From Deltaproteobacteria bacterium (lineage in GTDB: Bacteria; Desulfobacterota; Binatia; HRBIN30): 34,061 bases of DNA. Under the pieces are notes generated by a model. It saw only the letters and a list, made by a program, of their open reading frames with translations. It had not been told where the DNA came from and ran no database searches. The stretch is taken from NCBI GenBank assembly GCA_016200585.1, contig JACQEN010000097.1, positions 1 through 34,061 on the forward strand, in the 5' to 3' direction. The stretch's first letter is position 1; each line of letters starts with the position of its first letter. A program made the translations under genes and the position numbers. Shown here in pieces: positions 1 to 34,061 of the stretch.

Positions 1-1
1 G

Positions 2-217
2 CCGACTCTGACATTTACGGGAGCGGTGCCCACGGCGACGCGGACGCCGAGTGTCGAGCCGACGCCGACGGCCACCGTTCCGGTGCCGACGGCGACTCCC
101 ACCAACACGGTCCCCGGGGCAACGTCGACCCCGACCAATACAGCGAGCCCGACGTTGACACCCACGATCACCGATACCCCGACCGTTACCAACACGCCGA
201 CGATCACGAACACGCCC
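2..217 (+). repeat. Thr/Pro stalk-coding degenerate tandem repeat
   Basis: This DNA is built from short ACG/CCG-rich codon units that translate to repeated PT, TPT and NTPT. It encodes the flexible, probably glycosylatable linker at the start of the visible part of the first CDS. It continues to the left edge of the window, so its true length is unknown. Such tracts are prone to slippage and to length variation between strains. Confidence 0.8.
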
Positions 218-2227
218 GGAGCCAATGTTTGTGGCGGCACGAGCGTCGCGGCGAGCAACTGTTGCAACAACGTGGTTGACGCCGGCGAGCAGTGCGATGA
301 TGGCGGCACCTGTGTTGGCGGCGGCAACGGCGGCAATCCGTGCACGGACAATTCGAATTGTCCGAGCGGTGAATGTCGCGCCTTCGGCGGCGATGGTTGT
401 GCCGCCAACTGCACGAACGAGACGAGCATTCATTTCGCGTTCACCGGTGCCACCTGTTGGGGCGGCGCAAAGGATGGGCAGGTTTGCCACGGCAACCGCT
501 TCTGTGTCGGTGGCGCGTATGTCGGCAAGGCCTGCGGCGCCACGACCGATTGTGGCCCGGCGGCAAACCGCGGCGTCTGTACCAGCGAGTGTACAACCGG
601 TACCGACGGCAGCGAGTGTCTGGGCGCCGGTACATGCATCACCGGAAACGTCGGGACCGCTTGCCCGGCAAATCCATCGGCGGTCGTTCCCCCGTCGACT
701 CAATCCATCTGCCAGGGCGGCAGCAAGCCGCACATCCCGTGCACCAGCAACACCGATTGCACCGGCGGCGGTACGTGCGTCAATCCATGCGGCGCGGGTA
801 CCTGTCAGAACCGCAGCGGCTCGGTGCTGCAAGCTCTTGGGCTTGTCGTGTTCAATCTCGGCATCGGACCGTTCACCGGTGGGCAGGACCTCATCATCGG
901 TGGTGCCGATGCCAACGGCGTCATCCCGGTCGCGGTGCCGGCGACCAGTGTGCAGTTCGATCCGGTGAAGGTTCCAGGACTGGCGTGTGCTTGTCCGCGC
1001 GGCGTTGCAGCGACCCAAGTCCATGGCCCAGGCAATGCCGGCTCCGGCTTCATCGGTTGCGGCGCCGGCGGTTTGCAGAACACCAACGTCAACCTCGGAC
1101 GCGATCACAACACCAATCCCGCCAGTGCGAACAACGGCCCGGGTACCTGCAACGGCGGGGCGCGCAACGGGTTGGCCTGCAAGACCGGTGGGACCAACGA
1201 TTGCCCGAGCGGAACGTGCGTCGGGGTTGGCGCCGGCGGCGGTGTGTGTCTTGCCGGGACGAACATCAACAAACCATGCAAGCTCGACAGCGATTGTCCG
1301 CTGTCGATTTGCAACAGCCCGGATGATGCCTCGTGTACGGCGCAAGATCCGCCGCCGCCGAGCGGCAGCGGCGAGGCAGCCTGTCTGGAGTCGAAAGATC
1401 ACTGTACCGCCGGCCCGACGGTGGGGGCTGCCTGTACCACCAACGCGCAATGCGGCACCGGCGGCATCTGCGGTAACAGTTGCAACGCCTCGAGCGTCCA
1501 TCCGGGCATTTGCAACAGCCCGACGCACGTGCAGTTCAGCGGTAGCGGTCCGGCCGGCTCCAGCGTCTTGCTGATCAACATCGGCATCGGGGTCATCGGC
1601 CCCTCGCCGACGGACGATGGCACGTGCAAACGCGCAGCGGTTTGCGTGCCGTTCACCTTCAACCAGTCGGCGGCGCCGACCTCCTGCGTCGTCGACGCGG
1701 AATGCACGGTGGGTAAGACCTGTCACAGCGCCTATTGCGCCGGCCTGTGCACCTCTGGGCCGAAGATCGGGTCGTCGTGCATCAAGACCACCGACTGCGG
1801 AACCGGCGGCTTCTGCGATCAGGGTACGATGTTCTCGCAGCCGTGTACCGGCACGATTCCCAACGAGTGCGGTACCAACAGTGTTTGCATCCCCGTTGTT
1901 CCTGCCAAAGGCTTCGACGGCTTGCCGTGCACGGCGGACGATCCGGTGTCATCGCAGGGCACCGCACAAAGCGCGCCGACAACCACGGGAACGGCGACGG
2001 CATCGCTCATCGATGGCAACAATGTCGCCGGCAATCAGCTCAACGGCAGCCTGTGCAGCAATCTGACCACCTGCGTGACGACGTTGACCGGAACGCCGTT
2101 CAACTGTGCGGCCCTGCAGTCGATGACCCCGACGCTGACCGGTACCAGCCTGGTCAGTGGCTTCACGCAGTTCGATGCCGCGACGGTCAACGACGACGTC
2201 ATCACCATCCGTGAAACTGCAAAGTGA
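2..2227 (+). CDS. Cys-rich exported/surface protein with Thr/Pro stalk (5' partial)
   Basis: The reading frame is open to the left edge, so the N-terminus (presumably with a signal peptide) lies outside the window; the GTG at 26 is internal to the repeat. About 72 visible residues form a Thr/Pro stalk of TPT/TNTPT units. Next is a DUF4215-like segment (NNVVDAGEQCDDG, then GDGCAANC) of the myxobacterial disulfide-repeat type, interrupted by an inserted C-x-GG-x3-G-x2-C unit. Many C-x2-G-x3-G-x2-C-x4-DC units follow, flanking a beta-rich module (GSVLQALGLVVFNLG, RDHNTNP, CNSPTHVQFSGSG) and a C-terminal part with DGLPCTADDPV. These last motifs recur in the CDSs at 2939 and 5459, so the three are paralogues. 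An extracellular structural or adhesive role is inference; no catalytic motif is seen. Confidence 0.85.
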   Translation, partial: PTLTFTGAVPTATRTPSVEPTPTATVPVPTATPTNTVPGATSTPTNTASPTLTPTITDTPTVTNTPTITNTPGANVCGGTSVAASNCCNNVVDAGEQCDDGGTCVGGGNGGNPCTDNSNCPSGECRAFGGDGCAANCTNETSIHFAFTGATCWGGAKDGQVCHGNRFCVGGAYVGKACGATTDCGPAANRGVCTSECTTGTDGSECLGAGTCITGNVGTACPANPSAVVPPSTQSICQGGSKPHIPCTSNTDCTGGGTCVNPCGAGTCQNRSGSVLQALGLVVFNLGIGPFTGGQDLIIGGADANGVIPVAVPATSVQFDPVKVPGLACACPRGVAATQVHGPGNAGSGFIGCGAGGLQNTNVNLGRDHNTNPASANNGPGTCNGGARNGLACKTGGTNDCPSGTCVGVGAGGGVCLAGTNINKPCKLDSDCPLSICNSPDDASCTAQDPPPPSGSGEAACLESKDHCTAGPTVGAACTTNAQCGTGGICGNSCNASSVHPGICNSPTHVQFSGSGPAGSSVLLINIGIGVIGPSPTDDGTCKRAAVCVPFTFNQSAAPTSCVVDAECTVGKTCHSAYCAGLCTSGPKIGSSCIKTTDCGTGGFCDQGTMFSQPCTGTIPNECGTNSVCIPVVPAKGFDGLPCTADDPVSSQGTAQSAPTTTGTATASLIDGNNVAGNQLNGSLCSNLTTCVTTLTGTPFNCAALQSMTPTLTGTSLVSGFTQFDAATVNDDVITIRETAK

Positions 2228-2243
2228 CCTTGCCTCGTCTGCG

Positions 2244-2318
2244 GCGAGTCCGTAGTCTCTAGTCCCTGGTTCGGCATCCTGCGAACACAAAACCAAGGAC
2301 AAGAGACTGCGGACTCGC
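2244..2318. repeat. 28-bp imperfect inverted repeat ending 4 bases before a start codon
   Basis: The arm at 2244-2271 pairs with the arm at 2291-2318 at 25 of 28 positions, leaving a 19-base loop. The arms are made of words such as AGTCTCT, AGTCC and GACTCGC. There is no T-run after it, so a rho-independent terminator is not the obvious reading. The second arm contains the only purine-rich ribosome-binding-like stretch (AAGGAC, 2295-2300) and ends just before the ATG at 2323, so the fold could affect translation of the next gene. It may equally be a mobile intergenic palindrome. Confidence 0.8.
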
Positions 2319-2322
2319 GCCT

Positions 2323-2853
2323 ATGCCCTCCCTTCGAATCAAGGTCACCCGAATTGCCGTCGCGCTCGTGCTCGTTTCTACACCGGCCCTAGGCGAGCTC
2401 GGCTGGAAAGAGGCGGACTACGCCAAGCACTACGGCAGTCCGCAGAAGTCGCCGCTGACACCCGATCAGGTGCGCTTCGATCGACCGGGCGGTGGGATGC
2501 TGCTGCTGCGAATGGCCGACGGACGCAGCCAGGAGGAGCTGTGGGTTGTCGAGCGCGACGAGAAGGCCATTCCCGAAGCGCTGCGCAAGCAAGCGCGTGA
2601 GGCCACGAAGAGCAAGAAGCCGGCGCGTGTCGTTCGCTTCAAGGTGCCGCTTGCTCCGGCGGCGGAGATCTATGAGACGACCAAGGGCCGGCAGACGATT
2701 CAAGTCGACGTGCGCAACCGCGGGTTTCGCTCTGTGGCGCTGTGCTTGAAATCGAAACCCTGCATCTTGCTCGATCAGATCCTCAACATAGAGCGGCAGA
2801 CCGATGCGTTGATCGCCCCGGGGGCCATCGAAATGATGCGCCGCCGCGACTGA
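2323..2853 (+). CDS. Exported protein of unknown function
   Basis: A 176-residue protein. Residues 1-24 form a clear Sec signal peptide: basic start RIKVTR, hydrophobic core VALVLVSTPAL, and a likely cut near LG/ELG. The mature part has no family I recognise. It carries a charged central segment rich in Lys/Arg/Glu (about residues 75-105) and one cysteine pair near the C-terminus (CLKSKPC), which could form a periplasmic disulfide. The ATG at 2323 is chosen because it gives a complete signal peptide; no strong ribosome-binding site precedes it, and a large hairpin ends four bases upstream. It sits between two Cys-rich surface-protein genes on the same strand. Function unknown. Confidence 0.75.
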   Translation: MPSLRIKVTRIAVALVLVSTPALGELGWKEADYAKHYGSPQKSPLTPDQVRFDRPGGGMLLLRMADGRSQEELWVVERDEKAIPEALRKQAREATKSKKPARVVRFKVPLAPAAEIYETTKGRQTIQVDVRNRGFRSVALCLKSKPCILLDQILNIERQTDALIAPGAIEMMRRRD

Positions 2854-2938
2854 ACGCGTCGCAGATTATTCTTGTTTGTTGACGTTTCATGCGCCAGGAT
2901 GCTAGCCACCCAGCGTTCTGCGGAAGGAAAATCGACGC

Positions 2939-5260
2939 GTGAGACAACGCACATTCGCGAAGCTCGTATCGGGCATTCTGTTGGCGTTCCTGGCTGGTTG
3001 CGGCGGCGATGCGGGGTTGACCATTACGCCTCCCCCGACTGCGCCGGTCCAGCCCAATCCGCAAGTCGGCGGCAGTGTGCGTCTACCCAATGGCAAGCTC
3101 GCGTCCATCTCTTCTACTTGGATGGAGCGTTTTGCCAGTCTGGCGCTGTCGACCGCTGATGCGTTGACCGGCAACATCTCCGCGGTCGGACGTGATGTCG
3201 TCGTCACGCTGACCATTCAACACTCGGACGGAATTGAAGGCCCGATTCGCACCGCCACGACCGATGCGAACGGCCACTATACGATCGATCTGCGCCAGGG
3301 CACCGATCCGGCGACCACCTGCCGCTACGTGGTAGCCGTCGGCAGTCAGCTCTCGGGCACGCTGACGCGGGCTTTTGTGACCAGCCTGGGTAACCCGCAA
3401 GACATCGACTTCGCCACGGAAGCGGCGGTGCGCCTGATCCAAACCCGCGTCGCCCAAGGTTTCGATCTGTGCGAATTCTCGGCGCGTGAAATCAGCGCCC
3501 TGGTGCAGGCGATCCGCGATCTGCCGGGCGACGTGTCGGGCGCCAGCGTCAAGGAGGTCAACGACAAGGCGGTCGCCCTGGCCGCGGCCGACGATGGGAT
3601 TCAGGCCATTGTCCGTCAAGCCATCGAACCGACCGCAACACCGGTGCGCACGCCGCGCTTCACGTTTACGTCGCGAGCGACCAGAACATTCACGCCGACC
3701 TACACCAAGACCGCGTCGCCGAAGCCGACGCCGACCAACACCCCGAACCGTTCCAACACACCGACCAACACTCCGACGATCACCCGGACGTTCACGTCGA
3801 CGTTCACCCCGACGATCACCCGTACGCGCACCCCGAGCTTCACGCCGACGAACACGGCGACGATCGGCAACACGGCGACACCAACGTCCACGCCGACCAT
3901 CACTCTGAGCCCGACCATCACCCTGACCCCGACGATCACGCCGAGCCCGTCGGTGACGCCGACCGGGAACTTGCCTGCAACCGCAACGGCGACGCGAACC
4001 AACAGCCCGACAATCGCTGCCACGGCTACGGCCACTCCCACAACGAACAGCGGCTCGGAGCGAGTGTGTAACCTGAGGTCCTCGAAGGTGTTCCTGCAGG
4101 CGCGGTCGCTCGGCTTACCCGTCAACCTCACGGGGCATCAAACCTGGGATTTCGGCGCGATGGGCGCCGACGGAGTCCGCCCAATCACGATCCCGCAAGC
4201 CGGTACCCACTTCGATCGCGTGACCTTACCGCTCGGCCTAGGTTTCCTTTGTGCCCGCCTGAGCAACGACAGTACCGGTTTCATCGATTGCGACGGCGGT
4301 GCACCTAACTACAACTCCACCATTCAGCAGGATCACAATACCAGTTTGGCGCCGGACACGTCGGGCGAGTTTCCGCAGGATCCGGACTGTTCGGCTACGA
4401 CCGAGCTGCCGGGAGGACTGACGTCGAAGGCCAAGCTCGAGAAGTATGGATTCTGTCGCGCCAGCGGCACCTGCGCTCAAACTCTGAAGGACTGCGACGC
4501 AGCCAGTGACTGCGGCGGCAGCGACTCGTGCAACCACACTCATCCATGTACGCAAGACACCGACTGTCCGCTGGCCAACCCGCATTGCGACGGTAATGCC
4601 TGTCGCGACAGCGGCCAATGCAGCAGCGCGCTGAAGCCGTGCGATCAGAACAGCGACTGCGGCGGCGGCGACACGTGTGACAATCCCGCCCCGATCGTAT
4701 GTGCGCGTGATGCTGAATGTCCGGCCGCAAATCAACATTGCGATCGCCACGATCCGCATCCGGGTGTCTGCAACAGTCCGGTTCATTGGACCGAGAGCGG
4801 CGAGTTCGCTGCGGGTGGAATGCAGCTTACCGAGAGTCTCTGCCTGCGCATCCTGCCGGCACCGAGCACGCCGAAGCCCACGAATACGCCGGTGGCGCCG
4901 ACGCAACTGCCAACGCCGACGCCTCCGAACGTCTGCCCGGTGGAAACTGTCCCTTGCAACGTCGACGGCGACGATTTGATCTCGATCACCGGTACCGTGA
5001 CCACCGGTACGACCAGCATCACGATCTTCGATGTCGACAACGGCACTGGGATGCTGACGACCTCGGCCACCGGATGCGGGCCCGTGGGGTCCAGTCCATG
5101 TGTTCTTAGCGTCGTCGGCACCCCATTTGGTTGCGACAACATCGACGCGGGCACGCTGACGGCCGGCAAATTGGGGTTCGGCTTCCCGATCCTCGACCTG
5201 CCGATATCCAGCGCCTCAAGCCTGGATGCCGCCGGGACCATTACGCTGCAATGCCAGTAA
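2939..5260 (+). CDS. Cys-rich surface lipoprotein with Thr/Pro stalk
   Basis: A 773-residue protein with a GTG start preceded by GGAAGGA. The N-terminus is a lipoprotein signal with lipobox LAGC, acylated Cys about residue 21. Residues 75-130 resemble a carboxypeptidase-regulatory-like beta sandwich ([19 protein letters not shown]). A helical region follows, then a Thr/Pro stalk at residues 231-369. The distal part has the family module ([25 protein letters not shown]), Cys repeats of the C-x5-DC-x2-A/N type ([26 protein letters not shown]), CNSPVHW, a second short PT-rich linker and a C-terminal beta segment. It is a paralogue of the flanking Cys-rich CDSs. The layout (lipid anchor, domain, stalk, disulfide-rich head) suggests a cell-surface protein whose head projects outward; this is inference. 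Confidence 0.85.
3629..4047 (+). repeat. Thr/Pro stalk-coding degenerate tandem repeat
   Basis: About 420 bases of degenerate repeat encode residues 231-369 of the surrounding lipoprotein as TPT, TNTPT, TITLTPT and TATAT units. Codons are mainly ACG, CCG, ACC and AAC. The reverse strand reads as an artefactual Val/Gly-rich frame. The stalk is low complexity and is probably disordered or polyproline-II-like. Confidence 0.85.
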
Positions 5261-5303
5261 TGTGACGTCCCTTGCCGCGGTACGCCGGTGCGTCAAAAGT
5301 TTC

Positions 5304-5328
5304 TTGACAAAGGTCGGGGGCCTACAGT
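5304..5328 (+). promoter_or_regulatory. Possible promoter with perfect -35 box
   Basis: A consensus TTGACA lies at 5304-5309, followed by CTACAGT ending at 5328. TACAGT is only 13 bases downstream, which is short for sigma-70, and the 17-base position (GTATCA) is a poor -10. It lies about 130 bases upstream of the strong ribosome-binding site of the next gene, in a 198-base gap between genes. A similar TTGACA...CTACAGT pair occurs at 9535-9560. Confidence 0.35.
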
Positions 5329-5444
5329 ATCAGCCGTAATCAAACTTAGCGGTATTGGTTTAAGGTTTTGCCGAGTTTTTTGGGGGGCAGGAAGCGTGTC
5401 CGTGTGGATCGCGCCGCTCCGGTGTCATTCAGTAAACCCTAACG

Positions 5445-5450
5445 AGGAGG
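5445..5450 (+). promoter_or_regulatory. Strong ribosome-binding site fixing the start at 5459
   Basis: A perfect AGGAGG lies 8 bases before the ATG at 5459. The frame is open further upstream to a GTG at 5288, but that extension has no ribosome-binding site, would place the signal peptide internally and covers the putative promoter. This site decides the start. Confidence 0.85.
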
Positions 5451-5458
5451 GGTCTTTT

Positions 5459-7366
5459 ATGAGAAGGTTTGGAATGATGGCTGCGGTCGCGGGGCTTCTG
5501 GCTCTATCGGCTGGGCCGAGTCGGGCCGATCTGTACAAATGCCAGAACAAGTTGCAGATCGAGGGCATCAACCTGCAAAAGCAGATGTACGGGGCCGTTC
5601 AAAAGTGCGCCGATACGATTCGCCAAGAAAAGGTGAAGGGCACGGTGAGCACTCTCGGCGATACGCTCTGCAGCGGGGCGGCTGGATGCCTGGCCAAAGC
5701 GGCTGCGAAATGTGAAGGCTACCTGGCTAAAGTCTACGACGTCACGAGCGCCAAGCCTGGCAAGTCGTTCGTCAACAAGTTCCGGGCGGATATCGAAAAG
5801 CTTCGCCAACCCAGTGGCACAGGGGCGAAGACCTGTGAGGACGCCGACCTGGCGGTCTTCACCGGCTTGCAGCACCTGACCTCGGGTGGTGCGGCGCTGA
5901 GCATCGCGCCGCCGACGTCGAGTGCTCCGGTCGACCTGCAGCCCGTGCCGGCCGACGGCAAGGCGGACGTCAACGGCGGCGGCAAGTTCATGACCGATTG
6001 GCTGCTGTTCGCCATCGAGAGCCAGACGATCAAGCAGCTGCAAAATCAGACCCCGGACCTCTTGTCACTGTTCGCCGACGCGGCTTCGGCTACCGTCGAC
6101 GTTCCGGCTCCTCCAGCCAAGGGGAACACCAGCTGCTCGCCGCTTGATCCTGGTGAAGAGGCAACCAACGTCTACCGTCCGAACCTGTGCCGCTTCGGCG
6201 TCGAGTGCAAGAGCGCGACCTGCTCGATCGACACCGCCGGTATCTGCACGGTCAACGCCACGCCCCCGGCCACCGCTTGTGATACGAGCAATCCGCACGG
6301 CGCCTGTAACATGGCCGACAGCTGCATCCCGACGAAGAGCCAAGTGACCTTGCAATCCCCCACCCTCGACAACATCATTCCGCTCGGACCGTTGCCGATT
6401 CCGATCTTCGGCGCTTTCACTCAAGAAGTTTGCCGTCCGGGTCCGTCCACGGGCACGTGTTACAACGGCGGCAGCCCCGGCGGCGCCCCGTGCATGGAGG
6501 ATACCGACTGCCCGGGTTCCACGGCTCCCTGCAACATGTTCCCCGGCCTCGGCGCCGGTGCCGCCTTCCAGGCGGAATCCAATACGCTTTACCTCGTCGG
6601 CGGTCCTGCCAAGGGCCTCAATGCGCCGCAACCGCCGATTCCGATTTCTCCTTTCGACACGCTCGTCTCGGCAGTCTGTGTCGACATCGTCAGCGCCGAA
6701 GGCTGGTGCGATTGCAGCCCCGGCGGTCTCGGTGTGAAGAACGATGCCACGGTCTGTCAGGATCACATCGCTGCAACCGGAATCAGTGGGACGCAAGACG
6801 GTTGCGGCGCTTTGAAGTCGGACGCAAAGCAAGACGGCTTCTTCCCCGGCACCCAGAACGGTCCGTACCACGTCTCGGTTACCGGTGGCTCGACGCCGGG
6901 CGACTGCATCGACCTGGTGACCTTGCAGTTCAAGATCATCACCAGCGCTTCCGACATGGGCTTGGACGGCCTTCCGTGCACCGACGACGATACGGTCGCG
7001 CCGACCGCGTCGTTCACCGTGCCTCTGACCAGCGGCGACGCCACGGCGACCATCAAAGACGCGCTGATTCAAAAGAGCTGCTGCAACAACAACCCGAGCC
7101 AGGCTTGCATGCAAGATGCGGACTGCACCTCTCCGGGACTCTGCAACGCCGGCGTTTGCGGCGGTCCACCGATCGTCAACGACTTCTCGCTGGGTCCGGT
7201 CAGCGGCGGGCATCCGATGAACGCCTGCGCCAAATACAGGGGCGGCAGCCTCAGCGGCTTGAAGATGGTGTCTGCGGCCACCATCCTCAACCTCAAGCTC
7301 GAGCTCACCCCGGGGAATCCTCAGCCGTTTGACGGCGCCCTGAACTTCGAGCTGAGCTGCAAGTAA
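5459..7366 (+). CDS. Cys-rich exported protein, helical N-domain plus family C-module
   Basis: A 635-residue protein with an excellent AGGAGG. Residues 1-23 are a Sec signal peptide cut near SRA/DLY. Residues 24-200 are mostly helical with spaced cysteines (YKCQNKLQ, VQKCADTI, DTLCSGAAGC, AAKCEGYL), a pattern frequent in exported proteins of uncultured deltaproteobacteria-like genomes. The remainder contains the module shared with the CDSs at 2 and 2939: C-x2-G-x3-G repeats (CYNGGSPGGAPCMEDTDC), WCDC followed by QDH, and DGLPCTDDDTV. Unlike its paralogues it has no Thr/Pro stalk and no lipobox, so it is probably soluble, secreted or periplasmic. A 13-bp-stem terminator follows. Its good translation signals suggest high expression. 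Role unknown. Confidence 0.85.
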   Translation: MRRFGMMAAVAGLLALSAGPSRADLYKCQNKLQIEGINLQKQMYGAVQKCADTIRQEKVKGTVSTLGDTLCSGAAGCLAKAAAKCEGYLAKVYDVTSAKPGKSFVNKFRADIEKLRQPSGTGAKTCEDADLAVFTGLQHLTSGGAALSIAPPTSSAPVDLQPVPADGKADVNGGGKFMTDWLLFAIESQTIKQLQNQTPDLLSLFADAASATVDVPAPPAKGNTSCSPLDPGEEATNVYRPNLCRFGVECKSATCSIDTAGICTVNATPPATACDTSNPHGACNMADSCIPTKSQVTLQSPTLDNIIPLGPLPIPIFGAFTQEVCRPGPSTGTCYNGGSPGGAPCMEDTDCPGSTAPCNMFPGLGAGAAFQAESNTLYLVGGPAKGLNAPQPPIPISPFDTLVSAVCVDIVSAEGWCDCSPGGLGVKNDATVCQDHIAATGISGTQDGCGALKSDAKQDGFFPGTQNGPYHVSVTGGSTPGDCIDLVTLQFKIITSASDMGLDGLPCTDDDTVAPTASFTVPLTSGDATATIKDALIQKSCCNNNPSQACMQDADCTSPGLCNAGVCGGPPIVNDFSLGPVSGGHPMNACAKYRGGSLSGLKMVSAATILNLKLELTPGNPQPFDGALNFELSCK

Positions 7367-7394
7367 TCGACAACGATCCTAGCTGTTCGACGAG

Positions 7395-7425
7395 CGGGGG
7401 ATGGGGCACCAAGCCCCATCCCCCG
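7395..7425 (+). terminator. Strong stem-loop terminator
   Basis: A perfect 13-bp stem (7395-7407 with 7413-7425), GC-rich and enclosing a 5-base ACCAA loop, is followed by TTGCATTTCT. It lies 29 bases after the stop of the CDS ending at 7366. The downstream T content is moderate, so it fits a rho-independent terminator of the preceding gene, read on the plus strand. Confidence 0.8.
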
Positions 7426-7481
7426 TTGCATTTCTGCGCGTCGAACGCCAATGAGAAGAGTCATGTCGATGCACGTATCGC

Positions 7482-7655
7482 GGCTTTGCCCACCAATTCC
7501 TTCGGACCCGCCGACCAAGGTCGGGGGCTCCACACACGAAGCCGGCCTGCGCCGGCTATTGCTTGCGTTCCCGGGCCCGCGAAGACGGGCCTCGTTTGTT
7601 GAGCCCGCCACTTCAGTGGTTGGGGCGAGCCGTAGGCCTATCGGTGGGCAAAGCC
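7482..7655. repeat. Composite palindromic element: two hairpin units head to head
   Basis: This fills most of the 330-base gap at 7367-7696. A perfect 13-bp inverted repeat (7482-7494 against 7643-7655) bounds it. A second block of 16/19 matches (7525-7543 against 7588-7606, inverted) shows that the left unit (7482-7543) and right unit (7588-7655) are diverged copies in opposite orientation. Each contains its own small stem (7511-7524; 7608-7619), and two more hairpins lie in the centre (7541-7556, 7574-7591). The design resembles paired REP/BIME elements or a MITE. No transposase is present in the window. Confidence 0.75.
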
Positions 7656-7696
7656 ACGTAGCGTGGTGCCGTCGTAACCCAAACGGGACGCAGCGC

Positions 7697-8218
7697 TTGA
7701 GTTTAGTCTTGCTAGCCGGGATCCTGATCTTTAGCGCGCGGCCGGGTGTGGCTTTCGATGAGCCCGCCGGAATCAACAAGGCGCGCTTCGGGATGACGCC
7801 GGCCGAGCTCTTGAAGGTTTATCCGCAAGCCAAGATGCTGCCGCACCCGACGCCGGCGCAGCACCAGGCACTGGCTCTCGAGAGCTATCAACTGACCGGG
7901 CAGAAGATCGGTCGGCTCAAGGATTGTCGTCTCGAGATGCGTTTCTTCGGCGGACATCTCGAGCTCTACGAGATCCAAGCGTTGTGCCCCGACAAAGACG
8001 AGGTGACGCGATATCTGACCGGTACGTTTGGGATGCCGACGCGAACCACCGACTCGATGCTGATGTGGACCGGCAGCAAGGTCGCCATCAACTACGTTCC
8101 CAAGAGCGGTGCGTTCAGTTTCGGCGACATCGCTCGGGCGCGCGACATGCAGGCGATGCTCATGCAAGCGTTGCGCGGCATGAATCTCGGCCGTGCCACG
8201 CCCACACCAGCTCAGTAG
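7697..8218 (+). CDS. Exported protein of unknown function
   Basis: About 173 residues. The frame is open from 7451, but that region is the palindromic element and is not believed to be coding. I choose TTG 7697, which begins a hydrophobic segment (SLVLLAGILIF) ending near GVAFDEP and is followed by the real domain. The lack of a basic n-region and of a clear ribosome-binding site makes this start uncertain. The mature part starts with a RFGMTPAELLKVYP motif, the F-G-M-T-x2-E-[LV] type common in small periplasmic proteins that measure or bind a partner. It has two Cys (KDCRLEM, ALCPDKD) that could pair. It leads a short run of genes for exported proteins. Function unknown. Confidence 0.6.
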   Translation: MSLVLLAGILIFSARPGVAFDEPAGINKARFGMTPAELLKVYPQAKMLPHPTPAQHQALALESYQLTGQKIGRLKDCRLEMRFFGGHLELYEIQALCPDKDEVTRYLTGTFGMPTRTTDSMLMWTGSKVAINYVPKSGAFSFGDIARARDMQAMLMQALRGMNLGRATPTPAQ

Positions 8219-8233
8219 TAGAGGAATTTCAGT

Positions 8234-8650
8234 ATGTGTGTTCGAGTTTGGAAATCGATTGCGCGCGTTCCCTCCGGAATTGTTCTGGTGCTGCTCATGG
8301 CAGTTGCGCCGATGGCAGGGCCGGCTGTGGCTAAGTCGAAGCCCAAGGTAAGCCCAGCCGCGCCGCTGCCGCCGATCCTTCTCAAGCTGATCGTCGATAT
8401 CGATGCCGACCCCACCAGCGGTCCGCCGCCGTTGAAGGTCGAGCTCACGGGCGACGTCTACGACAGCGAGAACATTCCGGGCCTGCGCTACGAATGGGAC
8501 TTCGGCGACGGCAGCCGCAAGGAAATGGGAGTGAAGGCCGTTCACGTCTACAAGAAGCCTGGGGACTACACCGTGATCCTCAGGGCTACGGCTCCCGGCG
8601 GTAGGACGGGTATGGATCAGCTCGACATTCAGGTCGAAGGTGCTGATTGA
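8234..8650 (+). CDS. Secreted PKD-domain protein
   Basis: A 138-residue protein. Residues 1-33 are a signal peptide (GIVLVLLMAVAPMAGPAVA). The rest is essentially one PKD (polycystic kidney disease) beta-sandwich domain, recognised by DADPTSGPPPLKVELTG, the YEWDFGDGS turn and VYKKPGDYTVILRAT. PKD domains bind proteins or sugars at the outer surface and are usually accessory; here the domain stands alone. AGAGGA precedes the ATG. Its stop overlaps the start of the following TPR gene (TTGA), so the two are probably translated together. The partner or ligand is unknown. Confidence 0.8.
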   Translation: MCVRVWKSIARVPSGIVLVLLMAVAPMAGPAVAKSKPKVSPAAPLPPILLKLIVDIDADPTSGPPPLKVELTGDVYDSENIPGLRYEWDFGDGSRKEMGVKAVHVYKKPGDYTVILRATAPGGRTGMDQLDIQVEGAD

Positions 8651-9459
8651 TCGCACGGCCGCGAATTTCGTTTTCCCCGGCGTGCGCACCACGGTGGCGC
8701 CAGCTGATGACCGCGGTTGCCGTCGGCTGGCTGGCGATCACGCCGTGCGTTACGCGGGTCCTGGCGGCGGACGATGCGTCGAAGGCAGCGCCGATCGGCG
8801 AGGGCAGTCCGTTTGCCAACCACGCGGCGAATGGCGTCGTGGCGTATCGCCGCCACGACTTCAACCAGGCGATCGCCGAGCTCGAGAAAGCCGTGGCGAT
8901 TTTTCAAGATCCGCGTCTCATGGCTTTGCTGGCATCCGCCTATGCCGAGTCGGGCCGTCTCGACGACTCGTTGGCGCAGTACGCCAAGGCCCTGACGGCG
9001 GAACCAACGAATGCCGAGACGCACAAGCAGGCAGGTATTGTTTATTTGCGCAAGAACGACGCGGCGCAGGCGCTGAGCCATTTGAAGCGCGCCGTCGAGC
9101 TCAAGCCCGACGATGCCGAGATGCATCTGGCTCTGGGCAAGGGCTTGTTTCTCGCTCAGAGTCCCGCCGCTGCGCGAGCCGAGTTCGAGAAGGTTTTGCA
9201 AAAATCGCCCAACGACGCGGAGGCCCGCGCCGGCATCGGTGCCTGCTTGCACGCCAGCGGACAGTTCGAAGACGCGCTGCGGGAATACTTGCGCGCCCTC
9301 GAGCTCGGGCATGAACCGAATACGCTATACGGCGCCATGGTCACCGCCCTGAAAAGCTACTCCGAGATCGGCGACGCCAGGCCGTACGCCAAGAAGGCGC
9401 TCCTGTACTATCCGGGAAACGAGACCTTCCAGGTGTTCGCGCAACAACCTCAGAAGTAG
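8647..9459 (+). CDS. Exported TPR-repeat protein
   Basis: A 270-residue protein starting at TTG 8647, which overlaps the previous stop by the TTGA arrangement; an alternative start is ATG 8707. Either start gives a hydrophobic signal (AVGWLAITPCVTRVLAAD). The mature part is about five to six tetratricopeptide repeats, for example GVVAYRRHDFNQAIAELEKA, QYAKALTAEPTNAETHKQAG, LKRAVELKPDDAEMHLALG and FEKVLQKSPNDAEARAGIG. TPR arrays form protein-binding solenoids. Coupling with the PKD gene suggests the two act together in the periplasm or at the outer surface; this is inference. Confidence 0.8.
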   Translation: MIARPRISFSPACAPRWRQLMTAVAVGWLAITPCVTRVLAADDASKAAPIGEGSPFANHAANGVVAYRRHDFNQAIAELEKAVAIFQDPRLMALLASAYAESGRLDDSLAQYAKALTAEPTNAETHKQAGIVYLRKNDAAQALSHLKRAVELKPDDAEMHLALGKGLFLAQSPAAARAEFEKVLQKSPNDAEARAGIGACLHASGQFEDALREYLRALELGHEPNTLYGAMVTALKSYSEIGDARPYAKKALLYYPGNETFQVFAQQPQK

Positions 9460-9534
9460 CGTCGACACGCCAGCCCTTGCTTGTTCGTCGCCAACGCAAG
9501 TGGTAGACGAATGCCGCTCGCCTCATGAATCTCA

Positions 9535-9560
9535 TTGACAAAAGCAATCGAGTCTACAGT
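9535..9560 (+). promoter_or_regulatory. Possible promoter with perfect -35 box
   Basis: TTGACA at 9535-9540 is followed 14 bases later by TACAGT (9555-9560), about 90 bases upstream of the DoxX-like gene. The spacing is short for sigma-70. The TTGACA...CTACAGT arrangement matches that at 5304-5328, which is the main reason to note it. The TACAGT box overlaps the first arm of an inverted repeat. Confidence 0.3.
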
Positions 9561-9619
9561 CAACGGTCGACAGTTGTTGTTGCGAGGCCAAAGTCTTTGA
9601 GCTCTCGACGGTAGACTGT
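9556..9619. repeat. Inverted repeat of GTCGAC/ACAGTC words
   Basis: Arms 9556-9570 and 9605-9619 pair at 13 of 15 positions around a 34-base loop, in the 191-base gap between the TPR and DoxX-like genes. The neighbourhood is dominated by repeated short words (GTCGAC, CTCGAC, ACAGT), like the other low-complexity hairpins in this window. There is no clear T-run, so the role is open. Confidence 0.6.
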
Positions 9620-9650
9620 CGACTCTCGACTAGCCTAGTGTAGGTGACGG

Positions 9651-10043
9651 ATGTTTGAACCAGAGCTCGTGGCACGCCTCCTGGTGACGGCGTTCTTTGC
9701 TGTAGCCTTCTTGCAATCGGCGATCGACAAGCTCGTCGATCGCGACAGCAACCTGGCGTACTTCAATGATCACTTCAAGAACAGCCCGTTGGCCGACATG
9801 GTTCCGCTGATGCTCAAGGTGATCACGGCCATCGAAGCGACGGCGGGCGGCCTGTGCACGCTCGGGCTGCTGACGTTCAGCTTCCGGCATCGTGGCGTCG
9901 GGGTCGCCGAGCTCGGTGTCTGCGTCTCGGCGTTTGCTTTGATTTGCCTGTTCTTCGGACAGCGCGCCGCGAAGGACTATGCCGGTGCGGCGGTGATCGC
10001 CGCCTATTTCGCCGTCGCCTTGTTGGGCCTGTCGTTTTTCTAG
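9651..10043 (+). CDS. DoxX-like inner-membrane protein
   Basis: A 130-residue protein with four predicted membrane segments (about residues 8-25, 48-75, 80-100, 108-130). The pattern is DoxX-like: an N-terminal helix followed by a DKL...YF segment (FLQSAIDKLVDRD, LAYFNDHF) and three further helices. DoxX/DoxD-type proteins are small quinone- or oxidoreductase-associated membrane proteins; the exact activity here is not known. The start at ATG 9651 has only a weak GTGACGG upstream. It lies 20 bases before the DUF2889 gene and upstream of a flavin reductase and a ferredoxin, which fits a redox-related cluster but does not prove one. Confidence 0.6.
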   Translation: MFEPELVARLLVTAFFAVAFLQSAIDKLVDRDSNLAYFNDHFKNSPLADMVPLMLKVITAIEATAGGLCTLGLLTFSFRHRGVGVAELGVCVSAFALICLFFGQRAAKDYAGAAVIAAYFAVALLGLSFF

Positions 10044-10063
10044 ACAGCTGCCGAACTTTCAGT

Positions 10064-10949
10064 ATGCAGCTGACACCTTTGCACACGCGGATGTTGTCTT
10101 TGCGTATCGCTTGGGGTGCGGCGGACAGTGTCGTCGCCGAAGGCCGCATCCTCGATTTGCGCAAGCGCGGCGTCGTGCCGATGCTCGGCAAGTTGCAGGG
10201 GCCAGGCGTCGTCCACGACATGGCGGTGCGTATGGTCGTCGACCCGCGCGCCTTGCTGATCCGCGAAATCCAACCCGTCATGTCGGCCTTTCCGTTCACC
10301 GCCGCGGCGGCGACGCGCGGCGAAGGCTGCCCGGATCGCCTGCCGGATGTCCAACGGCTGGTCGGGGCGTCGTTGCGCGACGGCTTCGGGCCGCGGCTCG
10401 GTGCCGACATCGGCGGACCACGCGGCTGCTTTCATATCTTCACCATGCTGCGCATGATCGGCCCGACCATCGAGCTGGTCTGCGAGCGCCAGCAGAGGCT
10501 GCATCCGACGGCGCCGGCTGCGGGCGGACCGCTGTTTTCACGCAGCCTGATCATCGATGGTCTCAAAGGCGAAGGGCTCAGTCTGGTGTTGCGCGGAGCC
10601 TTGTTCGACCTGCACTACCGGCCCGGAGCCGACGCCTTGCCGATCGACGAAGAGCTCGAGGAAGGGAGAGTGGCAGAGCGAGCCAACGGCGGCACAGCTC
10701 GTCGGCAAGCCGCTGCTCAAAGGGTACACGGCTCAGGTGCAGGCCGTGTACGCACAGACCGCCGGCCTCGAACCGTTGCAGCATCTGCTGTTCATGATGG
10801 CGCCGGCGATGATTCAGTGCTTCCCGAGTCTGGCCGAGGAGATCGAGCAGCGCCCGCGCCGCGCCGAGGGACCGCACGCGGCCGTCGATTCGTGCCACAT
10901 GTGGCGTGCCGGCGGACCGTTGGTGAATGCGGCGGTGTGGGGGACGTGA
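10064..10949 (+). pseudogene. DUF2889 family protein, disrupted by a +1 frameshift
   Basis: The first part (from ATG 10064) matches the DUF2889 family in its order of motifs: HTRMLSLRIA, VVHDMAVRMVV, then CPDRLPDVQRLVG, GFGPRLGADIGGPRGCFH and IFTMLRMIGPT. Around 10661-10670 (GAAGGGAGAG) the sensible reading moves to the +1 frame. After PIDEELEEG the protein continues as EWQSEPTAAQLVGK...HLLFMMAPAMIQCFPSL and stops at 10949. Removing one base there restores a continuous protein of about 294 residues. The cause may be a real mutation, an assembly error or, least likely, programmed frameshifting. DUF2889 has no firmly established function. Confidence 0.7.
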
Positions 10950-10977
10950 GCGACAACAAGAATTTGAGATTTGAGGA

Positions 10978-11040
10978 TTGGAAGATTTGAGGATCCGGCG
11001 GTTATGCGCAATTCTCAAATCTCGCATCCTCAAGTTCCAA
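10978..11040. repeat. Inverted repeat of TTGAGGAT/ATTTGAG words
   Basis: The arm at 10978-10994 pairs with 11026-11040, with a 2-base bulge; TTGGAA and TTGAGGAT both match fully. Further ATTTGAG / CTCAAAT words pair around it. It fills the space between the DUF2889 remnant and the flavin reductase and ends 26 bases before the GTG start. It is AT-richer than its surroundings. Confidence 0.65.
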
Positions 11041-11066
11041 CTTCAGCCAGTAGAAAGGAATCAGCC

Positions 11067-11549
11067 GTGCCCATCGACAAGCAGACGTTCCGGCGGGTTC
11101 TCGGAAGCTTTGCCGCCGGCGTGACGGTGGTGACGACGTTGGGGGAAGACGGTCAGCCCTACGGTCTGACGGCGACGGCTTTCACGTCGGTGTCATTGGA
11201 ACCGCCGCTGGTGTTGGTGTGCGTCGACAAGCGCAGCGAGAGTCATGTCCACTGCCATGCCTCGAAAGTTTTTGCCGTGAACTTCCTGAGCCGCGACCAG
11301 GAGGATCTGTCGCGGCGTTTTGCAGTGTCGGGCGGCGACAAGTTCGGCGACCTGCCGACGCACCGCAGTGCCACCGGCGCGCCGTTGCTTCACGGCAGCG
11401 CCGGCTACGTCGACTGTTGCGCCATCAACGTTATCGATGCCGGCGATCACACGGTGTTCATCGGCCAGGTGGAGTCGGCGGATTGCAGCGACGCGCCGCC
11501 GCTGCTGTACTTCCGCGGCGCTTACGGTGAGGTCAAGCCCAAGGCTTGA
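11067..11549 (+). CDS. Flavin reductase-like, FMN-binding split-barrel protein
   Basis: A 160-residue protein typical of the flavin reductase domain (PF01613). The start is GTG 11067, preceded at 8 bases by AAAGGA; an upstream in-frame ATG at 10971 lies in the inverted repeat and is rejected. Characteristic parts are LGSFAAGVTVVTT, YGLTATAFTSVSLEPPLVLVCVD, FAVNFLSRDQEDLSRRFA, the acidic/aromatic YVDC...VFIGQV segment and PPLLYFRGAYGEV at the end. Members use NAD(P)H to reduce FMN or FAD, often to feed a two-component monooxygenase; no oxygenase partner lies here. It is followed 80 bases on by a [2Fe-2S] ferredoxin. Confidence 0.85.
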   Translation: MPIDKQTFRRVLGSFAAGVTVVTTLGEDGQPYGLTATAFTSVSLEPPLVLVCVDKRSESHVHCHASKVFAVNFLSRDQEDLSRRFAVSGGDKFGDLPTHRSATGAPLLHGSAGYVDCCAINVIDAGDHTVFIGQVESADCSDAPPLLYFRGAYGEVKPKA

Positions 11550-11629
11550 GAGCGCAGCGCAACGCCCAGCGCACTTGAAGCTGGCCGCCTGTTCTTGATA
11601 GGCAAGCCGTCGGTTGGAGGAGATGATTC

Positions 11630-11980
11630 ATGCCCGTCGTGTACTTCGTGAAGCAGCAGCAAGCGGTAGAATGTCCGGTCGGCACCAACTTGCGCGACCT
11701 GGCGCGTGAGAACGGAATCGACGTTTACGTCTTTCCCAATAACCTGGTCAACTGCCGAGGCAACGGCTTGTGCGGAACGTGCCGCATTCTGGTCGAGGAC
11801 CCGCAGGCTGTGTCGCAACGCACGCGCTGCGACGAACGCAAGTGCAGCTGGGAAGGCGAGCACATCCGCTTGGCGTGCCAGACGAAGGTGCTTGCCGATG
11901 TGCGCGTCGTCACCAACCCACGCAAGATTCTGGCGTGGACCAATCATCCAACCTATCAGTGGATGAAGGACCTCGCCTAG
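11630..11980 (+). CDS. [2Fe-2S] ferredoxin
   Basis: A 116-residue electron carrier of the adrenodoxin/plant-type fold with a good ribosome-binding site (GGAGGAG, 7 bases before ATG 11630). Cluster ligands are visible as CRGNGLCGTC (C-x5-C-x2-C) plus the later C of RLACQT. Two additional Cys (TRCDERKC) fall between the third and fourth ligands, which is unusual. The first part has the expected beta-hairpin (VVYFVKQQQAVECPVGTNL) and an acidic helix LRDLARENGIDVYV. It probably passes single electrons to a reductase or oxygenase; the flavin reductase upstream could be its donor, which is inference. Confidence 0.88.
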   Translation: MPVVYFVKQQQAVECPVGTNLRDLARENGIDVYVFPNNLVNCRGNGLCGTCRILVEDPQAVSQRTRCDERKCSWEGEHIRLACQTKVLADVRVVTNPRKILAWTNHPTYQWMKDLA

Positions 11981-11999
11981 CCCGGGAACGGCAGCAAGG

Positions 12000-13181
12000 T
12001 CAGTTCGGCGCTTGAGTCGGCGTCGGATCCACGTCGGGTAAGTCGGCAACCGGCGTAAAGGTCAGCAACAAGCGCAACGTTTCGGTGACGGTTACATTGC
12101 GCGCGTCCCGCAGCGTGACCGTCAGATTCGCCTCCGCTCCTTCGATGTCGGTGAAGTCGGGAAGCGTAGTCAGGCGATCGACCGAGAACGGGATCCCCAG
12201 CCGCTCGTCGAAGCCGTCGGCGGCCGGCGTCGGGGAGATTCGGTACTCCTGGTCGAACAGAACGCGCTTGGCAGTTTCGAGGCGGGCACGGAATCGCGCT
12301 CGATCGTCATGGCTGATGCAGCGGGCTTGGACGTGAAAACGAACCTGCGCGGCGCTCTGCGCCATGTTGAGGACGCGTTTGCGGTCGCAGTTTTGTAAGC
12401 GTCCGAACCCCGCATCCTGGTTGTCACCGACAAAGACGACCAGGGCCTCCGGGCAGTCGGCGCTCGGTTCAGCGACACGGGCCAGCGGGCCGTCGGCGCA
12501 ACAGGTCGTATCGAGTGCAGGCAGTGGCTGTGTACAGCCGCTGGCCGGATCGCAGACGGGTGTGCCGCAGCGATCGAGCGCTTGAACCTTGAAGACGAGG
12601 CTGCCGGCAACCGAGTTTGAAGCCGGGTCGGTGCACGAGAACGGGACGTAGAAAGGTCCGAGTTGATCGTTGCTCGGCGTCCACTCGAACGTCTGCGATT
12701 GGTCATCGAAATGAGCCCCCATCGGTAGGGCGCCTGCCGAACACTGCAACGGCTGGCCTTCCGGGTCGACGACGGGGAGGGGCAGGGCGATCGGGTAGCC
12801 GGGGAAGGTGCGGTAGATCGGCAGCGGCGTCAGTACTGGCGGCGCGTTGGTCGCGCTTGGCGTTGCCGTGGCGGTGGGCGTTTGCAGCGGCAGCGTCGGC
12901 GTGGCGGTGGAAGCCGGCGGACAACCGAAAAGCGCCGCGTTGACCGCGGCCACAAGCTCATCGATGGTTACGGCCGCGTCGCCGTTCGCGTCGAAGCTCG
13001 GGCAAGCGCTGATCGGCAATACCTCCAGGGCGAGATTGACGCCGCGGATGACTTCGTCGATCGTGACTTCCGCATCGCCGTTGCAGTCGCCGGTGCAGGC
13101 AGCTGTGGCTGTAGTTGCGATCAGCCCAAACAGCCAGACCCCCGCCATCCAAGCGACCAGCCGCAACATGGACCGCTTCAT
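12000..13181 (-). CDS. Exported dockerin-like, Ig-like domain protein
   Basis: A 393-residue protein starting at ATG 13181, chosen because it gives a full signal peptide (KRSMLRLVAWMAGVWLFGLIA...ATA). Residues 25-90 hold two EF-hand-like repeats of dockerin type I character: DCNGDAEVTIDEVIRGVNLAL and FDANGDAAVTIDELVAAVNAAL, each with the DxNGD calcium loop. A short TPT linker follows, then a putative Ig / dystroglycan-type cadherin-like domain (PVVDPEGQPLQCSAGALP, FEWTPSNDQLGPFYVPFSCTD). A Cys-rich and beta-strand tail has ALVVFVGDNQDAGFG. No cohesin or carbohydrase is nearby, so a cellulosome role is unlikely; calcium-dependent surface binding is a guess. It is divergent from glmU. Confidence 0.8.
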   Translation of the reverse strand: MKRSMLRLVAWMAGVWLFGLIATTATAACTGDCNGDAEVTIDEVIRGVNLALEVLPISACPSFDANGDAAVTIDELVAAVNAALFGCPPASTATPTLPLQTPTATATPSATNAPPVLTPLPIYRTFPGYPIALPLPVVDPEGQPLQCSAGALPMGAHFDDQSQTFEWTPSNDQLGPFYVPFSCTDPASNSVAGSLVFKVQALDRCGTPVCDPASGCTQPLPALDTTCCADGPLARVAEPSADCPEALVVFVGDNQDAGFGRLQNCDRKRVLNMAQSAAQVRFHVQARCISHDDRARFRARLETAKRVLFDQEYRISPTPAADGFDERLGIPFSVDRLTTLPDFTDIEGAEANLTVTLRDARNVTVTETLRLLLTFTPVADLPDVDPTPTQAPN

Positions 13182-13248
13182 AGGCGAAGGCGGCGGAATT
13201 TGTAAGTCGCCTCGGAACCTCGGAACCGACGGGTGGCGCAGATCGCGA

Positions 13249-13277
13249 TTGGCGACCAACACCGGCCTGGCTATAAG
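13249..13277 (+). promoter_or_regulatory. Putative sigma-70 promoter of glmU
   Basis: TTGGCG at 13249-13254 and TATAAG at 13272-13277 are separated by exactly 17 bases. Transcription would start near 13284, only about 3 bases before the glmU ATG at 13287, and no clear ribosome-binding site is visible. This suggests a leaderless or nearly leaderless transcript if the promoter is real. Confidence 0.4.
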
Positions 13278-13286
13278 AAGTGAATC

Positions 13287-14696
13287 ATGCCGCGCGTACG
13301 ACCTGTCGGAGCCATCGTTCTTGCCGGAGGCCTGGGAACCCGCATGCGTTCTCAGACCGCGAAGGTGCTTCATTGTCTGGGTGGGCGTCCGTTGATCACC
13401 TATCCCCTGGCGGCGTTGCGAACGGCCAAGGTCGATCCCATCGTCGTCATCGTCGGCCATCAAGCCGACGCCGTGCGCGCCGCCTGCGCTCGCTACAACG
13501 TACGCACGGCCTTGCAGCGCCAGCAGCGCGGCACCGGTCACGCGGTGTCGATGGCGCGCTCAGCCCTGCGCGACTTTCGGGGCGACCTGCTGCTGATCTA
13601 CGGCGACTTGCCGTTTCTCCTGCCGCAGACGTTCACGCGTCTGGTGCGAGCCCACCAGCGCGCCGGCGCCGCCGTCTCCGTGCTGACCGAGAGCGTCGCC
13701 GATCCGACCAGCTTCGGTCGCATTGCCCGCGACGATTCGGGACGCGTGGCCGGTATCGTCGAAGAGCGCGATTGTACTCCGCAGCAGCGCGCCATCCGCG
13801 AGATCAATGTCGGCGTCTATTGTGCCGATCGCGACTTCCTCTTTTCGGCGTTGCGCCGGCTGAAGCCGAACAACGCCCAGGGTGAGCTGTATCTGACGGA
13901 CATCATCGCCATCGCCCGCAAGGATGGTGCGCGTATCGCCGCTGCGCCGGCTACGGCGGGGGAAGGGGCGCAGATCAGCGACCGTCGCGATCTGGCAGCC
14001 CGCGAGCAGACACTGCGAACGATGATCGTTCAACGCTGGATGGACGCGGGAGTGACCTTCGAGGATCCGGCGACGGCGTACATCGGTCCCGACGTCGTCA
14101 TCGGTCGCGATACGACGATTGGTCCGAACACGACTGTGCACGGCCAGACACGCATCGGCAAGCTCTGTCGCATCGACGGCAGCTGCATCATCGACAACAG
14201 CCGTGTCGGCGACCGAACGCACGTCAAGTTGGGTGTGGTGATCGCCGACGCGGTGATCAGCTCCGACGTGATGATCGGTCCCTTCGCGCAGGTGCGACCG
14301 GGAACGCAGCTGGGAAACGGCGTCCGCATCGGCAACTTCGTCGAGACCAAGAACGCGGTGCTCGAGCGCGGCGTGAAGGCCAGTCACCTTGCCTACCTCG
14401 GCGACACGGAGATCGGCGCCGAGACGAATATCGGGGCCGGTACGATCACCTGCAACTACGACGGCTTCGTTAAATCGCGGACGATCATCGGCAAACGCGT
14501 TCAGGTCGGCAGCGACTCGCAACTAGTGGCGCCGATTACGATCGGTGACGACGTCTACATTGCGACCGGTACCACGGTGCGCAAGGACGTCGATCCGGGA
14601 GCATTGGTCTTCAATCCCAAACCACAGATGGAACGGGCTGGCTGGACGGCTGCGAGGCGCAAGAGCAAGGCGCGCGGCAAGGCGCGCCGGTCGTGA
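13287..14696 (+). CDS. glmU: Bifunctional UDP-N-acetylglucosamine pyrophosphorylase / glucosamine-1-phosphate N-acetyltransferase
   Basis: A 469-residue protein of normal GlmU length. It acetylates glucosamine-1-phosphate with acetyl-CoA and then uridylates it with UTP to give UDP-GlcNAc, the precursor of peptidoglycan and lipopolysaccharide. The N-terminal nucleotidyltransferase domain shows the LAGGLGTRM nucleotide-binding loop followed by K of AKVLHCLGGRPLI, then QQRGTGHAV and YGDLPFLLP. The C-terminal left-handed beta-helix has hexapeptide repeats (DTTIGPNTTVHGQTRIG), QVRPGT, the catalytic-His segment KASHLAYLGD and NIGAGTITCNYDG. It ends in a basic tail (RRKSKARGKARRS). It starts 105 bases from a divergent gene. 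GlmS is not in the window. Confidence 0.97.
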   Translation: MPRVRPVGAIVLAGGLGTRMRSQTAKVLHCLGGRPLITYPLAALRTAKVDPIVVIVGHQADAVRAACARYNVRTALQRQQRGTGHAVSMARSALRDFRGDLLLIYGDLPFLLPQTFTRLVRAHQRAGAAVSVLTESVADPTSFGRIARDDSGRVAGIVEERDCTPQQRAIREINVGVYCADRDFLFSALRRLKPNNAQGELYLTDIIAIARKDGARIAAAPATAGEGAQISDRRDLAAREQTLRTMIVQRWMDAGVTFEDPATAYIGPDVVIGRDTTIGPNTTVHGQTRIGKLCRIDGSCIIDNSRVGDRTHVKLGVVIADAVISSDVMIGPFAQVRPGTQLGNGVRIGNFVETKNAVLERGVKASHLAYLGDTEIGAETNIGAGTITCNYDGFVKSRTIIGKRVQVGSDSQLVAPITIGDDVYIATGTTVRKDVDPGALVFNPKPQMERAGWTAARRKSKARGKARRS

Positions 14697-14788
14697 GACC
14701 TCTTTTGTGATCGCGCTGAAACAGATAGCAAGCTCTCGGAGAGAGAAGATGCCGCCTAGGAACGTTGTTCTCGAGACTTGTTCTTTGG

Positions 14789-14808
14789 CGCGGGAATCGT
14801 GTCCCGCG
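14789..14808. repeat. Short GC-rich hairpin upstream of the UbiB-like gene
   Basis: A 7-bp perfect stem (CGCGGGA with TCCCGCG) with a 6-base loop lies 13 bases before the ATG at 14822. It sits in the 125-base gap after glmU. It occupies the place where a ribosome-binding site is expected, so it might reduce initiation; there is no T-run, so it is unlikely to be a terminator. Confidence 0.5.
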
Positions 14809-14821
14809 GACAGTGACAGAC

Positions 14822-16156
14822 ATGGCTGCTGAGAAGCGCGCCACGGGTGAGATTACCAAGGGGCGCGCGAAGCGCGTCTTCAAGGTCGGCGAGCTCGCGA
14901 CGTCCGTCGGGTCGAGCTACTTGTGGAACGCCCTGCGGGCACCATTTCAATCGTCCGACAAGCGCCAGCAGACGCTGCTCGATACGCATGTGAAGAATGC
15001 CCTGAAGATCGTCGAGCGTTCGAAAGAGCTGCGCGGCGCCTTCACCAAGCTGGTGCAACTGCTGTCGATGCGCGACGACATCCTGCCGGGCGAAGTGTTG
15101 AGCGTTCTCTCCTCGGTGCAGTCGTCCGTGCCGCCGATGGAGTACTCGCTGATTCGACGCCAGATCACCAAAGAGCTCGGGCACGCGCCGGAAGACCTGT
15201 TTGCCGAGTTCTCACGCGACGCCTTTGCGGCTGCCTCGCTCGGCCAAGTGCACAAAGCGCGCCTGAAGAGCGGCGAAGACGTCGTCGTCAAGGTCCAATA
15301 CCCGGGCGTCGAGGAGACGGTGAAACAGGACCTGCAGAACATCAAGGCGCTGCTGCAGACGATCAATCTCATCGGCCGCGACGTCATGCGCCAGAAGGTT
15401 GATTCCTCCGAAGTGTACAACGAGCTCGAGGAGCGGCTTTACGAGGAGCTCGATTACGTCAATGAGGCGCGCAACATCGCGCTGTTCCAGCGCATGTTCC
15501 GAGACGACGACGAAGTCGTCATTCCCGAGGTCTATCCCGATTTCTCCTCACGCCGGGTTTTGACAATGGAATGCGTCGACGGCTATCCCCTGAGCTCGAT
15601 TCTCGGGCCGGGCGTCGATCAAGAGCTCAAGGACTGGCTGGCGCTGAAATACTTCCGGATCGTGTGGCGGCAGATCTTCGAGTATGGCACGCTGCATACC
15701 GATCCCAACCCTGGAAACTATCTGGTTACCTACCATCCGAAGCTGGTGATGCTCGACTTCGGTTCCATCCGTATCTTTCCGGAGAACATTCGCAAAGCCT
15801 ACGTGCGTCTGGGGCGCGGCATCCTGGCGCACGACAAACAAGAGACGGCGCAGGCTCTGGTCGCCCTCGACTACATCGACCCGGGTGACAAGCCGGAGCC
15901 GATGATTCGCATCATGGAGATCATCTTCGAGCCGGTGTTGACCGACCGCGAATTCGACCCGCGCAAGTACAATACGATGGAGAAGGGGATGGAGGTCGCC
16001 AGCATCGCGATCGAGAATCGCATCTTCAAAGATCCGGGACACCGGGTGTTCCTGGTCCGCGCGCTGATGGGTCTGGACGCCTATCTCAAGCAACTGGGGA
16101 CGAGGACGAACTGGTATCGCGAATTCAAGCGCTGCGTCGAAGCGGTCAAGCTGTGA
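14822..16156 (+). CDS. ABC1/AarF/UbiB family kinase-like protein
   Basis: A 444-residue protein of the ABC1 (UbiB/ADCK/Coq8) atypical kinase family, linked to ubiquinone synthesis or lipid handling. I choose ATG 14822 over the in-frame TTG 14765, which lies before a hairpin. Family landmarks: a KxGQ-like motif reading KLVQ (FTKLVQLLSMRDDILP), the Ala-rich loop AAASLGQVHKA, the lysine strand VVVKVQYPGV, the ExD-type region RLYEELDYVNEARN, the catalytic loop LHTDPNPGNYL and the metal-binding LDFGSIR. All nucleotide-binding parts are present; the Gly of KxGQ is replaced by Val. Members normally act as ATPases or small-molecule kinases at the inner membrane. The specific substrate is unknown. Confidence 0.88.
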   Translation: MAAEKRATGEITKGRAKRVFKVGELATSVGSSYLWNALRAPFQSSDKRQQTLLDTHVKNALKIVERSKELRGAFTKLVQLLSMRDDILPGEVLSVLSSVQSSVPPMEYSLIRRQITKELGHAPEDLFAEFSRDAFAAASLGQVHKARLKSGEDVVVKVQYPGVEETVKQDLQNIKALLQTINLIGRDVMRQKVDSSEVYNELEERLYEELDYVNEARNIALFQRMFRDDDEVVIPEVYPDFSSRRVLTMECVDGYPLSSILGPGVDQELKDWLALKYFRIVWRQIFEYGTLHTDPNPGNYLVTYHPKLVMLDFGSIRIFPENIRKAYVRLGRGILAHDKQETAQALVALDYIDPGDKPEPMIRIMEIIFEPVLTDREFDPRKYNTMEKGMEVASIAIENRIFKDPGHRVFLVRALMGLDAYLKQLGTRTNWYREFKRCVEAVKL

Positions 16157-16168
16157 GAGCTTCCTGCT

Positions 16169-18043
16169 TCACTCTCCCCCGGAGTAGCAACTCTTTACGT
16201 CGAAGTTGCCTTTGCTGACCTCCTGGTACTTCGTCCAAAACAGCTGATCGATTTTCTTGAGACTCGGCCGGGTGCTGCTCTTGCGATAGCGCGCCATGGC
16301 CGCCGGGCCACCGTTGTAGATGGCGTAGGCAGCGCGCGCCAGGTTGTCGACGCTGCCGGAGGCCTTCTCCTCCTTCTTGGCGATGGCGTAGTCGTTCATG
16401 TAACGGAACAAAATCTCGGCTCCGGCGCGACCGTTGTAGCTGATGTCCCAGCGCAAACCGCGCAGATCGTAGACACCGCGCCAGACCCGTTCGTTGACCT
16501 GCATCATTCCGGAAGCACCGACGGAAGACTTCAGATAGGTGATTTGGCCGCTCTTGAGAATGAACTGGCGCCAACAGCTTTCCTGCCACGCGGTTGCCAG
16601 CACCGCGTTGCGGTAGACGTTGCGATGGCGCTCTTCGAGCTGCGCCGATTCGAGGGTTGCCTGCGTGGCCAGGTCCAGCACCCCGCGTACCGCCGCCAGA
16701 TACGACGACAGGGATTCCGGCAACGCGACCCAGTGCCGTAGCGCGTCGGCGGGCGGGCCTTCGCCGACGGCCCAAGCCTGCCGCACCCGCAACAGACCGT
16801 GCCACCAGCTCTCGTCTTCCGGCGCACCCGATAAGTCGGGCGCCGGCAGCGGCGGTCCGAATCCCAGCAAGACGCGCAACGATGGATCGACGGCGGTGTC
16901 GTACTGCAACGGATCGGAGGTTTCGGCCGGAGCGACGATACGCACCAGACGACGCAAGCCGTCGGCGGAGATGTCGACGCCGATATCGGGGCCCGCTTGC
17001 TGCAGTGCGACCAGCGCATCGCCCGCCGAGAGGAAGCTGACGTAGCGCAAAGCCGTGCTACCCGGCTGGCGCGAGGCACTCTCGCGCGCCACCGGCGCCA
17101 GCCTCTGCCAGGTCTTGACGAACAGTGCCGGTACCGAATCCGGTTTGTCCGATTCCGCGGGGGCGAGGGCTTCCAGAATGTCGTAGCGCGCTTCGATCAG
17201 AACGTCGGCGATCGGCTGGCGCAGATCGGAGATTAGCGTGTCGGCCCACAGTCGCTTGATGACAAAGGTGAGGAACGAATCCCAATGATTGAGCGCTGCG
17301 TCGATGTGTTGCAGCTCTTCCGGGCTCAGGGTCGGCTCGGCCGCTGGGGTCGGTGCGTTGTTGGGTTCGACGGCGAGATGGATGGTGACGGCGACACCCT
17401 GGTCGGTCACGTTGGCATCCGTCAGGCGCAGCGAGTCGATCATACGTTCGATGCGCGGCCTATCGTCGCGCGCCAGCACCAGAGGCAGGATCTCGCGCAG
17501 GTCGGAGGTTGCCGCCTTGAGATCGATGCGCACCGTCTCGAAGCTCGGCTGGGCGTAGCGTTTGACGAGATCCCAGATGACGCCGCTCAAGAGCGGTTTC
17601 TTGCCGTCGGTGTTGTAGAGGCTCGACTCGACGACGCGGAAGCTGAGGGCGCTTTGATCCTCGGAAATGACCGGCTCTTCGAGGATCTCGATGCGACCGT
17701 CCCACTGCACCGGCGCCAAGCACTGCTCGCCGATCGCCGTACCGACCCGTGCCTCGCCGCGGGTTACGATCCGCAGGCGCGTGCCGGCGGTCGACACCAC
17801 CGGTTCGCGTAGCTTCAAAAAGCCGCAGCCCGTACCGTCGTCCCACAGTACCGCCTTCTTGGTTGCCGTGGTGTAGAGCTGGACCTCGAGTGCCTGGCGC
17901 AGGAAGACGCTGTCGAAGCGTAATGGGACCTCGATGGTCCGAGCGCTGGCCCACGCCGAAGCTGTGGTCAATGCGAGCACCGCAAGAGTGCAGAAGGACC
18001 AGACAATGCCGCGCGCTGTCGATTTGCGGACCCGGTTGATCAT
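16169..18043 (-). CDS. Lytic transglycosylase (SLT domain) with large unknown N-terminal region
   Basis: A 624-residue protein; ATG 18043 gives a signal peptide (GIVWSFCTLAVLALTTASAWA). The last about 140 residues are a lysozyme-like SLT goose-type domain. The catalytic Glu is in ATAWQESCWR (near residue 488), followed by GASGMMQVNERVW, NGRAGAEILFRYM and AAYAIYNGGPAAMARY. Such enzymes cleave peptidoglycan glycan strands, forming 1,6-anhydro-MurNAc ends. The preceding about 450 residues match no family I recognise and have few motifs, being rich in LR, DL and AL helices. It is convergent with the UbiB-like gene (12-base gap) and divergent from the thiolase gene. Confidence 0.88.
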   Translation of the reverse strand: MINRVRKSTARGIVWSFCTLAVLALTTASAWASARTIEVPLRFDSVFLRQALEVQLYTTATKKAVLWDDGTGCGFLKLREPVVSTAGTRLRIVTRGEARVGTAIGEQCLAPVQWDGRIEILEEPVISEDQSALSFRVVESSLYNTDGKKPLLSGVIWDLVKRYAQPSFETVRIDLKAATSDLREILPLVLARDDRPRIERMIDSLRLTDANVTDQGVAVTIHLAVEPNNAPTPAAEPTLSPEELQHIDAALNHWDSFLTFVIKRLWADTLISDLRQPIADVLIEARYDILEALAPAESDKPDSVPALFVKTWQRLAPVARESASRQPGSTALRYVSFLSAGDALVALQQAGPDIGVDISADGLRRLVRIVAPAETSDPLQYDTAVDPSLRVLLGFGPPLPAPDLSGAPEDESWWHGLLRVRQAWAVGEGPPADALRHWVALPESLSSYLAAVRGVLDLATQATLESAQLEERHRNVYRNAVLATAWQESCWRQFILKSGQITYLKSSVGASGMMQVNERVWRGVYDLRGLRWDISYNGRAGAEILFRYMNDYAIAKKEEKASGSVDNLARAAYAIYNGGPAAMARYRKSSTRPSLKKIDQLFWTKYQEVSKGNFDVKSCYSGGE

Positions 18044-18135
18044 GCCGCCAAGGCTAACGTTGCGGCCGCGTGGCTTGCAACAACCGCGCGCTCCTGAGAA
18101 AGTACGGACATTCCCCGTCGGAACAACGGATGGTA

Positions 18136-18189
18136 CTCCGCTGTTTGGAGGCAGCGCCAGCTCGGCTGGTGGCGCCGAGCTCAGCGGAG
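18136..18189. repeat. Nested inverted repeats between divergent genes
   Basis: An outer perfect 8-bp inverted repeat (18136-18143 with 18182-18189, CTCCGCTG/CAGCGGAG) encloses an inner 6-bp one (18154-18159 with 18170-18175, GCGCCA/TGGCGC). It lies between the transglycosylase start (18043) and the thiolase start (18230). It may be an operator region for either gene or a terminator-like fold; no regulator in the window is linked to it. Confidence 0.45.
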
Positions 18190-18229
18190 CGCGCACGGGG
18201 GCAAATTTCGGATAGAGGAGACTCCAACA

Positions 18230-19417
18230 ATGCGTGAAGCGGTGATTGTAGCCAGCTCGCGGACCGGCTTGGCCAAGTCGTTCCGTGGTTCATTCAATCT
18301 GACGCGCCCCGACGACATGGCAGCGCACTGCGTCAAGGACGTGTTGCGCAAGACCCCGCAGCTCGATCCGTCGGAAATCGAGGACGTCGTGATGGGCACC
18401 GGCTTTCCCGAAGGGCCGCAAGGTTTTAACGTCGGGCGCAACGTCGCCGTCATGGCCGGGTTGCCGGTCAACGTCCCGGGCACGACGGTCAGCCGTTTCT
18501 GCTCGTCGGGTTTGAACGCCGTCGCGGTTGCAGCCCATATGGTTCAGGTCGAAGGCGCCGATGCGGTGATCGGCGGCGGCCTCGAGTCGATCACCATGAT
18601 GCAGAACGACTTCAACAAGAAGAACCTCTTCAACCCCTGGCTGCTCGACCACAAGAAGGACATCTATATGCCGATGGGGTTGACGGCCGAAATCGTTGCC
18701 GACCGCTACAAAGTCAGCCGTGACAAGCAAGACGAGCTGGCGTTGGCGTCGCAACAGCGGACGGCGGCAGCGCAAAAGTCCGGTAAGTTCAAGGATGAGA
18801 TCGCGCCGATGACGGTGACCATGGAGGTCACCGATAAGGCCACCGGGGAGAAGTCGCAGAAGCAAGCGACCGTCGATCGCGACGAATGCAACCGCCCCGA
18901 AACCACAGCCGAGGGTTTGGCGAAGTTGCCCGGCGCCTTCAAAGAAGGCGGCAGCGTGACCGCCGGCAACTCTTCGCAGTTCTCCGATGGCGCCTCGGCG
19001 ACGTTGATCCTTTCGGCCGATCGCGCCAAAGCCCTCGGGATCAAGCCGCTCGGCTTCTTCCGCGGTTGTGTTTTTGCCGGCTGCGAACCCGACGAGATGG
19101 GCATCGGCCCGGTGTTTGCGGTGCCCAAGCTGCTCAAACAGCACGGCTTGAAGATCAGCGACATCGACATCGTCGAGCTCAACGAAGCCTTCGCGTCGCA
19201 GGCCGTCTACGTCCGCGACCGTCTGGGAATCGATCCCGCCAAGCTCAACCCCAACGGTGGGGCCATCTCGATCGGCCACCCGTACGGCATGACCGGATCG
19301 CGCATGGTCGGCACGCTGCTCCTCGAATTACAGCGCCAGAAGAAACGCTGGGGCATCGTGACGATGTGCATCGGCGGCGGTATGGGTGCGGCGGGGCTGT
19401 TCGAAGCGGCACTCTGA
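18230..19417 (+). CDS. Thiolase family acetyl-CoA acyltransferase
   Basis: A 395-residue thiolase of full length with a good ribosome-binding site (AGAGGAG about 9 bases before ATG 18230). The nucleophilic Cys91 is in VSRFCSSGLNAVA. The acid/base pair is His350 (GGAISIGHPYGMTGSR) and Cys380 (MCIGGGMGAAGLFE). NEAF (VELNEAFASQ) completes the set. It either cleaves 3-ketoacyl-CoA with CoA in beta-oxidation or condenses two acyl-CoA units; the sequence does not decide between them. The enoyl-CoA hydratase at 22881-23750 could act in the same pathway but is in another transcript. It is followed by a hairpin before a convergent gene. Confidence 0.95.
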   Translation: MREAVIVASSRTGLAKSFRGSFNLTRPDDMAAHCVKDVLRKTPQLDPSEIEDVVMGTGFPEGPQGFNVGRNVAVMAGLPVNVPGTTVSRFCSSGLNAVAVAAHMVQVEGADAVIGGGLESITMMQNDFNKKNLFNPWLLDHKKDIYMPMGLTAEIVADRYKVSRDKQDELALASQQRTAAAQKSGKFKDEIAPMTVTMEVTDKATGEKSQKQATVDRDECNRPETTAEGLAKLPGAFKEGGSVTAGNSSQFSDGASATLILSADRAKALGIKPLGFFRGCVFAGCEPDEMGIGPVFAVPKLLKQHGLKISDIDIVELNEAFASQAVYVRDRLGIDPAKLNPNGGAISIGHPYGMTGSRMVGTLLLELQRQKKRWGIVTMCIGGGMGAAGLFEAAL

Positions 19418-19433
19418 AGCATTGAGGGCGTGG

Positions 19434-19476
19434 GGTCTTGGGGGTTTGAGGTCTTCGGGGCTCAACCCTCAGGACC
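19434..19476. terminator. Inverted repeat between convergent genes
   Basis: The arm at 19434-19450 pairs with 19461-19476 (with one bulge and two mismatches) around a 10-base loop. It starts 17 bases after the thiolase stop and overlaps the stop codon of the opposing gene (19469-19471). A bidirectional terminator is a reasonable reading. Like three other intergenic palindromes here it is made of repeated words (GGGTCTTGGGG, TTTGAGG). Confidence 0.55.
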
Positions 19477-20035
19477 GCACGATCCCAGAACTCCACGACG
19501 CTTCTGCGTCGCTTGGTTTTGCTGTCGCTTTGCTTCCGACCGTTGCCCCGCCAATTTGATAGAAAAGACTGTTCTCGCGTTTGTAGAAGCCGTCCGTGTG
19601 CAGTGAATCCGATAGTCGGAGCAGGGCGTAGTCGAGGTGGTGACAGATTTCGTGCAGCAGCGTGCGCAGGTAGGTCTTGAATGCCACGACCTTCCCGAGC
19701 TTGGCGGTAATCATCCAAACCTTGATCGTCGCGCTGCCGTTGTTGAGCGGTGTGTAGAGCCCGTGGAGCTCGCCGCGTGCGTTGGAGGGCCGCGTGCCTT
19801 GGACCTGGATGCCGACGCGCGGTACGCGCAGCAGCCGGCATATCTCGTCGGCGATATACTGTGAGGCGTCCTGCACACGGTGTGGATCGGCGGTTGCCAG
19901 GGCCTCCGGCAGCTTGCCGACGGCGATGCGCAACTCGGGCGACGCTTTCAGGGGGATCGAGGTCGTCGCGTTACTGCGATCGTAAACTCGCTGCCGCGCC
20001 GGACTCAGGCGTTGACGAAACGACGGCATTGCCAA
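19469..20035 (-). CDS. HExxH putative metallopeptidase
   Basis: A 188-residue protein of no named family that I recognise. The zinc motif is clear: LLHEICHHLDY (H128, E129, H132). It is followed by candidates for a third ligand in SLHTDGFYKRE (H146, E154), 14 to 22 residues later, as in small zincin-like or SprT-like peptidases. The first half is helical and has a basic N-terminus (PSFRQRLSPARQRVYDRS); there is no signal peptide, so it is probably cytoplasmic. It stands between a convergent thiolase and a divergent DUF1232 gene, so it is its own transcription unit. Substrate unknown. Confidence 0.7.
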   Translation of the reverse strand: MAMPSFRQRLSPARQRVYDRSNATTSIPLKASPELRIAVGKLPEALATADPHRVQDASQYIADEICRLLRVPRVGIQVQGTRPSNARGELHGLYTPLNNGSATIKVWMITAKLGKVVAFKTYLRTLLHEICHHLDYALLRLSDSLHTDGFYKRENSLFYQIGGATVGSKATAKPSDAEASWSSGIVRS

Positions 20036-20174
20036 GCCAACATGGTCTGCGAGGCGAACCTTTGCAACCGCCCCCCGCCGGCAATCAGGTCTATTTACAC
20101 ACGAGGTAAACTGGTGCTAACTCGATTTCGTCAGCCCTCATTCACGCAGTTCTGCAGTCGAGAGATAAAGAAAA

Positions 20175-20759
20175 ATGGCAATGCGAAACGTCGCCGGCAG
20201 TCTTTTGATGGCGTTGCTGTTCCTGGCCATGCCGGTGACGACGACACACGCCGTGGGCGTGCAGGGCATGAAGGACTCCGGCGCGATCGTGTCGGCCGGG
20301 ATGCCGAGCCTCGATCGCTACGTCAGCCGGTTGTCGACGCGCTCGGAACATTTGTTGGGACGCTTCGGCGCCGCGCTCCAAAGTGCCGGTTTGGTGTGGA
20401 TCTGGCTTCTGCTGTCGACGGCAGTGTTCACAATCGTGGTGGCGCTCGCTTCGGTGATCGACATGCGAATGATGGATCTACGGCAGTTTAGCGCGCACCG
20501 TTTCGGAGTCGACGTGCGCCATGGAGTCCGGCTGTTCTTTCGCATCAGCATTGATCGCCGCATGCCGAACTTGCCGCGCCTGCTGCTGGCGATCGGTTTG
20601 TTGTACTGGCTGGCGCCCGTCGACTTGATACCCGACTCGTCTTGGGTACCGGGGTTCATCGACGACGTGCTGATCGCTATCCTCGTTTCGAAGACGTTCA
20701 TCTACCTCTGTCCCGCGGCCCTCATGGCCCGCCATGCGCACGCGGTCGAGGGGTTGTAG
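20175..20759 (+). CDS. DUF1232 (YkvA-like) membrane protein
   Basis: A 194-residue protein. The first 25 residues are a signal-like hydrophobic segment (LLMALLFLAMPVTTTHA), which is unusual for the family. A second membrane helix follows (WIWLLLSTAVFTIVVALASV, about residues 75-95). The C-terminal DUF1232 unit has the diagnostic LLYWLAPVDLIPDSSWVPGFIDD stretch (split here as LLYWLAPVDLIPDS and VPGFIDD), then DVLIAILVSKTFIYL. DUF1232 proteins are small membrane proteins without an established biochemical role. The start is ATG 20175, with ATG 20181 as an alternative. The gene is divergent from the HExxH gene across 139 bases. Confidence 0.75.
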   Translation: MAMRNVAGSLLMALLFLAMPVTTTHAVGVQGMKDSGAIVSAGMPSLDRYVSRLSTRSEHLLGRFGAALQSAGLVWIWLLLSTAVFTIVVALASVIDMRMMDLRQFSAHRFGVDVRHGVRLFFRISIDRRMPNLPRLLLAIGLLYWLAPVDLIPDSSWVPGFIDDVLIAILVSKTFIYLCPAALMARHAHAVEGL

Positions 20760-20765
20760 ACATCC

Positions 20766-20954
20766 TTACTGCTGCGCCGGACCGTGTTCGAAACCACGGC
20801 AATCGGTTACCGGAAGGCGAGGATAGCGTTGGTAAGCGGGATCGTGCTCGGCGCGGCTGCACAGGAAGAAGACCGAGCCGCGCGCGCTGCTGACGCGCTT
20901 GGCCATTCGGCAGGTGCTGCAAAGGCCGACGGCTGGATCCGGTGATCCCGACAT
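20766..20954 (-). CDS. Small Cys-rich protein coupled to the phosphoesterase gene
   Basis: A 62-residue protein whose ATG lies 3 bases after the TAA of the metallophosphoesterase gene, so the two are co-transcribed and probably coupled. It contains CSTCRMAKRV (C-x2-C), SARGSVFFLCSRAE and a final DCRGFE: four spaced Cys that suggest a zinc ribbon or disulfide fold. The pattern C-x2-C-x3-[RK]-x6-S-x-FxLC-x3-...YPRLPV-x2-CRGFE matches a conserved small hypothetical protein that I recall from proteobacteria. No shadow of another gene explains it. Its function is unknown. Confidence 0.7.
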   Translation of the reverse strand: MSGSPDPAVGLCSTCRMAKRVSSARGSVFFLCSRAEHDPAYQRYPRLPVTDCRGFEHGPAQQ

Positions 20955-20957
20955 CGG

Positions 20958-22220
20958 TTACGGCGGCGAAGCCGCCGCTTCAACGATGCTGATTTCACGC
21001 GGCGTGCAAAGGCGGATGCGTTGCCCGGTTACACCGAGACCGCAGTTCACATACAAGAAGCGTCCGTCGCGCTCGTACAATCCACGATCGAACGGCGTGA
21101 TGAACTCGGCGAGATTGCGGTAGCGTCCGTTGAACCAAGGCATGGCCAATTGACCACCGTGCGTGTGGCCCGACAGGGTAAGCGCCACACCACGACCGGC
21201 GGCTTGCGGAAAGACATCGGGACGGTGGCTGAGCAGGATCTTCGGTTCTTCCGCCGGCAGGCCATCGAGAATCTGCAGGAGCTCCGGGACGTCGATGGCG
21301 CCGCGTGCCCAGTCGCGCCCGCGGTCGTCGACACCGATGACGTGCAGCCGTTGCCCGCGTACATCGATCGACGCCACCTGGTCACGTAGAATGGTGAATG
21401 GAGTATGGCGTTGCAGCGCCGCAACGACGCGCTCCGCCCCGGCATAGTGATCGTGGTTACCGAGGATCGCAAACACCCCGTACGTAGCCTGCAGCTTTGC
21501 CAAGATGGGGAGGAACGCATCCAGGTCGGCCGTGTTGGAGTCGGCGATGTCGCCGGTGATGCAAATCAAATCTGGCTGTAGAGCGTTGAGCTCGGTGGTG
21601 AAGCGTTCGAGCTCGGCGTGCACCAGGTTCTGGCCGATGTGGATGTCGCTGATCTGTGCGATCCTCAAGCCGTCGAGCCCGGTGCCGAACTGATGCAGCG
21701 GGAGCTTGATTTGGTTGATCTTCAAGCGCTGCTGCCCGAGGCTGTAACCGTAGGCGAAAGCGCACATGATGGCGCCGGTACCCGCGTGGCCAAGCCAGCG
21801 GAAGACGGTATCGATGGGCGATGCCGTGGCCAGCGCGGCGCCGGCGCCGCTTGCCTCGACGGTCAGCGCTCCGAGAAAAATCCGCGTCGCGGCCCAGGCA
21901 GCGGCGTCGAGGAACAGAAACAGGGCGCAAAAGAGGCTGGTGAAGGCGACGGCGTAGTAGAGTCGCGGCAAACGGATGATGCCATGTCTCTTTAGACCGT
22001 GTTGCCGGGTGCGGACCACGAGCTGACGATTCAGTCCGTACGCCAGCGTCATCCCGATGAAGTGGACGAGCACCGACGTTCGGGTGCTGCCGAAGAACCA
22101 CCACAGGACGACCCATTGCGAGATGCTGATGGCGACCAGCAGCAGCTGGAAAAAGTGCGCGAAGAACCAGCGGAGGAACAAAGCCCAGAAAGATCGGGCC
22201 GATCGCACGGCGGCGGACAT
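20958..22220 (-). CDS. Membrane-anchored metallophosphoesterase (YkuE-like)
   Basis: A 420-residue protein. Residues 1-165 carry four or five hydrophobic segments with basic connections, so it is anchored in the inner membrane. The C-terminal calcineurin-like phosphoesterase has all expected metal ligands: SDIHIG (D192, H194), GDIAD (D224), GNHDHY (N255-H258), a later H of LLSHRPDVF, and SGHTHGGQ (H352, H354). Members of this group hydrolyse phosphodiester or pyrophosphate bonds in lipids (LpxG/YkuE type) or nucleotides. The precise substrate cannot be read from sequence. The 62-residue Cys protein follows in the same operon. The ATG at 22220 precedes basic residues and the first helix. Confidence 0.9.
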   Translation of the reverse strand: MSAAVRSARSFWALFLRWFFAHFFQLLLVAISISQWVVLWWFFGSTRTSVLVHFIGMTLAYGLNRQLVVRTRQHGLKRHGIIRLPRLYYAVAFTSLFCALFLFLDAAAWAATRIFLGALTVEASGAGAALATASPIDTVFRWLGHAGTGAIMCAFAYGYSLGQQRLKINQIKLPLHQFGTGLDGLRIAQISDIHIGQNLVHAELERFTTELNALQPDLICITGDIADSNTADLDAFLPILAKLQATYGVFAILGNHDHYAGAERVVAALQRHTPFTILRDQVASIDVRGQRLHVIGVDDRGRDWARGAIDVPELLQILDGLPAEEPKILLSHRPDVFPQAAGRGVALTLSGHTHGGQLAMPWFNGRYRNLAEFITPFDRGLYERDGRFLYVNCGLGVTGQRIRLCTPREISIVEAAASPP

Positions 22221-22319
22221 ATTCGGGTGAAGTTACCTGAATCGATGTGGAGCTGCCAGCGACATTGTGAACGAGGGCACCTCTTGACCCGATTGCCGGT
22301 CCGCGGAACAAGTGGTGTC

Positions 22320-22874
22320 ATGCACGCATCAAGACTCCGCTTGATCGGCCATGCGGCGCGAACCTTCCTTCTGTCGACGCTTTGCTTGCTTTGCGCAAGC
22401 CAGGCGAGGGCGGGGACGTTCACGCTTCGCAGCATGGCGTTCGATGGCGGTACGAAGATCCCGACCGGTTATACCTGCGACGGAGCCAATCAGTCGCCGC
22501 CTCTGAGCTGGGAAGATGTCCCGGCCGGGACGAAAAGCCTGGTATTGATCGTCGATGATCCCGATGCACCTGCAGGTGCCTGGCTGCACTGGAGCGTGTA
22601 TGATCTGCCGGCCGACGTGCACGAGCTGCCGCGCAACGTTCCGGTGACGGACGTGCTCGATCGCGGTGCCAAGCAAGGTCGCAACGACTTCGGCAATCCG
22701 GGCTATGGCGGACCGTGTCCGCCACCGGGCAAGCCGCACCGCTACCTTTTCAAGCTCTACGCGCTCAGCAAGCCCACGAGCTTGCACGCCGGTGCAAAGA
22801 AGGCAGAGGTCCAACATGTCGTCGAGCACAACGTCCTCGGCAAAGCGCAACTGATGGGGACGTACGGCAGGTGA
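22320..22874 (+). CDS. Exported PEBP-family (YbhB/YbcL, Raf kinase inhibitor-like) protein
   Basis: A 184-residue protein; ATG 22320 gives the signal peptide (TFLLSTLCLLCASQARAG). The PEBP fold is plain: GTKIPTGYTCDGANQSPPLSW, VLIVDDPDAP, WLHWSVYDLP, the GGPCPPPGKPHRYLFKLYAL core and VEHNVLGKAQLMGTYGR at the end. The conserved Asp-Pro (DDPDAP) and His (PHRY) that line the anion-binding pocket are present. Bacterial YbhB/YbcL proteins are periplasmic or cytoplasmic with no settled function; the signal here places it in the periplasm. It is convergent with the hydratase gene (6-base gap). Confidence 0.9.
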   Translation: MHASRLRLIGHAARTFLLSTLCLLCASQARAGTFTLRSMAFDGGTKIPTGYTCDGANQSPPLSWEDVPAGTKSLVLIVDDPDAPAGAWLHWSVYDLPADVHELPRNVPVTDVLDRGAKQGRNDFGNPGYGGPCPPPGKPHRYLFKLYALSKPTSLHAGAKKAEVQHVVEHNVLGKAQLMGTYGR

Positions 22875-22880
22875 GATCGT

Positions 22881-23750
22881 CTAACTGGGGCGACGCCGAC
22901 GGGGCGTAAATGCCGGCAAGTCGCTGCTTGGCTTCATCGACCAACGTGGCACACGCTTCTCCAGAAACGCCCGCACGCCTTCGCGCGCGTCGGGTTGCGT
23001 GCCGGTCCAGGTGAACAGCTGTTGCTCGATGACTTCGGCGCGCGCCATATCGGGCTCCGTCAGGTTGCTCCAGATCATGCGCTTGGTCAGTGCAACCGAA
23101 ACAGGAGCTGCGTTCTGGGCGATGTCGAGCGCCAAGGCGCGCACCGTTGGCAGGAGCGCCGCATCGGGTACGACCCGACTGACGACCCCGTATTCCGCGG
23201 CTTCGCGGGCGCTCAGCGTTCGCCCGGAGTAGAGCAGCTCGGCGGCGCGACTGACGCCGATCAGGCGTGGCAGGATCCAGGTGCTGAGCGCTTCCGGCAT
23301 GACTCCGCGGCGCACGAAGGCGAAGGCGATCTTGGCGCTTTCCGCGGCGATGCGGATGTCCCATTGCAAGGTCATCGTGATGCCGACCCCCACGGCGGCG
23401 CCGTTGATGGCAGCGATGATCGGCTTGGTCATCTCCCACGGCCGAGTGCTGCGGGCCCGCTCCGCAGCGATGCGTTCGAGGTAGCCTTCTTCATTCGAGC
23501 GATCGAAGGCGTCGGCGCTTGCGGCCATGTCGGCGCCGGCACAAAAGCCGCGCCCCGCTCCTGTAACGATGACGACGCGGATGTTGTCGTCCGCATCGCA
23601 GGCGGCAAAGGCCGCGGCGATCTCCTGACGCATCTGCGACGTGTACGCATTCAAGCGCTCCGGCCGGTTCAGGGTGATGGTTGCGATGCCGTCAGCGACT
23701 TCGACGCGAATCTGCTCGCAATGCAACGCTGCCAATTCGGGTTGCGACAT
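22881..23750 (-). CDS. Enoyl-CoA hydratase/isomerase family protein
   Basis: A 289-residue crotonase-fold protein. ATG 23750 is chosen because it lies 7 bases after the stop of the SRPBCC gene; an in-frame ATG at 23780 would overlap it. Family parts: ITLNRPERLNAYT, the first oxyanion-hole segment CAGADMAAS, the second GAAVGVGITMTLQWD, and the FVRRGVMPEALSTW motif of a well-known subgroup. The canonical first catalytic Glu after the second oxyanion loop is not seen; Glu of MPE is a likely acid. It may hydrate a 2-enoyl-CoA or act as an isomerase. Operon partner: the SRPBCC gene upstream. Confidence 0.9.
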   Translation of the reverse strand: MSQPELAALHCEQIRVEVADGIATITLNRPERLNAYTSQMRQEIAAAFAACDADDNIRVVIVTGAGRGFCAGADMAASADAFDRSNEEGYLERIAAERARSTRPWEMTKPIIAAINGAAVGVGITMTLQWDIRIAAESAKIAFAFVRRGVMPEALSTWILPRLIGVSRAAELLYSGRTLSAREAAEYGVVSRVVPDAALLPTVRALALDIAQNAAPVSVALTKRMIWSNLTEPDMARAEVIEQQLFTWTGTQPDAREGVRAFLEKRVPRWSMKPSSDLPAFTPRRRRPS

Positions 23751-23757
23751 CCGCCGT

Positions 23758-24243
23758 TCAGCCTTTCGATTTCTTGCCACCGCGCGTGGTGGCTGCGGTC
23801 GCTTGCGCTGCTTCGGCCGCGGCTTTGAAATCGAGCACCGACTGTCGCAGCGCCGTTTGCTCGAGCAACTTGCGAATCGGGCCGGGGACCCAGAAGCCCA
23901 CCGCGACCGCTTGCCGGCAGGTTACCTGTGTCCGCTTGGCATCGATCTTTTGCAGCACGTAGTTACCTTCGATCGAGTCGACATCGCCGTCGATGGAACG
24001 CCACCACAGACGCGACGGCTTCTCGTAGCTGTATTCGAGGACGTAACGAATCGTCTTCAGCGTCATGTTGATTCGAAACTCAACTTCGCGACCCAAACCG
24101 TCTTCATAGCGGCTCAGGACCACGGCCTCTTGGATCGACGAGAACCACTCCGGATAGCGTTCGAAGTCGATGATCGTCGCGAAACAACGCTGTTGCGATG
24201 CCGCGATCTCGACGCTGAATTCTTGTTCGCCACTCACGCTCAT
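23758..24243 (-). CDS. SRPBCC / Coq10-like lipid-binding domain protein
   Basis: A 161-residue protein with the START/SRPBCC fold of the polyketide-cyclase or Coq10 group. Visible are EFSVEIAASQQRCFATIIDFERYPEWFSSI, here cited in part as FERYPEWF, then AVVLSRYEDG, REVEFRINMTLKTIRYVLEY, WWRSIDGD and a C-terminal amphipathic helix ending in a Lys/Ala tail. The family binds hydrophobic ligands (lipids, quinones, polyketides) in a deep pocket. Position directly before an enoyl-CoA hydratase (7 bases to its ATG) suggests handling of a lipid or acyl chain, which is inference. Confidence 0.82.
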   Translation of the reverse strand: MSVSGEQEFSVEIAASQQRCFATIIDFERYPEWFSSIQEAVVLSRYEDGLGREVEFRINMTLKTIRYVLEYSYEKPSRLWWRSIDGDVDSIEGNYVLQKIDAKRTQVTCRQAVAVGFWVPGPIRKLLEQTALRQSVLDFKAAAEAAQATAATTRGGKKSKG

Positions 24244-24309
24244 GCGGCGATTATGGCCAAGCGGTCCGGAGAACGCAAAACAGCCGGGACGCGGGACTGC
24301 CTCGTCCGC

Positions 24310-26364
24310 CTACCAAGCTTCGCCGCCGCTCTGCCACGGGTCGGCCGCTGCGGGCGGCGCCTCAGGTTCAACCGCGCCTTCCGCTACCGATGAACCGCGC
24401 GGAGTGTTGTTGATGAGGATGAGGACGCTGCGTGTACCACGATTGATCACCGCCAGGTCGAGGCGCCGATCGCCGTTGAAGTCACCCGCGGCGACGGCCA
24501 CAGGTCGGCGGCCGACGGCGAAGCGAATCGGTTCCGAGAAGCGATCGGCGCCGACACCGAGTAGGATCGAAATTTGATCGTCAGTTTCCTCGGTGACCGC
24601 CAGATCGATGCGCCCGTCGTTGTTGAAATCGTCCGACACCAGCGGCCGCACCCGTGTTCCCATGTCACCGTCGGTGGGAGCGGCCAGCCCCGTGGGGGTG
24701 CCTTTCAAGACCGAAACCTTGTCCGATCGTTGACTGCCGACCACCAGGTCGAGTCGTCCGTCGCCGCTGAGATCGCCGATCATCAAAAAGCTCGGACGTT
24801 TGCCGACCGCAAAGTTGCTGATGCGCGGAAAGCGCCCGTGACCGTCGCCGAACAGGATCGACACGCTGTCGGAAAGCGTGTTGGCGACCGCAATGTCGGT
24901 CGTGCCGTCGTGGTCGAAGTCGGCGCTGGCGAGGGCGCTCGGTCCGAGCCCGACGGCGATCAGTAGGGGCGCAGCAAATTGACCTCCACCGTTGCCGGCG
25001 AGGATGGCCACGTCGTCCGAGCCGAAGTCGGCGACGACGATGTCCGGGATGCCGTCGTTGTCGAGTTGCGCTGCCAGAATCGCCCGCGGGTCGCGACCCA
25101 CGTGGATCGCGGCACGCGAGCTGAAGTCGCCCCGACCGTTGCCGTGCAGCAGTTGCACTCTGTCGGTTTCGGCATTGGCCACGGCAAGATCGAGATTGTG
25201 ATCGCCGTCGAAGTCGGCAACCGTGGCGGCGACGGGATCGAGCCCGGCATCGAGGACTTGCGGTCCGGAAAATCTTCCGCGTCCATCGCCGCCGAGGAGA
25301 GTCACCGAGCCGGCAAGACGGTTTGGCGTCAACAGATCGAGTTTGCCGTCGCCGGTGAGATCGCTGCCGATGAGCTGGCCGGGTGTGGGGCCCGTACTGT
25401 ACGACTGTTGCTCGCCGAACCTACCGCGTCCATCCCCTCTCATGAGGATGATGCGAGCGCGCCGGGTATCGAGGAGTGCCAGGTCGGAGTGACCATCGTT
25501 GTCGAGATCGGCGCTGAAGAGGTCGTGAATGTCGTCGTTGGTGAGGAAGCGCCGCGGCGCGCTGAATCCACCTTTTCCGTCACCGCTGAGCAGCAGTACG
25601 CCTCGTTCATCGGCAATCACCAGGTCGAGCAGGCCGTCACCGTCGAAATCGCGCGGCGCTCCAACTGCTCGCGGTGCCAGGCCGACGCGCGAGGCCTGCA
25701 GGGGAACGAACCCACCCTCGCCGTCACCGGCAAAGATCCCGACGGCTTCGCCGTCGGTTTCGAGGATCGCCAGATCGAGAATTCCGTCGCCCGTGAAATC
25801 GCCATAGGTGAACGCGTGCACGCTCGTTTGCGCGGCAATCTCCACTGTCGGTGCGAAACCTTTCTTGGCATGGCTGAGCAAGACGGATAGACCTTGGCTG
25901 TGGCCGACGAGCAGATCGGGCCGCCGATCGTTGTTGACGTCGAGCGCCATCACCAGGGCAGGGCGGCCGCCCACCGGGTAGGCGGTCGCCGTGCCAAAGC
26001 CACCGTCGCCGAGGCCGGGCTGGACGTGAACCTCGTGCGCCAGCGGGCTGGCATAGGCGACGTCGACCTTGCCGTCGCCGTCGAAATCGGCGGCTGCAAC
26101 CGTGGTTGGGGCCGGCTGCGTGCGTATGGTTTGCGGCGTCGACCATTGGCCTTTCTCCGCTCCCAGCATGACCGTGATGCCGTGGTCCCCCGCCAGGATC
26201 AGATCAGGAAGGCGATCCTGGTTGACGAAGGCGACGGCAGCGGCCACCGGTCCCGACCCCGCCGGCAGATCGTTACGGGTCACAAAGGACACTCCCGACC
26301 CGAGAGCGGCCGTTGCGCAGCAGGTGAGACCAGCAACCGCATAGACTGGCCAACGCCATTTCAT
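24310..26364 (-). CDS. Exported FG-GAP/VCBS repeat protein, 13 repeats
   Basis: A 684-residue protein. ATG 26364 gives the signal peptide (WRWPVYAVAGLTCCATAALG). Thirteen repeats of about 48 residues cover the rest, each with a calcium-type loop D-x-[DN]-x-D-G-x2-D. Examples are DFDGDGKVDVA, DVNNDRRPDLL, DFTGDGILDLA, DLDNDGHSDLA, DFDHDGTTDIA, DLSGDGRLDLV and DFNGDRRLDLA. FG-GAP/VCBS repeats fold as integrin-type beta propellers; about seven blades make one propeller, so two propellers are plausible. It ends in an acidic Pro/Ala tail. No enzyme domain is attached. Probable surface or secreted binding protein; ligand unknown. Confidence 0.9.
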   Translation of the reverse strand: MKWRWPVYAVAGLTCCATAALGSGVSFVTRNDLPAGSGPVAAAVAFVNQDRLPDLILAGDHGITVMLGAEKGQWSTPQTIRTQPAPTTVAAADFDGDGKVDVAYASPLAHEVHVQPGLGDGGFGTATAYPVGGRPALVMALDVNNDRRPDLLVGHSQGLSVLLSHAKKGFAPTVEIAAQTSVHAFTYGDFTGDGILDLAILETDGEAVGIFAGDGEGGFVPLQASRVGLAPRAVGAPRDFDGDGLLDLVIADERGVLLLSGDGKGGFSAPRRFLTNDDIHDLFSADLDNDGHSDLALLDTRRARIILMRGDGRGRFGEQQSYSTGPTPGQLIGSDLTGDGKLDLLTPNRLAGSVTLLGGDGRGRFSGPQVLDAGLDPVAATVADFDGDHNLDLAVANAETDRVQLLHGNGRGDFSSRAAIHVGRDPRAILAAQLDNDGIPDIVVADFGSDDVAILAGNGGGQFAAPLLIAVGLGPSALASADFDHDGTTDIAVANTLSDSVSILFGDGHGRFPRISNFAVGKRPSFLMIGDLSGDGRLDLVVGSQRSDKVSVLKGTPTGLAAPTDGDMGTRVRPLVSDDFNNDGRIDLAVTEETDDQISILLGVGADRFSEPIRFAVGRRPVAVAAGDFNGDRRLDLAVINRGTRSVLILINNTPRGSSVAEGAVEPEAPPAAADPWQSGGEAW

Positions 26365-26491
26365 CGGGCCGCCAGCTAAAGCGGGATTGCCCAGTTGTGT
26401 CAACTCAGATTCTCGCCAGCTGCGCCTCGCACAGCGGTTTACAGGAGGGCACCCGTTGCTCGGTCACCTTCCGAGTGCGATAGGAGACCAG

Positions 26492-27532
26492 ATGTTCTGG
26501 CACCGCATCGCGGTCGATCTCGGTACAACGTATTCACTCGTCTACACGGAAGACAACGGGCTCGTGCTGCGTGAGCCTTCCGCCGTCGCCATGCAGCGCA
26601 ACACCGGTGAGGCCATCGCGTTCGGCGAACGGGCGCGCACGATGCTCGGACGCGCTCCGGAGTTTATCGACGTGGTGCGCCCGCTCAGTGACGGTGTGAT
26701 CGCGAACTTCGGTGCGGCGCGTGCCCTGCTGGCGCACTACATCCGCGAAGCGTCGCGGCGCCACCGCTTGAGCCGCAAGCACATCATCGTCTGCGTGCCC
26801 TTTGGCGCGACCTCGGTGGAAATGGAAGCACTGGTGCGCGAGGCGGAAGCCGCCGGCGGCAATCGCGTCGACCTGGTACGCGAGCCGTTTGCCGCCGCTT
26901 TGGGTGCCGGCCTGCCGATTCAAGAACCGCGCGGCAACTTGGTCATCGATATCGGCGGCGGCACGACGGAAGTGACCTCGCTGGCGCTCAACGACGTGGT
27001 TCACTGCGAGTCGCTGCGCATGGCGGGCAATGCCATGGATCAGGCGGTGCAAGCCTTTTTCCGCAACCGCTACAACTTTTCGATCGGCGAAAATACCGCC
27101 GAGCAGATCAAGATTCAGTACGGCGGCGTCTACGCCAACGGCACTGCCGATGCCACCTTCGAAGTGAAGGGCCTCAATCAGCGGACGGGAAAGCCGGAGC
27201 GTTTGCTCATGCGCATCTCCGAGGTGCAGGAGGCACTCGAATCGGTGGCGCGCCAGATCACCGATGCGATCCGGCGCTGCGTCGAGCGCTTGTCACCCGA
27301 GCTTGCCGCCGATGTCTTTACCGACGGCGCCGCGATGGTCGGCGGCGGCGCCTTGCTGCGCGGCTGGCCGCAGCGTCTGCACGAAGCCATGGGGTTGAAG
27401 GTGCGTATCAGCAAGGACCCGTTGCTGTGCGTCATGAGCGGGCTGATCGAGATCTTGAAGAACCGCGACCGCTACGAAGAATTGATCGCCAACTCGCAAG
27501 TCCGCCCGTCGCTCGAAGAAGAGCGCGGCTGA
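26492..27532 (+). CDS. mreB: MreB-like actin homologue
   Basis: A 346-residue MreB-type protein with AGGAGA just before ATG 26492. The actin/Hsp70 ATPase parts are all visible: phosphate-1 loop VDLGTTYSLVY, SDGVIANFGAARAL, VCVPFGATSVE, phosphate-2 loop VIDIGGGTTEVTSLAL, REPFAAALGAG, GENTAEQIK and the adenosine motif MVGGGALLRGW. MreB filaments guide cell-wall synthesis in rod-shaped cells. It lies alone, without mreC or mreD, beside a divergent VCBS gene and convergent with the metal-uptake operon, so it may be a second MreB. The N-terminus MFWHRIAV could be a short amphipathic membrane anchor. Confidence 0.85.
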   Translation: MFWHRIAVDLGTTYSLVYTEDNGLVLREPSAVAMQRNTGEAIAFGERARTMLGRAPEFIDVVRPLSDGVIANFGAARALLAHYIREASRRHRLSRKHIIVCVPFGATSVEMEALVREAEAAGGNRVDLVREPFAAALGAGLPIQEPRGNLVIDIGGGTTEVTSLALNDVVHCESLRMAGNAMDQAVQAFFRNRYNFSIGENTAEQIKIQYGGVYANGTADATFEVKGLNQRTGKPERLLMRISEVQEALESVARQITDAIRRCVERLSPELAADVFTDGAAMVGGGALLRGWPQRLHEAMGLKVRISKDPLLCVMSGLIEILKNRDRYEELIANSQVRPSLEEERG

Positions 27533-27541
27533 AGGGCGGCG

Positions 27542-28180
27542 TCAGCGAACCCCATCCGCGAACGGCGCGAGGAGGTTCGTGATCACTTCGTCGGCGGCTA
27601 AGGCGTATGCATCAGCGACGCTGACCACGCCGGGAGTCAGAATGGGGCGGGCTGGATGAGAAGCCGTCCACAAGATCCGCCCCGACGTGGCCTCGACGAG
27701 CGACACGTCGACCACTGCGATCACGAAGCTCGGATGAAACGAAGCCTCCGTTTCCCACCGCCGGATCTCGATGTACAAGGCGACGTCAGCGAGGTGACGC
27801 GATGCGACGTAGTGCGCTGCGCTCTGTGGATCGCTAGGGACTGTGGCGGCCTCTTCCGACGCGATGACGTGGAAACCGTCTTGCGTGAGGTGTTCGCTTG
27901 CTTCGGCAGTCAAGATGTCGGCGACCGCGGTTCGATCGCTGTGCCAGGCGTATTGCTCCAAGAACGAAGCGCCCCCGATCAATAGATCGTCGCCCGTTCG
28001 GTTGTTCGTGGGAAGTACCGCGATGCTGCGACTAGTCAAACCCGTTGGAAGCGCCGAGCGAGTAGCAGGAGCACAAGCGGATATCAGAAGGAGCATAAGA
28101 ATGGCGGCGGCGGTGTTTCGGTAGCGTCTTGTCGGGCGACCAATCGCGAGGCGGTCTGGGGGATTGGGGAAGGTGTTCAT
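27542..28180 (-). CDS. Lipoprotein, GNA1162 (DUF799)-like
   Basis: A 212-residue lipoprotein. The signal ends in the lipobox ISAC (AAAILMLLLISACAP). The body resembles GNA1162-family lipoproteins: SIAVLPTNNRTGDD, a predicted helix, LADVALYIEIRRWE, SFVIAVVDVSLVEATSGRILWTAS. ATG 28180 overlaps the stop of the preceding gene (ATGA) and has AAAGGAG upstream, so translation is coupled. It is the last gene of the metal-uptake operon, which suggests a role at the outer membrane in the same task. The assignment to GNA1162/DUF799 is by recall of pattern and not certain. Confidence 0.7.
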   Translation of the reverse strand: MNTFPNPPDRLAIGRPTRRYRNTAAAILMLLLISACAPATRSALPTGLTSRSIAVLPTNNRTGDDLLIGGASFLEQYAWHSDRTAVADILTAEASEHLTQDGFHVIASEEAATVPSDPQSAAHYVASRHLADVALYIEIRRWETEASFHPSFVIAVVDVSLVEATSGRILWTASHPARPILTPGVVSVADAYALAADEVITNLLAPFADGVR

Positions 28181-30762
28181 TTCGGCTCCTTTGCTGCGCG
28201 CACGTCGTCGAGACGCCGCTGAACGGCTTCGATTTGTTGTTGCAGACTTGTTTGCTCGCTTCGTAGGCGGTCGAAAGTGGCGCGCGCAGCGGCGAGCGCG
28301 CGCGGTTGACTTGCGTCCGCTGCGGCAACGACCTCCGGCACCAGGCGGCTGACCTCCGTTTGCAGCGCCGCCGCTCGTGCTGCGTCACCGCCGGTGGCGG
28401 CCACGGCGTAACGATACAGCTGCGTGCCGGCGCGGCTGGCGTCGCGTGTGGCGTCGGACTCTGGAACCAATGACGGTGCGGACGCCGGTGTCGCTTGCAG
28501 TGCATCGTACAGCGTCGCCAACGGCTCGCCGGTGAACCAATCTTTGTCGCCGTTCGCGTTGATGCGCGTCAGACGCGGCGCTTCAAACTCGAGCAACGGC
28601 CGGTCGTCGGTGTTGAGCGTCGAGCCTGTGAAGAGAGCGGCGCTACTGCTGATGTCGCCGGCATACAGCATCGCTAGCCCGCGCTCCGACGCCAGCAGCA
28701 CGTCCTCGCTCCACGCGGGTAGGTTGCGCACACGTTCGGCCGCTCGTGCCAGATCGATCGACCAGGGTGTGAGTTGGGCGACCAGACCGACCACCGGCCG
28801 GTCGGCGTAGAAGTCGGCCCGCCACAACGTCAGGCGCGGAAACACGCTGAGCATCGTGCGCGTGATCAAGTCGAACTCGTCGCGTGTCAGCTGATACAGC
28901 GGCAGCCATTGGCAGAACAAACCGCCGGGCGTGAGGCGGCGGGCCACGTTCTCGTACATCTCGCGCGAATACATACTACCCGCGCCGGCGTGCCAGGGGA
29001 CGAATAGGTCGGAGACGATCACGTCGAACGGTTCGCCGGGTGCGGCCAGATAGTGCCGCCCGTCGCCGACGATGACATGCACATCGGGACGATCGAGGAG
29101 ATCCCCATTCTGGATTGCGAAAAACCGCTTTGCTGCTGCCACGACCTCGGGAACCAGCTCAATGATGGTCGTGTCGGTTACCGCAAGTGCTGGCGCTGCA
29201 CTTGCCGTGATTCCGGTTGCCAGGCCGACGAACAACGCCCGTCGCGGCAGCGGGTGAAGCAGCAGAGGTACGAGCCCGAGTCGGCGTTCGCCTGCCGCCG
29301 CCGCGCTGCCCCCAAGCAGGTAGTAGTTGTCCAACTTCAACTGCAGGTCGTCTGCGGTGCGAACGACCGTTACGATGCCGCTCGACCCTTCGCGGGTCGA
29401 GAGCAAGGTTTCGCCTTGTGTTTGCAAATGGACGATGGGCGCGCGCATCGGGTTGGCGATGAAGACGAAAAGCAGAACGGCATATGCGACAAGTCGCCAC
29501 GCGACAGGTCGCCACCCGTCGAGTTTCTGCCGCCGTGCGTTTAGCACGAGCACTTCGGCAAGGGCGACGTACGATACGGCCGCGGCCATGAGCGTTCCGC
29601 GCACACCGATTGTGGGGACGAGGACGAAGCCTGTCGCGAGCGCCCCGGCTACGCCGCCGAAGGTGTTCGCCGCCGCGAGGTCACCGAGTGGCCGGGCGGC
29701 TCCTTCGTTGGCGCCCCAGATTTCCCACAACGACGGCAGCACCGCACCGGATGCGAGGGCTGCGGGGCCGGCGCAGAGCGCAGCTAGAGCGACGATGCGG
29801 GCGATATACTCATCTAGACCCGAGAGCATGCCGAAATAGGCGAGACCGTTGGTGCGCCAGACAAAGAGCCAGAAGCCAGTCACCGTAAGAAACCCACTGG
29901 CGATCAAGGCTGCGGTTGCAATTCGTAGCGCTGCTTCACGATATGCCGTCGATGCGGCGATGAAGGCTCCGCCGGCGATGGCGACGAGGAAGACCAGCGC
30001 GATGGCGCTAAACGAATACACCGAGTTGTGCAGCACCTGGGCGAACATCCGCGTCCACACCACCTCGAGGGCCAGAGCCAAGGCTCCGGTTCCGGCAGCG
30101 ACGATTCGCAGTCGCCACCGGAAGGCGTTGCGGTGGTTGCTGCAATTGGCTGGAGCGGTTGGGGCTGGTGCGGCAAGCGTCGGGTGACGGTACCCAACGA
30201 TCAAGGCGATTACACCGGCCGAGGCGCTAGAGCTCGCGACCAGGAGATAGCTCGCGTGCACGCCGATGGCTGCCGGAAGTGTAAACCCGGTGGCGGCGAC
30301 TCCGGCGACCCCACCGAGTGTGTTGAGCCCGTACAGCATCCCGCCGCGCCGCCCGGCCGACTGGGCGGCCAGCACCTGGCCGATGGCCGGCAGCGACGCG
30401 CCGAGACAGAGAGTCGCGGGCAACAGGGCGGCGACAACCACGGCAATCTGGGAACCGGCACCGGCTTCGGCCAGCCAGGCCTGCGCCTCGGCACGATCGA
30501 CAGTCTGAAATAGAAAGAGGGACCATGCGGCGCCCGCGGCGGTGCCGACTTCGAGCCAGCCATAAAGCCGTATGGGCCGAGATACGGTCGTGCGCGCACA
30601 TGCGGCGCCAATACCCAGTCCGGCGAAGTAGCTCGACAGTACCGCGGCCGTCGTTGTCGCCGTCTGGCCCATGACCAGTCCCGCGGAACGCATCCACAAC
30701 ATTTCTAACGCCAAGGCAGAGGCGCCGGAAAGCGTGAAACACAACCACAGGATCGTGGTCAC
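28177..30762 (-). CDS. Membrane protein fused to a spermidine-synthase-like domain
   Basis: An 861-residue protein. GTG 30762 overlaps the stop of znuB (GTGA); an open extension to 31185 only repeats antisense of znuB and is rejected. The N-terminal half has many membrane helices with an internal duplication (ALALEMLWMRS and ALALEVVWTRM), the MFS-like layout of fused MFS/spermidine synthases. The C-terminal half is a SAM-type Rossmann domain: LFVGLATGITASAA, IIELVPEVVAAAKRFF, VHVIVGDGRHYL, FDVIVSDLF. It ends in a coiled coil. Spermidine synthases move aminopropyl groups from decarboxylated SAM. The location inside a zinc-type uptake operon is unusual. Confidence 0.85.
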   Translation of the reverse strand: MTTILWLCFTLSGASALALEMLWMRSAGLVMGQTATTTAAVLSSYFAGLGIGAACARTTVSRPIRLYGWLEVGTAAGAAWSLFLFQTVDRAEAQAWLAEAGAGSQIAVVVAALLPATLCLGASLPAIGQVLAAQSAGRRGGMLYGLNTLGGVAGVAATGFTLPAAIGVHASYLLVASSSASAGVIALIVGYRHPTLAAPAPTAPANCSNHRNAFRWRLRIVAAGTGALALALEVVWTRMFAQVLHNSVYSFSAIALVFLVAIAGGAFIAASTAYREAALRIATAALIASGFLTVTGFWLFVWRTNGLAYFGMLSGLDEYIARIVALAALCAGPAALASGAVLPSLWEIWGANEGAARPLGDLAAANTFGGVAGALATGFVLVPTIGVRGTLMAAAVSYVALAEVLVLNARRQKLDGWRPVAWRLVAYAVLLFVFIANPMRAPIVHLQTQGETLLSTREGSSGIVTVVRTADDLQLKLDNYYLLGGSAAAAGERRLGLVPLLLHPLPRRALFVGLATGITASAAPALAVTDTTIIELVPEVVAAAKRFFAIQNGDLLDRPDVHVIVGDGRHYLAAPGEPFDVIVSDLFVPWHAGAGSMYSREMYENVARRLTPGGLFCQWLPLYQLTRDEFDLITRTMLSVFPRLTLWRADFYADRPVVGLVAQLTPWSIDLARAAERVRNLPAWSEDVLLASERGLAMLYAGDISSSAALFTGSTLNTDDRPLLEFEAPRLTRINANGDKDWFTGEPLATLYDALQATPASAPSLVPESDATRDASRAGTQLYRYAVAATGGDAARAAALQTEVSRLVPEVVAAADASQPRALAAARATFDRLRSEQTSLQQQIEAVQRRLDDVRAAKEPK

Positions 30763-31637
30763 GTACCCCGCCGGCCAATCGCCCGCCGCAGGCCGCTCCC
30801 TCCGGCAACGACGGCCAAAGCGATGCTCGCCAGGGCGACCTCCGCAGGTCCGAGCGGCAGGTCGAAGCGGTAGGCGCAGTAGAAGCCTCCAAATGCGGTC
30901 AAGGCGCCCAGCGCAGCGGCGCCGAGTGAAAAGGTGAGCATACGGCCGGCGATCAAGTGCATGGTAACCGGCGGAACGATCAGGAACCCAAAGGTGGCGA
31001 TTGGCCCGGCCGTCATCACCCCGAGAGAAATGACGACGCCCGTCAGCAGGTAGAGCACGAGGTCCCACAACCCAGGACGCTTGCCGAAAACGACGGCCAG
31101 ATCGCGATCGAACGATACCAGCAACAATTCCTTGCGAAAGGCAAATAGCGCGAAAACGACTGCAGCGAAGATTGCGGCCATCCAAACGAGGCTCGTGCCG
31201 GTGGTTGCCAGGATGTCACCTCTGAGCAGGTGAACCAACTGCGCCTCGCCGTGTGGATCCTTCGCCAGCAACAGAATCGTTGCCGCGGCGGCGATCGCAT
31301 ACGCCGTACCGATACGCGCTTCCACCATGGCGCGTCGTTGCTCGAAGTAGGCAAGGATGATCGTTGCGGCAAGCGTGAAGGTGAACGATCCGATCAGTGC
31401 CAGCACGCGTTCGCTCAACTGAAAGGGTTCATGTGGCCCGACAACAACGTTGAAGACGAGAAAAGCGAAGGCAATGCCAGCCGACGATACTTGCGGCAAT
31501 GCCACTCCAAGAAACACCATGCGTCGCAGCACGAAGTAAACTCCCACCAGCGGGCACACGAGACCGACGAGGACGCTGGCCACGAGTGCGTCACGCAGCA
31601 GGAAGTCAGGGCTCAGAATCTGCAACAGCGTGTCCAT
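30759..31637 (-). CDS. znuB: Zinc/manganese-type ABC transporter permease (ABC-3 family)
   Basis: A 292-residue permease with eight or so membrane helices. It shows the ABC-3 pattern: LVGLVCPLVGVYFVLRRMVFLGVAL, here cited as YFVLRRMVFLG, then ALPQVSSAGIAFAF, RIGTAYAIAAAATI, LLRGDILAT, ISLGVMTAGPIATFGFL and VPPVTMHLIA. Family members carry Zn2+, Mn2+ or Fe2+ into the cytoplasm with a ZnuA-like binding protein and a ZnuC-like ATPase; which metal cannot be read from this subunit. ATG 31637 lies 9 bases after the ATPase stop, and its own stop overlaps the next gene by four bases. Confidence 0.9.
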   Translation of the reverse strand: MDTLLQILSPDFLLRDALVASVLVGLVCPLVGVYFVLRRMVFLGVALPQVSSAGIAFAFLVFNVVVGPHEPFQLSERVLALIGSFTFTLAATIILAYFEQRRAMVEARIGTAYAIAAAATILLLAKDPHGEAQLVHLLRGDILATTGTSLVWMAAIFAAVVFALFAFRKELLLVSFDRDLAVVFGKRPGLWDLVLYLLTGVVISLGVMTAGPIATFGFLIVPPVTMHLIAGRMLTFSLGAAALGALTAFGGFYCAYRFDLPLGPAEVALASIALAVVAGGSGLRRAIGRRGT

Positions 31638-31646
31638 ACGGTCGAT

Positions 31647-32320
<674 letters not shown>

Positions 32321-32324
<4 letters not shown>

Positions 32325-33241
32325 CCACCTCCCTGCGCGGCCTTGAGCATGGCGTGTAGATCGTAGTCGATCAACCCGACGTAGTTGGTTGCCTCGGGTA
32401 CGCCGTGCACCATTACTGGCAGCTCCACCAGCCTGGCGCCGGTGCGTTGGGCAATGGTTTCGGCCAAGCCCGCGGGGTAGTGGCGTTCGCGAACGACGAT
32501 ATCAGTTTTGTCGCGGCGCATGTGGTCGATGAGATCCTCGATGTGGCCGGGTGTCGGGTCGATTCCGGCGCGGATCTCGATTGTTCCGGCCGTCTCCATT
32601 CCGAAGCGGTCGGCAAAGTAGACCATGTCGGGATGGTAGCTGACGATCTTCTTGCCCTTGAGCGGCGCTGCTTCGCGTTCCCAGCGCGCGATATTCTTGT
32701 CGAGGTCCGCCTGCAACGCTGCGAGGTTGGTTTTGAAGGTGCTTTCGTGTTCGGGGTAGTTGTGTGCGAAGCCTTCCTCCATGGCGCGGGCGGCTTCCTT
32801 CATCGCGACCGGGTCGAGGTTATAGTGCGGGTTACCCATCGGGTGTTGATCGCCAAGGGCGCGATCAATGCGCGTCGGGACGTCGAGGACGCTGACATAT
32901 TTCGAGCAGTCGATGTAACCGTCGGCGTCGCGCACGATCTTGGGGTTGCGCGCGGCTTCCAGTAAGGCCGGAAGGAACGCGTGTTCGATCTCCAGTCCCT
33001 GCAGCACGACCATGTCGGCGCGGTTCAGCAAAACGGCGAAGCTCGGTCTCATCGGTACGGCGTGGATGTCCTCGACGCCCGTCGCAAGAGCGTTCACGTC
33101 GACGAGATCGCCGCCGATACGTTTGGCGAATTCGGCGAGGTCCGGTGTGGTCGCAACGACGTGAAGTTTGTCGGCAGCTGCGGCGATGTTGCCGAGGAGC
33201 AGCACGCCGAGCGAGATCGCAACAGAGAAAAGTCGTTTCAT
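32321..33241 (-). CDS. znuA: ZnuA-like metal-binding periplasmic protein
   Basis: A 306-residue solute-binding protein of the ZnuA/TroA class. Signal peptide: LFSVAISLGVLLLGNIAAAA. Likely ligands are His of VEDIHAVP (near residue 60), His of MGNPHYNLDP and His of IVSYHPDMVYF, with a late Asp/Glu such as in GLIDYDLH. The His/Asp-rich loop of many ZnuA proteins is absent (the loop reads EDIHAVPMRPS), so a manganese preference remains possible. A single Cys (DCSKYV) is notable. ATG 33241 is chosen because AAGGAG lies 8 bases before it; the GTG at 33250 would sit inside that ribosome-binding site. Confidence 0.9.
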
Positions 33242-33249
33242 GGTGGTCA

Positions 33250-33255
33250 CTCCTT
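33250..33255 (-). promoter_or_regulatory. Ribosome-binding site overlapping a stop codon
   Basis: AAGGAG on the minus strand shares bases with the TAA of the outer-membrane gene (TAAGGAG) and lies 8 bases before the znuA ATG at 33241. It fixes the start and implies translational coupling of the two genes. Confidence 0.8.
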
Positions 33256-34060
33256 AGCGGTCGCGGAAACCGTGGACGTGGCTTCCGAGAATGGCGGTCC
33301 ATTGGATGAAGAACTGGTTCTCATGGTTGGTCGGCTGATCGAGATAGGTGTACTCCAGCCGCAGCCGATTGAACTCCGACAGCCAGATCGTGAAGTACGG
33401 CGAGTAGCCTTTGGTGTCGCCCGACCTGCGGCTCATGTCCTGCGCGTAGTCAAACAGGAATCCCGCGTAGTAGCGACGGGTAAGTCGCGCTTCGGCGTAG
33501 CTGTACATGCCCCAGGCGTCGGTGCGGCGGAATACCGGGGTGGGTTCATCACCGACATTCCAGTCTTCCCGGTTGTAGAGCAGCTCGGTGCCCCACACGA
33601 AGCCGTGATACTGGCCTTGCGACAGTGGCGTGTAGCGGTAGGTGAGATCGATTGCCGCCAGATGTCGTCCCTTGCCGTCGCGGATTTGCTCGATGTCGTT
33701 GGCGGTGAACGTATCGACCTTCGGCGTGTACGCGTATGTCGCGCCGAGGTCGATGCTGTTCGAATCGTCGATGGTGAAATAGGTGGCCGGCCTCGCGAGG
33801 TAGGTGAATTTGTCGAAATCCCGTGGCACGCCGTTGTCGACGCGCGTGTTCTCCGCACCCAGCTTGTTGTAGGCGCCGAGGGTAAAGGTCAGATACTGCG
33901 ACAGCGGCGACAGGTAGCTGACTTCGACTCCGTCGGCTTGCGATTCACCGCCGATGAAGCGATCCAAAACCAGCGGTCGATTGACGAACGGCAAGTCGTG
34001 GTCGTGGAACTTTGACAGTCGTCCGAAGTCGGCAAAGAAGCGCCCGCCCTTGACGGTGAG
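33254..34060 (-). CDS. Outer-membrane beta-barrel protein, metal-uptake associated (partial)
   Basis: The frame stays open to the right edge, so the N-terminal part is missing; about 268 residues are visible. The ATG at 33994 is internal. The first visible residues read LTVKGGRFFADFGRLSKFHD then HDLPFVNRPLVLDRFIGGE. The rest is alternating amphipathic strands typical of a barrel (YLTFTLGAYN, NSIDLGATYAYTP, LAAIDLTYRYTP, YYAGFLFDYAQD, NRLRLEYTYLD, NQFFIQWTAILG) and ends in HVHGFRDR. The His/Asp cluster FHDHD fits metal contact. It precedes znuA by 12 bases to the chosen ATG, so it probably provides passage of the metal through the outer membrane; whether it is a TonB-type receptor or a porin is not visible here. 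Confidence 0.75.
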   Translation of the reverse strand, partial: LTVKGGRFFADFGRLSKFHDHDLPFVNRPLVLDRFIGGESQADGVEVSYLSPLSQYLTFTLGAYNKLGAENTRVDNGVPRDFDKFTYLARPATYFTIDDSNSIDLGATYAYTPKVDTFTANDIEQIRDGKGRHLAAIDLTYRYTPLSQGQYHGFVWGTELLYNREDWNVGDEPTPVFRRTDAWGMYSYAEARLTRRYYAGFLFDYAQDMSRRSGDTKGYSPYFTIWLSEFNRLRLEYTYLDQPTNHENQFFIQWTAILGSHVHGFRDR

Positions 34061-34061
34061 G

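What the first reader, a model, noticed from the sequence alone, without database searches (positions are those of the whole stretch)
27542..34061. Zinc-type uptake operon with a membrane-fused spermidine-synthase-like enzyme and a lipoprotein
Seen: six minus-strand genes packed with 4-base overlaps or tiny gaps, in the order outer-membrane barrel, ZnuA, ZnuC, ZnuB, MFS-like plus spermidine-synthase-like fusion, GNA1162-like lipoprotein. Known: ZnuABC import divalent metals; spermidine-synthase-type enzymes transfer aminopropyl groups; opine-type metallophores (staphylopine, pseudopaline) are made by related aminoalkyl-transfer chemistry. Inference: the fusion protein could make and export, or modify, a small metal ligand that the barrel and ZnuABC recover. 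A simpler alternative is that it senses or moves polyamines in response to metal stress.
Basis: partly seen in the sequence, partly recalled or inferred. Interest (0 to 1): 0.68.

Follow-up and report, generated by a model that had tools for sequence, protein, structure and literature searches.

The report
Zinc-uptake operon with unusual membrane enzyme
A bacterial zinc-import operon carries, as a conserved extra gene, a large membrane protein that looks like a spermidine-making enzyme but probably is not one; its closest relatives also sit beside several other kinds of zinc-uptake genes, which ties a protein family of unknown function to zinc nutrition.

Summary
The six-gene operon is real: barrel, znuA, znuC, znuB, fused membrane/spermidine-synthase-like gene, lipoprotein, with 3-9 base gaps or 4-base overlaps. 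The order recurs in relatives; the fusion follows znuB in all five relatives where both lie on one contig. A small His/Cys-rich gene precedes the barrel. ZnuA has a three-histidine, zinc-type site. The fusion belongs to a well-supported 22-member clade (100/99) of fused MFS/spermidine-synthase proteins. Zinc-uptake genes lie nearby for 15 of 21 testable members and for none of 21 other fused proteins: znuABC, ZnuD-type receptors, ZrgA plus CobW-type GTPases. It is probably not a spermidine synthase: Asp101 and Asp173 are replaced, and S-adenosylmethionine decarboxylase was found in only 1 of 13 genomes searched. The barrel is predicted to be a plug-less porin, not a metallophore receptor. Best reading: a zinc-acquisition operon whose fusion is a dedicated accessory, perhaps using SAM itself on a small ligand; that mechanism is inference. 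No Zur box was found, and no paper in the open-access library describes the link.

The parts
33254..34060 (-). Outer-membrane barrel gene, C-terminal 268 aa; the N-terminus lies beyond the contig end (probably on contig C267)
   Evidence: 62% identical to the complete 467-aa homologue in L025; AlphaFold model of that homologue has 16 strands and a porin fold
32321..33250 (-). znuA: zinc-type substrate-binding protein with H63, H142, H206
   Evidence: PF01297 156 bits; best solved relative is an ABC zinc-uptake binding protein, 2ov1/1pq4; the three His are conserved wherever the residue is present in 18 homologues
31647..32324 (-). znuC: ABC ATPase
   Evidence: NCBIfam best AztA 189 bits, below its cut-off of 220; ABC_tran
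30759..31637 (-). znuB: ABC-3 family metal permease
   Evidence: PF00950 120 bits; NCBIfam best AztB
28177..30762 (-). Fused membrane / spermidine-synthase-like protein, 861 aa: two 6-helix repeats (about 1-192, 208-412), a 13th hydrophobic helix (419-436), spermidine-synthase-like domain (about 450-730), C-terminal long helix (809-858)
   Evidence: NF037959; AlphaFold pLDDT 87.5; Foldseek to spermidine synthases; repeat by hhalign E=1e-22
27542..28180 (-). GNA1162-like lipoprotein with lipobox LISAC, last gene of the operon
   Evidence: Weak PF05643 and 4hrv matches; homologues follow the fusion in G034, G091, G090, G089, G145 and G002, and lie after znuB without the fusion in family f5

Best explanation
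This is a zinc-acquisition operon of a Gram-negative bacterium: a porin-type outer-membrane channel, a zinc-binding periplasmic protein and an ABC importer, plus accessories. The fused membrane/spermidine-synthase-like protein belongs to a zinc-associated subfamily of NCBI's 'fused MFS/spermidine synthase' family and works as a dedicated accessory of zinc uptake. Shown by computation: operon structure, conservation of the order, and the clade-wide link to zinc-uptake genes. Inferred: the protein helps zinc capture. Most likely mechanism, a guess of about one in three: the Rossmann domain binds S-adenosylmethionine itself (its cofactor-site residues are kept, the decarboxy-SAM selector is lost) and alters a small amine or amino-acid ligand that the 12-helix domain moves across the inner membrane. 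It is probably not a spermidine synthase.
For: Family assignments. Fusion directly after znuB in G034, G047, G089, G090 and G091; fusion plus lipoprotein at contig edges in G002 and G145. Independent arrangement barrel-znuA-fusion-znuC-znuB-fusion in L079. ZnuD-type TonB receptors near the fusion in L030, L031, L076, L094, L077 and L024; ZrgA plus CobW-type GTPases in L027; ZupT-like gene upstream of the His/Cys-rich gene in L070. 22-member clade, support 100/99; 15 of 21 against 0 of 21, Fisher 1.1e-6, and 9 of 15 against 0 of 21 without the znu subclade. Zinc-type His site in ZnuA. Lost Asp101 and Asp173, kept Asp170, ribose-site Glu and Asp-Gly; meaning of Asp101 from PMC1282579. S-adenosylmethionine decarboxylase in only 1 of 13 Zn-clade genomes and 10 of 143 of the class.
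Against: No Zur box or other shared palindrome upstream. Association counts are not phylogenetically independent, come from one class plus one Zixiibacteriota contig, and the clade was delimited with a window-derived query. Six of 21 testable clade members had no recognised zinc gene in the stretch fetched. Loss of Asp101 is shared with other fused proteins outside the zinc clade, so it is not specific. If the 13th helix spans the membrane, positive-inside charges put the enzyme-like domain in the periplasm, where SAM is not expected. Specificity for zinc over other divalent metals is inferred from residues and neighbours only.
Confidence: 0.6

Rival explanations
1. Metallophore reading: the fusion makes a small zinc ligand (opine- or nicotianamine-like) by aminoalkyl transfer from SAM and exports it; barrel and ZnuABC recover the complex.
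For: SAM-site residues kept, donor-selecting Asp101 lost; fused 12-helix domain; frequent neighbours are outer-membrane receptors.
Against: Barrel is a predicted porin without plug; no nicotianamine synthase homologue; opine dehydrogenase not found, though that search had no positive control; no other biosynthetic gene in the operon; side of the domain uncertain.
Confidence: 0.17
2. Polyamine reading: the fusion is a true spermidine (aminopropyl) synthase or polyamine mover that responds to metal stress.
For: Fold match to spermidine synthases; PF01564 44.9 bits; Asp170 kept.
Against: Asp101 and Asp173 replaced; S-adenosylmethionine decarboxylase in only 1 of 13 genomes searched, with positive controls ringing.
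Confidence: 0.05
3. Non-enzymatic reading: the enzyme-like domain sits in the periplasm and has become a binding or handing-over module for zinc or a zinc complex next to ZnuA, with the 12-helix part as anchor or carrier.
For: Two 6-helix repeats plus a 13th hydrophobic helix; even-numbered loops carry more Lys/Arg than odd ones, which would place the domain outside.
Against: Conserved SAM-site residues G513, G517, E535, D567, G568, D585 suggest a nucleoside cofactor; no obvious invariant metal-ligand cluster.
Confidence: 0.2
4. The operon imports manganese or copper rather than zinc; zinc is a naming habit.
For: ZnuA also matches Mn-binding models; contig C267 upstream carries MbnP and a MauG-type di-haem peroxidase, known from copper loci.
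Against: Three-His site conserved; closest solved relatives are zinc binders; ZnuD-type, ZrgA and ZupT-like genes near relatives.
Confidence: 0.15

Closest known systems
ZnuABC / AztABC zinc importers
   Same: SBP, ATPase and ABC-3 permease, with a zinc-type His site in the SBP
   Different: Scores are below NCBIfam's equivalog cut-offs for ZnuABC and AztABC; extra porin, fusion, lipoprotein and His/Cys-rich gene
Fused MFS/spermidine synthase, NCBIfam NF037959
   Same: Over the cut-off (94 against 40 bits); membrane domain plus spermidine-synthase-like domain
   Different: A distinct clade, most members having QVLHNS and DLF[I/V]PWxxG instead of motifs such as SEPSNPW, and zinc-gene neighbours
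Spermidine synthase SpeE
   Same: Fold of the C-terminal domain; Asp170 equivalent kept
   Different: Asp101 and Asp173 equivalents lost; S-adenosylmethionine decarboxylase mostly not found in these genomes
GNA1162-like lipoproteins (PF05643; solved structure 4hrv)
   Same: Lipobox, length, partial sequence match
   Different: Below Pfam's cut-off; found here tied to zinc operons
OprO/OmpT-type porins
   Same: 16-stranded barrel in the predicted model
   Different: No sequence family match; N-terminal coiled coil; mean pLDDT only 68.6

Membership tests
Zinc ABC importer of the ZnuABC kind | SBP, ATPase and ABC-3 permease encoded together | tested here: met
Zinc ABC importer of the ZnuABC kind | Three-His zinc-type metal site in the SBP | tested here: met
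   H63, H142, H206 conserved wherever present in 18 homologues; aligned with zinc SBPs
Zinc ABC importer of the ZnuABC kind | NCBIfam equivalog cut-off for ZnuA/B/C or AztA/B/C | tested here: not met
   best 189 of 220 bits (AztA)
Zinc ABC importer of the ZnuABC kind | Zur control | tested here: inconclusive
   No palindrome shared by upstream regions; a TTGACA-type promoter recurs
Fused MFS/spermidine synthase (NF037959) | Score over the curated cut-off | tested here: met
   94.3 against 40 bits
Spermidine synthase (aminopropyltransferase) | Asp101, selects decarboxy-SAM (PMC1282579) | tested here: not met
   Thr in the window, Thr/Ser/Ala in homologues
Spermidine synthase (aminopropyltransferase) | Asp170, general base | tested here: met
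   D585, invariant in 18 rows
Spermidine synthase (aminopropyltransferase) | Asp173, amine site (role from memory) | tested here: not met
   Val/Ile/Thr at that position in nearly all clade members
Spermidine synthase (aminopropyltransferase) | Source of decarboxy-SAM in the cell | tested here: not met
   PF02675 in 1 of 13 Zn-clade genomes; own genome 85% complete; eukaryotic-type family PF01536 not searched
Opine metallophore system | Opine dehydrogenase (PF10100) | tested here: inconclusive
   0 of 13, but no control genome rang
Opine metallophore system | Nicotianamine-synthase-like enzyme (PF03059) | tested here: not met
   0 of 13; Methanosarcina control rang
TonB-dependent metallophore receptor (the barrel) | Plug domain and 22-strand barrel | tested here: not met
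   16 strands, no plug family match, porin matches
GNA1162-like lipoprotein (PF05643) | Score over Pfam's cut-off | tested here: not met
   17.9 of 25.9 bits; 4hrv E=0.001

The most novel reading that the evidence does not exclude
A single membrane protein that both makes and moves a zinc ligand: the clade's spermidine-synthase fold takes whole SAM, transfers an aminocarboxypropyl or methyl group to a small molecule, and the fused 12-helix domain exports it, serving several unrelated zinc-uptake systems (ZnuABC, ZnuD-type, ZrgA).
Probability: 0.15. Interest if true: 0.82.

Novelty: new variant of a known kind. Interest (0 to 1): 0.52.

Why it matters
Fused MFS/spermidine-synthase proteins are widespread, usually annotated as polyamine enzymes, and as far as the searches here reached have no tested function. 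A clade whose neighbours are zinc-uptake genes of several unrelated kinds gives this family a concrete, testable role, warns against calling it spermidine synthase, and points to a possibly new step in bacterial zinc nutrition.

Tried and rejected
Viral-contig scan with the fusion: nothing. Genome-contig scan with one sequence as query gave a single relative; an alignment would have reached further. Phylum-wide search found only more distant fused proteins outside the class. Plasmid search gave distant homologues in other settings; two of the four plasmid regions opened had no gene table and were read from ORFs. Zur-box or palindrome search upstream: nothing shared. Literature on fused MFS/spermidine synthase, COG4262, or spermidine synthase with Zur or znuA: nothing relevant; the Burkholderia zinc-starvation paper lists one spermidine synthase as down-regulated, without link to this family. 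The secreted 'GGG' proteins near several fusions matched no Pfam or NCBIfam model where tested.

Full report
WHAT IS THERE. Six minus-strand genes lie at 27542-34060, separated by 3-9 bases or overlapping by 4: barrel, znuA, znuC, znuB, fusion, lipoprotein. The window is the whole of contig C230 of a 5.6-Mb assembly in 369 contigs, so the barrel is cut at its N-terminus. A search of the same genome with the complete barrel of relative G034 found a second contig, C267, whose last 0.6 kb holds a matching small His/Cys-rich ORF and the first 75 or so residues of a barrel protein. The same order, small gene then barrel then znuA, is seen on single contigs in G034, G027, G091, G089 and G008. The join is inferred; roughly 110 residues are missing.

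CONSERVATION. In 148 genomes of the class, the close form of the fusion occurs in G034, G047, G089, G090, G091, G002 and G145 besides the window. Wherever fusion and znu genes are on one contig (five relatives), the fusion directly follows znuB; in G002 and G145 the contig begins inside the fusion, with the lipoprotein following. In family f5 the lipoprotein follows znuB without a fusion, and in f14, f7 and others the barrel-znuACB core stands without a detected lipoprotein or fusion. So barrel-znuACB is the core, and lipoprotein and fusion are separable accessories.

A WIDER LINK TO ZINC. I collected 43 fused proteins with their neighbourhoods, called genes with a simple codon-bias script, and marked zinc genes with phmmer. 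A maximum-likelihood tree puts 22 in one clade, support 100/99, made of a znu subclade of 7 (100/100) and a second of 15 (100/99). Zinc-uptake genes were found near 15 of 21 testable members and near none of the 21 fused proteins outside (Fisher 1.1e-6; without the znu subclade 9 of 15 against 0 of 21, 5e-5). The contexts differ: znuACB after a barrel; barrel-znuA-fusion-znuC-znuB-fusion in G099 (L079); ZnuD as best NCBIfam match of TonB receptors or receptor fragments in L030, L031, L076, L094, L077 and L024; ZrgA with CobW-type GTPases in L027; a ZupT-like gene upstream of the small gene in L070. The counts are not independent, stretches searched vary from about 6 to 34 kb, and all but one clade member come from one class.

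WHICH METAL. The three metal-site histidines of ZnuA, H63, H142 and H206, are kept in every homologue that covers them, and the closest solved relatives are zinc binding proteins. Mn-type binding proteins usually have Glu at the third position (from memory). This favours zinc but is not a measurement.

THE FUSION. AlphaFold gave a confident model (pLDDT 87.5, pTM 0.86). Its C-terminal domain matches spermidine synthases. The membrane part is two homologous 6-helix repeats (hhalign E=1e-22). Against Thermotoga spermidine synthase, the Asp of GGGDG (Asp101) is Thr, the second Asp of DSTDP (Asp173) is Val, while Asp170, the ribose-site Glu and the adenine-site Asp-Gly are kept (site roles other than Asp101 and Asp170 from memory). 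PMC1282579 states that Asp101 keeps out the carboxyl group of SAM and so selects decarboxy-SAM, and that Asp170 is the likely base. S-adenosylmethionine decarboxylase (PF02675) was found in 1 of 13 genomes with the clade and 10 of 143 of the class, while controls rang. Spermidine synthesis is therefore unlikely. Loss of Asp101 also occurs in fused proteins outside the clade, so it does not point to zinc by itself. Charge counts place even-numbered loops inside; a 13th hydrophobic helix, if it spans, puts the enzyme-like domain in the periplasm, at odds with SAM use. This conflict is unresolved.

THE OTHER PARTS. The barrel model (pLDDT 68.6) has 16 strands, no plug, and matches porins such as OmpT and OprO, so uptake through a metallophore receptor is not suggested for this operon. 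The lipoprotein resembles GNA1162 weakly.

VERDICT. What is new is the zinc-associated clade of a protein family without known function; no paper in the open-access library described it, which does not exclude subscription journals.

Noticed in passing
Contig C267 of the same genome (L043 3-6980), probably just upstream of the operon: MbnP-family protein, MauG-type di-haem peroxidase, histidine kinase and response regulator, thioredoxin-like protein and a secreted protein with a CDIC motif; most of this set (CDIC protein, thioredoxin, kinase, peroxidase) also stands near a zinc-clade fusion in L078.
   Followed up: partly
L030 4837-8378 and 13397-15159; L031 4253-5958; L028 7760-8686 and 11467-13872; L078 5353-8327; L079 11648-13831; L092 1964-6144: A family of secreted proteins (opening like IYSTxxGGG, then LHVHPEYQL and LSFRL) clusters around zinc-clade fusions; those tested have no Pfam or NCBIfam match, and some have long His/Asp-rich stretches.
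   Followed up: partly
L043 7070-7375; L025 4490-4771; L081, L069, L070, L086, L093, L030: Small secreted protein with HxH, CxxC and often HSP motifs, weakly DUF2946-like, at the head of these operons and also near the fusion in L093 and L030; looks metal-binding.
   Followed up: partly
L091 (Comamonadaceae plasmid CP099604.1), L100, L101, L104: A sister group of fused proteins with motif DLFHPARDG is preceded by a conserved protein opening GDFHxHT; on the plasmid it is followed by HupE/UreJ, 2OG-Fe oxygenase and PCu(A)C genes.
   Followed up: partly
window 26387-27532 (+): An MreB-family gene convergent with the operon, ending 10 bases from the lipoprotein stop.
   Followed up: no
L070 4535-6556: Three lipoprotein homologues in tandem after the fusion in G089.
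   Followed up: no
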